A stretch of DNA of 64,000 nt from Breznakiella homolactica (GTDB lineage Bacteria; Spirochaetota; Spirochaetia; Treponematales; Breznakiellaceae): contig NZ_CP067089.2 of assembly GCF_016616095.2 (NCBI RefSeq), positions 2,294,001 to 2,358,000 on the forward strand, read 5' to 3'. The notes beneath the pieces were generated by a model, which had not been told where the DNA came from, searched no databases, and saw nothing but the letters and a program-made list of their open reading frames with translations. The position numbers were made by a program, and so were the translations under genes. This document shows, one piece after another, positions 1 through 64,000 of this stretch. Each line of letters opens with the position of its first letter. The first letter of the stretch is position 1.

Positions 1-248
1 CGGAAGCGGCCCACGATGATAACCGGAAGAGCCCGTTTCTGGGCGCTGGCCTGAGCGACCCTGGGGGAATTGAGACAGTCATTGATGAGGCTCTCACAGA
101 CGATACGGACATCCGTATCGTTCCAGTATCCGCTTAAATCCATCTGGGTATCCGCATCGACCCGGGTAACCTTAGGGTTGGAACTGCATCCCGCGGCCAG
201 GAGAATAACCCCCGCCAGGACAGCCGCCGCAATTGTTTTTATTTTCAC
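1..248 (-). CDS. LpoB-like penicillin-binding-protein activator lipoprotein, 3' part outside window
   Basis: Only the N-terminal 82 codons are inside the window. The GTG start at 248 follows a strong GGAGG (254-258) with 5-nt spacing. The product begins with a short basic segment, a hydrophobic stretch and the lipobox LLAAGC (Cys21), so it should be an outer-membrane or periplasmic lipoprotein. The following segment 'VTRVDADTQMDLSGYWND' and 'TDVRIVCESLINDCL' resembles the start of the LpoB/YcfM family, which activates bifunctional PBPs. It is transcribed divergently from uvrB. The assignment rests on this N-terminal resemblance alone. Confidence 0.65.
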   Translation of the reverse strand, partial: MKIKTIAAAVLAGVILLAAGCSSNPKVTRVDADTQMDLSGYWNDTDVRIVCESLINDCLNSPRVAQASAQKRALPVIIVGRF

Positions 249-444
249 AATAACCTCCAAAAAAGGATTCCCGGACATTGCCGGGCCCATATTTCTAATA
301 TGTACACATTTTTATGCGATGTATATAGTTATATCACAGTTTCATATAAAAAAAAGGCCCCGGGACAGTTTTTTCCATTATGTGCAGAACCAGCCGCAGG
401 CTGACTTATGTATAACGCGGGCGCCCTGATTTCCGGCTTCCCCC

Positions 445-473
445 TTGAAAAATAATACGGCCCGTTCCATACT
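445..473 (+). promoter_or_regulatory. Sigma-70-type promoter of uvrB placing +1 at the start codon
   Basis: TTGAAA (445-450), 17-bp spacer, CATACT (468-473), then six bases to the ATG at 480. The predicted +1 is the A of the ATG. No Shine-Dalgarno sequence precedes uvrB, consistent with a leaderless message. Confidence 0.5.
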
Positions 474-479
474 TCCTGT

Positions 480-2471
480 ATGCGTCCCTTTGAAGTAGTT
501 GCGCCCTTCGGTCCGGCCGGCGACCAGGGCCAGGCAATTGAAGCCCTGGCTGGGGGTATCAAAGACGGCGACCGGTACCAGACCCTCAAAGGGGTCACCG
601 GCTCGGGAAAAACCTTTACCATGGCAAAGATAATTGAGTCGGTCCAGATGCCGACTTTAATTATCAGCCACAACAAAACCCTGGCGGCCCAGCTTTTCCG
701 GGAATTCAAGGGGTTTTTCCCGGAAAACGCGGTGGAATACTTCGTTTCGTACTACGATTATTACCAGCCCGAAGCGTATGTTGCCAGCAGAGACCTATAT
801 ATCGAAAAAGACGCGTCAATAAACGATGAAATTGAACGCCTCAGGCTTTCCGCGACCCGGAGTCTCATGGAACGGGAAGACGTCATCATTGTATCCACGG
901 TTTCCTGCATCTACGGCCTGGCCACACCGGAAATCTACCGGAAAATGACCGCGAAGTTTTCCGTGGGGGACACCATTGATGTGGATGCCCTGATCCGGCG
1001 TTTTGTGGAGCTCCAATACGAACGGAACGACGCGGTGCTCGAACGGGGACGGTTCCGGCGGCGGGGGGACACCATCGAGATTTACCCCGCGTACCTGGAA
1101 GAGGCCTACCGGATCGATCTGGACTGGGACCGGGTGGAACGGATCCGCCGGTTTGACCCGATTTCCGGGGAAGTACACGAAGAGCTCGACCGGGCCATGA
1201 TATATCCCGCGAAACAGTTCGTCATGCCCCAGGATATGGTTCACGACGCCCTGGGCGTCATCAAGAATGAACTGGCGGAGCGCTATGAATTCCTCAAAAA
1301 AACAGAGAAAATCATGGAAGCAGAACGGCTCAAAACCCGGGTTGAGTACGATATCGAAATGCTGACGGAAATGGGATACTGTCCGGGGATAGAAAACTAT
1401 TCCGCGCCTCTGGCGGGCCGGGGACCGGGGGATCCGCCGGATACCCTGATCGATTACTTTCCGAAAAAGCACCTGACCTTTATTGATGAAAGCCACGTCA
1501 CCCTGCCCCAGATCGGCGCCATGTACGCCGGCGACCGTTCCCGGAAGCAGAGCCTCGTGGATTACGGATTCCGGCTTCCCAGCGCCCTGGACAACCGGCC
1601 CCTGCGGTACGATGAGTTCGTCGAACGCCTGGATGCGGCGGTTTTCGTATCCGCCACCCCGGGAAAAACCGAAGCAGAACAGTCCGCCCGGATCGTCCAG
1701 CAGCTTATCCGTCCCACGGGCCTCCTGGATCCGGAAATCGAAGTCCGGCCCAGCGACGGCCAGATGGAGGATATCTACGGCGAAGTCCGGAAACGGATAG
1801 ACGCCGGAGAGCGTTCTCTTATTCTGACCCTGACAAAGAAAATGGCCGAGGATCTCACGGATTACCTTTCCGGCCTGGGCCTCAAGGTGCGGTACATCCA
1901 CAGCGAGGTTGAAACCATCGAGCGGGTCGAAATCCTGACCCAGCTCCGGCAGGGGAATTTCGATGTGCTGGTGGGGATAAACCTGCTCAGGGAAGGTATC
2001 GACCTTCCGGAGGTTTCCTTCATAGCCATCCTGGACGCGGATAAAATCGGCTTCCTCCGGTCCCTCACCAGCCTCGTCCAGATCATAGGCCGGGCGGCCC
2101 GTAACGCCGCCGGAAAGGTGATCATGTACGCCGACCGGATGAGCGACGCCATGCGGGAGGCCATCTCCGAAACCGAACGCCGCAGAGCCGCGCAGATGGC
2201 GTACAACAAGGAACACGGCATCACCCCGACCACGGTTAAAAAGGCTATCGCCGATATCCTCACCCGCCGGGCGGAAGAGGAAAAGGACGCGGCGGCAACA
2301 TCCATAGAAGTTCTGAAGAATTCCTATAACGTGCTTATTCCCGCGGAACGGAAAAAACTCATCACCGCCCTCAATGCCGAAATGCTGGAACACGCGAAAA
2401 ACCTAGAATTTGAGCAGGCTGCGGCAATCCGGGACGAGATTCAAAAGATAAAAGAAATGGGTAATATTTAG
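480..2471 (+). CDS. uvrB: Excinuclease ABC subunit B
   Basis: UvrB is the helicase-like damage-verification subunit of nucleotide excision repair. It is loaded by UvrA and recruits UvrC. The 663-residue length is normal. Visible landmarks are the Walker A motif GVTGSGKT (residues 38-45), the Tyr-rich beta-hairpin that clamps DNA ('YYDYYQPEAYVASRD', about residues 92-106), the conserved 'FIDESHVTLPQIGAMY' segment, the C-terminal helicase motif 'GRAARN', and a terminal UVR domain (about 625-660) for UvrC contact. There is no SD, but a promoter ends six bases before the ATG. Its stop codon overlaps the stop of the convergent def gene by 4 bp, leaving no room for a dedicated terminator. uvrA and uvrC are not nearby. 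Confidence 0.97.
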   Translation: MRPFEVVAPFGPAGDQGQAIEALAGGIKDGDRYQTLKGVTGSGKTFTMAKIIESVQMPTLIISHNKTLAAQLFREFKGFFPENAVEYFVSYYDYYQPEAYVASRDLYIEKDASINDEIERLRLSATRSLMEREDVIIVSTVSCIYGLATPEIYRKMTAKFSVGDTIDVDALIRRFVELQYERNDAVLERGRFRRRGDTIEIYPAYLEEAYRIDLDWDRVERIRRFDPISGEVHEELDRAMIYPAKQFVMPQDMVHDALGVIKNELAERYEFLKKTEKIMEAERLKTRVEYDIEMLTEMGYCPGIENYSAPLAGRGPGDPPDTLIDYFPKKHLTFIDESHVTLPQIGAMYAGDRSRKQSLVDYGFRLPSALDNRPLRYDEFVERLDAAVFVSATPGKTEAEQSARIVQQLIRPTGLLDPEIEVRPSDGQMEDIYGEVRKRIDAGERSLILTLTKKMAEDLTDYLSGLGLKVRYIHSEVETIERVEILTQLRQGNFDVLVGINLLREGIDLPEVSFIAILDADKIGFLRSLTSLVQIIGRAARNAAGKVIMYADRMSDAMREAISETERRRAAQMAYNKEHGITPTTVKKAIADILTRRAEEEKDAAATSIEVLKNSYNVLIPAERKKLITALNAEMLEHAKNLEFEQAAAIRDEIQKIKEMGNI

Positions 2472-2977
2472 CCGGCCTGCGGCGCGGGAGGGAATTTCAT
2501 AACCAGGGAACGGCTGTCCACAGCCCGCATGGTCGCCAGGATACCATCCAGGTGGTCGTATTCATGCTGGATCAGTTCCGACAGATCCCCTTCAAGATCC
2601 ATGGATTGTTCCGTCCAGGTTGTATCAAGGAAACGGATACGGCACCGCCGGTGCCGGAGGACCCTGACGTACAGCCCCGGAAAGGACATACAGTCGTCCA
2701 GAACTTCCATCATTTCATCAGACCCGGGACCGGAAAATTCCAGAACCGGATTTACCATGGCCACAGGCCGGTCGATATGCATGTAAATCAGCCGTTTCAT
2801 AGCACCGATCTGCGGGGCGGCAATCGCCCGGCCCGCGCCGTATTTCTTCCGGTACGCCATAAGCGTATCGTGAAGATCCGCAAGTACGGATTCGATATCC
2901 GGCAGTTCTTCCCGGCGTACGGGGACGCTGGCCTCATACAGCCGGGGATCCCCCAGAAGCAGGACAGTCCGTTCCAT
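2468..2977 (-). CDS. def: Peptide deformylase
   Basis: Removes the N-formyl group from nascent proteins; a cytoplasmic metalloenzyme. The three family motifs are present in 169 residues: GRAIAAPQIG (motif 1, usually GxGxAAxQ), DDCMSFPG (motif 2, usually EGCLS; metal-ligand Cys kept but Glu-Gly replaced by Asp-Asp) and QHEYDHLDG (HExxH with the catalytic Glu and two His ligands). It lies 12 bp downstream of the unknown gene at 2990-3568 on the same strand, so the two are probably co-transcribed. The altered motif 2 puts it among divergent deformylases, but the catalytic residues are intact. Confidence 0.92.
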   Translation of the reverse strand: MERTVLLLGDPRLYEASVPVRREELPDIESVLADLHDTLMAYRKKYGAGRAIAAPQIGAMKRLIYMHIDRPVAMVNPVLEFSGPGSDEMMEVLDDCMSFPGLYVRVLRHRRCRIRFLDTTWTEQSMDLEGDLSELIQHEYDHLDGILATMRAVDSRSLVMKFPPAPQAG

Positions 2978-2989
2978 CAGCTGCCCCGC

Positions 2990-3568
2990 TCAGTTGTACA
3001 TGGCCAGGGCCGTACCGATTTTTGAATTGAATTCCGCTTCCCCGATTTCACCGTTGAGATAATCCGTGATAATCAGCTGGATCACCTGAGGAAACGCGTT
3101 CCAGTACCGTTCCGGCCAGGATCCCATCTCCTCACGGAGCTTTCTGTCCTCGGACTCCCCCATCCGGCCCTGGGAAAAAACCACAAACTGTTCGATCATC
3201 CCGGTAAGTACTTCCCGGGGCAGGCTGTTTTTCCGGGATTCACCATCCCCCGAAGCCTGAGCCGAGGAAGGCACCCACGCGCCGGTCAGGGCATCAACCT
3301 GCTCATCGGTGAGTTCCGGCGCCTCCTGCCGGATAATGCGGACCGCCATATCCCGGATGGTATCCCGGAGGCCGTCAATGGTGGCTCCGATATTCACCTG
3401 GGCGGACAGACCCTGGGCCCATTGCTTAGGGTCCGGAAGCCCCCGGGAGCCGAACATGGCGATATCCCGCCGCCGCCGGGTCACCGCTTCCGCCACCACC
3501 TCAATCGAAGCCTCATCGCAGCGGTTGAGGATATAATCCAGTACCTGTACCAATTCCTGATCAGACAT
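2990..3568 (-). CDS. Conserved-looking protein of unknown function, 192 aa
   Basis: I do not recognise a family. The product is soluble, acidic and largely helical in appearance, with no signal peptide or membrane segment. It contains 'EVVAEAVTRRRRDIAMFG' near the N-terminus and a Trp-rich 'WPERYWNAFPQVIQLI' segment near the C-terminus. I start it at the ATG at 3568 (MSDQEL) instead of the in-frame TTG at 3604, because a promoter-like TTGTTC–17–TACCAT ends seven bases before that ATG. It lies directly upstream of def on the same strand, which may mean a housekeeping role, but that is only context. Confidence 0.75.
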   Translation of the reverse strand: MSDQELVQVLDYILNRCDEASIEVVAEAVTRRRRDIAMFGSRGLPDPKQWAQGLSAQVNIGATIDGLRDTIRDMAVRIIRQEAPELTDEQVDALTGAWVPSSAQASGDGESRKNSLPREVLTGMIEQFVVFSQGRMGESEDRKLREEMGSWPERYWNAFPQVIQLIITDYLNGEIGEAEFNSKIGTALAMYN

Positions 3569-3575
3569 GGGTACA

Positions 3576-3604
3576 ATGGTAACCGCAATTGACAGACAGA
3601 ACAA
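3576..3604 (-). promoter_or_regulatory. Promoter-like element of the 3568 gene, leaderless spacing
   Basis: On the minus strand: TTGTTC (3604-3599), 17-bp spacer, TACCAT (3581-3576), then seven bases to the ATG at 3568. The −35 is weak. The same −10 hexamer and spacing recur before the EamA gene. Confidence 0.35.
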
Positions 3605-3624
3605 GGGAGGATACAGGATATTGT

Positions 3625-3777
3625 ATGGAACTTGTTTTTCTCGGCACCGGAACCTCCCACGGAATTCAGGGGCCCCGGGACCCGGAAACTGCAGGGCTGG
3701 AGACAGCGGCGCGCCTTGGGGACTTTAACGGCTTGATTATCCCGGTCCGCCGCACAATCTCACAGAAAGGCCAATAA
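3625..3777 (+). pseudogene. Truncated N-terminus of an MBL-fold metallohydrolase
   Basis: The 50-codon frame begins MELVFLGTGTSHGI, the typical first strand and turn of PhnP/RNase-Z-like metallo-beta-lactamase-fold hydrolases. The sequence then departs from the family (normally P-V-x-G-C follows) and stops at TAA before any HxHxDH metal motif. A GGGAGG lies at 3605-3610, rather far from the ATG. No continuation is visible in another frame, so a simple frameshift does not explain it. I read it as a deletion remnant. A small functional peptide is not excluded. Confidence 0.55.
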
Positions 3778-3811
3778 AAAAAGCTGCCCGGATGTACCAT
3801 CCCAAGGCAGC
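3774..3811 (-). terminator. Rho-independent terminator of rpmB
   Basis: GCTGCC (3783-3788) pairs with GGCAGC (3806-3811). On the minus strand the stem is followed by a run of seven T (3782-3776), about 55 bp past the rpmB stop. Confidence 0.8.
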
Positions 3812-3864
3812 CCTGTCTGCGGACTTAAGAATCCGCCGCTCCGGAGGCCGTCCCTCCGAAAAAT

Positions 3865-4056
3865 TTATACCTTTTTGGTGATAAAATCACTCTTGAGACA
3901 GCGGGTACAAATCTTGAGCTTAATGGTTGTTCCCTGCACTTCCGTTCTGACCTTTACGAGGTTGGGTTTCCAGGTGCGGCGGGTCCGGTTTTTGGCGTGG
4001 CTCACTGAGTTGCCGGTGATGGTATGCTTTCCGCAGATATCGCATGTCCGTGACAT
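3865..4056 (-). CDS. rpmB: 50S ribosomal protein L28
   Basis: A 63-residue protein of the large ribosomal subunit. It shows the L28 signature 'GNSVSHAKNRTRRTWKPN', which binds 23S rRNA, and two CxxC knuckles (CDIC near residue 5, CTRC near residue 51), so it is the zinc-binding form. The start is set by AAGGAAGG a few bases upstream. It is monocistronic, with a promoter at 4101-4130 and a terminator at 3774-3811. The cysteine form implies a zinc demand that may be relevant to the Zur system at 12-15 kb, although no Zur-like palindrome is seen here. Confidence 0.97.
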   Translation of the reverse strand: MSRTCDICGKHTITGNSVSHAKNRTRRTWKPNLVKVRTEVQGTTIKLKICTRCLKSDFITKKV

Positions 4057-4100
4057 AATAACCTTCCTTTCGGAGAATAAATCGCTTATTTTAGTGGTTT

Positions 4101-4130
4101 ACTATACCAGAAAAACCCAAATAATGTAAA
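4101..4130 (-). promoter_or_regulatory. Sigma-70 promoter of rpmB
   Basis: Minus strand TTTACA (4130-4125), 18-bp spacer, TATAGT (4106-4101). Each hexamer matches consensus at five of six positions. The leader is about 38 nt and carries a strong SD. Confidence 0.65.
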
Positions 4131-4159
4131 GTAGGAGGGGAAGCACAGGGTCTGACAAT

Positions 4160-4305
4160 CCGGAAAGCACCCGTGTTTACCGGTGCCGCGGGTCCTGTCG
4201 TATATAAATGGGAATGGCTCCGTATCGGCCTTCGGCCTCCAAAGTCGCTCATTCCCATTTATATACGCCACCCGGCGTTACCGTCACGGCCCGGGTGCTT
4301 TCCGG
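4160..4305. repeat. Nested perfect inverted repeats (cruciform-like intergenic element)
   Basis: Two perfect inverted repeats are nested. The outer arms are 14 bp (4160-4173 and 4292-4305, CCGGAAAGCACCCG and its complement). The inner arms are 17 bp (4200-4216 and 4250-4266, GTATATAAATGGGAATG and its complement) around a 33-nt loop that itself contains GGCC-TTC-GGCC. No credible ORF is present. It fills most of the rpmB–tsaD gap. It could be a MITE-like or BIME-like element; no target-site duplication was identified. Confidence 0.8.
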
Positions 4306-4446
4306 CTCAACCGGCACTGTGCTGCCCTGACAAGGGGGCTGCTCCCCCTCGCTCCAGCCTTGCCGCATTACGCGTGGAGTTTTGCTCCGCAAAACTCCTG
4401 AAAGACTTGGCGCCGCAGGCGGCAAGTCTTACGCTACCCCCACTTC
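4302..4446 (+). repeat. Intergenic mosaic repeat, copy 1 (modules a then b)
   Basis: Module a (4302-4328) matches 24 of 27 bases with the complement of 9765-9791. Module b starts with GGGCTGCTCCCCCT (4336-4349, exact match to the complement of 9863-9876) and ends at 4431-4446 (14 of 16 bases with the complement of 9808-9823). Between the b ends lie copy-specific palindromes, including GGAGTTTTG-5-CAAAACTCC and AGACTTG…CAAGTCT. Module order is a-b here and b-a in copy 2. The remaining 4447-4496 holds nothing recognised. Confidence 0.75.
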
Positions 4447-4496
4447 TGGTTCCCGGGAGGGTTTTTACTTTTCGGTAAATGGTTTTTTCGGGCGGG

Positions 4497-5528
4497 TTAC
4501 GGGTACTGTTTTTTGAAGCCCCGCACCCGGGCGGATGCGGTTTCGGACAGGGGGGAACGGTCGCCCCGTTTCAGGTACTGGTATCCCAGACCGGCTATCA
4601 TGGCGCCGTTGTCCCCGCAGAGGTCCAGGGGCGGGAAAATGCACCGGAGGTCCTTCCGCTCAGCCAGGGCTGAGCGGAGATATGAATTGGCGGCGACACC
4701 GCCGCCGGCGACCACCGTTGTAAGCCCGGTATCCTCAGCCGCCCGGAAAACACTCCGGAGCAGTATATCCACCGCCGTCTTCTGGAAGGAAGCGGCGATA
4801 TTCTCGGGGGTTACCTCCGCGGGGCCCCGGGGGCCGTCTTTCCGGCGGAATTGTTCCAGCTGGTTGATCACCGCGGTTTTCAAACCCGAATACGATACAT
4901 CGTAACGGTGTTCCCCTTTATGCAGATTCGGCAGCGGAAACCTGAAGGCCGCGGGATCGCCCTTTACCGCGAGTCTGTCAATATACGCCCCGCCGGGATA
5001 ACCGAAACCGTAGTATTTGGACACCTTGTCAAAGGCTTCCCCCACGGCGTCGTCGATGGTGGTTCCCAGAACAGTAACCGCGTCAAACCCGTCCACCCGG
5101 CATATAATGGTATGGCCGCCGGATACGAGAAGGCCGAGAAAGGGGTAATCCGGGTCATTTTCGGTAAGGTTTGCCGCGTACAGGTGGGCCAGCATGTGGT
5201 CCACGGCGATAAACGGGAGATCCCGGGCCCAGGCAAAGGCTTTGGCGAAACTGAGGCCCACCAGAAGCGAACCCAGCAGCCCGGGACGTGCCGTGGCGGC
5301 GACACCGTCAATACCATCGGGAGCTTCCCCGGCGGTTTCCAGAACCTCTTTCACGACCCGGGCAATCCACTCGGTATGCTTTCTGCTGGCGATTTCCGGG
5401 ACAACCCCGTCATATACGGCGTGAAATGGAATCTGGGTGGCTACCACATTGGAAAGGATTCTTTTTCCATCCTCCACCACCGCGGCGGAACACTCATCGC
5501 AGGAGGATTCAATACCAAGAACCTTCAT
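4497..5528 (-). CDS. tsaD: tRNA N6-threonylcarbamoyladenosine transferase subunit TsaD
   Basis: Transfers the threonylcarbamoyl group to A37 of ANN-decoding tRNAs, working with TsaB/TsaE; cytoplasmic ASKHA-fold enzyme. The 343-residue length is typical. It begins MKVLGIESSCDECSAAVV, the family start, and has the metal-binding HMLAHLYAANL (about residues 110-120), 'VSGGHT' phosphate-loop-like segment and 'VVAGGGVAANSYLR' near the C-terminus. The start lies 20 bp inside the end of the upstream deacetylase gene, so translation is probably coupled. Essential in most bacteria. Confidence 0.97.
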   Translation of the reverse strand: MKVLGIESSCDECSAAVVEDGKRILSNVVATQIPFHAVYDGVVPEIASRKHTEWIARVVKEVLETAGEAPDGIDGVAATARPGLLGSLLVGLSFAKAFAWARDLPFIAVDHMLAHLYAANLTENDPDYPFLGLLVSGGHTIICRVDGFDAVTVLGTTIDDAVGEAFDKVSKYYGFGYPGGAYIDRLAVKGDPAAFRFPLPNLHKGEHRYDVSYSGLKTAVINQLEQFRRKDGPRGPAEVTPENIAASFQKTAVDILLRSVFRAAEDTGLTTVVAGGGVAANSYLRSALAERKDLRCIFPPLDLCGDNGAMIAGLGYQYLKRGDRSPLSETASARVRGFKKQYP

Positions 5529-6666
5529 CGTCGAAATTCCCCATCATCAGCCGGGAAATGGTCGATAAAGAATATCCCTGTTCCACCAGCTCCGGGTATA
5601 ATTCTTCAAGAGTCTCCGCCAGTTCCGCGGACCAGGTGTGCCCGATCATCACCGCCGATCCTTTTTTCTCGGCTTTGTTAAGGCCATCCTGAATAAACCG
5701 GATCATTGCCGCCCGTTCCTGGATATTGTCTACAAACACGTCACGCTCCCCAATCTTTACTCCCATACGTCCGGCAACCCGCGGTACCACAGTGTCGGCG
5801 GTCGTTCTTGAATCAAGAAAATATATTCCGTGCTCCCGGCAGACCGAAAGCACCGTTTCCATGGCTTTTTCATCCATGGTTATTTTTGAACCCTGGTGGT
5901 TGTTCATACCCGCAACGGGACCGACCTCCTCCAGATTCCTTTCAATTATAGCACGAATTTCCGCTTCTTCCATACCGGAATACAGCGCCCCCGGACCGGG
6001 ATTCTGCCCGCCGATGGCTTCCATGGGCTGGTGCAGGAAAACCTCCTTGCCCGCGGCCCGGATACGCCGGGCAGCCTCAGCGGAATGGGGCAGCCCCGGA
6101 AGGACCGCGATGGTCAGGGGGCCGGAGAACGTCAGGAACGGGTCAAGTTCCCGGAGGTTGTTTCCGGCATCGTCGATCACGAAAACAACGGTTCCTTTCC
6201 GTTTCGGCGGCGGCTCCGGAGGCCGCTCCGTTATACCCCGGGATTGTGAAGCGGGAACACCCTGCGCGGAAGGAACCGTCTGGGGCGGCGATCCGCCGGA
6301 TGGACCGGACGCCGGGGCCTTTTCGGCCGTTCCGGTGCCGGTATTGACCGGAGAAGAAGTTCCCCCGCCGGAAGGGGCCTTCTCGGGCGGTTTTGCTGCG
6401 GGGGGATCCGGTATATTCTGAACAGGCGGCGCCGGGTCACGGACACTTTCCGGCGGAGTCTCGGATGGGGCTTCTCTGGCAGATATGGTATCTATGGATT
6501 GTACCCGGTGAATTATAATTACGGCAACGGAAATCACCAGCGCAGCGCAAATCAGAAGCCCCGCGGTCAGGGCAGCGGTAAGTCCGTCCTTAAAAACCGG
6601 TTTACGACGCCCCTTAGAACGTTGCTTCTTCCGCCGTGCCGCCGGCTTTTTGGTACTTTTCTTCAC
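5509..6666 (-). CDS. Divergent polysaccharide deacetylase (YibQ / DUF610 family)
   Basis: A 385-residue membrane-anchored envelope protein. A very basic N-terminus (about residues 1-27) precedes one membrane segment (about 30-52), a Pro-rich linker (about 60-150) and the conserved domain from about 158 on. That domain contains VVFVIDDAGNN, 'IAVLPGLPHSAEAAR', 'KEVFLHQPMEA', 'GMNNHQGSKIT' and 'YFLDSRTT', which together identify the divergent polysaccharide deacetylase family (Pfam Polysacc_deac_2). The substrate is unknown. The start is a GTG with no SD; a TTGACC–18–TATCTT promoter ends seven bases upstream. It overlaps tsaD by 20 bp. Confidence 0.85.
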   Translation of the reverse strand: MKKSTKKPAARRKKQRSKGRRKPVFKDGLTAALTAGLLICAALVISVAVIIIHRVQSIDTISAREAPSETPPESVRDPAPPVQNIPDPPAAKPPEKAPSGGGTSSPVNTGTGTAEKAPASGPSGGSPPQTVPSAQGVPASQSRGITERPPEPPPKRKGTVVFVIDDAGNNLRELDPFLTFSGPLTIAVLPGLPHSAEAARRIRAAGKEVFLHQPMEAIGGQNPGPGALYSGMEEAEIRAIIERNLEEVGPVAGMNNHQGSKITMDEKAMETVLSVCREHGIYFLDSRTTADTVVPRVAGRMGVKIGERDVFVDNIQERAAMIRFIQDGLNKAEKKGSAVMIGHTWSAELAETLEELYPELVEQGYSLSTISRLMMGNFDDEGSWY

Positions 6667-6673
6667 TGCTGAG

Positions 6674-6703
6674 AAGATAGCCCGAAGCCCGGTATTCGGT
6701 CAA
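6674..6703 (-). promoter_or_regulatory. Promoter of the yibQ-like–tsaD operon, near-leaderless
   Basis: Minus strand TTGACC (6703-6698), 18-bp spacer, TATCTT (6679-6674), then seven bases to the GTG start at 6666. The predicted +1 is one base before the start codon. Confidence 0.55.
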
Positions 6704-6779
6704 GGGTAGCATTATCTGTGATGCTTCTGAATAAAAAATGCTGTTACCTTTGCCCAGAAGGGAACTGGGTATAAACAGA

Positions 6780-6812
6780 CGCTTCCGGTTTGGGAACCTA
6801 TATCCGGAAGCG
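6780..6812 (-). terminator. Possible terminator of the sigma-factor gene
   Basis: CGCTTCCGG (6780-6788) pairs with CCGGAAGCG (6804-6812). On the minus strand it is followed by the moderately T-rich GTCTGTTTAT. It lies about 20 bp past the sigma-factor stop. Confidence 0.45.
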
Positions 6813-6830
6813 CTGCCCTGAGGGCCGGCT

Positions 6831-7694
6831 TTAGATAGCCTCGCCGTAGACGAAACTCTTCAGCTCTTCCGCGTCGCATTTCATCTTCCGGAGGGCTTTC
6901 ATTTCTATCTGGCGCACGGTTTCCGGGGAAATACCCATTTTGTCACCGATTTTCTTGAGGGTATGGCGTTCGTGTCCGTTAAGCTGGAAACGGTACATAA
7001 GAATACGCCGTTCCCGTTCCTTAAGGCCGCTGAGGAACCGCATGGTATCATCCCGGGCGGATTTCTTCATCAGCGCCCGTTCGGGACTGTAGGTATAATC
7101 TTCGTACACCTCCATCAGTGATCCCGCGTCTTCGTCACCCAGATCCATTTCCAGGGATACGAGACCGTTGGTCATGCTCAGAATCTGGTCTATTTCACTG
7201 ACCGGAATCCCGATTTCAGCGGAAATCTCCTCGGTAGAGGGCTGGTGCATGAGGGTCTGGCTCAGGCTGTGGTACGTTTTCTGTATCTTGCGGAGTATTT
7301 CTTCCTTGCGGTACGGAAGACGGATAACCCTGCGTTTATTCGAGAGCGCGCGGCTGATGGACTGTTTGATCCACCAGTTGGCATACGTTGAGAAGCGGAC
7401 CTTTTTGGCGTGATCGTACTTCTGGGCAGCGTGGATGAGACCCATGTTTCCTTCCTGAATCAGGTCAAGGAGCGAAACATCCGGCGCCACGTAGCATTTT
7501 GCGATTTTCACCACCAGCCGGAGGTTTGACTCAACCAGCTTCTGGCGGGCCGCTTCTTCTCCCGCCTGGATCCGCCGGGAAAGCTCAAGTTCTTCCTCAA
7601 AGGTCAGAAGAGGAATCGCGCGTATTTGTTCAAAATAAGTTTTTAATATATCATCCGATTGGGGTTTGTTTTTACTCAGTTTATCTTGTTTCAT
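6831..7694 (-). CDS. Group-2 sigma-70 family RNA polymerase sigma factor (RpoS-like)
   Basis: An alternative sigma factor of 287 residues with regions 1.2 to 4.2. Region 2 reads 'NLRLVVKIAKCYV…DLIQEGNMGLIHAAQKYD…RFSTYANWWIKQSISRAL', region 3 follows, and the region-4.2 helix-turn-helix is 'HTLKKIGDKMGISPETVRQIE'. It lacks the long region 1.1/non-conserved insert of a primary sigma, so it is a group-2/RpoS-like factor. The start is the ATG at 7694: GGAGG lies five bases upstream, and longer in-frame starts fall inside the promoter. That promoter (7728-7745) is of the −24/−12 sigma-54 type, implying RpoN and an enhancer-binding activator control this factor. Confidence 0.9.
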   Translation of the reverse strand: MKQDKLSKNKPQSDDILKTYFEQIRAIPLLTFEEELELSRRIQAGEEAARQKLVESNLRLVVKIAKCYVAPDVSLLDLIQEGNMGLIHAAQKYDHAKKVRFSTYANWWIKQSISRALSNKRRVIRLPYRKEEILRKIQKTYHSLSQTLMHQPSTEEISAEIGIPVSEIDQILSMTNGLVSLEMDLGDEDAGSLMEVYEDYTYSPERALMKKSARDDTMRFLSGLKERERRILMYRFQLNGHERHTLKKIGDKMGISPETVRQIEMKALRKMKCDAEELKSFVYGEAI

Positions 7695-7727
7695 TCTATC
7701 CTCCGGAATAATATTCCTCATATATAA

Positions 7728-7745
7728 TAGCAATTACCATGCCAA
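7728..7745 (-). promoter_or_regulatory. Sigma-54 (−24/−12) promoter of the RpoS-like sigma gene
   Basis: Minus strand TTGGCATGGTAATTGCTA from 7745 to 7728. GG (7743-7742) and GC (7731-7730) are exactly 12 bp apart, start to start, and the match to TTGGCACG-N4-TTGCW is almost complete. The predicted +1 near 7719 gives a leader of about 25 nt that contains the GGAGG. Confidence 0.75.
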
Positions 7746-7900
7746 CCAAGCCAATTACCTAGACAAATGTACTTATTTGCCTATACCAAAAGGAATTAGA
7801 AAGAATAATTTTTTCATAAAAAAGACTGAATAAAAATAATTGTATGAATTTTTATACATTCTTATTTTTTTGGTGTATGGTAAATAGTACGGTTCTGTGC

Positions 7901-7906
7901 TATTAT
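7901..7906 (+). promoter_or_regulatory. −10 element of the 7913 gene, leaderless spacing
   Basis: TATTAT followed by six bases and the ATG at 7913. The best −35 at 17-bp spacing is only TGGTAA (7878-7883). No SD is present. Confidence 0.4.
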
Positions 7907-7912
7907 TACGCT

Positions 7913-8356
7913 ATGGAATACGGAATAACCGCCCAGGAGCGGGGTAAGGATGTGCATTTTTTCATCAATTGGTCCCCGCTGGAAGTTGCCGACCGGTGGG
8001 CAATCAACGCCAAGGTACCTTCCGTGGCCGGTGTCTATGAAATCTACTGGATGGATGAGCAGAAACACCTCAGGATGCTCAGCGTGGGATGCACCCATTA
8101 CGGCGGCCTCCGCACGGAAATACGCCGGCTTACGGATCCCGAACTGACCGATGATCCCGGGGCGAAAAAAATACTGGAAGATGAAGAAATCTGGTTCCGG
8201 TACGCGCCGACGAATTCGGCGGCGGCCATGGCGGATGTGGTCTGGTTTTTCAGAAAAACGTATTTTCCCGAAAACCCCGGGGTCAGCCATTCGGGGCGGT
8301 ACGAAAAGATATATATGAACGAATCGGCACCGGATAAACTAATCTGGGTACCATAG
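7913..8356 (+). CDS. Small protein of unknown function with a GIY-YIG-like pattern
   Basis: 147 residues from the ATG at 7913, no signal peptide. I do not recognise an assigned family. The central region reads GVYEIYWM…MLSVGCTHYGG..TEIRRL and later 'AAAMADVVWFFRKTYFPENPG', which follows the spacing of a GIY-YIG nuclease (GIYxIY, YIG-like turn, Arg helix, acidic helix before a P-x-N turn). The expected catalytic Glu would be Asp or absent, so activity is doubtful. A longer upstream start would run through AT-rich promoter sequence. Lies between the sigma gene (divergent) and rlpA (same strand, 49 bp downstream). Confidence 0.65.
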   Translation: MEYGITAQERGKDVHFFINWSPLEVADRWAINAKVPSVAGVYEIYWMDEQKHLRMLSVGCTHYGGLRTEIRRLTDPELTDDPGAKKILEDEEIWFRYAPTNSAAAMADVVWFFRKTYFPENPGVSHSGRYEKIYMNESAPDKLIWVP

Positions 8357-8405
8357 CCGGACAAACCTTCTCAATCCCCTGTTTGACGGTGCCGATATAT
8401 ACTAT

Positions 8406-9392
8406 ATGAAACAAACAGCAGCAGTTTTTTTATTGGGTATTGTTGCGGCGGCCCTGTGCGCGGCCCAGGGTACCGAGACACAAACGGGATCATCCTTTAA
8501 ACAGGAAGGAATTGCCTCCTGGTACGGCGCGGAATTCGCGGGCAGGCCCACCGCCTCGGGAGAAATCTTTGATCCGCGGCTTATGACGGCTGCACATCCG
8601 ACCCTTCCCTTCGGCACGAAAGTCAGGGTAACCAACACCCATAACAACAGGCAGGTAACCGTTACGGTTAACGACCGGGGACCTTTTGTGGCGGCACGGA
8701 TTATCGACCTGTCCGAAGGCGCCGCGGAAAAACTCGATATGCTGGTCACCGGAACCGCCCCTGTACGGATTGAAGTGATCGGCGGACTCGCGTCCGCGGC
8801 CCCCGCTGAACAGAACAAAGGCGGCGCCATTTCCGGGCCTCCGCCCGTGGCATCGCCGCAGCCATTGGCGGCGGCACCCCAGCAGCCGGCAGCCGTTCCT
8901 CAGCAGCCGGCAGCCGTTCCTCAGCAGCCGGCAGCCGTTCCTCAGCAGCCGGCAGCCGTTCCTCAGCCGACAGCGGCACCGCAGCAGCCGGCGGCGCCTC
9001 CCGGCAGCACCGGAATACCGGCAGTTTCCCCGGCGGTGAGTACCGCCGCGGAAACTGCTCCGGTATCCGTCCCACAGCAACCCACCGCAGCGCCGGTTCC
9101 GGTAATCCGGCAGTTTGCGGCGGCGGAAATTAAACCGAAAATGCCCGACCCCGGATCAGGGAAAATATACCGGATCCAGGTTGGTTCATACAAAATCCCC
9201 AGGAACGCGGTGGAGGCTTTCGGCAGGCTGCAGGATGCGGGTCTCAATCCCGCCTATGAACGGTACGGCGAACTGTACCGGGTGGTACTTTCCGGAATAA
9301 AAGGAGATGATGTACAATCTGTGGCAGCCGCCCTTGGAAAAGCGGGTTTCAGCGAGGCACTGATCAGGGAGGAATCCCCGGGGAACCGGTAA
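8406..9392 (+). CDS. rlpA: RlpA-like septal lipoprotein/lytic transglycosylase with SPOR domain
   Basis: A secreted cell-wall protein of 328 residues. A signal peptide (about 1-20, ending CAAQG, not a perfect lipobox) precedes the double-psi beta-barrel domain (about 33-115) with GIASWYGAEFAGRPTASGE and 'VTVTVNDRGPFVAARIIDLS'; the RlpA catalytic Asp and His region is conserved. A Pro/Ala/Gln-rich linker follows (about 135-235) with a perfect tandem repeat. A C-terminal SPOR domain (about 255-325, 'IYRIQVGSYKIPRNAVEAFGRLQDAG') should bind denuded septal glycan. No clear SD is visible. It probably helps daughter-cell separation. Confidence 0.9.
   Translation: MKQTAAVFLLGIVAAALCAAQGTETQTGSSFKQEGIASWYGAEFAGRPTASGEIFDPRLMTAAHPTLPFGTKVRVTNTHNNRQVTVTVNDRGPFVAARIIDLSEGAAEKLDMLVTGTAPVRIEVIGGLASAAPAEQNKGGAISGPPPVASPQPLAAAPQQPAAVPQQPAAVPQQPAAVPQQPAAVPQPTAAPQQPAAPPGSTGIPAVSPAVSTAAETAPVSVPQQPTAAPVPVIRQFAAAEIKPKMPDPGSGKIYRIQVGSYKIPRNAVEAFGRLQDAGLNPAYERYGELYRVVLSGIKGDDVQSVAAALGKAGFSEALIREESPGNR
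8880..8963 (+). repeat. Four perfect 21-bp tandem repeats inside rlpA
   Basis: Four identical 21-bp units start at 8880, 8901, 8922 and 8943, and a partial fifth follows. Each encodes a QQPAAVP heptapeptide in the linker. Copy number could vary by slippage without breaking the frame. Confidence 0.9.
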
Positions 9393-9417
9393 GGCGGTAT
9401 TTTATGGAGGAATCAGT

Positions 9418-9636
9418 ATGAATATGAAAAAGATCGTCGGGCTTGTTGTCTTAATTGTGGGTGTCGCGGTTCTGGCTTACGGTATCTACCAGTTTGTTGA
9501 AATCCGGCAGTCCCTGGCGGGAAAAATATCCGGAATGTTCAATAAACAAACCGACGGACAGGTTCAGTCCATCATTATGATGGTTGCCGGCGGCGTCGCG
9601 GCCGCGGCGGGCCTTTTTATTACCGTAAAAAATTAA
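9418..9636 (+). CDS. Small membrane protein, DUF3185-like
   Basis: 72 residues with two hydrophobic segments (about 6-24 and 50-69) separated by a polar loop containing 'GMFNKQTDGQVQS'. The arrangement and the opening MNMKKIVGLVVLIVGVAVL resemble the DUF3185 family, whose function is unknown. GGAGG sits nine bases before the ATG. It is 25 bp downstream of rlpA on the same strand and may be co-transcribed with it. Confidence 0.75.
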   Translation: MNMKKIVGLVVLIVGVAVLAYGIYQFVEIRQSLAGKISGMFNKQTDGQVQSIIMMVAGGVAAAAGLFITVKN

Positions 9637-9764
9637 GCTTCAGCTTATTATATAAAAAAGGGAAAAGGCCCGGAAAGGACAGCATCACCGGCTGGCGGTC
9701 CCGGGTATTGAAGAGATTGGAAGGCAGGTACTCAGCGCCATCAGTAAACCCGGCCTTCCCGCGA

Positions 9765-9876
9765 AGGGCAGCACAGAGCTGGTTAAGCCGGAAAAACCCA
9801 GGCACCCGAAGTGGGGGCAGCGCAGAAGCGTTTGTGTCACATGACACAAACCTTCGAAGCGCAGGGGGAGCAGCCC
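9765..9876 (-). repeat. Intergenic mosaic repeat, copy 2 (modules b then a, inverted)
   Basis: Read on the minus strand, module b (9876 to 9808) begins GGGCTGCTCCCCCT and ends with GCGCTGCCCCCACTTC. It encloses the near-perfect palindrome GTTTGTGTCA-TG-TGACACAAAC. Module a (9791 to 9765) follows. The modules match the copy at 4302-4446 but in swapped order. No plausible gene lies between 9637 and 10028; the rest of this gap is the hairpin at 9907-9964 and the EamA promoter. Confidence 0.75.
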
Positions 9877-9906
9877 TCCGGATGCGGTTCCCCCCGGCAA
9901 GTAAAA

Positions 9907-9964
9907 GCATCAAGCCCCTGTGTTTACCGGATCCGCAGGCCCGGTAAACACGGGGGCTTGATGC
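9907..9964. repeat. 24-bp-stem inverted repeat
   Basis: Arms 9907-9930 and 9941-9964 pair over 24 bp with a single G·T wobble around a 10-nt loop. No T-run follows on either side, so it is not an ordinary terminator. The arms contain GTGTTTACCGG, also present beside the copy-1 palindrome at about 4173-4183. Confidence 0.8.
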
Positions 9965-9992
9965 ATCTGCAGCTCAGTGCTCCCCCGCATCC

Positions 9993-10021
9993 TTGCCTTT
10001 ACCCATAAACCTATATACCAT
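9993..10021 (+). promoter_or_regulatory. Promoter of the EamA gene, leaderless spacing
   Basis: TTGCCT (9993-9998), 17-bp spacer, TACCAT (10016-10021), then seven bases to the ATG at 10029. No SD. Confidence 0.45.
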
Positions 10022-10028
10022 TGCAGCT

Positions 10029-11009
10029 ATGAATAAACAGGCGTTACGGGCGGATTTTCTGCTTCTGCTTACATCATGCATCTGGGGATTTGGCTTTGTT
10101 GCCCAGCGTTCGGGCATGGAATACGTCGGGCCCTTTACATACAGCGGGATACGCTTTGCCCTGGGAAGCATCTCCCTGCTCCCCCTTATCCTGTACCGGA
10201 AAAAGAAACTTCAAAAAAGTATTTTTATAACCCCAAAAGACGGAAGCGGGAAAAATTCCTTTAAAACCTTTATCCTGTCGTCTCTGGCCGCCGGGACGTT
10301 CCTGTTTTTGGGGGTATCCCTGCAGCAGGTGGGGATCGTCTATACCACCGCCGGCAAAGCCGGTTTTATCACGGGACTGTACGTTGTCCTGGTCCCGGTT
10401 TTCGGGCTTTTTCTCGGAAAGAAAACGGGGCTGCCCACCTGGGTGGGAGCCTTCTTTACCCTATTGGGCCTTTTCTTTGTGAGCACCACCGATACCGTCT
10501 CGGGGATCAACCCCGGGGATGTTCTTATTGCAGCGGGAGCCGTATTCTGGGCGTGCCACGTGCTGGTTATCGACAGACTGGTGAAGACCATTGACCCCAT
10601 CATTCTTTCCTCAGCCCAGTTTGCGTGGTGTTCGCTTTTTTCATCGGTCACCGCCGGTCTTACGGAATCCGTATCCTGGGGTTCGGTTTTTGCCGGCATA
10701 ATCCCGATCCTGTACGGCGGACTCTGCTCGGTGGGAATCGCCTATACGCTGCAGGCGGTCGCCCAGCGCCACGCGCCGCCGGCCCACGCTACCATAATCC
10801 TGTGCCTTGAAAGCGTTTTTGCCGCCGTCGGGGGTGTACTTATTCTTTCGGAACCCCTGGGTCCGCGGACCGTCGCCGGTTTCGCGCTGATACTCTGCGG
10901 CATGCTGGCGACCCAATGGGATGTGATCGCCGGAGGCTTCCGTAAAAAGACGGACGGAGAAAACCAGGCGGCGGAGCTCCAGCCGCCGCGGGATGAGCGG
11001 GCGGGATGA
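10029..11009 (+). CDS. EamA/DMT-family transporter (RhaT/YdcZ-like)
   Basis: An inner-membrane metabolite transporter of 326 residues with about ten hydrophobic segments arranged as two EamA repeats. The first begins 'ADFLLLLTSCIWGFGFVAQRSG' and contains 'TYSGIRFALGS'; the second contains 'GDVLIAAGAVFWACHVLVIDR' and ends near residue 300. Typical substrates of the family are amino acids or other small metabolites; the substrate here cannot be read. I chose the ATG at 10029 over the in-frame start at 9993, which lies within the promoter. Its stop overlaps the next start (ATGA), so the SfsA–DUF123 gene is translationally coupled. Confidence 0.88.
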   Translation: MNKQALRADFLLLLTSCIWGFGFVAQRSGMEYVGPFTYSGIRFALGSISLLPLILYRKKKLQKSIFITPKDGSGKNSFKTFILSSLAAGTFLFLGVSLQQVGIVYTTAGKAGFITGLYVVLVPVFGLFLGKKTGLPTWVGAFFTLLGLFFVSTTDTVSGINPGDVLIAAGAVFWACHVLVIDRLVKTIDPIILSSAQFAWCSLFSSVTAGLTESVSWGSVFAGIIPILYGGLCSVGIAYTLQAVAQRHAPPAHATIILCLESVFAAVGGVLILSEPLGPRTVAGFALILCGMLATQWDVIAGGFRKKTDGENQAAELQPPRDERAG

Positions 11010-12196
11010 CATCCGGCAGCTCGACGGCCTCCGGCAGCGCCAGGAAGTCAATACAGCTATTCAGAAACGACCGGGAAGCGTTTTTCGCCAGGCGGCCTAA
11101 CCGGTTCCTCATACTGGCGGATCCCGGCGGAACCGGCGGGGAAATACCCTGCCACTGCCCCAATCCGGGGAGGCTTATCGAATTCGTGTTTCCCGGAACG
11201 AAGCTGATCCTTGAAAAACGGGAAAATCATACCGATACAGCGAAAACAGCGTGGACCGCGGCGGGGCTCTATTACCGGGACGCGGTGGTTCCGCTGTATT
11301 CCTCCCGGGCGAACCGCGCGGCGCAGCGGCTTATCCTTCCTGAAATCATACCAAACCTCACGGAAATTAAACCGGAACACACCATCGGCCAGTCCCGGTT
11401 CGATTTTTTATGCGTTGACAGGGATAACCGGCAGCACCTGGTGGAAGTCAAGGCCTGTTCTTTGGTTGAATACGGAACGGCAATGTTTCCCGACGCTCCA
11501 AGCGCCCGGGCGGCCAAACACCTTGCGGAGCTGGCGGAACTCAGTGCCCGCGGCTTTGTCTGCCACGTGCTTTTCGTCATCGTCCACGGAAATCCTTCGG
11601 TCTTTATCCCGAATCTCCACACTGATCCGGCTTTTGCCGCGGCGGTGAGCCGGTACAGCGATTCCGTCCATATCCATGCCGCTCTTCTCAAGTGCGACAG
11701 CCGGGGAACCGCGGTTCTGGAAAAAAGCTCCGTCCCGGCGGATCTGTCCCATGGAGAACTTGCCGGGCAGGACCGGGGTAACTATTTTATTGCCCTGGAA
11801 ATTCCCGAAAAAACCAGTATCCCCGTCGGGGCTTTGGGAATTCTGGAATTTGAGAAGGGCTGGTACGTTTACGCCGGTTCGGCCCAGAAAAACCTTTCCC
11901 GGCGAATAGCCAGGCATCTGCGGAAAGTTCGGAAGCAGAAGCATTGGCACCTGGATTACCTGACGCCGGAAGCAAAAACCATTAAGGCTTTTCCCGTATG
12001 CAGTTACCGGAACCTGGAATGCGTCATGGCGGAAGAGCTGCGGCGGCTCGGCGGGATTCCCGTCTCCGGGTTCGGGTGTTCCGACTGCCGGTGCGGAAGC
12101 CATTTGTACCGCTTTTCCGCCCCGCCCCTTTCGAACCGGGGTTTTGTGGATATGCTGCTCCGGCTGAGGCACCGGGATGGACTGCAGAGACCCTGA
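11006..12196 (+). CDS. sfsA: SfsA nuclease domain fused to a DUF123 (GIY-YIG-like) domain
   Basis: A 396-residue two-domain protein. Residues about 15-245 are SfsA, a DNA-binding protein with a PD-(D/E)XK-type nuclease core; the expected acidic and basic residues are seen in SRFDF (about 130-134) and VEVKA (about 146-150). Residues about 258-372 are a DUF123/COG1833 domain: GNYFIALEI, GWYVYAGSA (about 286-294), 'RRIARHLR', HWHLDYL, an ECxMAEEL helix and the Cys-rich 'GFGCSDCRCGSHLYRF'. SfsA normally stands alone at about 230 residues, and DUF123 occurs alone or joined to endonuclease III in archaea. The fusion suggests a two-activity DNA-processing enzyme. The gene overlaps the EamA stop by 4 bp. 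Confidence 0.85.
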   Translation: MTSGSSTASGSARKSIQLFRNDREAFFARRPNRFLILADPGGTGGEIPCHCPNPGRLIEFVFPGTKLILEKRENHTDTAKTAWTAAGLYYRDAVVPLYSSRANRAAQRLILPEIIPNLTEIKPEHTIGQSRFDFLCVDRDNRQHLVEVKACSLVEYGTAMFPDAPSARAAKHLAELAELSARGFVCHVLFVIVHGNPSVFIPNLHTDPAFAAAVSRYSDSVHIHAALLKCDSRGTAVLEKSSVPADLSHGELAGQDRGNYFIALEIPEKTSIPVGALGILEFEKGWYVYAGSAQKNLSRRIARHLRKVRKQKHWHLDYLTPEAKTIKAFPVCSYRNLECVMAEELRRLGGIPVSGFGCSDCRCGSHLYRFSAPPLSNRGFVDMLLRLRHRDGLQRP

Positions 12197-12215
12197 CTTA
12201 CCGCGCTAAGCGGGA

Positions 12216-12644
12216 TCAGCCGGCGGTATGGTCCGGACCGCCGGCGGCGTTTTTCCTGCACCCGGGGCAGATCCCGGTAAAATACAGAATATGGCTCCGG
12301 ACTTCCGCCCCCTGCTCTTCTTCAAATTTTCTGATGAGACCGGTAATTGTGCAGGAACCCATATCGATAAAACAGTGGCATTGTTCGCAGTGGAACCAAT
12401 GGGTATGGGACAGGGTATTTTTTAAAGAACAGAAATACCGTTCCGCGCCGTGTTCCTGGCAGTACAGAACAAAGGATTCCGCCTGTCCCGAGGATTCAAG
12501 GTAATGCAGGGACCGGTACACGGTGGCCTGGTCGCAGGAATTTTCCATGAGACCGTACACCCCCGCGGCGGAAAGCGGTTCGGAGGCGCGGTTAAGGATA
12601 TCCAGAACCTGCCCCCTGGTTCGCGTCATAACGGCCTTTCCCAT
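12216..12644 (-). CDS. zur: Fur-family regulator, probable zinc sensor Zur
   Basis: A 142-residue DNA-binding metalloregulator. The N-terminal winged helix reads 'TRTRGQVLDILNRASEPLSAAGVYGLM' and 'DQATVYRSLHYLESSGQAE', the Fur-family recognition region. The dimerisation domain has the structural zinc cysteines CEQC (about 91-94) and CPGC (about 129-132) and the His-rich 'SHTHWFHCEQCHCF'. Being the last gene of the zinc ABC operon, with its start overlapping the znuB stop (TAATG), identifies it as Zur rather than Fur or PerR by context. It probably represses its own operon through the palindrome at 15205-15249. Confidence 0.88.
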   Translation of the reverse strand: MGKAVMTRTRGQVLDILNRASEPLSAAGVYGLMENSCDQATVYRSLHYLESSGQAESFVLYCQEHGAERYFCSLKNTLSHTHWFHCEQCHCFIDMGSCTITGLIRKFEEEQGAEVRSHILYFTGICPGCRKNAAGGPDHTAG

Positions 12645-13486
12645 TACCGCCCCCGTACGACCTTGATTCCCGCGGCCGCCAGAAACACGATGCCCGCCAG
12701 AATAACCACCATGGCGCCTACGGGCGCGTCAAAAGCCCAGCCAAGAATAAGGCCTCCGGTGGAAAAAAACGCCGAAAAGATTGTGCTGATCAGCATCATT
12801 CCCCCAAGGCTTTTCGAAACATAGGCGGCGCTGCCCGCCGGAAGCGTGAGCATGGCTATGACCATGACAATTCCCACAAAGGTCTGGAGAAGGACTATGG
12901 CCACCGCCACAATACTGAGGAGAATCAGAAACAGCGCCGCGGCAGGGACATTTCTGACCCTGGCGAATTCCTCGTCAAAAGAAGAAGCCGCGATCTGCGG
13001 GTAGAAACGCCACGCCAGGAAAACGACAATGCAGTCGAGGACGGCCATGAGCAGAAGGTCCCGGTTTGAAATGAGAAGAATATTCCCGAACAAATAGCTC
13101 GAAGGATCCGTGTACCCCGGGGTCTTTGCCATGAACAGCACCCCCACGCTCATGCCGATGGCCCATATTGCATTGATCACCGTATCCTCCCGCTGCTTGG
13201 CTTTGAGGGACACGATGCCGATAATCATCGCCGAAAGAAGGGCAAAAACGATAGCGCCGGCCATGGGCGGGAATCCCGGGATAATATTGGTTGCCGAAAA
13301 AAACAGCGCCATTCCGATCCCGCCGAGAACCGCGTGGGATATGGCTCCGGCAAGGCTCGCGATACGGCGGACCGTAACCACGGAACCGAGTATTCCAAAG
13401 AGAACCGACGAAAGCAATCCCGCAAAAAACGCGTTCCGGATAAAAGGGAAAGCCGGATTGCTCAGGGCTTCAATAAATCCGCTCAT
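12644..13486 (-). CDS. znuB: Zinc ABC transporter permease
   Basis: The membrane subunit of the zinc importer, 280 residues, ABC-3 family, with about eight membrane segments. Typical features are 'SLAGAISHAVLGGIGMAL' (the coupling region) near residue 40-57 and 'LLQTFVGIVMVIAMLTLPAGSAAYVSKSL' near 200-228. It overlaps znuC by 4 bp and zur by one base, so the four genes form one tightly packed operon. Confidence 0.93.
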   Translation of the reverse strand: MSGFIEALSNPAFPFIRNAFFAGLLSSVLFGILGSVVTVRRIASLAGAISHAVLGGIGMALFFSATNIIPGFPPMAGAIVFALLSAMIIGIVSLKAKQREDTVINAIWAIGMSVGVLFMAKTPGYTDPSSYLFGNILLISNRDLLLMAVLDCIVVFLAWRFYPQIAASSFDEEFARVRNVPAAALFLILLSIVAVAIVLLQTFVGIVMVIAMLTLPAGSAAYVSKSLGGMMLISTIFSAFFSTGGLILGWAFDAPVGAMVVILAGIVFLAAAGIKVVRGR

Positions 13487-14286
13487 TTACCGCCCTCCTC
13501 TTCATAGCAGCTGTTGCCGGGAATGCTGGAATTGTGGTTGATCCGGTAATTCCCCGGGGAATCAGCTTCCGCGCCGAGGCTCTCCGGATGGGTTTTATGC
13601 TGAACCACCCCGTAGGGATTGCCGGGATTCTCCCGGGAGCCGAGGCAGAGAACCCGGTCCGTAAGGGAGGAAACGAATGCCGTATCATGGGTCACGATAA
13701 GAATCGTGGTACTCCCCTTGAGCCGCCCCAGGGTTTTGAAAAGACGCTCCTCGCTCTCCTCATCCATATTGGCGGTGGGTTCATCCAGGAGAAGAAAATT
13801 CGGGCTCGCCGCCAGCGCCCGGGCGACGAGGACCCGCCGGCGCTGTCCGCCGGAAAGGGCTGTGTACGGCCTGGCGGCAAGATCCGTGATTTCGACCTGG
13901 GCAAGGGCTTCGTCCACGGCACGGCTGTCCTCGGCGGTGAACTTCCGCGACAGCGGCCGGAGGCGTCCCATTTTTACAACCTCCCGCACCGAAATAGGAA
14001 AGGCCTGATCGTATCCCGCCTGCTGGGGAACATACCCGATACGGTTCCGGGATGAACGGGGACTCGCCCCCAGAAGTTCAATCCTTCCGGCCTGGGGTTC
14101 TTCGAGGCCGAGAATCAGTTTGAGGATTGTCGTTTTGCCGGACCCGTTGGGTCCGACCAGGGCTACGAATTCACCCTGATGGATATGGAACCCAGCGTGT
14201 CTGAGAACCGCGACGGCGCCGTATGAAAAGGATACATCATCAAAGTACAGGGTAATATCCCGGTCAACCGGATGGAAGGGTTTCAC
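13483..14286 (-). CDS. znuC: Zinc ABC transporter ATP-binding protein
   Basis: The ATPase of the zinc importer, 267 residues. Walker A GPNGSGKTT (about 44-52), signature LSGGQRRRV (about 143-151) and Walker B FLLLDEPTAN are all intact, and 'GYVPQQAGYDQAFPISVREVVKMGRL' is characteristic of ABC-3 metal-type ATPases. A C-terminal tail with several His and one Cys extends beyond the core and might bind zinc. It overlaps both neighbours by 4 bp. Confidence 0.94.
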   Translation of the reverse strand: MKPFHPVDRDITLYFDDVSFSYGAVAVLRHAGFHIHQGEFVALVGPNGSGKTTILKLILGLEEPQAGRIELLGASPRSSRNRIGYVPQQAGYDQAFPISVREVVKMGRLRPLSRKFTAEDSRAVDEALAQVEITDLAARPYTALSGGQRRRVLVARALAASPNFLLLDEPTANMDEESEERLFKTLGRLKGSTTILIVTHDTAFVSSLTDRVLCLGSRENPGNPYGVVQHKTHPESLGAEADSPGNYRINHNSSIPGNSCYEEEGGK

Positions 14287-15197
14287 GGGACTTCTCCGGT
14301 AAGGGCATCCTTGAGGGATTTCCCCATGAATCTGATATTGGCCAGCCAGTCCGGCGCGAGCGGGTCCAGGGGGATAACCCGGGCGCCGACGGAATCGGCC
14401 ACGGTTTTAGCGCTCTGCAGGGGAAACTGGGCCTGCACGAATATGGCCGCGGCGTTTTCGGCCTGGGCCTTTTCTATAAGTTCCGCAAGTACCCTGGGGG
14501 TGGGTTCTTTTCCGCCGGTTTCAACGGCTTCCTGTTCAATACCGAATTCATCCAGAAAATACCCGAACGAAGGATGGTACACAAATACGGTCCGTCCCCG
14601 GAGCGGTTCCAGCTCCCTGCCGAGGCTGTCGAACTCCCGGTCAATGTCGGCGGCGAGGATAGTATAGTTTTGTTCGTACAGGGCCGCATGGTCCCCGTCT
14701 ATGGAGATGAACAGGTCCCGTATATGGGCGGCCATGATCTTCGCCGGTTCCCTTCCAAGCCAGGTATGCCGGTCCAGCTCCATCCCATGAACCGGTCCGG
14801 AACCGGAAGGCTCGGAATGGCCGTGGCTGTCCAGCATTCTGAACTGAACCCCGTCGGTACCGTCAACGATTACAAGGTCCGGACAGAGTTCCTCGATTTT
14901 AGGCTTTAAAGAGATTTCAAAATCCGTATTGGAAAGCACCCATCCCCGGGCCTCCGCCAGAAGCGCCATCTGCCGCGGGGTCGGTTCATAGGAGTGGGGA
15001 CTCTGTCCCGGGCCTACGAGAACCACCGTTTCCGCCAGGTCTCCGGCGATACGTTCTATAAAATACGACTGGGGGAGGATACTCACCGCTATAATGGGTT
15101 TTCCCGATTTCTGTTCCTGTCCGCCGTTTCCGTAAAGGGAACCGGCGATAATGACAGCAAAAACTGCAATACACCATAATCCTGAACTGCGTACCAT
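14283..15197 (-). CDS. znuA: Zinc ABC transporter substrate-binding protein
   Basis: A periplasmic cluster A-I metal-binding protein of 304 residues with a signal peptide (about 1-23). Likely metal ligands are His in GPGQSPHSYEP (about residue 68), in 'DRHTWLG' (about 142) and in 'FVYHPSFGYFLDEFG' (about 210), plus an acidic residue near the C-terminus; the short acidic/His loop 'DSHGHSEPSGSGPVHG' is typical of ZnuA rather than manganese-type proteins. The ATG at 15197 has GGAG seven bases upstream. First gene of the operon; the leader contains half of the 45-bp palindrome. Confidence 0.92.
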   Translation of the reverse strand: MVRSSGLWCIAVFAVIIAGSLYGNGGQEQKSGKPIIAVSILPQSYFIERIAGDLAETVVLVGPGQSPHSYEPTPRQMALLAEARGWVLSNTDFEISLKPKIEELCPDLVIVDGTDGVQFRMLDSHGHSEPSGSGPVHGMELDRHTWLGREPAKIMAAHIRDLFISIDGDHAALYEQNYTILAADIDREFDSLGRELEPLRGRTVFVYHPSFGYFLDEFGIEQEAVETGGKEPTPRVLAELIEKAQAENAAAIFVQAQFPLQSAKTVADSVGARVIPLDPLAPDWLANIRFMGKSLKDALTGEVP

Positions 15198-15204
15198 TGG
15201 TTAC

Positions 15205-15249
15205 TCCGGATATATTAAATGCGAATGATTTGCATTTAATATATCCGGA
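15205..15249. promoter_or_regulatory. Putative Zur operator: 18-bp perfect inverted repeat
   Basis: Arms 15205-15222 (TCCGGATATATTAAATGC) and 15232-15249 are perfectly complementary around a 9-nt centre. The AAATGC-9-GCATTT core resembles Zur boxes of other bacteria. It covers the −10 hexamer and predicted +1 of znuA, fitting repression when zinc is plentiful. Confidence 0.75.
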
Positions 15250-15266
15250 TCCGTCTATTCTGGCAA
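15238..15266 (-). promoter_or_regulatory. Sigma-70 promoter of znuA-znuC-znuB-zur
   Basis: Minus strand TTGCCA (15266-15261), 17-bp spacer, TATATT (15243-15238). The predicted +1 is near 15231, in the centre of the palindrome. Confidence 0.65.
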
Positions 15267-15293
15267 GGGTTCGCCGCCGAAAAATTACGGCAG

Positions 15294-17237
15294 TCAGAAT
15301 TCTGAGAGGCTTTTTTTGAGCAGGCGCAGTCCCCGGAGAAGTTCATCGATCTCACCGGCAATATCACCGCCGCTCTCAAGAGCATCGGCCAGGAAGGGGA
15401 ACGCCGCTTCCCCGTATCCGCTTTTATCGTCCGCGGCGTACAGCAGGGACCGGTACCACGAAGAATGGGGGCCTTCCTTAAAGAAAAATTTCTCTATTCC
15501 CAGCAGTTTTGAATTGAGCCCTTGGCACTCCGCATCGGAGAAGCTTGACTTCCGCTGCAGTTTTTCGAGGAGCGCCCGTATTTCATTGATTTCCGTTTCA
15601 ATACCGCCGTTTTTTCCGGGAAGGAGTTTTCCGGTTCCGGTTTCAATATAATCAAGCAGGTATCCGACGCTATAGGGAATTACCCTGCACCGGGACAGCG
15701 CCAGGGAAAGACTGAGGTAGTACATCGCCAGTTTGTTCCCCTCAGAAAAGGCCGGATCGCCGTATACTTTGTACCAGTCGAGGTTGTCGTATAATGAATG
15801 GTACACCGGAGCGGGGTTCGTCATGGACATCTGGCAGCTCGGGACACCGTGGCGGTAAATAAAACCCACATGGTCGGACCCGCCGCCGATGGTACGGTAT
15901 TCGGTCTTGCTTTTCTGGGATTTCCACTGTTCGTAAAGCGAATTGTTTTCATCATAAGGAATTTTTTTGCCGACTTCCTCCATGATTCCGCGCATAAGGG
16001 GCATACCCTTTACGCCGATTACCGGGCCGGAGACAACACCGTCGGCGTTGATATACGCCAGGGTTCTGTCCTCTATCACTTCTTCACCGAACTCTTCAAG
16101 CCATTCGGTGGAACCCATGATTCCCGACTCCTCGCCGTCCCAGTGGCCGATTGAAATCGTCCGGTCAAAGCTGATCCCGGCCTTCTTCATATTTCCCAGG
16201 GTTTCCGCAACCAGCAGGAGCATGGCGGTACCGCTCAGGGGATCCACCGCTCCGAAGCCCCAGCCGTCAAAATGGGAGCCCATAAAAACCCGCTGTTCGG
16301 GATAAGTATCGCCCCGGATTGTTCCGACCACATCGGTAATCGTCGAGAGCTCGAGGTTCTGTTTTACCGAAAGACGCACCGTAAGACCGTAGTCGTCGCC
16401 GTAGCAGTATGTCAGGGGGAGCCCGCCCTGCCAGCCTTCCCCGGCCGCGGGCCGCCCTTTCAGGCGTTTAAATATCTCCGAAGCGGCCTCCCAGGAAACC
16501 GGCGCCACGGGAATTGAAGGCAGCTTTACATCCTCCACAGCCAGGCGTTCGACAGGTCTGCCGCTGGCCCGGGTATATGCCGGTTTGCCCGGGGTCAGAG
16601 GATCGCCGGGCTGGGAAAGATCGAGAATATTGCCCCGCTGTATGGCGCTGGGATGCATGCCGTGGTCAGGCGAGTCGGGCATGCCAAAGTAGTCCAGAGG
16701 GTCACTGTAGAAGATTACCCCCGCCGCTTCGCGGTCCTCGGCGTTTACCACGCATTTTCCCCGGAAAAGCTTTCCGTATCTGATGAGCACCAGCTTTCCC
16801 TGTACATCGATACCGAGTTCCGCCAGGTGATCAAAATCCTCGATCCGTCCGTAATTGGCGAAAACCACCGGCTTGGTTACATCCCCGGAGGCGGAGTACG
16901 AATTAAACCCCTTGAGGGCTTCCTTGAAATACGGGGCAGCGTCGCCCAAAGCGTCTTCCTTATCCTTCAGGGCAAGGAATTCGGGAGACACAATATGGAT
17001 AAAGCTTTCCTCCTCCACAGGATTGGAAAGCAGCACATCATAGGAACATTCATCCACATCCATACCATAGGAGCGCATGGAATCCGCAAGGTACCGGACA
17101 ACCGCGTTGTTGGCTTCCGTCGCCGCGTCATGGGGACGGGCGGCCATTTTTTCGAGATGCTCCCTGAATCGTCCATGGGGAGGCATAAACCGGGCAAGGT
17201 AATCGGCACCGAGAATTTCCGGATTCTGAATAAACAT
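15294..17237 (-). CDS. M28B-family metallopeptidase (glutamate carboxypeptidase II-like)
   Basis: A 647-residue zinc aminopeptidase/carboxypeptidase-type protein. A PA domain (about 125-330) is inserted before the catalytic M28 domain. Metal-binding segments are GSHFDGWGFGAVDPLSG (His and bridging Asp), HWDGEESGIMGS (catalytic Glu pair), INADG and VYHSLYDNLDW. A helical dimerisation domain ('FKEGPHSSWYRSLLYAAD') ends the protein, as in NAALADase/transferrin-receptor relatives. The ATG at 17237 is preceded by AGGAG eight bases upstream; the longer upstream frame lacks such a site. No signal peptide is evident, so it may act in the cytoplasm on imported peptides, unlike most relatives. Confidence 0.88.
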   Translation of the reverse strand: MFIQNPEILGADYLARFMPPHGRFREHLEKMAARPHDAATEANNAVVRYLADSMRSYGMDVDECSYDVLLSNPVEEESFIHIVSPEFLALKDKEDALGDAAPYFKEALKGFNSYSASGDVTKPVVFANYGRIEDFDHLAELGIDVQGKLVLIRYGKLFRGKCVVNAEDREAAGVIFYSDPLDYFGMPDSPDHGMHPSAIQRGNILDLSQPGDPLTPGKPAYTRASGRPVERLAVEDVKLPSIPVAPVSWEAASEIFKRLKGRPAAGEGWQGGLPLTYCYGDDYGLTVRLSVKQNLELSTITDVVGTIRGDTYPEQRVFMGSHFDGWGFGAVDPLSGTAMLLLVAETLGNMKKAGISFDRTISIGHWDGEESGIMGSTEWLEEFGEEVIEDRTLAYINADGVVSGPVIGVKGMPLMRGIMEEVGKKIPYDENNSLYEQWKSQKSKTEYRTIGGGSDHVGFIYRHGVPSCQMSMTNPAPVYHSLYDNLDWYKVYGDPAFSEGNKLAMYYLSLSLALSRCRVIPYSVGYLLDYIETGTGKLLPGKNGGIETEINEIRALLEKLQRKSSFSDAECQGLNSKLLGIEKFFFKEGPHSSWYRSLLYAADDKSGYGEAAFPFLADALESGGDIAGEIDELLRGLRLLKKSLSEF

Positions 17238-17333
17238 AACCGTACTCCTGGATATAGTATGAAGTGAATCCATTGTTCCGTTACGGAATCGCTTTATCAT
17301 ACCACCGGCGGCAGAGGGCAGCAACCCGCCGTA

Positions 17334-17360
17334 TAAAAAAACAGCCCCTGGAGGGGCTGT
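17334..17360 (-). terminator. Rho-independent terminator of smsC-smsB
   Basis: ACAGCCCCT-GG-AGGGGCTGT (17341-17360). On the minus strand it is followed by seven T (17341-17335). It lies just past the smsB stop. Confidence 0.9.
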
Positions 17361-17377
17361 GACGGCGGTTAATCCGG

Positions 17378-18307
17378 TTACTTTAAGAACCCTTCTACGA
17401 TTTTTGCTTCCGCTTCTTCCTCGGACAAGCCCAGGGTCATGAGCTTAAGAATCTGCTCACCGGCGATTTTCCCGATGGCTGCTTCATGGATAAGTTCCGC
17501 GTCGGCATGGTTGGCGGTTATTTCCGGAATGGCCTGCACGCTGGCGCTGTCCATGATAATGGCGTCACATTCTGAATGCCCCATGGAAGGCGCGTTTCCG
17601 TTGATCCTGGACAGGAAAACCTGCTTTGATTTTCCCTTTGCCACCGAACGGGATACCACGTTTGTGGAAGCCCCCTCGCCGTTGAGCTCAACCCGGAACT
17701 CCGTCTCAGCGAACTGGGTCCCGCTGGTCATGAGTTTTTCCTTGATAACCAGGGTGGCGCCGTCCTTCAGCTCCGCTTCGGTGATCCGTTTGGTGGAATC
17801 GACCCCTTCAATCTGCACCGTGTCCATTTCCATATATGAACCGTCTTCCATAAAAACATTGGTAACCGGATTGAGGATCCGTTCCCCCGAACCTTCTCCG
17901 GCGCCGTAATGTTTTTCGATATACCGGACCCGGGAATTCTTTTCCAGGTGAAATGTATGGATCCCGTCGTGACGGGCACGGCTTGCTCCGGGGTTATGGA
18001 TTCCGCATCCGGCTACAACCGTAACATCCGCCCCTTCCCCGATATAAAAATCATTGTACACAGTTTCCTCATGGCCGGTCTTGCTGAGGACCACCGGAAT
18101 ATGGACGTGATCGTGCCTGGTTCCCGGTTTGACCCGGATATCCATTCCGCTCTTATCGGTTTTAAAAATAATCTGGATGTCATCGGTACTGCTGGAACCG
18201 ATACTTTTTCCGTCCACCCTGATGTTGTACGCACCCCGGGGCAGTTCAGAAATCCCGGCTATTTTTTCGAGTATATTCTTTTCTATAGTATTTAATGGAT
18301 TATTCAA
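17378..18307 (-). CDS. SufB/SufD-like scaffold of a minimal SUF system (SmsB-like)
   Basis: A 309-residue beta-helix scaffold protein for Fe–S cluster assembly. It is much shorter than SufB (about 470) and fits the SmsB partner of the two-gene SUF-like minimal system. The C-terminal block 'GHSECDAIIMDSASVQAIPEI' and 'DAELIHEAAIGKIAGEQILKLMTLGLSEEEAEAKIVEGFL' is the conserved SufB/D core, including the cluster-region His. It overlaps smsC by 4 bp. No sufS, sufU or sufE gene is adjacent, so sulfur must come from elsewhere. It could loosely be called SufD, but the pairing with a lone SufC argues for the minimal system. Confidence 0.85.
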   Translation of the reverse strand: MNNPLNTIEKNILEKIAGISELPRGAYNIRVDGKSIGSSSTDDIQIIFKTDKSGMDIRVKPGTRHDHVHIPVVLSKTGHEETVYNDFYIGEGADVTVVAGCGIHNPGASRARHDGIHTFHLEKNSRVRYIEKHYGAGEGSGERILNPVTNVFMEDGSYMEMDTVQIEGVDSTKRITEAELKDGATLVIKEKLMTSGTQFAETEFRVELNGEGASTNVVSRSVAKGKSKQVFLSRINGNAPSMGHSECDAIIMDSASVQAIPEITANHADAELIHEAAIGKIAGEQILKLMTLGLSEEEAEAKIVEGFLK

Positions 18308-19035
18308 AACACCGTACCTCCGTTATGGAATGAACAGCCGCCGACGCCCTGCATAAGCCCCGGCAGTATTGTGTCCCGGCTGCCAAGATCCGTGATTTCT
18401 CCGCCCTTGAGAACAACAATGGTATCGGCGATCTCGAGGATACGTTCCTGGTGGGAGATAATAACCACCGCGCCCTTTGTCCTGTCCCGCATTTTTTCGA
18501 AAACCCGGATCAGGTTCTGGAAACTCCAGAGATCTATACCAGCTTCCGGTTCATCGAAGAGGGAAATTTTTACCCCCCGGGCAATAAGCATGGCGATTTC
18601 AACCCGTTTGAGCTCTCCCCCGGAGAGGCTCGCGTTGATTTCGCGGTTGATATAATCCTTGGCGCAGAGGCCCACCTCAGACAGGTAGACACAGGCTTCA
18701 TCAATACTGAGGGGTTTTCCCACCGCGAGTTCAATCAGATCCTTTATGGCAAATCCTTTAAACCGTACCGGCTGCTGAAAGGCAAATCCGATCCCGGCTT
18801 TTGCCCGCTGGGTCACATCCCAGCCGGTGATATCTTCGCCGTTAAATATGATGCTGCCGCTGCCGGGATGTTCAATACCCATGATTATTTTCGCCAGGGT
18901 CGATTTTCCGCTTCCGTTCGGTCCGGTAATAACCAGAAAACGGTCGTCCCCGATGGTAAGGCTGATATTTTTGAGAATTTCCTTTGACCCCGTCTCCTGA
19001 GGAACGGAAAAGGAAATATTTTTAAGTTCAAGCAT
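18304..19035 (-). CDS. sufC: SufC-like ATPase of a minimal SUF system (SmsC-like)
   Basis: A cytosolic ABC-type ATPase that works with SmsB/SufB, not a transporter. 243 residues from the ATG at 19035. Walker A GPNGSGKST, 'GIGFAFQQPVRFKG' (Q-loop), signature LSGGELKRVEIA and Walker B ISLFDEPEAGIDLWS are complete and SufC-like. The ATG follows GGGGGAG; the longer frame uses a TTG inside the poly-T of the leader terminator and is unlikely. It heads the operon, and its leader carries a terminator and a yybP-ykoY-like aptamer. Confidence 0.92.
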   Translation of the reverse strand: MLELKNISFSVPQETGSKEILKNISLTIGDDRFLVITGPNGSGKSTLAKIIMGIEHPGSGSIIFNGEDITGWDVTQRAKAGIGFAFQQPVRFKGFAIKDLIELAVGKPLSIDEACVYLSEVGLCAKDYINREINASLSGGELKRVEIAMLIARGVKISLFDEPEAGIDLWSFQNLIRVFEKMRDRTKGAVVIISHQERILEIADTIVVLKGGEITDLGSRDTILPGLMQGVGGCSFHNGGTVF

Positions 19036-19045
19036 TCTCTCCCCC

Positions 19046-19091
19046 AAAAAAAAGACTTTTAACAGAACGGATGCCGCCCTGTCAAAAGTCT
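19046..19091 (-). terminator. Leader terminator (attenuator) immediately before the smsC SD
   Basis: On the minus strand AGACTTTTGACAG (19091-19079) pairs with CTGTTAAAAGTCT (19065-19053), one G·U, followed by eight T (19053-19046). There is no upstream minus-strand gene to terminate (the neighbour is divergent), so it must act on the smsCB transcript. Confidence 0.85.
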
Positions 19092-19172
19092 CGTTACTTT
19101 ATTATAAGCCGCAGAGCCAGGCAATTCCGTACCAGTATGTTGACCGCTGCGTTACAACTACTCCCTTTCAAC
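19081..19172 (-). ncRNA. yybP-ykoY-like (manganese) riboswitch aptamer upstream of smsC
   Basis: Minus-strand RNA from 19172. It contains AAAGGGAGUAG (19168-19158), GGUCAACAUACUGG (about 19145-19132) and AACGAGACUUUUGAC (19095-19081), which match remembered hallmarks of the yybP-ykoY class (GGGGAGUAG, GUCAACAUAC, ACGAGACCUUU). P1 forms from GUUGAAAG (19172-19165) with CUUUUGAC (19088-19081), and the 3' strand of P1 is also the 5' strand of the terminator, giving mutually exclusive folds. Closing P1 would block termination, so this should be an ON switch. The ligand in the known class is Mn2+. The association with Fe–S assembly genes is unexpected. Confidence 0.75.
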
Positions 19173-19178
19173 AGTAAT

Positions 19179-19208
19179 AGGTTACTAACTTTCACGGGTA
19201 TTCGTCAA
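19179..19208 (-). promoter_or_regulatory. Promoter of the smsC-smsB operon
   Basis: Minus strand TTGACG (19208-19203), 18-bp spacer, TAACCT (19184-19179). The predicted +1 at about 19172 coincides with the first base of riboswitch helix P1. Confidence 0.55.
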
Positions 19209-19274
19209 GTATAATCGGTCGGTACAGCAGCATGGGGTTTTAATCCCGGAGCGGTATGATGGTTTATGGATTTT

Positions 19275-19302
19275 TTGTAATATATGCGGTATAAAATATT
19301 AT
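19275..19302 (+). promoter_or_regulatory. Promoter of the ankyrin lipoprotein gene
   Basis: TTGTAA (19275-19280), 16-bp spacer, TATTAT (19297-19302); the ATG at 19325 has GGAGG upstream. The 19209-19274 stretch between the two divergent promoters shows nothing else. Confidence 0.45.
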
Positions 19303-19324
19303 AGAAACCCATTGGAGGAATGGA

Positions 19325-20584
19325 ATGAAAAAAATAAACGGCGTTATTTTGGCGCTGGTGGTTGCGGTATCCGGAGTTCTGCCCGGATGCACCGCAAAGC
19401 AGGATTTCTTAGATACGGTTCAGAACGGAACTATCGATGAGATACAGGCTGCTATCAGCAAGGGAGCGGACGTAAATACCCAGGATGAAGATGGCTGGTC
19501 GGCGCTTATGTTTGCCGCCGGCTTCAATACCGATCCCAAGGTGATATCCCTGCTGCTCAATGAGGGAGCCAGGCTGAATGACCGGGATCAGGATGGATGG
19601 ACTGCTCTCATGTTTGCCCTGGAATTCAACGAAAACCAGGAAGCCACAGAGGTACTGCTTCAGGCCGGCGCAAAGGTGAACGACAAGGAAATCGACGGTA
19701 TGACACCGCTGATGATAGCGCTGCGGACGAATAAGGATCTCAGAGTTATCAATACCCTCATCTCCGCCGGCGCGGATGTCAACGCCAAGGATAAAGAAGA
19801 CTGGTCCGTACTTATGCACGCGGCGGGAACGAATCCGGACCTGGCGGTGATTGAACGGCTGACCGCCGCCGGCGCGCGGATAAATGACCGGGATGAAGAC
19901 GGCTGGACGGCTTTTATGCATGCCGCCGCGTTTAATGAAAACCCCGGGATGATTAAATTCTTCCTGGACCGCGGAGAGAATATCCATGACAGGGATAATA
20001 ACGGAGCAACGGTGCTCATGAACGGAGTCGCCCATAACGAAAACACAGCGGTTATCCAGGCATTGCTTAACGCGGGAGCCCGGATCAATGACTACGACAA
20101 TGAGGAATGGACTGTCCTGATGCACGCAGCGGGGTACAACGAAGCTGAAGCTATTACGGATTTGCTCCTTTCCAAAGGGGCGGAGATCAATAGCCGTGAT
20201 GTAGACGGCTGGACCCCGCTGATGCACGCGTCGGCGTTTAACGAAAACCCCGCTGTTGCCGAACGGCTGCTGAAGGCGGGAGCCGATGTAAATGACCGGG
20301 ATTACGACGGCTGGACCGTACTCATGATTGCCGCGGGCCACAATGAGGAGCCGGCAATAATCGGGGTGCTGCTGAACGCGGGAGCGGAACTTGAGGCTAT
20401 GGATGAGGAAGGCTGGACCCCGCTGATGCACGCCGCGGCGTTTACCAGCAATCCTGAGATGCTTGAGGTACTCATTGCCGCCGGAGCGAATACCAAGGTA
20501 CGGGACAGCGACGGCATAACCATAAAGCAATACGCCGAGGATAACGAGGATATTGCCAAATCAAAGGTTATCAAAAAATTGTAA
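19325..20584 (+). CDS. Ankyrin-repeat lipoprotein
   Basis: A 419-residue exported protein. The lipobox LPGC (Cys22) follows a hydrophobic signal, so it is membrane-anchored and faces the periplasm or surface. From about residue 28 to 405 it is built of ankyrin repeats. Ten consecutive repeats, counted from DGW to DGW, are each exactly 34 residues long (core 'DGWTPLMHAAAFNENP…LLKAGADVNDRD'), one residue longer than the usual 33. A protein-binding role is probable; the partner is unknown. It is monocistronic, with a strong terminator after the stop, and divergent from the smsCB operon. Confidence 0.9.
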   Translation: MKKINGVILALVVAVSGVLPGCTAKQDFLDTVQNGTIDEIQAAISKGADVNTQDEDGWSALMFAAGFNTDPKVISLLLNEGARLNDRDQDGWTALMFALEFNENQEATEVLLQAGAKVNDKEIDGMTPLMIALRTNKDLRVINTLISAGADVNAKDKEDWSVLMHAAGTNPDLAVIERLTAAGARINDRDEDGWTAFMHAAAFNENPGMIKFFLDRGENIHDRDNNGATVLMNGVAHNENTAVIQALLNAGARINDYDNEEWTVLMHAAGYNEAEAITDLLLSKGAEINSRDVDGWTPLMHASAFNENPAVAERLLKAGADVNDRDYDGWTVLMIAAGHNEEPAIIGVLLNAGAELEAMDEEGWTPLMHAAAFTSNPEMLEVLIAAGANTKVRDSDGITIKQYAEDNEDIAKSKVIKKL

Positions 20585-20587
20585 ACA

Positions 20588-20619
20588 AAAAAGCCGCCGT
20601 TAACGGCGGCTTTTCTTTT
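20588..20619. terminator. Bidirectional terminator between ankyrin and acyltransferase genes
   Basis: GCCGCCGTTAACGGCGGC (20593-20610) with A-run before and T-run after, so it can serve both convergent genes. Confidence 0.92.
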
Positions 20620-20633
20620 CCAGTATCATTTTT

Positions 20634-21995
20634 CTACCCCTCTTTTCGGACCGCTTCAATACACCGGTTAAATTCATCATGCAGATCCTTGAGAGCCGAC
20701 TCAAAGGCTTCCTTGCGGTTTTTATGGTAAGCCGGAAGCTGCTCGGTAAGATTGATTGGGGTCCCCGCGTAGATCACGGCGGTTTTTGGGTGAATCTTAA
20801 GCCGGGTCGCATAGGCTCCGCCCATGGTCCGGTTGGCGAAATCCCAGAGATTCTGAATATATTCTACCAGTACGTGGAAGGACGTCTCCTCCGTGGGAAC
20901 CGGAACCCTGAAATACCAGACAAAATCCACCAGTTCCATGTGCCGCCCGGCGTACCAGGCTTCACCCGCCCGGCGGTCGGCCAGGGCGCGCTCAACCTTG
21001 CTCATGTGGGCAAGGTCGTCTTTTCCGGGGAGGTAGATCCTGTCCCAGCAAATCTGCCGTATCCGGGACGCCCGGGCGATAAGGCTGCCTTCGCCCCGCT
21101 TAATACCGAGCATTTCCTCAGCCCGGGCAAGGGCCGCTTCCATAATCGAAACAATTCGTTCATTGTATGAAACATCAGGCTTCGGGGTTAAGGTGTATTG
21201 CTTTTCGTGAAGCACCACAAGCCGGTCCCTGGCAAGCTCAAGACGCTGGTACAGGCTGAGGGATTCATGGCCTTTAACTTTATTGCCCGTGCTGGTAACC
21301 CGTTCTATTTTTCTGATAAGCAATTTGAGGGCGAATTTTGCCCATGATCCGTATCGGAAATGAACAGACACCGGAAGGATTTCCATATCCGCGGAATTTC
21401 CCGCTTTTTCAAGGCGGACAGCGGTCTGGAATCCCATCCGGATCACCCCCTGCTCCAGCCGCTGGACCAGTTCGCTGTTGTAGCTTACCTGGCCTTCGGG
21501 GGCAATCGCCAGGGGATAGGGACCGTCCTCCAGGGCCTTGTGAATGCGGGCCAGGCCGACGAAATCGAGTTTTGCCTGGTGGATCGGCATTGCCCCCAGC
21601 CGGGGCATGATCCACCGGGCGATAAAACCGCCCCAGCGGGGAACTTCATATCCGTAGACGAATTTAACATGCGGTTTTATAGGAAATAAAACCTTGTCTC
21701 TCCGGGCAAGTTTCGCGAGCCGGTGTATTATAAACCACGCTATAAGCTGCGGCTCCCCGCCGTAGGGATGGCGGAAGGCCACAATATTCCTGCTCTTTCC
21801 GGAAAGAGCCCGGAGGAATGTGTCATACATGTTTTTATTTCCCCGGAGCTCCACCTTGCTGATGCCCAGGAAAAAATACAGGTACCCCCGGGCAAATAAC
21901 CGGACTAAAAAAAGAACAAACCCGGAAATAACCGGTTCAATAAGTTTTATGTCAGGATACGCCTTTGTTATGGGCTTAAAAAACGGCTTATGCAT
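20634..21995 (-). CDS. PlsC-like acyltransferase domain protein
   Basis: A 453-residue membrane-associated protein. A hydrophobic N-terminal region (about 18-46) precedes an acyltransferase domain with FRHPYGGEPQL (about residue 74-84, the HX4D block with Glu in place of Asp) and IAPEGQVSYNSE (about 163-174, the PEGT-like block). About 250 C-terminal residues do not resemble a family I know. It probably acylates a lipid precursor such as lysophosphatidate, but the H(X)4E change and the extra domain make the substrate uncertain. No SD; the promoter places +1 about three bases before the ATG. Confidence 0.75.
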   Translation of the reverse strand: MHKPFFKPITKAYPDIKLIEPVISGFVLFLVRLFARGYLYFFLGISKVELRGNKNMYDTFLRALSGKSRNIVAFRHPYGGEPQLIAWFIIHRLAKLARRDKVLFPIKPHVKFVYGYEVPRWGGFIARWIMPRLGAMPIHQAKLDFVGLARIHKALEDGPYPLAIAPEGQVSYNSELVQRLEQGVIRMGFQTAVRLEKAGNSADMEILPVSVHFRYGSWAKFALKLLIRKIERVTSTGNKVKGHESLSLYQRLELARDRLVVLHEKQYTLTPKPDVSYNERIVSIMEAALARAEEMLGIKRGEGSLIARASRIRQICWDRIYLPGKDDLAHMSKVERALADRRAGEAWYAGRHMELVDFVWYFRVPVPTEETSFHVLVEYIQNLWDFANRTMGGAYATRLKIHPKTAVIYAGTPINLTEQLPAYHKNRKEAFESALKDLHDEFNRCIEAVRKEG

Positions 21996-22004
21996 GAGTA
22001 CGGT

Positions 22005-22034
22005 ATAATATCCTAAAAATTGGATTTATTACAA
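22005..22034 (-). promoter_or_regulatory. Promoter of the acyltransferase gene, near-leaderless
   Basis: Minus strand TTGTAA (22034-22029), 18-bp spacer, TATTAT (22010-22005), nine bases before the ATG at 21995. Confidence 0.5.
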
Positions 22035-22079
22035 TAGTTTTATTATATGGAAGAAACTTATAAAATTACATTTGTCACC

Positions 22080-25000
22080 TTATCGGTTCAGATGTTTTTT
22101 AAGTATTGAAAGAAGTTCCTCCAGATCCACCGGTTTTCCCACATGGCCGTTCATACCGGCAGCCAGACAGGCCTCAATATCCTCCCGGAAAACATTTGCG
22201 GTCATCGCTATAATCGGGATTGTTCCGGATTCCGGAAGATCCAATCCGCGGATCCGCCTGGTCGCTTCGTAGCCGTCCATTTCCGGCATATGGATATCCA
22301 TGAGAATCAGGTCAAAATCACCAGGCCGGCCGGAAAAAACCGATACTGCCTGGGCTCCGTTTTCAGCAAATTCAACGGTGATTTCCGTGTCTTCCAGAAG
22401 GGAAACCACTATTTCCCGGTTTATCTCCACATCCTCGGCCAGGAGTATCCGTTTGCCCCTAAAAATACCGCGCCTGTCAGGGGCGGCCCCCCGGTCATCC
22501 CGGCGGGCCCTTTTTCCCCCTAAACACTGGGTAATACAATCCACGATCAGAGACGGAAACAGCGGCTTTGGAAGGAAAGCGTCGACCCCGGCATTCTGGG
22601 CTTCGTGTTCAATGGTGGTCCATTCCGTTGCGGAAATCATAATAACCACGGTATTGCTGCCGTACTGTTCCTTGATTCTGCGGGTAAGCTCTATACCATT
22701 CATGCCGGGCATGCGCCAGTCCACAAAAATTATATTGAAGGGCGGCTCCGGCGATTCATCCAGAAGGCGGCACGCTTCAGCGCCGCCGGCGGCCACAGCG
22801 CAGCTGAATCCGATGGAATCCGCGATATCAAGAAAATATTCCCGCACCTCCGGGGCATCATCCACCGCCAGAACCCTGAGACTGCTCCAGTCCGGCGCGG
22901 GGGGCTTTGCCTCATCGGAATCAGGATACCCTCTTTCCGCTTGCACGGAAAAAATGAAGCGCGACCCTTTACCCGGTTCAGATTCGACCCCTATGGAGCC
23001 ATCCATCATTTCTACGATACTTTTTGAAATCGCCAGCCCCAGTCCGGTACCGCCGTATTTCCGGGCGATACTGCCGTCGGCCTGCTCAAAGGACTGGAAA
23101 AGCCGCTCCTGCTGATCCGGTGAAATTCCGATACCGGTATCGCTTACTTCAATCTGCAGGGTACACATACCGTCGGCTTCCGCTGTTTTTCCCACCGACA
23201 ATGTTATGGTACCACCCTCGGGGGTAAATTTAACGGCATTCGAAATGAGGTTTGTGAGAACCTGGGCAAGGCGCTGTTCATCCGAGACTATATACTCAGG
23301 GACCTCGGGGTTAACCTTTACAATAAAATTCTGTTCCTTTTCGTCTATCCGGAAATTCATAACATTGGTAACCCGGACAAGCATTTTCTCAAAGTTAAAC
23401 CGGGAATAATTGAGTTCAAATTTTCCGGCTTCAATTTTGGACATATCGAGGATATCGTTGATCACCCCAAGAAGATGGTTGGAAGCTTCATCGATCCGGC
23501 CGAGACAGTACGCCATTCTGTCCGGATCCTCCGATGATTTGGCAATACTGGTCATGCCGATTATGGCGTTCATGGGGGTCCGCATTTCATGGCTCATCCG
23601 CGACAGGAAGCGGCCCTTGGCCAGACTCGACTGTTCAGCCTGTTCCTTGGCGATGACCAGCTCCTTCTCAATCCGCCGGTTTTCCGTCACATCCACGGCA
23701 ATTGCCCCGATACCGAATTCGTGGGTCCCGTCTCCCGTAAGAAATGTTGAAAACGAGAGCAGCCGCGGCAGGCCGTCTTTTCTGATTATGGGAATCTCAA
23801 ACTCGCCGGTGCCGTTTTTAACGACCTTCGGAATGTATTCATCGCGGACCAGATCAAACGTAGGTTTATCAAAGATAATACCGATGCCGCCGTCCGTAAG
23901 TTCTTCCACGGAATAACCGGTGATTTTTGTCGCCCCGGGGTTTATGTACTCAAAACGGCCGTCCCGGCTGATATAGGAAATATACTGAGGAGAACTGTTC
24001 GCGATGGAAGACATGCGCAGCAGCCGTTTTTCGGTCTGGCTCCGGCTGATAACGGCTGAGATAACACTGGCGATTAAGATGATAAGCTGAACATCACTTT
24101 CATCCCAGTTTCTTTTTTCCCGGGTTTCATCAAAATACAGGACACCCCAGAAATCCCCGGAAACAAACACGGGAACGGCCAGAATGGACGATGTCTTCAT
24201 CTGTGAAAAAACAATAAAATTATCGTTTTCCATTACATCCGACACAGCGATATGGGATGCGCCCTTGGTTATAAACTCATCATAGAGTCCTTCGCCGGGA
24301 ATAAACGGTATGGCATTAACCATTATGGGATTTGAGTTATGAGCCCGGTTTATCCAGTCGTAATCAACATGGAGCGAATTCTGATCGGGGATGAACCGCG
24401 CGAGGATAGCCTTGTCCACATTCATGAACTCCCCTGCCATTTTCAGGGCGTTGGTAATGAGCACCGGCATATCCTCGGTGGAAATAAAATTCTGGGACAG
24501 AGCGGACATGAGTTCCTGCTGGCTGAGCCGCCGTTTTAGTTCCGCCGCGGCTTTAATATCGGTAATATCCGTCCGGTATTGGAGGTGTACGGTTTTCCCC
24601 TCTATCCAGTCGATCAGGCAGTCGGTGTTTTTATAATACCTGCCCGTTACGGAACTTTGGCCTTCCCAGGTAATAACGGAATCGGGATTGCTTTTGAGGC
24701 GATCCATGGGACAGAACGGACAGGGGCCGTCAAAATCCCTTTGAAGCACCTTCCAGCAGGTGTTGCCAATAACATCTTCCCGTAAACCGAAATGCTCCTT
24801 CATCCTGTCATTGACAAAAAGTATCTTTCCGGTATCCGGTTCGGTAACGTAGAGATAGGCATCCATGCCATTGAGAATGCTGAGAACCGTGTTGGCCGAC
24901 AGGGAGGATTGGCGCAGCTCTTCAACCATATCATTTATCGAACGGCTTAACGCGTAGAATTCCCTGCTGTTAACCCGCCGGTCCAGAGCGATGCTGCCGC

Positions 25001-25904
25001 TGATGGTAAGTTTTTCCACATCCTCGGTCAGGCGTTCCAGGGGAGACAAAACAAAAATAACAATAACGCCGTAGAGGAGCAGCACAAAGACAACCACGGC
25101 AACCAGCAGCAGGCTGATGATACGGTTTATGGTAAACTGGTTATCCGTATACAGCGCCCAGGGGCCTTGCATTCTGAGGGTTGCCGGGGTACCGTCCAAT
25201 CCGGCGAGGGGAATGGTTACGGACAGAACGGTCTGATTCATATGATCCAGGGCCGATTCGCTGCCGGAAGGTTTATCTTCGGGGATTACCGTAAAAGCCA
25301 TGCTCTGGTAATGGGTGAGCCGGCTGAAAAACCCGCTGTCAAGAATTCTTCCGCAGAGGAAAGTCCCGGCCGGCTGGGAACTATCCCGGGGCGGGGAGAT
25401 AGGTTCAGCCGCAACATAATAGGGAACATCGCCGTAAAATACCACTCCGCCGGCAGGCCGCCCGGAAATTCCGGAGAGAAAATCATAAAAATCAGCGGTA
25501 AGCAGTTCCGGGCGGGCGGAGCCGCCGTCCCAGGTTTCACTGTATACGGCCGTTCCCGCGGAATCCATGAAAACAGCAAAGGTAAGCCCGTATCTTTCGG
25601 CCATGGTCACAGACGGCCAGTTGTCCTGTATAAATCCGGGATTGTCCCCCGAAACAAAAGCCGCGGTTCCGGAACGGCCGGCGACGTCTTCTGCGGTAAT
25701 AGTAATCTGGTTAAAGGCGTCGGCTATCTGCCCCTGGACAGCCCCCATCTGTTCCTGGAAATATTTATTTTCCGAACGGAGGAGCATTCCCGGTATAGCC
25801 CGCTGAAATACTGAAATAAAAAGTCCTGTAAATACCAGCAGGCTGATGCAGATAATCACAAGAACAATGGTCCGAAGGGACTGCAGCTTTTTTATATCCC
25901 GCAC
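22080..25904 (-). CDS. Hybrid sensor histidine kinase, two receiver domains
   Basis: A 1274-residue inner-membrane sensor. Order: TM1 (about 10-34), periplasmic CHASE4-like sensor (about 50-255), TM2 (about 261-287), HAMP (to about 335), PAS with a CPFC motif (about 340-450), GAF (about 470-620), second PAS (about 632-745), HisKA with SHEMRTP (His772), HATPase (about 873-990, NLISNAVKF and GGTGLGLAI), REC1 (Asp1062) and REC2 (Asp1203). There is no HPt domain, so a separate phosphotransfer protein is needed. The start is a GTG with AGGAG upstream. No response regulator is adjacent. The signal is unknown; the PAS CxxC could be redox-sensitive, which is speculation. Confidence 0.93.
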
Positions 25905-26014
25905 CGGATTCTCCTTTCGGTAAATTTACCCGAAGGCCTGGTTTATTATAGTTCCTCTTCGTTATTTTGCCCAGAATAAGCCGCGGGAAAACCGTACAGG
26001 GGTTTTCGCTCCCG

Positions 26015-27406
26015 TCAGACAGAATCCGCGGAATGGTTAAACTGGTATTTTACAAATATACGGGCGCTTTGGGTCACCTTAACGAGGTTAGGGACGTGTT
26101 TGTACCAGCCGTTTTTCCAGTGCAGCGTATAACCGGCTCCGATGGAAAAACCGTCCGTGACCGGATAGGAATATGAGACATCCGTATAAGAAAAGAGAAC
26201 ATGGCCGTTCGAGTTTTTGACTGTATTGGGGATAACCGCCATGTAATACCACAGGGAAGAAAAAAGCACTTCCCCCCAGACCGGGCTTTTGGCAGAAAGA
26301 AAGAGTTTTATGTTTGCCCCGGTCCCGTAGTTTCTGCGCTCCTCGTCTCCCGGTTCGACATCTTCATACTGGTAAAAATTTGCCGCCCCGATGCCTGTCC
26401 ACCCGGCGTGGGCCTTGAGCTGGAAATCTCCGCTGCCGGGCAAAGCCCGGCGGTATTTGAAGGTCGCGTTAAGGGCGTTGGATGAATAATCACTGTTCGC
26501 GCTGGCAAAAAAATCAAAATTGAGGGTGAGCCCCAGGGCGGCTTTTCCACCGGAAGACATCCGCAGCGGACGGTAAAACAGATACCCGTCGGTTATGACG
26601 TGCATATCATACCAGACGAAACCGCCTCCCCCACCAATGGCCATATCAAACTGTTCAAACGGAATGTTGCTGCTTCCGGTATAGGGATCACCGTAGCTGA
26701 TATCGTACCGGAGATTTACCGAAAGAATGTCCCATTTTTCCATCAAAGTATTCCCGGAGCCGCTGTACCGCCGGCCAATGGTGACCCCCGGCCCGGCGGA
26801 AAGAGAAGAAGCCATAATATTTCCGCCGCCGGGTTCCGGTTTGCGTCGGGTAACAAGGTTATTGAAGGAATGCATGGGGCTGAGGATAACCGCAAAGGGT
26901 GACCCCGCGGCATAGGCTTCGAGATACAGCCGGTGCAGGATCTCACCGACCGACGCGGCCCCGGGAACGGTAACCAGAAAATCATTGAGCGCGGGTCTGA
27001 TACTTTCCCCGAAGAGTTCCCAGGTGGCGCTGCCGAGGGCGTCAAAGGCAATTGATTCGTAAAACGAAAATCCGTTCGCCCTGCCCGCCGCATGGTAGAA
27101 GGATCCTTGGTACGGATGGCCTATCTGATTGGTGATGAAAGTACTTTGATCCCAATCCCACCATCTAGTCAGGTTTTTCTTCCACGTTGCCGGGGATACC
27201 TCCGCGTATTCGGCCCCTGCGATAAAACGGTTGGCCGCCCACAGGACGGCATTGCTGAAAAGCGTCTCGCCGATGGCGGCAATATAGTTTTTCCCCTGAT
27301 CTTCGTACGCTGATTCTTCCTCTTCCTGTGCCGAACACGGATACGGGGCCAATCCAAAAAGCAATATACACAATGGTACCAGGGCAAAAACAGTTCTTCT
27401 TTTCAA
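26015..27406 (-). CDS. DUF3943 outer-membrane-type protein
   Basis: A 463-residue exported protein. The start is a TTG with AAGGA upstream; a signal peptide (about 1-26, ending PCSAQ) is followed by the DUF3943 signature 'NQIGHPYQGSFYHAAGRANGFSF' region (about 92-114). The C-terminal half alternates polar and hydrophobic residues in strand-like blocks and ends 'ARIFVKYQFN', typical of an outer-membrane beta barrel before a short tail. Function is unknown. Convergent in no sense with neighbours: it follows the hybrid kinase upstream on the same strand order (rpoC terminator lies behind it). Confidence 0.8.
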   Translation of the reverse strand: MKRRTVFALVPLCILLFGLAPYPCSAQEEEESAYEDQGKNYIAAIGETLFSNAVLWAANRFIAGAEYAEVSPATWKKNLTRWWDWDQSTFITNQIGHPYQGSFYHAAGRANGFSFYESIAFDALGSATWELFGESIRPALNDFLVTVPGAASVGEILHRLYLEAYAAGSPFAVILSPMHSFNNLVTRRKPEPGGGNIMASSLSAGPGVTIGRRYSGSGNTLMEKWDILSVNLRYDISYGDPYTGSSNIPFEQFDMAIGGGGGFVWYDMHVITDGYLFYRPLRMSSGGKAALGLTLNFDFFASANSDYSSNALNATFKYRRALPGSGDFQLKAHAGWTGIGAANFYQYEDVEPGDEERRNYGTGANIKLFLSAKSPVWGEVLFSSLWYYMAVIPNTVKNSNGHVLFSYTDVSYSYPVTDGFSIGAGYTLHWKNGWYKHVPNLVKVTQSARIFVKYQFNHSADSV

Positions 27407-27554
27407 AAACAGAATCCTTTACTTTTATATGAGCGCTATGTGCCAGTTCAGAATTATCCGAAATTTTTCTAATTTATTCTATAGTAATTAAAAAATAACC
27501 ATAATCCAGGCCGATAAAAACGCATTTTTGGCCCTTGGCCGGATTTTTATTGTA

Positions 27555-27584
27555 TTAAAAAAACAAGCCCCCGTATCCGGGGGC
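27555..27584 (-). terminator. Rho-independent terminator after rpoC
   Basis: GCCCCCG…CGGGGGC (27567-27584) followed on the minus strand by TTG and a seven-T run. Confidence 0.88.
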
Positions 27585-27622
27585 CTGCTGCCATTTAGGT
27601 AATCAACACTGAAATGGAGAGA

Positions 27623-35448
<7,826 letters not shown>

Positions 35449-35490
35449 AGACTACAAAAGGCCCCGGTCAGTTTGAGGCCGGAAGCCCTA

Positions 35491-35518
35491 TAGCTGAAGC
35501 CCTTTTGGGCTTCAGCTA
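35491..35518. promoter_or_regulatory. 12-bp perfect hairpin between rplL and rpoB
   Basis: TAGCTGAAGCCC (35491-35502), loop TTTT, GGGCTTCAGCTA (35507-35518). No T-run follows, so it is not a simple terminator. Its place matches the rplL–rpoB attenuator/RNase III site known in E. coli, which sets the ribosomal-protein to RNA-polymerase ratio. Confidence 0.6.
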
Positions 35519-35552
35519 CGTTACGAGAAATAGGTTTAATTTTTTTACACAA

Positions 35553-35932
35553 TTACTGAACTTCAACAGTACCGCCGCGGCAGTGACTGCTTCCTTGATC
35601 TTATTGGCCTCATCCTTGGAGGCACCTTCCTTAAGGGTTTTGGGAGCTCCTCAACGAGTCCTTCGCTTCCTTAAGGCCAAGACCGGTAACAGCCCGAACT
35701 TCTTGATAACCGCAATTTTCTTCGCGTCTCAAAGGCTTTAAGAATTACATTGAATTCCGTCTGTTCCTCAGCGGGAGCTGCTGCGGCGCCGGGAGCGGCA
35801 CAGCGGCGGCCATGTACGGGAGCTGCGGCGGAAACACCGAATTTCTTCCATTGCTTTAACCAGTTCGGAAACTTCCAGAACGGTCATGGATGAAATTGCT
35901 TCAAGAATCTGATCAGTAGTAAGCGCTGCCAT
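35553..35932 (-). CDS. rplL: 50S ribosomal protein L7/L12 (frame broken)
   Basis: The stalk protein that recruits translation factors. The ATG at 35932 follows AGGAG. The N-terminal dimerisation domain 'MAALTTDQILEAISSMTVLEVSELVKAMEE' is intact. The Ala/Pro hinge and the C-terminal factor-binding domain (FNVILKAF, KIAVIKE, 'VTGLGLKEAKDLVEELPK', 'ASKDEANKIKEAV', 'GGTVEVQ' stop at 35553) are seen in different frames, with about five small indels. Read as sequence errors in an essential gene. Confidence 0.93.
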
Positions 35933-36078
35933 ATTATCTTCTCCTATATACATTTGCTGCTGCCCCCATACGAAGCTTTTTGTGCGGCTTTACGCCGCCG
36001 GTGCCGCCCGCAGGGACAGCGCCATTATTTAAAACCGACAGGAACGGCAGCTTTCCGAAGCCTGAAGGTTTATACACA

Positions 36079-36614
36079 TTACGCTGCGCCTTCGCCTTTT
36101 TGTCCGCCACTGCCTGGAGGGTACGCACCAGCCGGGCATTAACGTCGTTCAGGGCGGCCGCGAGGTTCCGTACCGGTCCGTTCATCACGGACATAAGCAT
36201 GGAAATAAGCTCCAGCTGCCGGGAAGTTTGGAAAACGCCTCGATCTGGGGCCGCGTCGTAAATGGTCAACCACGAGTCCGCCCTTCACTTTAAGCGCGGG
36301 GTTTCCTTGGCAAAGTCGAAAGTATCTTCGCGACTTCGTTGGCATCCTGGGTGAAATCGCCACCGCGGTGGGTCCCACCAGGTAACCCGCCACATCGGGG
36401 CTTCCATTTCTGGAACGCGATGCGGGCAAAGTTGTTCTTAACAATTTGAACTGGGCATCCTTTCCCCGAAGCTGCGCCGGAGGTGGTAATCTGGCTCCAC
36501 CGTAAGCCCGCGGTAATCGGCGAAAATATAATCCGGCGCGGAACCGAAGACACCCTTCAGTTCGTTTATGGAAGAAACCTTAGCTTCCTGTAATTTTTTT
36601 GCAACAATTGCCAT
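36079..36614 (-). CDS. rplJ: 50S ribosomal protein L10 (frame broken)
   Basis: Anchors the L7/L12 stalk. Start ATG at 36614 with GAGGGATGAGAG upstream: MAIVAKKLQEAKVSSINELK. Further pieces in other frames are 'DYIFADYRGLTVE', 'GKDAQFKIVKNNFARIAF', 'DVAGYLVGPTAVAISP', 'ALKVKGGLV' and 'LELISMLMSVMNGPVRNLAAALNDVNARLVRTLQAVADKK'. The 3' end is placed at TAA 36079-36081 by length (about 178 codons), which needs one more indel near the end; it is approximate. The 36078-35933 spacer before rplL shows no gene. Confidence 0.88.
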
Positions 36615-36630
36615 GGTCTACTCTCATCCC

Positions 36631-37283
36631 TCAGGGAAACCCAGACACCGGGCCCCATGGTGGAATTACCGAAACGGTGTGGATAAATTCACCCTTTGCG
36701 TCGGCGGGTTTCTTCCGCTGATTTCGCTGACCACGCGCGGATGTTTTCGGCGATTTTTTCGCCTTCCATGGAAACCTTGCCCACCGCCAGATGAACCACG
36801 CGTTTTATCGGCCCGGAATTCCACCCGGCCTTTCTTAAGTTCAGCCAGGGCGCCTTTGAGATCAAAGGTAACGGTTCCGGTTTTGGGATTGGGATAAGCC
36901 CCGGCGGCCGAGAACCATACCGAGTTTACCGACGTCCTTCATCATATCCGGGGTAGCTACGGCACATCAAATCGAGCCAGCCGCCCTTTACCTTTTCGAT
37001 GAGTCATCGCCGCCCACGTAGGTGGCACCCGCTTCCTGGGCTTCCTTTTCCTTTTCGCCCTTGCAGACACCAGGATGCGTTTTTCACCCCGGAACTGGTT
37101 GGAAGGCCACCGTGTCACGGACGGACTGGCTTTTCTTGAGGTTGAGCTTTACCGAAACGTCCACGGTTTCGTCGAATTTAGCGAAGGAAAGGGTTTTAAC
37201 CATATCCAGAGCGCCGTTGAGGTCGTAGGTTGTTTCCGCTTCGTATTTCTTAAGACTTCGAGGTACTTTTTTCCGTGTCTCAT
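36631..37283 (-). CDS. rplA: 50S ribosomal protein L1 (frame broken)
   Basis: Primary rRNA-binding protein of the L1 stalk and usually the translational repressor of the rplK-rplA mRNA. The ATG at 37283 overlaps the rplK stop (ATGA) and follows GAGGTGG. Pieces include MRHGKKYLE, '[48 protein letters not shown]', 'LGMVLG', '[29 protein letters not shown]', '[17 protein letters not shown]' and a terminal STMGPG. At least five indels break the frame. The stop at 36631-36633 is inferred. Confidence 0.9.
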
Positions 37284-37711
37284 TTTTCCACCTCGACACC
37301 CATTGACCGGGCAGTGCCGGCGATAATCTTCATCGCACCATCAATATCATTGGCCGAAAGGTCGGGCATCTTCGTTTTGGCAATCTCTTCGAGTTTTGCC
37401 TTGGGAAGTTTTCCCACCTTTGTCTTGTGGGGTTCGCTGGACCCCTTCTCCAGCCCGATAGCTTTTTTGATAAGCACCGCGGCGGGAGGCGTTTTGAGAA
37501 TGAAGGTGAAGGATTTGTCCGTATACACGGTGATAACCACCGGTATGATCAGGCCGGGCTCCATGCTTTTTGTCCGGTCATTGAACTGCTGGACAAACTG
37601 GGGAGCGCTGACACCATGAGGTCCAAGGGCAGGTCCGACGGGCGGGGCCGGGGTGGCCTTGCCGGCGGGACACTGCAGCTTGATCATGGCAGTCACTTTC
37701 TTCTTTGCCAT
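37280..37711 (-). CDS. rplK: 50S ribosomal protein L11
   Basis: Intact at 143 residues, one of two undamaged genes in this block. It binds the GTPase-associated region of 23S rRNA. Landmarks are '[40 protein letters not shown]' (about 9-48) and the C-terminal RNA-binding domain '[32 protein letters not shown]'. A GGAGC precedes the start. Its 3' end overlaps rplA. Confidence 0.97.
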
Positions 37712-37866
37712 TCATTTGCTCCTTTTGTGGTATACCCGGAATCAACCGTCCGGGGTAGCGTCCCTGTCTTACACAGGAACTCCCATCTTTGGAGGTAACA
37801 CCTCTAAGAACGTTTAGAACGTCCTTTTATATATGAGAAGCGCCGGGTCTACAACCCAAACGCCGC
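37712..37866 (-). promoter_or_regulatory. nusG–rplK spacer; possible L1-binding leader
   Basis: The 155-bp spacer contains small hairpins on the minus strand (ACGTTctaAACGT; GAGGTgttACCTC) and the purine-rich AGATGGGAG, which might mimic an L1 site, as in other rplK leaders. No strong promoter or terminator is visible. Confidence 0.3.
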
Positions 37867-37880
37867 TTAACACTGCAATC

Positions 37881-38436
37881 CTACAGTTTCTCCACCTGCA
37901 GGAGATCGACTTCCACGGGGTATTCCGCCGAAGATACCGACCATAACCTTAAGCTTGTTCTTTTCGGGATTAACTTCTTCAATAGTCCCGGTAAATGATT
38001 CAAATGGTCCGTCAATAATCTTGACCTGTTCTCCGGCGGAAAAGCTCTGCCGGGTCCGTACGGGCCGCTCGCCTTTGATTTCGCCGGACTTCTGGAGTAT
38101 GGAACGGGCTTCGTCGCCGCTTAAGGGCTGGGGTTTCCGGTCGGCGGGGGTCCCCACGAATCCGGTAACACCCTGGATTTTCTTGATTTTTGAACAGGCA
38201 ACCTTCCAGGAGAGGTCCGGAAGATCCATTTCCACCAGGATATACCCGGGAAGGAACTTTTTGGTCATGGTCCGTTTTTTCCCGTCCTTGACCTCAACAA
38301 CCTCTTCCGACGGAACCTTTACATCCCGCACGACTTCTTTATCCAGATCCCCGGATTCCATCATCATGCGGATAGTTTTCTCTATTTTATTTTCGTATCC
38401 GGAATACGTGTGGAGGACATACCATCCCGTAGCCAT
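37881..38436 (-). CDS. nusG: Transcription termination/antitermination protein NusG (two indels near the C-terminus)
   Basis: A transcription elongation factor that binds RNA polymerase and Rho or S10. The NGN domain begins MATGWYVLHTYSGYENKIEK and includes 'TKKFLPGYILVEMDL' and 'VTGFVGTPADRKP'; the KOW domain is 'FSAGEQVKIIDGPFESFTGTIEEVNPEKNKLKVMVGIFG'. The expected ending R-N-T-P-V-E-V-D-L-L-Q-V-E-K-L is recovered if one C is restored at about 37928 and one in the nearby CCCC run, giving the stop at 37881. As written, the frame instead runs on to 37867. It is longer than typical in the linker. Confidence 0.94.
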
Positions 38437-38451
38437 GGCGAACCTTTTTAC

Positions 38452-38631
38452 TTAAAATATTGCCTGGACGCCCAGAAGAAGCAATACGTCCACCAGACCG
38501 AGAACCGCAGCAAAAATTACGGTGGAAATGATCACGACTTTGACCGAACTGATAACATCATCCTTGCTGGGCCATACCACTTTACGGAGCTCAGCGTAGG
38601 ATTCTTTTATGAATTGAACGATTTTGTTCAT
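38452..38631 (-). CDS. secE: Preprotein translocase subunit SecE
   Basis: A 59-residue inner-membrane subunit of SecYEG. It reads MNKIVQFIKESYAELRKVVWPSKDDV followed by one membrane helix (about 32-56). The 'ELRKVVWPSKDDV' amphipathic segment is diagnostic. GAGGGATGG precedes the ATG. Intact, and 15 bp before nusG, as in most bacteria. Confidence 0.96.
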   Translation of the reverse strand: MNKIVQFIKESYAELRKVVWPSKDDVISSVKVVIISTVIFAAVLGLVDVLLLLGVQAIF

Positions 38632-38692
38632 ACCATCCCTCTTCAGTTGTCCGGATTCGAAGAATCCGGCCGGTTTCTTTTCAGGTATCTAC

Positions 38693-38765
38693 CAGGCCAG
38701 GTAGGACTCGAACCCACAACATTCGGTTTTGGAGACCGACGCTCTACCATTAGAGCTACTGGCCT
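38693..38765 (-). tRNA. trnW: tRNA-Trp (anticodon CCA)
   Basis: A 73-nt cloverleaf. AGGCCAG pairs with CTGGCCT, discriminator G; the anticodon loop is CTCCAAA within CGGT…ACCG; the T-loop is GTTCGAGTC. The 3' CCA is not encoded. It sits between rpmG and secE, the usual position. Confidence 0.96.
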
Positions 38766-38771
38766 AAATAA

Positions 38772-38944
38772 CTATTTAACTTTTGCCTCTTTATGCAGGG
38801 TATGCTTCCGCTCAAAGGGACAGTACTTGTTGAGTTCAAGCTTTTCCTGCATATTGCGGCGGTTTTTCTTGGTGGTATAATTTTACGTTTGCATTCACTG
38901 CATTGCAGTGCGATAAGTTCAACCGCAGTCTTTTTAGTTGCCAT
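38772..38944 (-). CDS. rpmG: 50S ribosomal protein L33 (one-base deletion)
   Basis: The product begins [21 protein letters not shown]. Restoring one A to the AAAA at about 38882 recovers '[36 protein letters not shown]' and the stop at 38772, a normal L33 of 57 residues. The CSEC and YCPF cysteine positions suggest a zinc-type or partly zinc-type L33. The start has GGGG upstream. The gap of 173 bp is one short of a multiple of three, as expected for a single deletion. Confidence 0.93.
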
Positions 38945-39074
38945 AATCAACCCCTTAAAACCGGAAAACCCGGAAAATCAATCTTTTTTCTATAAAATAC
39001 CGGCATCCCTCGAGCGGACGGCACGAAGAGACGCCCGCTTTACCCATTTGATGCCAAAACTCTGGCATAGGGAA

Positions 39075-39146
39075 GCCCTCGAGCGGAATCGAACCGCTGA
39101 CCGCATCCTTACCATGGATGTGCTCTACCGACTGAGCTACAAGGGC
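39075..39146 (-). tRNA. trnT: tRNA-Thr (anticodon GGT)
   Basis: A 72-nt cloverleaf. GCCCTTG pairs with CGAGGGC (one G·U), discriminator T; the anticodon stem CATCC/GGATG encloses ATGGTAA; the T-arm is CAGCGGTTCGATTCCGCT. CCA is not encoded. It is the first gene of the block, behind a consensus promoter. Confidence 0.95.
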
Positions 39147-39175
39147 ATGTACATCACATTTTACTATGTCCCGTG

Positions 39176-39204
39176 AACATACCAGGATTGGCCGCGAATG
39201 TCAA
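39176..39204 (-). promoter_or_regulatory. Strong sigma-70 promoter of the tRNA-Thr–rpmG–tRNA-Trp–secE block
   Basis: Minus strand TTGACA (39204-39199), 17-bp spacer, TATGTT (39181-39176). The predicted +1 is near 39169, about 23 nt before the mature tRNA. Confidence 0.8.
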
Positions 39205-39277
39205 GACCAGGCGCATTTTCCCTATTGATTTTCTTTACATTATAACCATTAGTTATTACAGGAGAAACCAATATTAT

Positions 39278-40568
39278 ATGGATACAAATATACCCAAAAA
39301 ACAGGGATTCAGCAGTATATGGGCCTCACCTTCCTTATTGGCTTTGGTTTTTTCACCATGGGACTTATGGACCCGCTGTACGATACCTATATACCCGTGT
39401 TTTTACGCCGGTATATCGCGTCCAATGCCGCCGTGGGAGGTGTAATGACCCTGGATAACCTCCTGCAGCTGTTCCTGATTCCGTTTATATCCATCTGGTC
39501 CGACAGAACCCGGACGAGGATCGGCAGACGGATGCCCTTTATCATCGTGATGCTCCCTATTTCCGCGGTTTTATTCACCCTCTTTCCCAAAGCAGCCTCC
39601 CTTTCCCTGGCGGCCCTGATTATCCTGATATTTATCTTCAATATGTTTAAAACATCGGTCCGCGGTCCAGTGGTAGCGCTCATGCCCGATACTATCCCCG
39701 GAGAATACCGTTCCGAAGCCAATGGTGTAATCAATATGATGGGCGGCATAGGGCTTATTGCGGGAACCCTGGTACTGGCGCCGCTTATAGGAATAAACGA
39801 GCAGATCCCTTTACCGCGGCGGGAATCTGTATTCTGGCGGCGGTGCTGGTTCTGTTTCTTTTCGTAAAGGAACGTCTTCCCCAAGACGGAACCGAGGCCA
39901 AGGAAGAACAAATTCCGGTTTTTGCTTCTATTAAAAAGGTTTTTTCATCGGGAAATACCAGTATTCCCAGAATACTTATCTCCCTGTTTTTCTGGTTCAT
40001 GGCGTATGAAGGAGCAAAACCTTTTTAGGGTTATTTATGGTAGAATCCATGGGCGCAGCCGAGGGATACGCCGCCTTTGCCCAGGGTGCTGCGGGAATTT
40101 CCAGCGTCATCCTGGCGATCCCCGCGGGTTATTTTGCACACCGTCTGGGCAGGAAGAATTATATCCGCCTGTGCCTCATCTGCATCACCATCATACTTCT
40201 GCTTATACCGGCAAGCGGTTACCTGGCATCGAAACTGGCCCTGAGCCCCGGAAGCAGTCTGGTGATTTTCCTTATTCTGATGTTTATATACGGCGCGTTC
40301 TGGATCGGTATTGTGGTTAATTCCTTTCCTATGCTGTGGCAGATGGCGTCTTTCGGCACCATGGGGTATATACCGGACTGTATTATACCTTCAGCCAGGC
40401 CGCGGCCGTTTTGGCTCCTCCGGTGACCGGACTCATATCGACCTGGCGGGATACCCGGGGATCTTCATTTTCGGGGCAATGTGCATGGCAGCAGCCTGGA
40501 TTATTATGGGCGGGGTATCCCAGGGGGAAGCCGGAGAAAGCCCGGAACGTTCCGGTTCCGATGCATAA
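39278..40568 (+). CDS. MFS transporter (SLC45/GPH-like), broken by at least five indels
   Basis: An inner-membrane major-facilitator protein of about 430 residues when frames are joined. It starts MDTNIPKKQGFSSIW (39278) and continues 'GLTFLIGFGFFTMGLMDPLYDTYIPVFL' in the next frame. 'SDRTRTRIGRRMPFI' (about residue 80) is the loop motif of the sugar-cation symporter/SLC45 type. Breaks are near 39318 (TGGGCC for TGGGGCC), 39808, 40024 (five T for six), 40370 (GGGG run) and 40440. About eleven membrane segments are visible overall. The substrate is probably a sugar or glycoside, by family. Divergent from the tRNA-Thr promoter. Confidence 0.82.
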
Positions 40569-40702
40569 ATCCGGATAACTATCCGTAAACACAGGGGCTT
40601 TCCTGCTTGGAAGATTCTGCACTCCCTTTCATTTTAGCGGTAATTTCATATACTTAACGTAACGGGATAGTGAATCCTGAATTTCAACTGTGAGGTGGCG
40701 CC

Positions 40703-41404
40703 ATGTCCATTCATATTGCAGCAAAAAGGGCGATATCGCCGAAGCGATTCTTCTTCCGGGAGACCCCTGCGGGCAAAGTTCATCGCGGAGAATTTTCTGG
40801 AAAATCCGGTCCAGTACAACGATGTCCGGAACATTCTGGGCTATACCGGAACCTATAAAGGTAAAAAGTATCGGTCCAGGGAACGGGCATGGGGATTCCG
40901 TCAATTTCAATCTATGTGAATGAACTGTTCAGGGAATACGACGTAAAACGGGCTATCAGAATCGGGACCGCCGGAACCATCCAGAAGGATGTGAAGGTCC
41001 GGGACATGGTCCTGGCCATGTCCGCGTGCACCGATTCCGGGGCGAACAACATACGCTTCGGCGGGAGGAGCTTCGCCCCCACGGCGACCTTCAGCCTGCT
41101 GAAAAAAGCCTACGAAGTGGCGGTCCAGAAGGGCTGGGATCCCAAGGTCGGCAGCGTCGTTTCGTCGGACATGTTCTATACCGAAGATCCCGAGGAATGG
41201 AAAATGTGGGCCAAATACGGAGTTCTCGGCCTGGAAATGGAAGCCGCCGAACTGTACACCCTGGCGGCGAAATACGGCCGGGAATGCCTCGCGATCCTGA
41301 CCATCTCGGATTCCATGATAAGCCACGAAGTAACCACCGCCGAAGAGCGCCAGACTACCTTCACCCAGATGATGGAAGTAGCCCTGGAAACGGCGATCTC
41401 GTAG
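40703..41404 (+). CDS. deoD: Purine-nucleoside phosphorylase DeoD (three one-base deletions)
   Basis: Phosphorolyses purine nucleosides to base and (deoxy)ribose-1-phosphate; cytoplasmic hexamer. The ATG at 40703 has GAGGTGG upstream. Joined product: '[33 protein letters not shown]' then '[32 protein letters not shown]'. From about 40889 the frame is open to the stop with '[10 protein letters not shown]', '[17 protein letters not shown]' (nucleoside site Glu) and 'LTISDS' (catalytic Asp). Restoring single bases at about 40731, 40774 and 40869 gives exactly 234 residues, the family length. Confidence 0.93.
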
Positions 41405-41493
41405 GAGTTCCTATGGAGGGGTCCGGCCCCTCCGCGGAAGCCGTCCCGGGAACTATTCCAGAGCCGGCTGTGTAATTAAAAAAGGAAAAAGAC

Positions 41494-42653
41494 ATGGTAA
41501 AAAATCCCCAGTACATACTTCTTGTGGACGATGAGGAAAATATTCTCAAGTCCCTGCGCAGGGAGCTGGCCGATTGGGCAACGGAAAAAGGGGTCCAGAT
41601 TCTGACCGCCCGCTCCGGAGAGGAAGGCCTCGAGATTCTTCAGAAAAAGGGGAATTATACCCAGCTTGTCATTTCGGATCTTAAGATGCCCAGGATGAAG
41701 GGGTCGGATTTTCTGCTCAAGGTCCATGAAAAATACCCCGGGATTATTTCCATCCTTCTTACGGGATACTCCGATACGCAGGAAATCATAAAAGCGGTAC
41801 AGGCCGGGATATTCAGCTTTATCCTGAAACCCTGGGACCGGAATTATCTGCTCCGGGAAATCGAAAAAGCCTATGAATACTGGGATTTGCGGCGCCGTAA
41901 TTCGGACTATATGATGATTATGGAGGATGAGCTCAAGTGGGCGGGGGAACTCCAGAAGGCCATGCTTAAACCGGTGCTGCCCCGTTCCGAGGGTATGGAA
42001 TTCCGTCTGAGCTACCATTCGGTTCCGGGACTGTACGTGAGCGGGGATTATTACGATGTAATTCCCCTTTCGGCGGGTAAATACCTCATCATGCTCGGGA
42101 TGTTTCCGGCCACGGCGTCCGGGCGGCCATGATTACCAGTATCCTCAAAGCCGTGATATACCCCGAATATGTACAGCTTGCCAAACCCGGGGAGTTTTCC
42201 CCCAGCGCCTTTCTGGGATGGCTCAATGAACGGATCAATTTTGAACTCCGGAAAACTTCGGGACTGCTGATCACGTTTTTCGCGGGGGTTATCAACGTAA
42301 AATCCGGATACATCGCCTATTCCAACGCGGGCCAGACTCATCCGTATATCCTCAGGCAGGACACGGCGATTGAGCTTCCCGTGTCAGGAACGAGCCTGGG
42401 ATTCTCCAATTCCGTTCTGTACAGCGAGCAGAGCGCCCCGATCCGGAAAAACGATGTGATCACCCTGTATTCCGACGGATTAACGGAAATAACCGGCCGG
42501 GGAATTCACGCCCAGATCACTCCCCAGGAGCTCTTCTCGGAAGTTCCCTACGGCCAGGATTACCACTCCCGGCTTTTGCAGAAGGCCCTGGAAAAAGCCG
42601 GTGCCCGGGAGTTCAGTGACGATGTAACCCTGCTGTCGGCCCGTATCGTGTAA
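41494..42653 (+). CDS. Response regulator with PP2C/SpoIIE-type phosphatase output (one-base deletion)
   Basis: 386 residues when one G is restored at about 42100. An N-terminal REC domain (about 5-125) has the acidic pocket 'LLVDDEEN', phospho-acceptor Asp62 in VISDLKMPRMKG and the Lys in 'FILKPWD'. The RsbU/SpoIIE-type Ser/Thr phosphatase follows (about 160-385) with 'SGDYYDVI', the restored GDVSGHG metal motif, 'ITFFAGVINVKSGYIAYSNAGQTHP' and 'LYSDGLTE'. The break falls inside GDVSGHG. It probably dephosphorylates an anti-sigma-factor antagonist. It lies 40 bp before the histidine kinase, its likely cognate partner. Confidence 0.92.
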
Positions 42654-42693
42654 GGCAGGGAAAAAATATTTTAAAAAAATGGGAAGGGATGGT

Positions 42694-44412
42694 ATGGAAC
42701 TTACGACAGCGGCCCCCGGACTGGAAACCGCGGCGGAACTCTGCGCCGCCTTCGGTAAAGACGACAGTGAATTCGCCGGCATAGCCCTGGCGGAAATTCT
42801 GAAGCGCCGGTTTAACGTTCCGGCGGCGGCGGCTTTCTACAAAACGCCCCTGGGATTCAGGTTTTTTCCCGCCGGAGGGCCGGAGCCTAAAACTCTGTAC
42901 CGCAGCGAGTGGATGGATGGGATTATCCGGCAGAGCGCGGGAAAAACCCTGACCGATTTCGGCCCCTGGGCCATGCCGGGCTACGGGCCGCCGGAAAAAT
43001 TCTGGATTACCCTCACCCTTAAGTTATCAAAAACAACCCCGGGTTATATCATCCTCGGCAGGTCATCAGAGCCGTGGCAAAGCCGGGCCGAACGGGATTC
43101 GCTGAAAAAAATAGGTGAGATCATCTCCCCCATCGCGCGGATGCGTATTGAAAAACGTTCCGCGGACGCGGAGAAAACGAAAAAGGAACTCCAGCTCACG
43201 AATGAACGGAACAGGCTCCAGGGATTGATCGACTCATCACCGGATCTGATCTACGCCGCCGATCCGAAGGACCATATCATCAACATAAACCGGGCGGGGA
43301 TGCAGCTTCTGGGCATTAAAAACCCCGGGGAGATAATCGGCAAAAAAGCCTCGGAATTTGCCTTTAACCCCGGAGACCGGGCGGTTCTCGCGAAAAAACT
43401 GCGGGAAGAAGGCTTCCTGCGGAACTACGCCATACGGCTCAAGGGAAAAAACGGCAGGCCGGTTTACTGCCTGGAATCGTCCACAGCGGTAACCGATGCC
43501 GGGGGAAAACTTATCGAATACCAGGGGATTATCAAGGATATTACCAGTTACGTCGCTATTGAGCAGGAACTGAAGGAAGCCAACCGAAGTCTGGCCCAGG
43601 CGAATGAAAATCTGAAGAAGACCCAGAGCCTCATGGTCCACCAGGAAAAACTGGCGTCCATAGGCCAGCTTGCCGCGGGTATCGCCCATGAGATAAACAA
43701 CCCCTTAAGTTTTCTGAAAAGCAATTACGGCGCCGCGGAAAATTACATTGCCCGGCTCAAAACGCTGGCGGGAACGGCTCCGGGCAGTCCGGACGGTGAC
43801 ACCAAATCCCGGGAAATGGACAGGATTTTCGGGGAGCTGGATGATATTTACCGTGAATCCGGCGACGGCTTTGACCGGATTATCAACATCATCCGGGACC
43901 TGGGGAGTTTTTCCCGTTCCAGTGAAACCGAGGACTTTTCGCAATACGATGTTAATGAGGGTATACGAAGCACCCTTGCGGTCGCCCGGAACGGAATAAA
44001 GGATATTGCCCGGGTAAAAACAAAATTGGGAAATGTCCCGATGATTCGGGCCCGGGGCGGCGAAATAAACCAGGTTATCCTTAATATCGTTATGAACGCC
44101 GTCCAGGCTATCGGTTCGGAGAAAAACGCGGAAAAAGGCTTGATTGAAATAAGCACCCAGGCGAACGGCCCCCAGGTACGGATAATCATCCGGGACAATG
44201 GCCCCGGAATTCCCCCGGCGGTGATTTCAAAAATATTCGATCCCTTTTTTACAACCAAAGATCCCGGAAAGGGTACGGGCCTTGGCCTGAGCATTTCCTA
44301 CCATATTATTGCCGAAAAACACCGCGGAAGTATTACGGTTCAGTCAAAAGAAGGAAAGGGTACCAGTTTTATTATTGACCTGCCGGTAAACGGCCCCCCT
44401 AAAACAGAATAA
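42694..44412 (+). CDS. Soluble PAS sensor histidine kinase
   Basis: 572 residues with no membrane segment. The first about 150 residues are a GAF-like region not clearly assigned; a PAS domain (about 170-290, '[16 protein letters not shown]' …) leads by a coiled-coil linker to HisKA with [17 protein letters not shown] (His332) and a C-terminal HATPase with '[14 protein letters not shown]', DNGPGIP and [11 protein letters not shown] use the ATG at 42694 because AAGGGATGG precedes it closely; the upstream ATG at 42679 lacks this. Downstream of the REC–PP2C gene, so the two likely form a two-component pair. Confidence 0.93.
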
Positions 44413-44530
44413 AACCGGGATTTCCCAACGCGGCCGCGATAATACTGTAATAAAGATCCTCAATATAAACTCGACAAACCGGGAGATCTGATATACCATC
44501 GAAATTATCCCGCATAAATTGGAGTACGTT

Positions 44531-45520
44531 TTGCCGTACAGCATCCTGCAGAGGAGAACGTTTCCCCTATTGATTATGGCGGCTCTTTTATCCGCCGCTT
44601 CCTGTTCAAAGGAGAAAAGAAACCAATCCCCGGTCAGCGCGCCGGCGGTAAAAAACAGCTCCGGACTGACGCCGTCGGGTATCGTAACGATTCAAAACAC
44701 ACCGCTGTACCAATTTAATTCAGACTCGCGGAGAGGCGCTCCGCAGTGGGCTGCGGCGCTTGATTTCGGCGAAACCGTGGAGCTGGACGGTCCCTATAAT
44801 CCCAACAGCTACGATACTATTGATGAAGAAAGCATAAATCTCATTCCCGTCCGCCGGCCGGCGTCCGCAGACGGCGGTCCGGAGCTGCGGGGATGGATGA
44901 ACAGAAACCATTACGCTTCCGAAGATTCCAGGATCGCCGCGGTCATGGCGTCAGAAATCGTACTTGAATCCGGAAGCGGCAGCGTAACCATTACACGGGG
45001 ATATCCGGTGGTTGTCTATCCGGATACCGCGGACGGTTCGGCGGTGAATATTTATTCGGTGGAATTTGCCAGCAGCTTTGATAAAAAGCCGGTAAAAAAA
45101 ACAGACCTGTCCTTTAATCCCGATGATGTCGGCGTCGCGGTCAGCGTTGCCAGAGCCGCGGGGCAGCGGAACGCCGATAAAGCCAGGGCTATTCTCGAAG
45201 AAGCAGAAAAACAATATCCGGCCAGCGCGCTCGTTCCGGTGATACGCCGGCGCCTGGAACCGCAGCAGGACGCGCCGGCGGAACGTTCCCTTGAGCCGCT
45301 GATGGGAATTTTTTCCGTAGGAAACATGGCCGCGGCGGTATATGAACAGCCGGAAAAAACCGCGGCGATCCTGGGCTACATCGAGGAATTCGAGGATGTC
45401 ACCGTAACGGCCCGGACGAAAACCGCGGAACAGGCTGATTCGGGAAGCGTCAGATGGTATTACAGTACCCATCCTCTGGAAGGGTGGATTTTCGGAACGG
45501 ATCTTGAGGGGGCTGATTAA
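44531..45520 (+). CDS. SH3-like lipoprotein upstream of the macroglobulin gene
   Basis: 329 residues from a TTG start at 44531 (GGAG six bases upstream). A signal with lipobox SAASC (Cys about 25) makes it a lipoprotein. Two SH3-like segments are apparent, one after the signal (about 45-125, ending 'LRGWMNRNHYA') and one at the C-terminus (about 255-325, ending 'HPLEGWIFGTDLEG'). The middle contains 'ARAILEEAEKQYPASALVPVI'. Its stop overlaps the macroglobulin start (TAATG), implying coupling. It is similar in plan to the lipoprotein at 53624-54664. Confidence 0.82.
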   Translation: MPYSILQRRTFPLLIMAALLSAASCSKEKRNQSPVSAPAVKNSSGLTPSGIVTIQNTPLYQFNSDSRRGAPQWAAALDFGETVELDGPYNPNSYDTIDEESINLIPVRRPASADGGPELRGWMNRNHYASEDSRIAAVMASEIVLESGSGSVTITRGYPVVVYPDTADGSAVNIYSVEFASSFDKKPVKKTDLSFNPDDVGVAVSVARAAGQRNADKARAILEEAEKQYPASALVPVIRRRLEPQQDAPAERSLEPLMGIFSVGNMAAAVYEQPEKTAAILGYIEEFEDVTVTARTKTAEQADSGSVRWYYSTHPLEGWIFGTDLEGAD

Positions 45521-48500
45521 TGAAACGGAATTTGCACAGAATGAATATTCAGAGAATTGTGATGACAGCAGTACTCTGTGTCGGAACCGCGGCGGCCCTC
45601 TGGTCCCAGAACGAACCCTCCGGAGGGGATGAACCCCTGAGGGTCGGAGAAGCGGCGATTCTGTACCAGGAAGCGCCAGAAGCGCCCGCACGGCGCCATC
45701 AGGGCGAACAGTACCTGCGGGCCGCGATCATTCCCATGAGCACCCCCGACGCTCCGGTACGGATACGGTTTGAAAAAGGGGTGGACCTTTCCAAGGTACG
45801 GAATTCCTCGGATTTATCCCTGAGAATTTCCTTCCCCTACAGCGGCAGATCTGTTTCGGGAAAATGGGAATGGAAGGATTCCCAGGAAGTACACTTCGTC
45901 TTTAACCAGCCGCCGTCGGTAGGAACCTATGTTTCGGTAACCGTCAGCGGGAGGGTCACCCTGCAGTCCGGCAATACCAGTCTTCCGGTATACTCCTCCC
46001 TTGAGTTTGTCGTGGAAAATTTCATGATGGGAACAAAGACGAATTCCCGTCCCGTGGTTCCCGGAAAACCTGCGTTTGTGGCGGTGCTCAACTCCGGAAC
46101 CGGAAGAGTGGGAAACGGCCCGCTCCATCTGCTGTACGATCAGCCCGTTAACCACCGGGATCTCGCGGCCATGATTGAGGCAAGTTCGGGGACGGAAATG
46201 ATTCCGGTGGAGGTATATAAACCGGATACCATCTTTTTCGATCCCGAGGGCCGGTATGAAACGAGCCACGTAGTGGCCATCCGTTTTTCCGAGCTTCCCC
46301 CGGACAGGGCAACGGTGAAACTGAAATACCCGCTGGAAGCGGTTTCCGGCACGGAAAGTTTCGCGGAAGCTTCGTATACGGTTTTTACGGATTTCCGGTG
46401 GTCCGGCTGGGATTTTGAACGGCTCCAGCGGGGAACCGCGGCCCGGCTGTCAAACGAATGGGAACTTTACTTCAATTCACCCATCGATCCTGTTTTATTC
46501 GAAGAATCCTTTTCCATCAGCCCAGCCCCGAATTACCTGACGCTGCGGTATTACGACAGAAGCGTTTATATCCGGGCGGACTTTGACATAGGCAGGACCT
46601 ATTCCATGGAACTGTCCCCGGATTTTATCGATGCCCTCGGGAACAGGCTGCAGAATCCCATTTCCTTTGCCTTCAAAAGCCAGGATTTAACGCCCATCTT
46701 TGAGGTGCCCGTTACGCCCCTGGTCCTGGAAACCGGAACAAACCGGCTGCCGGTTAAATACAGAAATCTCAGGGATATTACGATCCGTACGTATACGTTT
46801 GACGGGGTCGGCAATTTTATCCGGAGCCTCGCGGCTAATGATCCGTACGCGGGAAATGTACGTTCCTCGCCGGGAGATTCGATTTCCGTGCGGCCGGAAC
46901 AGAATACCATCAATCAGTTTTATCAGGCAGATTTTGGTATCGGTACCGAACCCGGTCTGAAACGTCTGGACATACAGGCCGCCGGGCGGGGAACGGAAGC
47001 GGAACCGCAGTATTCAAAATCCATCCTCCTTCAGTCCACCAATATCGGGATAAGCGCAAAGGTATCCGACGGAGCGGTCTTTGTATGGGCTACCCGGATG
47101 AGCAATACCCTTCCCATTAACGGGGCAAAGGTACGGCTGTTTTCCGCTTCGGCACAGCAGCTCGGTGAGGCTGTCACCGACGCCAGGGGCATTGCCCAGA
47201 TAAAATCATCCCACGCCATTGGCACCGGCCTGGAGGCCCCGCTTTTTGTGTCCGTAGAATCCGGCGCCGATACGGCGGTCTGCCGTCTTATCAACAGTGA
47301 AATGTCCAGTCCCTGGCAGTTTAATATTCCCGGGGCCGTCAAAGGGGTAAATCCTCTGGGGGCCGCGGTATTTACCGAACGCGGTGTATACCGGCCGGGA
47401 GAATCGGTATACGTAAAAGCTTTCATCCGGGACCTGCCGGAGTACGAAGGTCTTTCCAGCGTGAACCTCAGCATCCGGGATTCCCGGGGCCGGGAAGTGT
47501 ATTCCACCAACCGGGGCCTCGACGCGTACCGGGGATCGGCCTGGGAATACCGAATTCCCGCCGACGCTCCGGTAGGGGAATATTCCGCCGCCGTCAGCCT
47601 GGGAATGTTCACCACCTATATATCATTTAATGTAGAGGAATACCGGGTACCGTCATTTTTTGTCACCCTCGGCAGTCCCACCCAGAACTGGGTAATGGGC
47701 AGTACCGTAGTGATGCACGCGGCGGCGGAATACTTCAGAGGCGGCGCCCTGGGAAACAAAGCCGTGTCCTGGTCCGTGTACCGCCAGCCGGAAACGTTTA
47801 CGGTCTCCCGGTTTCCGGGTTATGTATTTACCCTCGAGCGGGACCCGAATATGGCCGGAACAGTGTATGACGGCGGCGGCCGTCTCAGCCCGGAGGGAAG
47901 CGCCAGTATTCTGTTCACGCCTACGCACCCTGATTCATACGGCCCCATGCGCTATATCGTGCAGGCTTCGGTTACCGACGATGACCGCCAGACCTACGCC
48001 GGCAGGGTTTCCCAGATCGTCCACGCGACGGAATTGTATGTGGGGCTGCAGCCTCCTGCTAAACAGATATACCGTTCCGGTGAGCCTGTGGAATTTCCCT
48101 TTGTCGTAACCGATACCCAGGGCAACATACTGCCCGGCCGGGAAGTGAAGGTATTTGTGGACGTGCTGCGGTACAACCAGAATACCATGCTTGATGAAGC
48201 CGGCAGAACGGCGACTTATAACCGCCAGGTTATTTCAACCCATCCTGCCGGTTCCGTCGTATCCGGAACTATTCCGAAACAGTTTTCGGTTACCAGAAGT
48301 GGCGCCGGGTATTACCGGCTGCGGATGGAATGCAAAGACGGAAACGGGAGAACCGCGTCAACGGCGTTTATTTTTACCGTGACCGGTGACGGGACCGTTG
48401 CGTGGCCCCGGTACGACCGGGAGCGGATCGACCTGATCCTCGACAAGGAAACGTATAAAGCGGGCGACCAGGCGACGGTCGTTGTAAAATCACCCTTTGA

Positions 48501-51177
48501 AACCGCCAGAGGTCTGCTGACCGTCGAGGTTAACGGTGTGCTTGACGCGTACCCCTTCACCATCGATAAAAACACTCCCGCCATAACATTCCCGGTTAAG
48601 GCTTCCTATGTGCCCAACGCGTACGTATCGGTGATTCTGGTCCGCGGCAGGGTCCATTACGCCAAGGACGCCACGGGTTTTGAGACCGGCGCGCCGGCGT
48701 ACCGGATCGGGTATTCCCGGTTTGAGGTTGAACCGGAAGCCCAGCGCCTGGCGATGAGCATAAACAACACACCCATCAGCGCGGGACCGGGAGAAAATGT
48801 TTCCGTCACCTTTAACGTACGGACACCTTCTGGAGGTCCGAGCGACGCGAGCGCCGCGGTAATGGTGGTGGATGAAGCGGTGCTTGGCCTCACGGGATTC
48901 AGAACCCCGGATCCGGTGAAACTGGCGTATTCATTCAGGGCACTTTCCATGCGGAACGCCTCGAACCTTCTGGACCTGCCCCACTCCCGGCGGTCCCGCT
49001 TTGAGGCGCTCTTTCCCGCCGGCGATTCCGACGACCCCGCCATGCTGTCATATTCCGATGATATACTCAGACGGCTGTTTAAAAGTACCGCCTTTTACGC
49101 GCCCGCCGTACGGGTCGGTCCCGAAGGCAGGGGAACATTCTCGTTCACCCTTCCGGATAACCTGACCACCTACCGTATTATGGTAGTGGCGGTCAACAAA
49201 AACGGCCAGATGGGTTCCGCCCAGGGAGTTCTGGAAACGAGGAAGGATCTGGTAATTGAACCGGTGCTTCCGCGGTTTGTCTATGAGGAAGACAGCTTTA
49301 CCATCCAGGCCAGGGTCTTCAACAGAACAGACACCGATGGGGATGCCACGGTACGGGCGGCCTTCCGGGGTGTGAATATCACGGGATCTGCCGCGCCGGT
49401 AAGGATCAGGGTTCGGAAGAAGGATTCCGCCATGGCGTCCTACAGCGCACGGGTCATTCCCGGGGAGAAAAACATCCGGGTCCAGCTTTCGGCGGCCATG
49501 GGTGCCCTCAGCGACGGATCGGAATACGACATTCCGGTTAGGGTAAGGGGCAACAAGCAGCAGACCCTGGTCAACATGGTCGCGAACGGAAGGGAGGAAC
49601 TGACCCTGAACCTTCCTGCCCAGAGGACGCCGGGAACCATAGAAATATCCGTATCGGGAACGCCCCTGAGCGAACTGAGGGACGCCATAGACTACCTCAT
49701 GGAGTATCCCCACGGATGCATCGAGCAGACCACCAGCGGCACCTATCCCCTGGTGGTGCTTGAGGATCTTCTGCCGTCCATCGGCGTCAAGGCGAGTTCC
49801 CAGGAAATCAGGAAATTCGCTGAAGCCGGTGTAGCGAGGATACTGACCTTCCGCACAAGCTCCGGGGGCCTGGCATTCTGGCCCGGCGGAACCGAACCCC
49901 ACGCCTTCGGCACGGCCTTCGGCCTTGCGGCCCTTATCGAGGCCCAGAAACGGGGATACACGGTACCGGATGAGGATCTTAAAATTATGGCCGATTACCT
50001 GGAAGGAATAATCGGCAAAGTGACCATAGGCAAAGAGATGCGGTCCCAGGGAGACGCGGATGCCGACTCTTTGGCGTTCTTTGCCATGACTCTGGGACGC
50101 ATGGGCCGGCCCCAGGCCCGGCTCATTGCCGATCTCTGGGCGGCCAGGCAGAATCTGACCGCCTTCGGGTTATCGTTCCTTGCCGTCTCGGTGAAGGAAG
50201 CGAATATCACGTCAATTCCGGTGGGTGAAATCCTTGCCGCGCTGGAGAAAGAGACGGTCCAGACCGGAACATCGGCGACGTTCCCGGGAAGCATCAGCGG
50301 CGGCTGGTCTTTCGACTCGCCGACGAGATCCAACGCGGTCGCCCTCATGGCATACGCCATCGCGGACCCGGCCAATCCGATGACCCAAAAACTGCTCAGG
50401 GGACTGCTCGATAAGCGGAGAAGCGGACTCTGGGGCACGACCCAGGGCAATGTGTTCGGTATTATGAGCGTGTATTACCTTGTATCCGGACCAGGATCAA
50501 GCTCAGGAACGGAAGCCGATGATTTCTCGGTAGCCATTGACGGCAAACAGTACCCCGCTTCGGCTTTCACTTCGGCAAGGAATTCCGCAAGCCGTATCCT
50601 GACAATCCGGGAAGCCGATCTGGGATCCCGGGCGAACAGCCGGAGCATCGTCTTCAGCGGTCCGTCATCAACAGCCTATTACCTCAGCGCCCGGTCCGTT
50701 TACGATATGCCCATAAATACGGAATTCCTCAATCCAAAGGAATCGGGTATCCGGTTTACCAGAAGCTTCGAAACCCTCGCGGGGGCGGCGCTGGGTACAG
50801 AAATCCCCCTGGGATCCGTTGTGCGGGTGCGGCTTCGGGTGAGCACCAAGGCAAACCTGAACTACGTGGCCATTGACGATCTGCTTCCGGCGGGGTTTGA
50901 GGCGCTCAACACGGTCCTGCTCACCACCGAAGCCATCAGCGACGAAGGTGAGTCCGCGGCGGCAAAGCAATCAAAGCCTTACATCAGCTACCAGGAATTC
51001 AGGGATCACCGGGTTGCCTTCTATGCCAATGAGCTGCCGGCCCGGGACCATGAATTCGTGTATTACGTCAGAGCCACAACACCGGGGACGTTCTTCCTGC
51101 CGATCAGCCTGGCGGAAGCCATGTACGATCCGGATACCTACGGTACCACCGGCGGAGGCCAGATTACGATCAAGTGA
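45520..51177 (+). CDS. Bacterial alpha-2-macroglobulin, thioester type
   Basis: An exported 1885-residue protease trap of the periplasm, the largest gene here. After a signal peptide (about 1-30) come repeated macroglobulin domains; 'AAVFTERGVYRPGESVYVKAFIRDL' (about 605-630) marks the bait-region side. The thioester motif CIEQ is at residues 1400-1403, followed by the alpha-helical thioester domain ('AFGTAFGLAALIEAQKRGY') and the receptor-like domain, so covalent trapping is expected. No lipobox is evident at the N-terminus, unlike the lipid-anchored E. coli protein. It overlaps pbpC by 4 bp, the classical macroglobulin–PBP1C pairing, in which proteases are trapped while PBP1C repairs peptidoglycan. 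Confidence 0.94.
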   Translation: MKRNLHRMNIQRIVMTAVLCVGTAAALWSQNEPSGGDEPLRVGEAAILYQEAPEAPARRHQGEQYLRAAIIPMSTPDAPVRIRFEKGVDLSKVRNSSDLSLRISFPYSGRSVSGKWEWKDSQEVHFVFNQPPSVGTYVSVTVSGRVTLQSGNTSLPVYSSLEFVVENFMMGTKTNSRPVVPGKPAFVAVLNSGTGRVGNGPLHLLYDQPVNHRDLAAMIEASSGTEMIPVEVYKPDTIFFDPEGRYETSHVVAIRFSELPPDRATVKLKYPLEAVSGTESFAEASYTVFTDFRWSGWDFERLQRGTAARLSNEWELYFNSPIDPVLFEESFSISPAPNYLTLRYYDRSVYIRADFDIGRTYSMELSPDFIDALGNRLQNPISFAFKSQDLTPIFEVPVTPLVLETGTNRLPVKYRNLRDITIRTYTFDGVGNFIRSLAANDPYAGNVRSSPGDSISVRPEQNTINQFYQADFGIGTEPGLKRLDIQAAGRGTEAEPQYSKSILLQSTNIGISAKVSDGAVFVWATRMSNTLPINGAKVRLFSASAQQLGEAVTDARGIAQIKSSHAIGTGLEAPLFVSVESGADTAVCRLINSEMSSPWQFNIPGAVKGVNPLGAAVFTERGVYRPGESVYVKAFIRDLPEYEGLSSVNLSIRDSRGREVYSTNRGLDAYRGSAWEYRIPADAPVGEYSAAVSLGMFTTYISFNVEEYRVPSFFVTLGSPTQNWVMGSTVVMHAAAEYFRGGALGNKAVSWSVYRQPETFTVSRFPGYVFTLERDPNMAGTVYDGGGRLSPEGSASILFTPTHPDSYGPMRYIVQASVTDDDRQTYAGRVSQIVHATELYVGLQPPAKQIYRSGEPVEFPFVVTDTQGNILPGREVKVFVDVLRYNQNTMLDEAGRTATYNRQVISTHPAGSVVSGTIPKQFSVTRSGAGYYRLRMECKDGNGRTASTAFIFTVTGDGTVAWPRYDRERIDLILDKETYKAGDQATVVVKSPFETARGLLTVEVNGVLDAYPFTIDKNTPAITFPVKASYVPNAYVSVILVRGRVHYAKDATGFETGAPAYRIGYSRFEVEPEAQRLAMSINNTPISAGPGENVSVTFNVRTPSGGPSDASAAVMVVDEAVLGLTGFRTPDPVKLAYSFRALSMRNASNLLDLPHSRRSRFEALFPAGDSDDPAMLSYSDDILRRLFKSTAFYAPAVRVGPEGRGTFSFTLPDNLTTYRIMVVAVNKNGQMGSAQGVLETRKDLVIEPVLPRFVYEEDSFTIQARVFNRTDTDGDATVRAAFRGVNITGSAAPVRIRVRKKDSAMASYSARVIPGEKNIRVQLSAAMGALSDGSEYDIPVRVRGNKQQTLVNMVANGREELTLNLPAQRTPGTIEISVSGTPLSELRDAIDYLMEYPHGCIEQTTSGTYPLVVLEDLLPSIGVKASSQEIRKFAEAGVARILTFRTSSGGLAFWPGGTEPHAFGTAFGLAALIEAQKRGYTVPDEDLKIMADYLEGIIGKVTIGKEMRSQGDADADSLAFFAMTLGRMGRPQARLIADLWAARQNLTAFGLSFLAVSVKEANITSIPVGEILAALEKETVQTGTSATFPGSISGGWSFDSPTRSNAVALMAYAIADPANPMTQKLLRGLLDKRRSGLWGTTQGNVFGIMSVYYLVSGPGSSSGTEADDFSVAIDGKQYPASAFTSARNSASRILTIREADLGSRANSRSIVFSGPSSTAYYLSARSVYDMPINTEFLNPKESGIRFTRSFETLAGAALGTEIPLGSVVRVRLRVSTKANLNYVAIDDLLPAGFEALNTVLLTTEAISDEGESAAAKQSKPYISYQEFRDHRVAFYANELPARDHEFVYYVRATTPGTFFLPISLAEAMYDPDTYGTTGGGQITIK

Positions 51178-53555
51178 TGTTCCCCAAAAACCGGGGCCGC
51201 AGGGCTGTGCTGATCGCGGCAGCCCTGGCGGTTTTTCCCGCCTGCATTTTTAACGTGGTTCTCTGCATCACCGCTCCCTCTGCCGCGGTGCTCTACGAAG
51301 GAAGAGCTCCCTCCACGAGAATATATGACCGCAGCGGGGTATTCCTGCGGGAAGTAGTCAATGAACGGGGAGAACGGTGCAATCCCGTGGCATTATCGGA
51401 AATCTCTGCGGTACTTATTAACGCGGTGCTTACCGCCGAGGACGCGGCCTTCTACAACCATGGCGGAATAAACTGGTTTTCCGTCCTCAGGGCATCCATC
51501 GACAACAAACGGAGCGGACGGACAGTTTCCGGGGCGTCAACCGTAACGATGCAGCTGGCGCGGATGGTATTCAGCCATCCCCGGGATATGGAGGGAAAAA
51601 TACGCCAGGGATTCGACGCCCTCAGGATAGAACGGGTTCTCAGCAAAGAGAAAATACTGGAAGAGTATCTCAACCGGGTTCCCGTCGCCCCGGGCTGCGA
51701 AGGCGTTGAAGCCGCAAGTTACCGGTATTTCTCAAAACCCGCCTCGGAGCTTGAACTTGCGGAGGCGGCCCTCCTGGCGGGAATGATACAGGCTCCCAGC
51801 CTGTACGATCCTGTCCGTGACCCGGAGAACGCTCAAAAACGCAGGGACTGGGTACTGCAGCGTATGTACGAAACCCGCCGCATCTCCCGGGAAGATTTTG
51901 AGACCGCCGCCGCCGTTCCCCTTCCGCGGGAACGGCCGGAAATACCCGTCAAAGCGGGCCACTTCACGGATTACCTGCTGGCGGAAACCCGCCGCCGGGG
52001 GGACATCCGTTCCAGCCTCGACTGGGAGCTCCAGGAGGCGGCCCAGAACTTGGCGGCCCAGCACACCCGGCGGTTCCGGGGAAACGGGCTGACCAACGCG
52101 GCGGTGGTTGTACTCGATAATGCCACCGGAACCATCCGGGTTATGGTCGGATCGAAGGACTGGGGAATGGATGAGAGCGGTTACGTGAACGGGGCCGCTT
52201 CGCCGCGGCAGCCGGGATCAACCCTTAAACCCTTTGCCTATGCCCTCGCTTTTGACAAGGGGTGGACTCCCGCGTCCCTGCTGGCGGACATCGAAACCGA
52301 ATACATCAGCAATGACCGGACCTTGTACATTCCCCGGAATTATTCAAGAAATTTCAGGGGGCCGGTGCTGGCTAAGGAAGCCCTTGCCTCAAGCCTCAAT
52401 ATTCCGGCTATACGGCTGGTGAGAGACCTGGGACTCGCCGGCTTCCTCGATGTGCTGAGAAACGCCGGTTTTTCATCCCTCAACCAAAACGCGTCGTATT
52501 ACGGTTTGGGGCTTGTACTCGGAAACGGTGAGGTAACCCTGATCGAATTGGCCGCGGCCTACGCCGCGCTGGCGCGGAACGGCCTCTACATCCCGCCGTC
52601 GGTGACTGAGCCTGAAAAAACGGAAAGCAGCGGCCCCATACAATACGGCATTACCCGGGCCAATGAACAAAGCACAAGAATATTTTCGCCCCAGGCAGCC
52701 TGGATGGTAACATCCATACTTTCGGATGAGGCGATGCGGGTACAATCCTTCGGAAGCGACTCTCCGCTGGTCTTCGGTTTTCCCGTGGCGGTAAAAACCG
52801 GTACATCCAGTGACTGGCGTGATTCCTGGACCGTAGGATATACGGAAGAATTTACCGTAGCGGTTTGGAGCGGTGATTTCGAATCGGTATCCATGAATCA
52901 GGTATCAGGCTCTTCCGGCGCGGGAATTCTCTTCAGCAATATACTGCATCTTCTTTACGATAATTCTGAATTTATCCCGGCCCTGCCGGAAACGCCTCCG
53001 GGAATAGAAACACGTATTGTCTGCGCCGAATCAGGGGGCCTGCCCCACGAGTTCTGTCCGAGAAAACTGACCGTCTCCGTACCCCAGGGAACGGAAATTC
53101 CCGGCTGCGCCGTTCATGCCCTGGTTTATGTTGATCCGGCATCAGGAGCTGTTTTGAGAACCGGGAACGGCGCCGCGCCGGAATACGCGCCCGTACGCCT
53201 CGTCTACAGTCTGCCCCCGGAATACGATGTATGGCTTAAGGAAAATGGTAAATTTACCATCCCCGCGGGAACAGCCTCCGGTACGGCCGTACCGGGTAGT
53301 CTGGTAATCACAAAGCCCCGCCGGGGAGACATTTATATCATAGAACCGGGATACAGCGCGGAGAATCAGACTATTGAGTTAACCGCGGCTTCGGAAATCA
53401 GAATGACCGCCATCGATTGGTATTTAAACGATACCCTGATCAGCCGAGCGTCCTGGCCGTACACCGTAAGCTGGCCCCTCGAAAAAGGCCGGCATGTGCT
53501 GACCGCCAGATCCGGCAGCAGCAGAAGTGACCCGGTTGAATTTGAGGTCCGGTAA
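51174..53555 (+). CDS. pbpC: Penicillin-binding protein 1C (bifunctional glycosyltransferase/transpeptidase)
   Basis: An inner-membrane peptidoglycan synthase of 793 residues. One N-terminal membrane anchor (about 10-33); GT51 domain (about 60-235) with catalytic Glu in LTAEDAAFYNHGGI and 'GASTVTMQLARM'; transpeptidase domain (about 300-620) with PGSTLKPF (Ser349, Lys352), ASSLN (about 405-409) and VKTGTSSDWRDSW (KTGT about 541-544); and a C-terminal BiPBP_C domain (about 700-790), the mark of PBP1C. Start codons at 51174 and 51177 are both possible; the first overlaps the macroglobulin stop. A terminator follows. Confidence 0.95.
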   Translation: MMFPKNRGRRAVLIAAALAVFPACIFNVVLCITAPSAAVLYEGRAPSTRIYDRSGVFLREVVNERGERCNPVALSEISAVLINAVLTAEDAAFYNHGGINWFSVLRASIDNKRSGRTVSGASTVTMQLARMVFSHPRDMEGKIRQGFDALRIERVLSKEKILEEYLNRVPVAPGCEGVEAASYRYFSKPASELELAEAALLAGMIQAPSLYDPVRDPENAQKRRDWVLQRMYETRRISREDFETAAAVPLPRERPEIPVKAGHFTDYLLAETRRRGDIRSSLDWELQEAAQNLAAQHTRRFRGNGLTNAAVVVLDNATGTIRVMVGSKDWGMDESGYVNGAASPRQPGSTLKPFAYALAFDKGWTPASLLADIETEYISNDRTLYIPRNYSRNFRGPVLAKEALASSLNIPAIRLVRDLGLAGFLDVLRNAGFSSLNQNASYYGLGLVLGNGEVTLIELAAAYAALARNGLYIPPSVTEPEKTESSGPIQYGITRANEQSTRIFSPQAAWMVTSILSDEAMRVQSFGSDSPLVFGFPVAVKTGTSSDWRDSWTVGYTEEFTVAVWSGDFESVSMNQVSGSSGAGILFSNILHLLYDNSEFIPALPETPPGIETRIVCAESGGLPHEFCPRKLTVSVPQGTEIPGCAVHALVYVDPASGAVLRTGNGAAPEYAPVRLVYSLPPEYDVWLKENGKFTIPAGTASGTAVPGSLVITKPRRGDIYIIEPGYSAENQTIELTAASEIRMTAIDWYLNDTLISRASWPYTVSWPLEKGRHVLTARSGSSRSDPVEFEVR

Positions 53556-53558
53556 AAT

Positions 53559-53587
53559 AAAAACCCCCGCTTTAAGCGGGGGTTTTT
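53559..53587. terminator. Bidirectional terminator after pbpC
   Basis: Stem CCCCCGC/GCGGGGG (53564-53582) flanked by A5 before and T5 after, serving pbpC and the convergent lipoprotein gene. Confidence 0.92.
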
Positions 53588-53623
53588 CAGCGCCGTCAGC
53601 GCATTCAAAATCAGTCCGGTCCG

Positions 53624-54664
53624 TTACCGGGTTTCAAGAAAGGCGCCGAATACCCAGCCTTCCACGGGATCAACGATTCGGTACCATTTGGCACGGACAC
53701 CGTTAACGGTAAAACTATCCACGGTTTCCTCGCTGACAGTCACCTCAGCATCCCGGCTCAGCTGCCCGACTACTTTTCCGGTTACCTCGTTCGGCTCATT
53801 CCGTACATTTACATTGTCGTCATTTACGAGCAGGAAGATCTGTCCGCTGGTCTGCACCGGCCGGCTGGGGGACGGATTTACCAGTTCCGCGATTTCATTG
53901 CTGAAAACCGAATCGGGATATTCCTGAAGGGCCGAATCCAGAAGCGCATTCTTGCGGATAGCTTCTTTTGTTATGGCCGCGGTCTGAAGCAGTATGGATG
54001 ACTGGATATCAGTATCTCTGGTGGAATAACAGATGGTTTTTAAGTACATATCCCGGCGGTATATCTGGGCAACAGGATCATAAGCCGTAATTTTCACGAA
54101 GCCCTGGCTTTCGGTATTCTGCTGAATGATGAAAACCGTTTTAATCGGAAGTATATTTCCGGTGGCATCAACATTCTTGGGGGTCGTGTACAGTATGGCT
54201 TTTTCGTCTGTCACAACCGCGAGCTGGCCGTTGTAACCGAGGTGGGCATTGAGTATGTAATAGCGGTCACCGGTATCCCGGCGGACTTCAACCATGTCAT
54301 AATCTCTATTTGAATATGTGGCGCGGATAACCGGCCCGACAACTTCCAGCCGCTCACCCAAAGCAAAACTGCCGAGCCATTTGGCGGTATACTTCTTTTC
54401 AGTTTTCTCCGGCTCACCTTCTTTTGCGGGAATCTTCTCTTCGCTTTCGGTTACACTGTAATACCCGGATTCGATCCTGAGTACATACGCGTATCCCCGG
54501 GAAGCAGAAGGCTGTTCCTGGGGGGCAGGCTGGGAAACGGAACTTTCCCCGGAAGAACCGGGACTGGGACTGGGACTGGGCACGGAACTGTTGCTGCCCT
54601 TATCACATGACGCCAGAAAAAAACAAACAAGGACGGCGGCAATAACGAAAAACCTCTTTCGCAT
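53624..54664 (-). CDS. SH3-like lipoprotein, related to the 44531 gene
   Basis: 346 residues from the ATG at 54664 (GAGGAG upstream); the longer in-frame extension is discarded. Lipobox FFLASC (Cys about 21) and a Ser/Pro linker with 'PSPSPSPGSSGES' follow. A first SH3-like region (about 55-150), a middle helical segment 'LLDSALQEYPDSVFSNEIAELV', and a C-terminal SH3 domain ('VNVRNEPNEVTGKVVGQL' to 'VEGWVFGAFLETR') repeat the plan of the 44531 lipoprotein. Envelope location; ligand unknown, peptidoglycan or peptide stems being typical for such domains. Confidence 0.82.
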   Translation of the reverse strand: MRKRFFVIAAVLVCFFLASCDKGSNSSVPSPSPSPGSSGESSVSQPAPQEQPSASRGYAYVLRIESGYYSVTESEEKIPAKEGEPEKTEKKYTAKWLGSFALGERLEVVGPVIRATYSNRDYDMVEVRRDTGDRYYILNAHLGYNGQLAVVTDEKAILYTTPKNVDATGNILPIKTVFIIQQNTESQGFVKITAYDPVAQIYRRDMYLKTICYSTRDTDIQSSILLQTAAITKEAIRKNALLDSALQEYPDSVFSNEIAELVNPSPSRPVQTSGQIFLLVNDDNVNVRNEPNEVTGKVVGQLSRDAEVTVSEETVDSFTVNGVRAKWYRIVDPVEGWVFGAFLETR

Positions 54665-54783
54665 GAATATCTCCTCAATACAGCTATAGTTAACAATAAA
54701 ATTATACCGCAAAAAACAAATTACGAAACCCCTAAAACACATTTTCTTATAATTACCGGTAAAAAAAAATCCAAATAGGCATG

Positions 54784-54796
54784 GTGACATTATCAC
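54784..54796. promoter_or_regulatory. Putative Crp-type operator 1 (CoA-disulfide reductase)
   Basis: GTGACATTATCAC followed by GGAA. Its centre (54790) is 29 bp before TATTCT (54819-54824); the predicted +1 is 54831, one base before the ATG at 54832. The site is centred at −41, the class-II activator position. Confidence 0.65.
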
Positions 54797-54831
54797 GGAA
54801 GGGTTACAAGAAATTGAATATTCTTCTATAT

Positions 54832-56508
54832 ATGAAAGTACTTATTATCGGAGGAGTGGCCGGCGGCGCTTCGGCGGCGGCACGGCTGCGCCGGCTGGAT
54901 GAAACAGCGGAAATCATCCTGATTGAGCGGGGGGACTACGTGTCCTACGCCAACTGCGGACTCCCCTACTTTATCGGAGGGGAAATCACCGAAAAAAGCG
55001 CCCTGGCGGTACAGACCCCGGAGACACTGCGCATGCGGATGAATCTGGATGTACGCACCGGCCATGAGGCTCTGGAAATTTTCCGGGACGAAAAAAAGGT
55101 TCGGATCTGGAACATTGCGGAAAATACGGTTTATGAAGAAACCTATGACCGGCTTATTCTTTCCACCGGCGCGGAACCCATCCGCCCGCCGCTCCCCGGA
55201 GCGGATGATCCCCGGGTGTTTACCCTGCGTACTATTCCGGATACCTACCGGATTCACGATTTTATCAATGAAAATAATCCGAAGCGGGCCCTGGTGGTCG
55301 GCGGCGGGTACATCGGCCTGGAGATGGCCGAAAACCTGAGTAAGGCCGGACTTGCGGTTACGGTCGCGGAAATGGCGGACCATGTAATCGCCCCTCTGGA
55401 CGCCGATATGGCCGGGGATGTTCACAGCTATATCCGAAGCCGGGGAATTGAGCTGCTCCTGGGAAATGGTGTCCAGTCCATAGAACCGGCGCCGGACAGC
55501 CTGCACGTAACCCTTGCCCGCGGAACAGCCCAGGCGGATATGGTCCTGCTGAGCATCGGGGTAAAACCCGATACGGCCCTGGCGAAAAAAGCGGATCTCG
55601 CGGTTAACCCCCGGGGCGCAATTACGGTAGACCGCAGCATGCGAACCTCGGATCCCAATATTTACGCCGTGGGGGACGCGGTGGAAATAACCCAGCTGGT
55701 AGGCGGAAAACCGGGTTACATTCCGCTGGCGGGGCCGGCCAACAAACAGGGCCGCATCGCGGCGGACAGCATCGCGGGGATTCACCGTGAATACCGGGGA
55801 ACCCAGGGTACGGCTCTGATCAGATTCTTCGGTATGACCGTCGGCACCACGGGCCTCAATGAAACCGCCGCGGCTCAGGCGGAGATCAGCTATGATAAAG
55901 TATACCTCCTGGCGCTGTCCCACGCGGGCTATTACCCCGGAGCTGAACCTATGAACATTAAAGTCCTCTTTGAAAAGGAATCGGGCCGTATCCTGGGAGC
56001 CCAGATCGCCGGCTTCGGCGGGGTGGACAAGCGCCTGGATATTCTTGCGGCGGCAATCCGCCATGGACTCGACGCATACGACCTGTCGGAACTCGAACTC
56101 GGGTACGCGCCGCCCTTTTCTTCAGCCAAGGATCCGGTGAATATGGCGGGATTCATGATCCAGAACCTGCTCGAAGGCCGGGTGCGCCAGTTCCATTGGC
56201 AGCAGGTACCGGAGCTTATTGAACGGGGAGCACAGATACTGGATGTCAGTACCCCGGAGGAATTCAAATCCGGGCATATCGAAAATTCAGTAAACATCCC
56301 TCTGGACGAACTCCGGGACCGACTGGGAGAACTCAATAAAAAAGAGCCTGCCTGCATATACTGCCGGACGGGCCAGCGCAGCTATACCGCCGGCCGTATT
56401 CTGGAAGCCCATGGATTCACCGCGAGCCACCTCGCCGGCGGGTACCGTTTGTACGCATCCGCCGCTTTGGCCGCGCAGGGAGAACTAGCCTGTGTCCGCT
56501 GCCGCTGA
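54832..56508 (+). CDS. CoA-disulfide reductase / NADH:polysulfide-type reductase with C-terminal rhodanese domain
   Basis: A 558-residue flavoprotein. FAD motif GGVAGGASAAARLRRLD at the N-terminus, redox Cys in 'YVSYANCGLPYFIGGEI' (about Cys43), NAD motif 'ALVVGGGYIGLEMAENLSKAG' (about 160-180), 'NIYAVGDAVE', then a rhodanese domain (about 465-545) with active-site CRTGQRS. Length and order match the CoADR-RHD family, which reduces CoA disulfide or persulfides with NAD(P)H and protects anaerobes from oxidants and sulfane sulfur. No SD; start chosen at the first family-like Met (MKVLIIGG). First gene of the stress island. Confidence 0.92.
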   Translation: MKVLIIGGVAGGASAAARLRRLDETAEIILIERGDYVSYANCGLPYFIGGEITEKSALAVQTPETLRMRMNLDVRTGHEALEIFRDEKKVRIWNIAENTVYEETYDRLILSTGAEPIRPPLPGADDPRVFTLRTIPDTYRIHDFINENNPKRALVVGGGYIGLEMAENLSKAGLAVTVAEMADHVIAPLDADMAGDVHSYIRSRGIELLLGNGVQSIEPAPDSLHVTLARGTAQADMVLLSIGVKPDTALAKKADLAVNPRGAITVDRSMRTSDPNIYAVGDAVEITQLVGGKPGYIPLAGPANKQGRIAADSIAGIHREYRGTQGTALIRFFGMTVGTTGLNETAAAQAEISYDKVYLLALSHAGYYPGAEPMNIKVLFEKESGRILGAQIAGFGGVDKRLDILAAAIRHGLDAYDLSELELGYAPPFSSAKDPVNMAGFMIQNLLEGRVRQFHWQQVPELIERGAQILDVSTPEEFKSGHIENSVNIPLDELRDRLGELNKKEPACIYCRTGQRSYTAGRILEAHGFTASHLAGGYRLYASAALAAQGELACVRCR

Positions 56509-56516
56509 GGCGGAGT

Positions 56517-56529
56517 GTGATATTGTCAC
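56517..56529. promoter_or_regulatory. Putative Crp-type operator 2 (peroxiredoxin)
   Basis: GTGATATTGTCAC followed by GGAA, in the 82-bp gap after the reductase gene. Its centre (56523) is 29 bp before TACACT (56552-56557). Predicted +1 near 56564, 27 nt before the ATG. Confidence 0.65.
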
Positions 56530-56590
56530 GGAAATAAACAGCCAGGAGCTGTACACTTTCAGTGAAATTAAACTTTATAAGGAGAAAAAT

Positions 56591-57271
56591 ATGCAGGAAA
56601 CTATTTCGGAAAACAGAATGCCCTTAATCGGCGATCCCGCTCCCGCTTTTAAGGCCGTTACCACCCAGGGAGAGATTAATTTCCCCGGTGATTTTAAGGG
56701 AAAGTGGGTTATCCTTTTTTCCCATCCCGCGGATTTTACCCCGGTATGCACCACCGAATTTATGACCTTTGCCTCCATGGCGGAGGAATTCAAAGCAATG
56801 AACACCGAACTGGTTGGACTCTCGGTGGATTCCCTTTACTCCCATATCGCCTGGCTCCGGAAAATTCAGGAACTGGAATGGAAGGATAAAAAGAACATCG
56901 AAGTACGGTTCCCGCTTATTGAGGATATCCGTATGGAGGCAGCCAACAAATACGGCATGATTCAGCCGGGGCAGTCCAATACCCAGGCGGTCCGCGCGGT
57001 CTTTGTGATCGATCCCCAGGGGAAAATACGGCTTATCCTTTATTATCCCCTGAGCACCGGCCGGAATTTCGACGAAATCAAACGGGTTATCCAGGCGCTG
57101 CAGAAGGCCGATGCCGACAGTGTGGCCACACCCGCGGACTGGCGGCCCGGGGATGATGTAATCGTTCCCACCGCCGGCAGCTGCGGAACCGCCAAGGAGC
57201 GGATGGAAAACCAGTCCGACGACCAGTACTGCCTGGATTGGTTCATCTGCTTCCGCCGGGAGAAGAAATAA
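56591..57271 (+). CDS. Peroxiredoxin (AhpC/Prx6-like)
   Basis: A 226-residue thiol peroxidase that reduces H2O2 and organic peroxides. Starts at the ATG at 56591 with AAGGAG upstream: MQETISENRMPLIGDPAPAF. The peroxidatic Cys is in HPADFTPVCTTEF (about Cys50), with the conserved Pro/Thr; 'QAVRAVFVIDPQGKIRLILYYP' and the C-terminal 'RPGDDVIVP' follow the long Prx6/Tpx-type form. Additional Cys near the C-terminus (SCGTAKERM, YCLDWFIC) could resolve the oxidised enzyme. It has its own operator and promoter-like element. Confidence 0.94.
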   Translation: MQETISENRMPLIGDPAPAFKAVTTQGEINFPGDFKGKWVILFSHPADFTPVCTTEFMTFASMAEEFKAMNTELVGLSVDSLYSHIAWLRKIQELEWKDKKNIEVRFPLIEDIRMEAANKYGMIQPGQSNTQAVRAVFVIDPQGKIRLILYYPLSTGRNFDEIKRVIQALQKADADSVATPADWRPGDDVIVPTAGSCGTAKERMENQSDDQYCLDWFICFRREKK

Positions 57272-57304
57272 ACCTACTGCCCCAAAAGGCCGGCCCGGCA
57301 AAGT

Positions 57305-57333
57305 TTGACAATACCCCCCTATCAATCTATACT
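57305..57333 (+). promoter_or_regulatory. Consensus sigma-70 promoter of the Crp-type regulator gene
   Basis: TTGACA (57305-57310), exactly 17 bp, TATACT (57328-57333). An AATACCCCC/GGGGGTATT inverted repeat (57310-57318 and about 57353-57361) spans promoter and leader and ends in a T-run, possibly a peroxiredoxin terminator or attenuator. Confidence 0.8.
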
Positions 57334-57363
57334 GAAAACCGTTCAGCGCGATGGGGGTATTTT

Positions 57364-58035
57364 TTGGATCAGACACTGCCGGCGGCGGATTCATTTTTTC
57401 CTTTTTGGGAAGATCTGCCGGAAAAACACAGAAGAGCCCTGACCGCGCAGTGCAGACCCCGGATTTTCAAAAAAGGGGAGACAATTCTTCCATATAAAGA
57501 TGAATGCCTGGGGGTGATGCTCGTGCAGGACGGCCAGTTCCGGGCGTTTATCCTTTCCGAACAGGGCAAGGAAGTAACCCTGTACCGCCTGTTCAGGTAC
57601 GATATCTGCCTTTTTTCCGCCTCCTGCATAATGAACAACATCCAGTTTGACATTCATATCGAAGCGGAAAAAGACACCCAGGTACTGCTGCTTCCCCTTT
57701 TACTGTATGAGGAACTGACGAGCCAGTCCCTGGAAATGGCAAACCACATGAACCAGATAATGTCCTCCCGCTTTTCCGATGTAATGTGGACTTTGGAACA
57801 GATTCTCTTTAAAAGCATGGACAGCCGGATAGCCCAGTTTCTGCTGGAAAAAGCCAATATTGACGGAACCGAAGATCTGTCCCTGACCCATGACTCCATT
57901 GCCCGGGAACTTTGCACCGCCCGGGAAGTGGTGACCAGAATGCTCAATTATTTCCGGGATGATAAGCTCCTGGAACTCGGCCGGGGGAAAATAACCCTGC
58001 TCAATACCGCCGGCCTCAGAAAAATCGCCGGATAA
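57364..58035 (+). CDS. Crp/Fnr-family transcription regulator, probable redox regulator of the island
   Basis: 223 residues from a TTG at 57364; the earlier in-frame TTG at 57238 lies upstream of a consensus promoter and inside the peroxiredoxin gene. A GGGGGT precedes the TTG. An N-terminal cyclic-nucleotide-binding-like beta-roll (about 25-120, 'RIFKKGETILPYKDECLGVMLVQDGQFRAF'), a dimer helix (about 120-145) and an HTH follow. The recognition helix TAREVVTRMLNYF keeps the Arg-Glu…Arg triad that in E. coli CRP reads GTGA half-sites. Cysteines in ECLG, DICLFSASC and ELCTARE could sense redox, but the FNR N-terminal [4Fe-4S] cysteine pattern is absent. Confidence 0.88.
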   Translation: MDQTLPAADSFFPFWEDLPEKHRRALTAQCRPRIFKKGETILPYKDECLGVMLVQDGQFRAFILSEQGKEVTLYRLFRYDICLFSASCIMNNIQFDIHIEAEKDTQVLLLPLLLYEELTSQSLEMANHMNQIMSSRFSDVMWTLEQILFKSMDSRIAQFLLEKANIDGTEDLSLTHDSIARELCTAREVVTRMLNYFRDDKLLELGRGKITLLNTAGLRKIAG

Positions 58036-58056
58036 CCGCCGCCCCAATACCGCTTT

Positions 58057-58069
58057 GTAACAATGTCAC
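58057..58069. promoter_or_regulatory. Putative Crp-type operator 3 (ferritin)
   Basis: GTAACAATGTCAC followed by TGAA. Its centre (58063) is 29 bp before TAGATT (58092-58097). Predicted +1 near 58104. Confidence 0.6.
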
Positions 58070-58139
58070 TGAACCATTTCCGTTCCGGGAGTAGATTATA
58101 TATTGAAACCGTCAACAGTACGGAAATAGGAGGCCAACA

Positions 58140-58652
58140 ATGAACAATACCGTATCCGACCTGCTGAACAGCCAAATTCAAAAAGAAATGTATTCAGCCT
58201 ATCTGTATCTGCAGATGGCAAATTTCTACACCGAAAAAGGACTTGAGGGATTTGCGAATTGGTTTTACATCCAGGCGCAGGAAGAACGGGACCACGCCAT
58301 GCTCTTCCGGACCTATCTCCTGAACAACAATGAGAAAGTGCGGCTGCTTCCCGTGGACGCGCCCAAGGGGAGCTACGCCGACGCGGCGGCTCCGCTCAAG
58401 GAAGCATTGGACCATGAACGGTTCGTGACCAGTTCCATCAACACAATTTACGAAGCCGCCGCGGGGATAAAAGATTACCGCACCCTGGAATTCCTCAACT
58501 GGTTTGTGAAGGAACAGGGAGAGGAAGAAAAGAACACCGGCGACCTGATTCAGAAGTATGAACTTTTCGCCGGGGATGCCAGGGGATTGTACCTTCTGGA
58601 CCAGGAACTCAAGGGCCGGATGTATTCGGCGCCGGACCTGGTGCTGGAATAG
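58140..58652 (+). CDS. ftnA: Non-haem ferritin
   Basis: A 170-residue iron-storage protein that oxidises Fe2+ and stores it in a 24-mer shell, limiting Fenton chemistry. Ferroxidase ligands are visible: Glu in 'QIQKEMYSAYLYLQMANF' (about 16), EERDH (Glu49/His52 region), Glu near 93 in 'EALDHERFVTSSI' and EQGEEEKN (about 126-133). AGGAGG precedes the ATG. Fourth gene of the stress island; separate operator and promoter. Confidence 0.95.
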   Translation: MNNTVSDLLNSQIQKEMYSAYLYLQMANFYTEKGLEGFANWFYIQAQEERDHAMLFRTYLLNNNEKVRLLPVDAPKGSYADAAAPLKEALDHERFVTSSINTIYEAAAGIKDYRTLEFLNWFVKEQGEEEKNTGDLIQKYELFAGDARGLYLLDQELKGRMYSAPDLVLE

Positions 58653-58706
58653 TTTCCGGGACCGCTCCCCGTCAAGGCCGGCCCAAAGGCGGCCGCCCTG
58701 CGGACA

Positions 58707-58735
58707 TTGCCCGCCGGACTTTCTTTTGGTACATT
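58707..58735 (+). promoter_or_regulatory. Promoter of the zinc lipoprotein peptidase gene, near-leaderless
   Basis: TTGCCC (58707-58712), 17-bp spacer, TACATT (58730-58735), eight bases before the ATG at 58744. No SD. Confidence 0.4.
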
Positions 58736-58743
58736 ATTTATGT

Positions 58744-59781
58744 ATGAAAAGGAATCCGGCGGGATTATTATTTATGGGCTTCTCAGCGCTTTTTCTTTCC
58801 GGCTGCTATTACACGACCCAGGGATATTACCTCCTGTCGTACCAGGCAAAGGCAAAATCCGCGGAAAAGCTTCTTAAACAGGAAGATCTGCCCCAGGAAA
58901 CACGGGAATTTCTTCTGCTGGTCCAGGATATCCGCAATTACGCCGTAACCGAGCTGGGATTAAAAACAAACAAAAACTACACCGAATACCTCGATCTTGA
59001 CCAGGATGTCCTGGCCTGGGTTGTCTCGGCCTGTGACCCGCTGGCTTTCAACACCTATCTGTGGAAATACCCGTTCATGGGGGAACTGCCCTACAAGGGG
59101 TTTTACCGCATTGACGATGCCCGCAAAGAAGGACAGGCCCGCAAGGACGAAGGCAAGGATGTCTGGGTCCGGGGGGTTGAAGCCTTCAGCACCCTCGGCT
59201 ATTTTAAGGACCCGCTCATAAGCTATATGGCAAAATATTCCGTCTACGATCTGGCTAACCTGATTATCCATGAACAGACCCACGCGACCATCTGGAGAAA
59301 GGATGATACATCCTTTAACGAAGACCTGGCATCTTTTGTGGGAGATGAAGGGGCCAGGCTTTTTGTTCTGAGCCGTTTCGGTCCGGAATCCCCGGAATAC
59401 CTCCGGATAGACGAAAACAAGGAAAATTCCCGGCTGTTCCGGGAGGATGTTCTCCGGCTTAAGGATGAGCTTGATCTGTACTACCGCGGTATTCCCAGTC
59501 CTCCGCTGGAGGACGAGCGTATATATATTGAAGAAAAACAGCGGATTATCCGGGAATTCCAGCTGTCATTTCTTACGGATTATGAACTGCGGTACACCGC
59601 CGATACCTACCGCGGATTCGGTGAACTTCCCGTAAACAATGCGTACCTGGATCTTTTTCAGCTGTACCACGGCCAGCGGGAATGGTTTGAAGAACAGTAC
59701 GCCCTGTCGGAATACGATATGAAAGCTTTTTTAACCGTCATGCAGAACGCTCCGTACCCGGAGTCCGGCGAAAACAGTTGA
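58744..59781 (+). CDS. Predicted aminopeptidase lipoprotein (PF10023-like)
   Basis: A 345-residue lipoprotein with signal and lipobox LFLSGC (Cys about 21), followed by 'YYTTQGYYLLSYQAKAKSAEKLL', the usual opening of the family. The zinc motif HEQTHATIW (HExxH, about residue 178) and downstream 'FNEDLASFVGDEGARLFV' (third ligand Glu) identify the predicted aminopeptidase family formerly DUF2265. The substrate is unknown. It probably acts at the outer face of a membrane. Starts at the ATG at 58744, a strong fit to the signal; the upstream frame extension overlaps ferritin and is discarded. Confidence 0.85.
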   Translation: MKRNPAGLLFMGFSALFLSGCYYTTQGYYLLSYQAKAKSAEKLLKQEDLPQETREFLLLVQDIRNYAVTELGLKTNKNYTEYLDLDQDVLAWVVSACDPLAFNTYLWKYPFMGELPYKGFYRIDDARKEGQARKDEGKDVWVRGVEAFSTLGYFKDPLISYMAKYSVYDLANLIIHEQTHATIWRKDDTSFNEDLASFVGDEGARLFVLSRFGPESPEYLRIDENKENSRLFREDVLRLKDELDLYYRGIPSPPLEDERIYIEEKQRIIREFQLSFLTDYELRYTADTYRGFGELPVNNAYLDLFQLYHGQREWFEEQYALSEYDMKAFLTVMQNAPYPESGENS

Positions 59782-59807
59782 CATAAATCAGGGAAATATT
59801 CTATAGT
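59778..59807 (+). promoter_or_regulatory. Sigma-70 promoter of tRNA-Leu
   Basis: TTGACA (59778-59783), 18-bp spacer, TATAGT (59802-59807). Predicted +1 near 59814. The −35 overlaps the last codons of the peptidase gene. Confidence 0.75.
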
Positions 59808-59819
59808 ATTACTGCACAA

Positions 59820-59903
59820 GCCCGGATGGTGGAATTGGTAGACACGCTAGTTTCAGGTACTAGTGCTCGCAAGGGCATGGAAGTTCAAGTCTTCTTCCGG
59901 GCA
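59820..59903 (+). tRNA. trnL: tRNA-Leu (anticodon CAG)
   Basis: An 84-nt class-II tRNA. GCCCGGA pairs with TCCGGGC, discriminator A; anticodon loop TTCAGGT within CTAGT/ACTAG; a long variable arm (TGCTCGCAAGGGCA) and T-loop GTTCAAGTC. CCA is not encoded. Confidence 0.95.
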
Positions 59904-59935
59904 AAAAGCCCCTGTCTTTCGGCAGGGGCTTTTTT
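59904..59935. terminator. Bidirectional terminator after tRNA-Leu
   Basis: AGCCCCTG…CAGGGGCT with A5 before and T6 after. It serves tRNA-Leu and the convergent nucleoside hydrolase operon. Confidence 0.92.
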
Positions 59936-59958
59936 ATGAGCCGGCTCCGGCAGCAGCC

Positions 59959-60858
59959 TTACTGGATACCGAAAACCCGCCGCAGTACCAGCGACCGCAG
60001 CCTGGGAAAATCAACATCCACCGCTACATTGACATTGTCCGGGGGCAGCGGTTTCCGCTGCCTGAAGGGAGTCCTCAGCACCGCGGTCAGCCCCCGGGTA
60101 AAGGTTCCTTCCAGTTCAACATCCACGGGTTCCATTTTCATGGTGAGGATGCCGGGATCGATAAGATACGCCACGGTCAGCGGATCATGGAGGGTGACCT
60201 TTTTTCCGATACTCGTGTCCATCCAGATATCGATGAGCCCGCCGAGGAATTGATGCTCCGCCTCCCGGCATTGCTTAATCCCCGCCAGATCATCCGGGGA
60301 CAGCACGCACTTGACCGTAACGTCGAGCCCGACCATTTCAATCCGGCATTCCGATTTGAGCAGGATATTAACGGCTTCGGGATCGCACATGATGTTGTAT
60401 TCCGGGTATACGGCGGAGAACGCGCCCCCCATTCCCACTACTCTCACCCCGCGCATAATCTCGGGAGCCAGTTTCACCGCCATACCGATATTGGTATAGG
60501 GGCCGATGGCGACTAATATTATAGCCGGATCCTTCCGCACGGATTCAATGATGAAAGAAACCGCATCTGAATCACAGTTCCTTTCAATTTTATTACGGAG
60601 GTTTCTGCACTGGTGAGGTATCGCCGATGTGTCCGTTTCATACCTGATAGGTTTCCCGAACCCCACGGCTACCGGTATATCCCGCCGTCCGTAAACATCC
60701 AGCAGGGTCAAAGCCAGCTGTTCACGCTGGGCGACATTTTTGTATACCGTGGTAATGCCGGCCACCTCCAGCTCGGGAGAACGCAGGGCCAGAGCGATTG
60801 CCAGGGCATCGTCGACATCGTCGCCGATATCGGTGTCAATAATTATTTTCTCCGCCAT
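59959..60858 (-). CDS. Inosine/uridine-type nucleoside hydrolase
   Basis: Hydrolyses a ribonucleoside to base and ribose; cytoplasmic. 299 residues from MAEKIIIDTD (ATG 60858). The Ca2+/catalytic signature DTDIGDDVDDALAIALAL is at residues about 8-25, 'ILVAIGPYTNIGMAV' near 118 and the C-terminal Asp in 'LHDPLTVAYLIDP' near 233. It starts 13 bp after the isomerase gene and is the last gene of the operon. Pyrimidine or purine preference cannot be read. Confidence 0.92.
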   Translation of the reverse strand: MAEKIIIDTDIGDDVDDALAIALALRSPELEVAGITTVYKNVAQREQLALTLLDVYGRRDIPVAVGFGKPIRYETDTSAIPHQCRNLRNKIERNCDSDAVSFIIESVRKDPAIILVAIGPYTNIGMAVKLAPEIMRGVRVVGMGGAFSAVYPEYNIMCDPEAVNILLKSECRIEMVGLDVTVKCVLSPDDLAGIKQCREAEHQFLGGLIDIWMDTSIGKKVTLHDPLTVAYLIDPGILTMKMEPVDVELEGTFTRGLTAVLRTPFRQRKPLPPDNVNVAVDVDFPRLRSLVLRRVFGIQ

Positions 60859-60871
60859 AGTTCCCGCCGTA

Positions 60872-61705
60872 TTATATGCCCAGCACATCCCGTATATAAT
60901 GCCGGGAAACCTGGGCGGACTGGTAATTACAGATCACCGGGTAATCCAGCTCAACACAGAGAGTCCCGTCAAAGCCTATTTCAACGAGTTTCTTGTACAC
61001 CCCTTTAAAATCAACCGTTCCCTGGCCCAGGGCTCTGAAGCGGTTCATAGGGCGTTCCGGCGTGATGGTCACATCGGGGTCAACATCCTTAAGATGGATA
61101 TATGCCAGCCGGTCCCTGTACTGTTCAACAATCTTTATGGGATCCATATTCAGGAGCTGTGTATGTGCCGTATCAATACAGAAGTGTACATACCGGGGAT
61201 CGGTACTCTCCGCGAACAATTCTATCTCATGTTCCTTTTCAACCGTACTTCCCCAATGGGGGTGCATGCAGAGTTTGATGCCGTTATCCGCGGCAATCTT
61301 TCCCATTTCATTTGACTTGGCGGCCGTATCAAGGATGGCTTCTTTTGTCGTTCCCTCGGGCGCGTGCTTCGGAGCCTGGAGATTCAGAATATCGCAGTTC
61401 ATCTTCTTCAGGAATTCTATGCACCGTTTTCCCATTTCCAGGTCCGCGGCATAATCGGTTTTCAGATAATGGTAAACGGCTCTCAGGGTCAGGTTGTATT
61501 TTTGAAGAATACTTTTCAATGTATCGGTATCATCCCCGAAGGTATCTACTATTATATTGAAATTCTCAACACTGTCGTAACCGAGATACGAAATTTCCCG
61601 GGCCGCTTTTTCAAACTGAACTTTCTGTTTCTCCACTGTCTCAGGCTTGCTGAAATTATCAAAGGGATCCAGGAACCATGTCCACACGGTGTACGCAATA
61701 TTCAT
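60872..61705 (-). CDS. Sugar phosphate isomerase/epimerase-like TIM barrel (AP_endonuc_2 fold)
   Basis: 277 residues. The typical metal-site segments of the family are present: 'YDSVENF' (Glu), 'KLCMHPHWGSTVEKEHE', 'VHFCIDTAHTQLL' (Asp/His), 'RLAYIHLKDVDPD' (His/Asp) and 'GTLCVELDYP' (Glu). Relatives include inosose dehydratase IolE and various ketose epimerases, so it is an isomerase, epimerase or dehydratase of an imported sugar or of the sugar released by the hydrolase. AGAGG precedes the ATG at 61705. Confidence 0.85.
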   Translation of the reverse strand: MNIAYTVWTWFLDPFDNFSKPETVEKQKVQFEKAAREISYLGYDSVENFNIIVDTFGDDTDTLKSILQKYNLTLRAVYHYLKTDYAADLEMGKRCIEFLKKMNCDILNLQAPKHAPEGTTKEAILDTAAKSNEMGKIAADNGIKLCMHPHWGSTVEKEHEIELFAESTDPRYVHFCIDTAHTQLLNMDPIKIVEQYRDRLAYIHLKDVDPDVTITPERPMNRFRALGQGTVDFKGVYKKLVEIGFDGTLCVELDYPVICNYQSAQVSRHYIRDVLGI

Positions 61706-61742
61706 ATATAACCTCTGTAAAATTTATACTATTCTCAAAAGG

Positions 61743-61772
61743 CCGGACAGCCGGCAGTCAGCCGGCGTCCGG
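61743..61772 (-). promoter_or_regulatory. Hairpin between solute-binding protein and isomerase genes
   Basis: CCGGACAGCCGGC (61743-61755) and GCCGGCGTCCGG (61761-61772) pair with one bulge. On the minus strand only CCTTTTG follows, so it is a weak terminator or a 3' stabiliser that favours the binding-protein message, common in ABC operons. Confidence 0.6.
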
Positions 61773-61785
61773 TTACGATTCATGT

Positions 61786-63123
61786 TTAGGGTGTCACTTT
61801 CTTCCAGTCGGAATCATTCCAGTTCTTCCACCATTCATAGCTGTAGTCGTTCTCGGCTATAATCCGGTCCAGGGCATCCTGTACAGTCTGCGCTCCCTGA
61901 GCTGAGGTCATTCTGCCGGAAATAATCGCCGGTATAACCTGGTACACAGCGGCGTTGACCTCCGCGGGCCAAATCCAGTCGAGATACGTAACGGTCTTGG
62001 GAATAAGCACGTCATTCAGGAATTTGACATTGGGATCGTCCACAACCTGGACGCCCTTAACCACATCAACCACGGGTTTGTAGCAGGCGATAACCTTATT
62101 GGCGTTTTCCGGCCGGAGCATAAACTCAATAAACTTCATGGTATTGGGAATATTGTCGCGGTCCGCGAATGAGGGCACCGCGATTCCGGTTCCCGGTCCG
62201 CCGAAGGGCTGGGAGAATGAACCCGGTACCATTATCGGGAATTCCAGGATCCCCAGTTCAAAATCGGGAGCCTGTGACTGGAGCAGCTGGAAATTGTGGG
62301 TGTGCATCATGGCGGCTTTCTGCTGGAGGAACGCGGCCTTCATGCCGTCGCCGTTTGTATCGAGACTGTCACTGGTGAGAACACCGGCGTCAAAGAATCT
62401 TTTTATCGCCTCAAGTCCGGCGATTTCCTCGGGGCTGTTGAAACTCCGGGTCCCCGCGAGGAAATCCTGGGTATACTCAATAGGTTTGTTGCCGGTGGTC
62501 TGGGCAAAGGTGGTAAAGAACAGGTTCGACCAGTAGGAAGCATCCTTGCCTCTGAAGATCAGGGGAATTATGTTCTTCTTTTGTTTAATGGTATTGGACG
62601 CGGCTACCAGTTCCTCAAAGGTCTTCGGCGGAGCGATACCCAATTCATCAAACATTGTTTTGTTGTAGTAAATAAACCCTGCCGCCGAATTGCCGTAGGG
62701 GAAGCCCCAGAGACGACCGCCGATGGTGTAGGAATCCAGCATGCCATCCTTGAACCGGGACCGGTAGGGTTCCATCAGTTCGGAGATATCCATAAGGGAT
62801 CCGGATCTGGCTACAATCGAGTTGATCAGGCCGGCGCCGACGGTTACCAGGTCGACTTTTTCACCGGCGAGCTTCGCGGCGGACATGTTCTGGGGAACTT
62901 CGTTCCATTTCCCCTGCCAGCGGATGGTGAGCTTGATCCCCGTCTCCGCCTCGAAATCCCGGGCCAGTTCTTCCCAGGCTTCATCCTCACCGGCGTACAT
63001 ACGGGCATTCCCCATAATTACAACTTCATTGCTCTGGGGCTTTTGTTCATTTGATTTTGAACAGCCGGCAAAGAATGCAAACAGCATCGCTGCCATAACA
63101 AAAAACCATAGCGTCTTTTTCAT
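61786..63123 (-). CDS. Sugar ABC transporter substrate-binding lipoprotein (family 1)
   Basis: A 445-residue exported binding protein with lipobox FFAGC (Cys about 21). 'EAWEELARDFEAETGIKLTIRWQGKW' (about 50-75) and 'GRLWGFPYGNSAAGFIYYNKTMFDELGIAPPKTFEEL' (about 140-175) are typical of family-1 carbohydrate-binding proteins. AAGGAG precedes the ATG. It lies downstream of a MalG-type permease gene, an order less usual than binding protein first. Confidence 0.92.
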   Translation of the reverse strand: MKKTLWFFVMAAMLFAFFAGCSKSNEQKPQSNEVVIMGNARMYAGEDEAWEELARDFEAETGIKLTIRWQGKWNEVPQNMSAAKLAGEKVDLVTVGAGLINSIVARSGSLMDISELMEPYRSRFKDGMLDSYTIGGRLWGFPYGNSAAGFIYYNKTMFDELGIAPPKTFEELVAASNTIKQKKNIIPLIFRGKDASYWSNLFFTTFAQTTGNKPIEYTQDFLAGTRSFNSPEEIAGLEAIKRFFDAGVLTSDSLDTNGDGMKAAFLQQKAAMMHTHNFQLLQSQAPDFELGILEFPIMVPGSFSQPFGGPGTGIAVPSFADRDNIPNTMKFIEFMLRPENANKVIACYKPVVDVVKGVQVVDDPNVKFLNDVLIPKTVTYLDWIWPAEVNAAVYQVIPAIISGRMTSAQGAQTVQDALDRIIAENDYSYEWWKNWNDSDWKKVTP

Positions 63124-63169
63124 AAACCACTCCTTTTCATCTATTAAACATACTGTCTGTATGCCAATA

Positions 63170-64000
63170 TCATCCTTTAACGGCGCCTGATGTTACGCCT
63201 TTTACAAATGTTTTCTGCGTGAGCAGATACACAATTACCACGGGCAGCGTCGCCATTACCAAAGCGGCAAACATTTCCGGATAATGGATCGTATCCTGGT
63301 TGGCGAAACTGGCCATACCCAGGGGCAGTGTCTGGAGCTCGGAACTGCGTATCAGAAGATTGGCGCGGAGATATTCGTTCCAGTTTGCCAGACCGCTGAA
63401 TATAATCTGGGTCGTAATCCCGGGAACCGCCAGCGGAAGGATCACGGATACAAAACTCCTGAACCGTGAACAGCCGTCTATCCGGGCGGCTTCTTCCAGA
63501 GACTTCGGCAATGAAATAAAAAACGACCGCATGATGAACATCCCGAAACTGATCGCCTGTCCGGCGTATACTAGGACGAGGCCGAGCCGGGTATTGAGGA
63601 GTCCCATCTGGTTTACCGTAGTAAACGTCGGCATTGCCAGAACTCCGGCGGGCATCATAATTCCCAGGAGCAGGAACGTGTAAATGATTTTCTTTCCCTT
63701 AAAATTAACCCGGGCCAATGCGTATCCGGCGCAGCAGTTTATTGGAATAAGGATACAGAGGAAACTGCCCGTAGTGAGAACGCTGTTGAGGAATTTCCGG
63801 CCGAAGTCCGCCCGCTTCCAGGCGTTAGCGTAATTGGTAAACTGAGGAGATTCCGCCACACCCCAGACATTGCTGAAAAATTCCATCTCCGTTTTAAGGG
63901 ACCCGCTGAGCATCCAGAATATCGGATACATGGTTATGAGAAGGAAAAATAAAATCAGCAAATATAAGAAAGCGTTTTTTATGTATTGGTATTGATTTCT
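63170..64000 (-). CDS. Sugar ABC transporter permease, MalG type, 5' end outside window
   Basis: An inner-membrane component of the same importer. The frame stays open to the window end (R-N-Q-Y-Q-Y-I-K-N-A-F-L-Y before the first internal TTG), so the true start is beyond 64000. Six membrane segments are visible, the first about 63905-63970. The EAA loop that docks the ATPase is 'LEEAARIDGCSRFRSFVSVILPLAVPG'. The protein ends 'TQKTFVKGVTSGAVKG', the usual MalG-family tail. A second permease is expected just outside the window. Confidence 0.93.
   Translation of the reverse strand, partial: RNQYQYIKNAFLYLLILFFLLITMYPIFWMLSGSLKTEMEFFSNVWGVAESPQFTNYANAWKRADFGRKFLNSVLTTGSFLCILIPINCCAGYALARVNFKGKKIIYTFLLLGIMMPAGVLAMPTFTTVNQMGLLNTRLGLVLVYAGQAISFGMFIMRSFFISLPKSLEEAARIDGCSRFRSFVSVILPLAVPGITTQIIFSGLANWNEYLRANLLIRSSELQTLPLGMASFANQDTIHYPEMFAALVMATLPVVIVYLLTQKTFVKGVTSGAVKG

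Follow-up and report, generated by a model that had tools for sequence, protein, structure and literature searches.

The present locus raises the question of what a cell might gain from joining SfsA and DUF123 in one chain, as these are two widespread nuclease-like families for which no settled cellular role was found in the literature searched. In the window (the whole stretch of 64,000 nucleotides analysed), a single open frame of 396 amino acids on the forward strand (11006..12196) encodes an SfsA_N OB-fold domain (residues 29-95, 11090..11290; PF17746, 49.2 bits against a cut-off of 25), the PD-(D/E)XK domain of SfsA (residues 101-231, 11306..11698; PF03749, 112 bits against 22.8) and a GIY-YIG-like DUF123 / COG1833 domain (residues 281-368, 11846..12109; PF01986, 89.2 bits against 25), each far above its Pfam cut-off. 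Thus, the claim of an earlier examination of the letters (the sequence-only reading) that a complete SfsA and a complete DUF123 share one frame was borne out, with both catalytic sets present. The motifs quoted there were all found, namely RFDF (131-134), EVK (147-149), YVYAGSA (287-293) and C358-x2-C361-x-C363-x2-H366, but C358 is poorly conserved (just 3 of the 10 sequences in alignment A1 have Cys there), and the conserved part is therefore rather D-C-x-C-x2-H. On the same strand, the SfsA catalytic set D133, E147 and K149 spans 11402..11452, the GIY-YIG-type set Y287, Y289, G291, R300 and E338 spans 11864..12019, and the cluster C361-x-C363-x2-H366, a likely metal site, spans 12086..12103. 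R300 and E338 were matched by eye, using the residue numbering, to what we take to be the Arg and Glu of UvrC.

The features that define both families were observed in this protein. The N-terminal half has PF17746 and PF03749, a D...(D/E)XK site and the fold of solved SfsA proteins, and the C-terminal half has the PF01986 score, the Cys/His extension of DUF123 / COG1833 (C361, C363, H366) and the two motif Tyr, Arg and Glu of GIY-YIG domains (the near-invariant Y287, Y289, R300 and E338). Against TIGR00230 (sfsA, NCBIfam), the fusion scores 122.3, narrowly below the cut-off of 126.45, and is thus filed in the domain family only, with no assured equivalence to E. coli SfsA. An erroneous join within a single assembly can be dismissed, since 31 relatives come from other records. 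The single contig of the host genome (G000, 4.65 Mb) contains one DUF123 match, the fusion itself, and one separate GIY-YIG match (PF01541) in a 711-aa frame, presumably UvrC. A second SfsA of about 298 aa, divergent and stand-alone, is encoded outside the window in the same genome (L002, 1069-1965) and has the longest branch of the SfsA tree.

The catalytic residues were compared in 72 fused or extended sequences from two phyla, with 11 identifiers repeating a locus dropped; these rows are kin, and three derive from one MAG, Nm470_bin44. In the SfsA site, D133 is present in 72/72 rows, and E147 and K149 in 71/72. On the DUF123 side, for the 62 rows that do not belong to the degenerate group described below, Y287, Y289 and G291 are each present in 62/62, R300 in 61 (L026 has Leu) and E338 in all 61 rows with a letter there, L048 being truncated at this site. 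In the same 62 rows, C361 is retained in 55, C363 in 57 and H366 in 61, L048 again being truncated. The Cys ligands are partly or wholly absent, with the Glu retained, in L049, L050, L052, L053, L056 and L106, in agreement with the suggestion, in the available part of PMC1564403, that the Cys/His cluster of COG1833 is structural. Altogether, 61 of the 72 rows lie outside both the degenerate group and L106, including L026 (no R300) and L048 (truncated), and loss of both sites was observed in none of the 72. Degeneracy of both active sites, which the sequence-only reading had named as fatal to its idea, is contradicted by the intact sets in the window protein and most relatives.

The whole-chain prediction that had been advised as a check gave one confident AlphaFold chain (30 sequences; mean pLDDT 87.4, pTM 0.83), and this model suggests that the two halves are held in a defined arrangement. 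The N-terminal half matches E. coli SfsA (4dap; Z 25.3, rmsd 2.2, 227 residues) and P. furiosus SfsA "in complex with DNA" (4dav; Z 24.1, rmsd 2.4, 227 residues); its best match outside SfsA is EndoMS with DNA (Z 6.5), and many weak OB-fold matches are ribosomal proteins. For the C-terminal half, modelled alone (pLDDT 90.9, pTM 0.87), the four best VIA rows are all GIY-YIG domains of UvrC (69-74 residues), with weak scores of Z 4.1-3.4, of which Z 4.1 is a common level. Thus, the nuclease-like folds claimed from the letters are well supported for SfsA, and for the GIY-YIG side the match to UvrC is weak. Foldseek returned no match to the C-terminal half at E 0.001; photosystem I subunits, ranked first at E 0.016 and above, were given no weight. 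A sequence search for a solved DUF123, run to E 10, yielded 12 matches (lowest E 0.053), none of them plausible.

The fusion is shared well beyond the host. In the species-level genome collection, 31 relatives were found, 4 from Veillonella and 27 from spirochaetes with record titles of Treponema, Spirochaetaceae or Spirochaetia; 30 of the 31 match most of the query, and L029 is a fragment. Many of the spirochaete relatives presumably come from termite guts, judging from their isolate codes. The survey of architectures in Spirochaetota and the phylum of Veillonella, also advised earlier, showed that the fusion is not unique to the host. In Spirochaetota, the fusion profile A1 matches 75 of the 392 genomes drawn, which were sorted by reading the frames or, for part of the 34 genomes below, by match range and frame length. 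Both domains lie in one frame in 27 (including G329, which ends at a contig edge, and G039, with a broken SfsA site), SfsA has a C-terminal extension barely or not recognisable as DUF123 in 10, SfsA occurs with no DUF123 in the same frame in 34 (in G013, a different contig carries a short DUF123-like stretch as well), DUF123 occurs alone in 3, and one genome (G320) is a doubtful partial case. Its locus, L107, was set aside, as the DUF123-like stretch is partial and the frame poor. In the phylum of Veillonella, 181 of 299 genomes match A1, and the full fusion was found in at least 5 (G392, G689, G464, G482 and G443, among the matches listed), a count that may miss weaker fusions. In the control genomes, SfsA was observed in 7/14 and DUF123 in 4/14. 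In the phage and plasmid collections, 9 and 36 records matched, none with a single place covering 80% of the query, and in IMG/VR the A1 scan produced 76 pattern matches, of which tblastn confirmed no relatives; a viral origin was rejected on these grounds.

The sequence-only reading had also reckoned with the fusion being both common and already characterised. It is indeed common to several families, but no characterisation, and no paper on an SfsA-DUF123 fusion, was found in the literature searched, a scope that took in neither the bulk of subscription journals nor the pages on which domain databases show architectures. We would expect these databases to list the architecture without comment. 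Judged from its sequence, the protein is a genuine and shared fusion of two nuclease-like domains with intact sites and, within the literature searched, a new combination of known families.

The gene neighbourhood offers little to explain this combination. The fusion starts within an ATGA overlap (11006..11009, + strand) with the stop codon of an EamA-family transporter gene (9993..11009, + strand; PF00892, 122.1 bits), a coupling that had been noted as unexplained. Upstream DNA is available at 24 spirochaete loci and missing at 3; EamA is the immediate upstream neighbour in 18 of the 24, but in 0/8 loci of Veillonella and its phylum (0/4 in Veillonella, and none in L132-L135), and is thus a matter of local gene order; the order of genes around the window fusion is kept among relatives. 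Among ten genes scanned next to other fusions, five were assigned to a diaminopimelate epimerase, an enoyl-CoA hydratase, gyrase subunit A, an AMP-binding enzyme and a DUF5648 protein; two gave weak matches below cut-off, and three had no family. No partner gene is shared among the neighbours scanned; therefore, EamA probably does not account for the function. Downstream, on the reverse strand (12216-15197), a Fur-family regulator and zinc/manganese ABC importer-like genes (permease, ATPase and binding protein, by eye) are perhaps a Zur-type regulon. An RlpA-like lytic transglycosylase with a SPOR domain and a repetitive linker rich in proline, alanine and glutamine is encoded at 8406-9392 (+ strand).

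The trees bear on the origin of the fusion. Near relatives (20), the fragments or copies L010, L029, L126 and L130, and duplicate identifiers were left out of the trees. In the SfsA-domain tree of 90 rows, which was also built without the long-branched L002, L106, L129 and L138, a branch of 99/97 separates 49 fused or extended forms, together with L062 and L064, from 39 stand-alone SfsA proteins, and the spirochaete and Bacillota fusions lie together on the fused side. A quick tree of 94 rows including the four long branches gave the same split (SH-aLRT 88). The SfsA tree is unrooted, and gain and loss are what we infer from it; it is probably best explained by, and is consistent with, a single old fusion. 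A clade of the fused rows without L062 and L064 was rejected (AU p 0.006), and loss of DUF123 is thus the simplest account of these two SfsA proteins. Support in the DUF123 tree is weak, and 4 changes of state are required on it. The fused rows plus L108 are compatible with one clade (AU p 0.246), and the fused rows alone formed a clade in 0/200 bootstrap trees. This tree may thus accommodate one fusion or several and does not decide between them.

In some lineages, either half has been lost or its catalytic site broken while the other was kept. First, in seven proteins (L099-L105), the C-terminal part aligns with DUF123 over 125 columns (hhalign 99.2%, E 1e-19), and Glu 338, His 366 and an intact Cys pair are absent in 7/7 (L102 has Cys at 363); one or both motif Tyr are retained in some, and the SfsA site is intact in all seven. 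Thus, the domain can persist without its catalytic residues. A single clade of these proteins is compatible with the data (AU p 0.303), and both a single and a repeated decay are possible. Second, L062 and L064 have SfsA without DUF123. Third, in L106, Ser, Thr and Glu replace E124, E147 and K149 of SfsA, and the Tyr, Arg and Glu of DUF123 are kept. Fourth, L108 is a 155-aa DUF123 without SfsA; it is the sole A1 match of its genome (G003), in which no SfsA was found at this sensitivity. The two genes behind L108, which by eye resemble those for prenyl synthetase and IspH, are the same pair as those behind L106, L049 and L052, an order not found in L050 despite a family code shared with L106. 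The DUF123 tree gives weak support (94/46) to the kinship of L106 and L108, and the SfsA-loss side rests on this one lineage of draft genomes. In L096 (2365-2781), L097 (1820-2236) and L098 (1524-2042), SfsA carries an extension of about 140-170 aa where DUF123 would sit, with no Pfam family and no match to the DUF123 profile (profile comparison 2.4%); these three were excluded from the count of shown degenerate DUF123 domains and included among the 10/72 rows with a degenerate or unrecognisable C-terminal part. On the evidence of these sequences, the two activities look evolutionarily separable. The reciprocal losses weaken an obligatory two-step reaction and favour a pair of separable activities directed at a common class of substrate.

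Herein, we tentatively propose, with a likelihood somewhat short of even, that the fusion is a two-headed housekeeping nuclease making complementary, separable incisions on a shared substrate class. The OB-fold and PD-(D/E)XK module of SfsA would bind nucleic acid and cut at D133/E147/K149, and the GIY-YIG module, placed in a defined position behind it, would cut at Y287/Y289/R300/E338, with the Cys/His cluster stabilising the C-terminal extension of DUF123. The fusion would bring both activities to the same substrate class, most likely damaged or branched DNA, and the two incisions would be complementary and separable rather than obligatory steps of one reaction. Cutting by either site, DNA as the substrate and a role in repair are what we infer here. 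This proposal is supported by the near-invariant sites, the confident chain, the SfsA fold, the 99/97 branch, the separability of the halves, the lack of a defence match and the lack of a common partner. Against it stand the weak UvrC match (Z 4.1), the photosystem ranking in Foldseek, the degenerate DUF123 retained in seven proteins, the single draft-genome lineage (kinship 94/46) behind the loss of SfsA, and the position of E. coli sfsA among RNA genes. In addition, the available part of PMC1189080 predicts SfsA to be a nuclease and cites non-specific DNA binding, but leaves hydrolysis of something else possible. As both sites are intact in a natural fusion, the substrates of SfsA and DUF123 probably meet, and the series from both halves intact through DUF123 degenerate, DUF123 gone and SfsA broken to SfsA gone provides natural variants probing each half.

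The sequence-only reading had proposed that the pair acts successively on one lesion or structure, and an obligatory dual incision, with the two sites cutting one after the other on either side of it as in UvrC, would fit the intact sets of the window protein and most relatives, the single confident chain and a like proposal for EndoIII-COG1833 in the available part of PMC1564403. We nevertheless regard it as unlikely, as reciprocal loss (seven degenerate DUF123 domains; L062 and L064; L106; L108) speaks against obligatory steps, although such a reaction could still hold in the lineage of the window. To a similar degree, we doubt that SfsA is the enzyme and DUF123 a nucleic-acid clamp that binds or positions the substrate. 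The SfsA site in 71/72 rows, against a degenerate or unrecognisable C-terminal part in 10/72 (7 shown to be DUF123 homologues), and the persistence of DUF123 after the loss of its catalytic residues would be expected of a clamp; the near-invariance of these residues in the other 62 rows and the survival of DUF123 beyond the SfsA site in L106 and L108 would not. A bolder and rather improbable version of our proposal would make the fusion a dual-incision repair enzyme of ancient origin, complete in itself and independent of UvrABC, in which one half substitutes when the other decays; if true, this mutual substitution would explain the reciprocal losses. The evidence also leaves small room for a nuclease of RNA processing or decay instead of a DNA enzyme: the NCBIfam name "DNA/RNA nuclease SfsA", the RNA genes thpR, gluQRS and pcnB among the neighbours of E. 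coli sfsA (plasmid record) and the ribosomal proteins among the OB-fold matches point to RNA, whereas OB folds are common, the solved structure of P. furiosus SfsA is a DNA complex, and the GIY-YIG families of known role in the available part of PMC1564403 are DNA enzymes. Finally, a nuclease of defence or mobile elements is most improbable, despite stand-alone DUF123 on plasmids (14 records matched, three inspected), SfsA-like domains beside prokaryotic Argonautes and in one cluster with restriction-like genes (available parts of PMC2743648 and PMC1189080, respectively), because the window protein has no PADLOC match at E 0.1 and a Veillonella relative only a 13.9-bit partial one, no place in phage or plasmid records reaches 80% cover, no relative in viral contigs was confirmed, and the gene order around the window gene is conserved among relatives. 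One of the plasmid DUF123 genes (L136, 2995-3456; Allochromatium) lies between replication initiation and NYN-domain genes, with cas6 further downstream.

Compared with known systems, the fusion shares with the SfsA family (COG1489, PF03749/PF17746) the OB-fold and PD-(D/E)XK domains, the D-EVK site and the fold (Z 24-25 over 227 residues), and differs in carrying a further domain at its C-terminus, in being set apart by the 99/97 branch and in narrowly missing the TIGR00230 cut-off. UvrC carries two nuclease centres in one chain. Likewise, the fusion would combine a GIY-YIG centre, predicted here, with another nuclease centre unrelated to it, but the domain order and the second nuclease are different, and the host has a separate presumed UvrC, the 711-aa frame. 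The closest parallel for DUF123 is its joining to endonuclease III in archaea, which the sequence-only reading had stated in general terms; such a fusion exists, but according to the available part of PMC1564403, which places COG1833 in the GIY-YIG group and describes its C-terminal Cys/His extension, it was found in 2006 only in two Methanococcales proteins and is thus no general archaeal feature. With these, the present fusion has in common PF01986, the Tyr/Arg/Glu set, the Cys/His extension and the C-terminal position of DUF123 behind another nucleic-acid enzyme, whereas the fusion described here is bacterial and its partner is SfsA instead of endonuclease III.

Follow-up and report, generated by a model that had tools for sequence, protein, structure and literature searches.

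A predicted mntP-type manganese riboswitch in front of a minimal Fe–S assembly operon in Breznakiella homolactica

Manganese toxicity is thought to be due in part to failing Fe–S and heme assembly, and the known targets of manganese riboswitches serve mainly the removal of the metal. In the yybP-ykoY class of these RNAs (Rfam RF00080), which includes the ON switches of L. lactis yoaB and X. oryzae, Mn2+ is contacted through the N7 of an adenosine, A41 in L. lactis and A48 in X. oryzae (PMC9190785, PMC6754395). Members acting as transcriptional ON switches use helix P1.1 to compete with a terminator, an antitermination mechanism that has been put to the test with the X. oryzae switch (PMC6754395). 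In E. coli, Fe–S biogenesis suffers from an excess of manganese (PMC9603457), and in a Synechocystis exporter mutant sufBCDS was found to be raised under manganese stress, a response attributed to SufR (PMC11649195). The SMS system (SmsC2B2), a minimal SUF-like Fe–S assembly system, as encoded by MJ0035/MJ0034 in Methanocaldococcus jannaschii and TK0730/TK0731 in Thermococcus kodakarensis, comprises a SufC-like ATPase and one SufB/D-core protein, with no SufD. Riboswitch control of SMS is not described in the literature we searched. Likewise, the open-access texts yielded no published link between yybP-ykoY and suf or sms genes, in agreement with a previous sequence-only reading of the DNA analyzed here, which knew of none.

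We analyzed a 64,000-nucleotide stretch of the Breznakiella homolactica genome (the window), where an operon of the SMS composition is preceded by a leader resembling the yybP-ykoY class. While the RNA class is already known, its smsCB target appears to be new. On the minus strand, a candidate promoter is followed by a compactly folded RNA and then by a strong terminator (19208-19046), which the ribosome site of smsC adjoins. The leader itself (19173-19046) consists of a yybP-ykoY (Mn2+) aptamer fused to the intrinsic terminator. Its target is an Fe–S scaffold operon rather than the exporter gene expected for the class.

The first gene, smsC (18304-19035, minus strand), encodes a SufC-like ABC ATPase of 243 aa. 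Its best NCBIfam match is TIGR01978 (sufC), below cut-off, and its best PDB match is the SmsC protein MJ0035 (E 3.7e-41). The second, smsB (17378-18307, minus strand), overlaps the stop codon of smsC and encodes a SufB/D-core scaffold protein of 309 aa, which matches PF01458 (E 7.6e-24) and the SmsB structure of MJ0034 (E 6e-19), MJ0035 and MJ0034 being proven SMS proteins; neither protein of the window reaches a curated NCBIfam cut-off. Among the candidate cluster-ligating residues, both cysteines of SmsB, Cys 101 and Cys 247, occur in 99/99 relatives, and Cys 115, 124 and 234 of SmsC are present in most. Unlike most archaeal SmsC proteins, that of the window lacks a C-X-X-C motif in its tail, which carries the single conserved Cys 234. 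An intrinsic terminator with an 8-bp stem followed by a T-run (17341-17360, minus strand) closes the smsC-smsB unit, and the leader therefore serves two genes. The earlier description of a leader before a minimal SufC/SufB-type Fe–S operon holds. At E<=0.001, the genome contains only one SufB/D-type match and no SufD. It also encodes one NifU/IscU-type scaffold, so that SmsCB is not the sole candidate scaffold.

A metal-import cluster lies near smsCB (12216-15197, minus strand), comprising a ZnuA-type binding protein, an ABC ATPase, an ABC-3 permease and a Fur-family regulator, and is parted from it by an M28 peptidase gene and the terminator. A single manganese-controlled operon extending from smsCB through the M28 peptidase to the znu genes was considered and rejected because of the terminator following smsB.

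The aptamer (19080-19173, minus strand) is a compact form without the P2 hairpin, built from P1.1, L1, P1.2, P3.1, L3, P3.2 and a short P4. As read from the sequence, its P1 strands are GUUGAAAG (19172-19165) and CUUUUGAC (19088-19081), with the 3' strand of P1.1 placed at 19088-19080. The 5' strand of L1, GGGAGUAG, is located at 19158-19165 with GAGA opposite at 19092-19089, and its GGAGUAG is invariant in 17 of 17 aligned leaders. The P3.1-L3-P3.2 arm spans 19110-19151, with P3.1 formed by CGCAGcGGUCA and UGGCUCUGCG and carrying compensatory changes with respect to relatives. Within it, the P3.1/L3 segment GGUCA-ACAUACU (19145-19134) faces UGG at 19119-19117. In L3 itself (ACAUACU, 19134-19140), the alignment places the Mn-contacting adenosine at 19138, assigned through the A-U-A-C-U context of X. 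oryzae A48. Judged by this alignment, position 19138 corresponds to the Mn-sensing adenosine A41 of L. lactis and A48 of X. oryzae, which is kept here.

The leader has in common with the described RF00080 switches the L1 sequence GGGAGUAG...GAGAC, the L3 sequence UCAACAUAC...UGGC and this adenosine, and the alignment recovers the L1 and L3 consensus in the proper order and spacing. It differs from them in the absence of P2 and in a rudimentary P4, and a four-way junction that includes both of these hairpins is missing. Because members of the class differ in this respect, with P4 absent from the mntP leaders of Treponema and P2 normally absent from those of the window's own family, we did not count the junction as defining. 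The bases conserved across the aligned leaders are well represented in the window, with all invariant bases of L1 and L3 retained and 14 of the 15 unpaired bases that are invariant in relatives kept, the exception lying in the P4 loop. Similarly, 30 of 32 model pairs are kept, eight of which have changed on both sides and still pair, including pairs of P3.1 and P4 pairs that went from C-G to U-A. Folded as a single sequence, the aptamer by itself is no stabler than shuffles (z -0.27), and its folding energy is thus no evidence either way. The sequence-only reading had placed the aptamer elements in this order on the minus strand and had proposed the conservation of the L1 and L3 nucleotides in relatives as a check; both were recovered.

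That reading had also named a covariance search with RF00080 as a check, and here the leader fell short. The Rfam 15 model (177 positions, gathering cut-off 45 bits) scored it at only 13.8 bits. However, calibration on real mntP leaders of relatives gave 27.1 (L178), 20.2 (L020) and 18.7 bits (L018), and no match at E<=1 for that of L016; among 14 named control genomes, the model exceeded its cut-off in only two. As genuine mntP leaders of this clade score 18.7-27.1 bits or nothing, the cut-off is uninformative here, and we rejected the shortfall as a negative test. As an observation in its own right, RF00080 misses clear mntP-linked riboswitches in the window's order (0 to 27 bits against 45), and the annotation of yybP-ykoY in this order is therefore probably very incomplete.

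Using a motif search, we found 15 of 294 genomes of the order to be positive, while a reversed-pattern control gave one. From relatives' leaders we built two covariance models, both without the window sequence. The first, R1, was built from 13 Treponema-type leaders of another family, 12 of which lie upstream of mntP and the remaining one upstream of a Gdt1/UPF0016-like gene, and has 27 pairs; its training alignment showed covariation above all shuffles. The smsC leader was its top match in the window, although a weak one (19.5 bits, E 0.0015). The second model, R2, was built from five leaders of the same family, four before mntP and one before a CitMHS-type permease. It recognized the smsC leader at 52.6 bits (E 1e-12 for the window); across the whole genome, where the leader ranked first, E was 7.3e-11. 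When 17 leaders were aligned by structure, 97% of the cells were paired and both sides had changed in 15 of the 32 pairs, compared with 3.6 +/- 1.5 in shuffles; none of 500 shuffles reached as high a count, in an alignment that was fitted to the model and leans towards it. Taken on sequence and covariation, the smsC leader is a genuine member of the yybP-ykoY (Mn2+) class, far beyond chance, as the sequence-only reading had proposed, and we infer that Mn2+ is the ligand of this copy.

The leaders of relatives precede known or probable manganese exporters, the downstream genes being named partly from their translations. mntP follows the leader in at least 12 genomes of the same family (L016, L178-L180, L189-L200) and in most Treponema-type ones. 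Other leaders are followed by Gdt1/UPF0016 genes (L017, L140), a CaCA-like exchanger (L141), P-type ATPases (L143-L156) or a CitMHS/ArsB-like permease (L186, L201, L215, L216, L218, L219, L223, L225). In genome G059, mntP is followed by a CitMHS/ArsB-like permease gene (L213). At five Treponema-type loci (L217, L220, L221, L222, L224) the aptamer stands before a gene whose translation, the only basis of its naming, reads like that of a sodium-pumping decarboxylase beta subunit (OadB type); this target was unexpected. The window's own genome contains a second, more distant aptamer at genome position 2246384-2246497 on the plus strand (L186:1501-1614; 28.4 bits, E 0.001), which has its own P1/terminator overlap and precedes a CitMHS/ArsB-like permease; this permease may be an unrecognized manganese transporter.

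Downstream of the aptamer, an intrinsic terminator (19046-19092, minus strand) is formed by a stem at 19092-19052 and a run of eight U at 19053-19046. The 5' arm of its stem includes the P1.1 3' strand. Directly after the U-run comes the ribosome-binding stretch GGGGGAGAG (19045-19037) of smsC, whose ATG is at 19035. By itself, this hairpin has a folding energy of -26.4 kcal/mol (z -6.95). The shared strand and the eight U just before smsC were already pointed out in the earlier reading, together with an ON-switch architecture, which the overlap with P1 bears out. The overlap is arranged alike in L016 and L178-L181. The minimum-energy fold of the free leader is the terminated form (-44.0 kcal/mol, compared with -31.2 when P1.1 is enforced), and a ligand must therefore hold P1.1 during transcription. 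With one strand common to P1 and the terminator, and with the smsC ribosome site directly following the U-run, a transcriptional ON switch is the natural reading, as in the described members of the class.

In the proposed mechanism, the 3' strand of P1.1 would be drawn into the long terminator hairpin when Mn2+ is absent, and transcription would halt at the U-run before reaching smsC. Mn2+ bridging L1 and L3 would hold P1.1, the terminator could then not form, and smsCB would be transcribed. The ON direction would apply in vivo as well. Its purpose would likely be to provide more Fe–S scaffold capacity when manganese overload disturbs the use of iron.

Transcription is expected to start at about 19172, the first base of P1, from a candidate promoter at 19179-19208 on the minus strand. 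As read from the sequence, it consists of TTGACG (19208-19203), an 18-nt spacer and TAACCT (19184-19179). The earlier claim of a promoter whose start coincides with P1 stands in part: the -35 is good and the geometry relative to P1 matches that of the aligned leaders of relatives, but the -10 is poor (3/6) and the promoter was absent from the output of a consensus promoter scan. The gene upstream of the leader is divergent, starting at 19325 on the plus strand, and its transcript therefore stays out of the smsC leader. With the U-run abutting the ribosome site and the upstream gene being divergent, there is no space for a second promoter between the terminator and smsC. The divergent gene (19325-20584, plus strand) encodes a secreted or lipoprotein-like ankyrin-repeat protein of 419 aa.

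Base by base and over their whole length, the promoter, aptamer and terminator in front of smsC align with those of mntP leaders, and we therefore regard them as the mntP-type leader of the family placed before smsCB. The same-family mntP leaders share with it the promoter spacing, P1.1, L1, L3, the position of P4 and the P1/terminator overlap, and evidently represent the same ancestral cassette. They differ in the distance between the U-run and the gene, which amounts to tens of bases in front of mntP, whereas the ribosome site of smsC touches the U-run. Altogether, the leader is probably a genuine mntP-type Mn2+ riboswitch through which Mn2+ switches on smsCB by antitermination, likely raising Fe–S scaffold capacity under manganese overload. 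Speaking against it are the occurrence of the pairing in one genome, the low RF00080 score, the weak -10 and the additional NifU/IscU-type scaffold, as well as features of the aptamer: a C that bulges from P3.1, the loss of two model pairs that shortens P3.2, and a P4 that is weak and rich in U-A.

What the arrangement does for the cell is a more tentative matter. It points to a direct activation of Fe–S assembly by manganese overload, and an increase in Fe–S scaffold production by manganese excess is plausible. We infer a physiological benefit of additional scaffold under these conditions. In its fullest form, this reading holds that the riboswitch turns on a dedicated, possibly Mn-tolerant SmsCB, which would protect cluster assembly during manganese overload; we give such a direct circuit from Mn2+ to Fe–S assembly slightly less than even chances. 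As in the Synechocystis exporter mutant, Fe–S assembly genes would answer manganese overload (PMC11649195). There the response is indirect, through the Fe–S repressor SufR, whereas in the window the manganese aptamer lies in the operon's own leader.

A somewhat unlikely, but still serious, alternative is that recombination or the loss of an mntP gene left an mntP-type promoter and riboswitch in front of a newly placed smsCB, the manganese response being incidental. The distribution of the pairing favors such a capture. It was seen in one genome only. A search before smsC gave no aptamer at 80 Clostridial loci (by motif scan and models) or at 19 further loci from the window's own phylum, all with this SmsB type, nor at the distant SMS loci found within the family. 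Clostridia commonly carry this SmsB type and some further members of the phylum have it, but it occurs in no other genome of our family sample, where only seven distant matches (26-36% identity) were found. Moreover, no aptamer precedes the mntP gene that this genome itself carries. On the other hand, compensatory substitutions have altered the helices, whereas the L1 and L3 bases and the terminator were kept, which argues that the RNA was under selection over its divergence from relatives, although part or all of that divergence may predate the pairing with smsCB. A comparison of the window with the mntP loci of eight relatives revealed no synteny that would indicate the replacement of mntP.

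With regard to the origin of smsCB, the best matches come from Lachnospiraceae (66-68%), but the tree weakly groups the window's SmsB with those of its own phylum (80% SH-aLRT); we therefore name no donor, Clostridial or other, and claim no transfer. In the Clostridial locus L058, the L1 consensus GGGGAGTAGC occurs about 45 nt upstream of smsC, probably by chance and with too little room for an aptamer. Other members of the family carry a different smsCB lineage directly downstream of a gene for a VIT1/CCC1-type Fe/Mn transporter (L003:3289-3756, L004:3302-3793). The transporter of L004 belongs to PF01988, providing another link of SMS to Mn/Fe transport.

It is improbable that the leader is a decayed look-alike of the class that has lost Mn2+ binding and leaves smsCB to basal read-through of the terminator. 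Its R2 score is the lowest among the aligned mntP-type leaders (52.6 versus 79-115 bits), and it has weak points in the -10 element, P4 and the shortened P3.2. Against this, the invariant bases of L1 and L3 are all in place, the paired changes are compensatory and the terminator is intact. Even less probable is the sensing of another metal, such as Fe2+, Cd2+ or Co2+/Ni2+, to which smsCB would then respond. An Fe–S assembly target would suit an iron signal, but the L3 bases are identical to those in the mntP leaders of relatives, and NiCo riboswitches form a separate class (PMC6754395). Finally, a plain terminator or attenuator resembling a riboswitch by chance, as the low Rfam score might suggest, is excluded in practice by the genome-wide E-value from a model built without this leader and by the base-by-base alignment with mntP leaders.

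On the side of method, the current Rfam model misses the yybP-ykoY riboswitch across much of the window's order. If the manganese-responsive reading of the smsC leader is true, SMS, a minimal Fe–S system of ancestral type, would gain a physiological signal in a bacterium, and the cell would meet manganese overload by strengthening the very process that is damaged, the assembly of Fe–S clusters.
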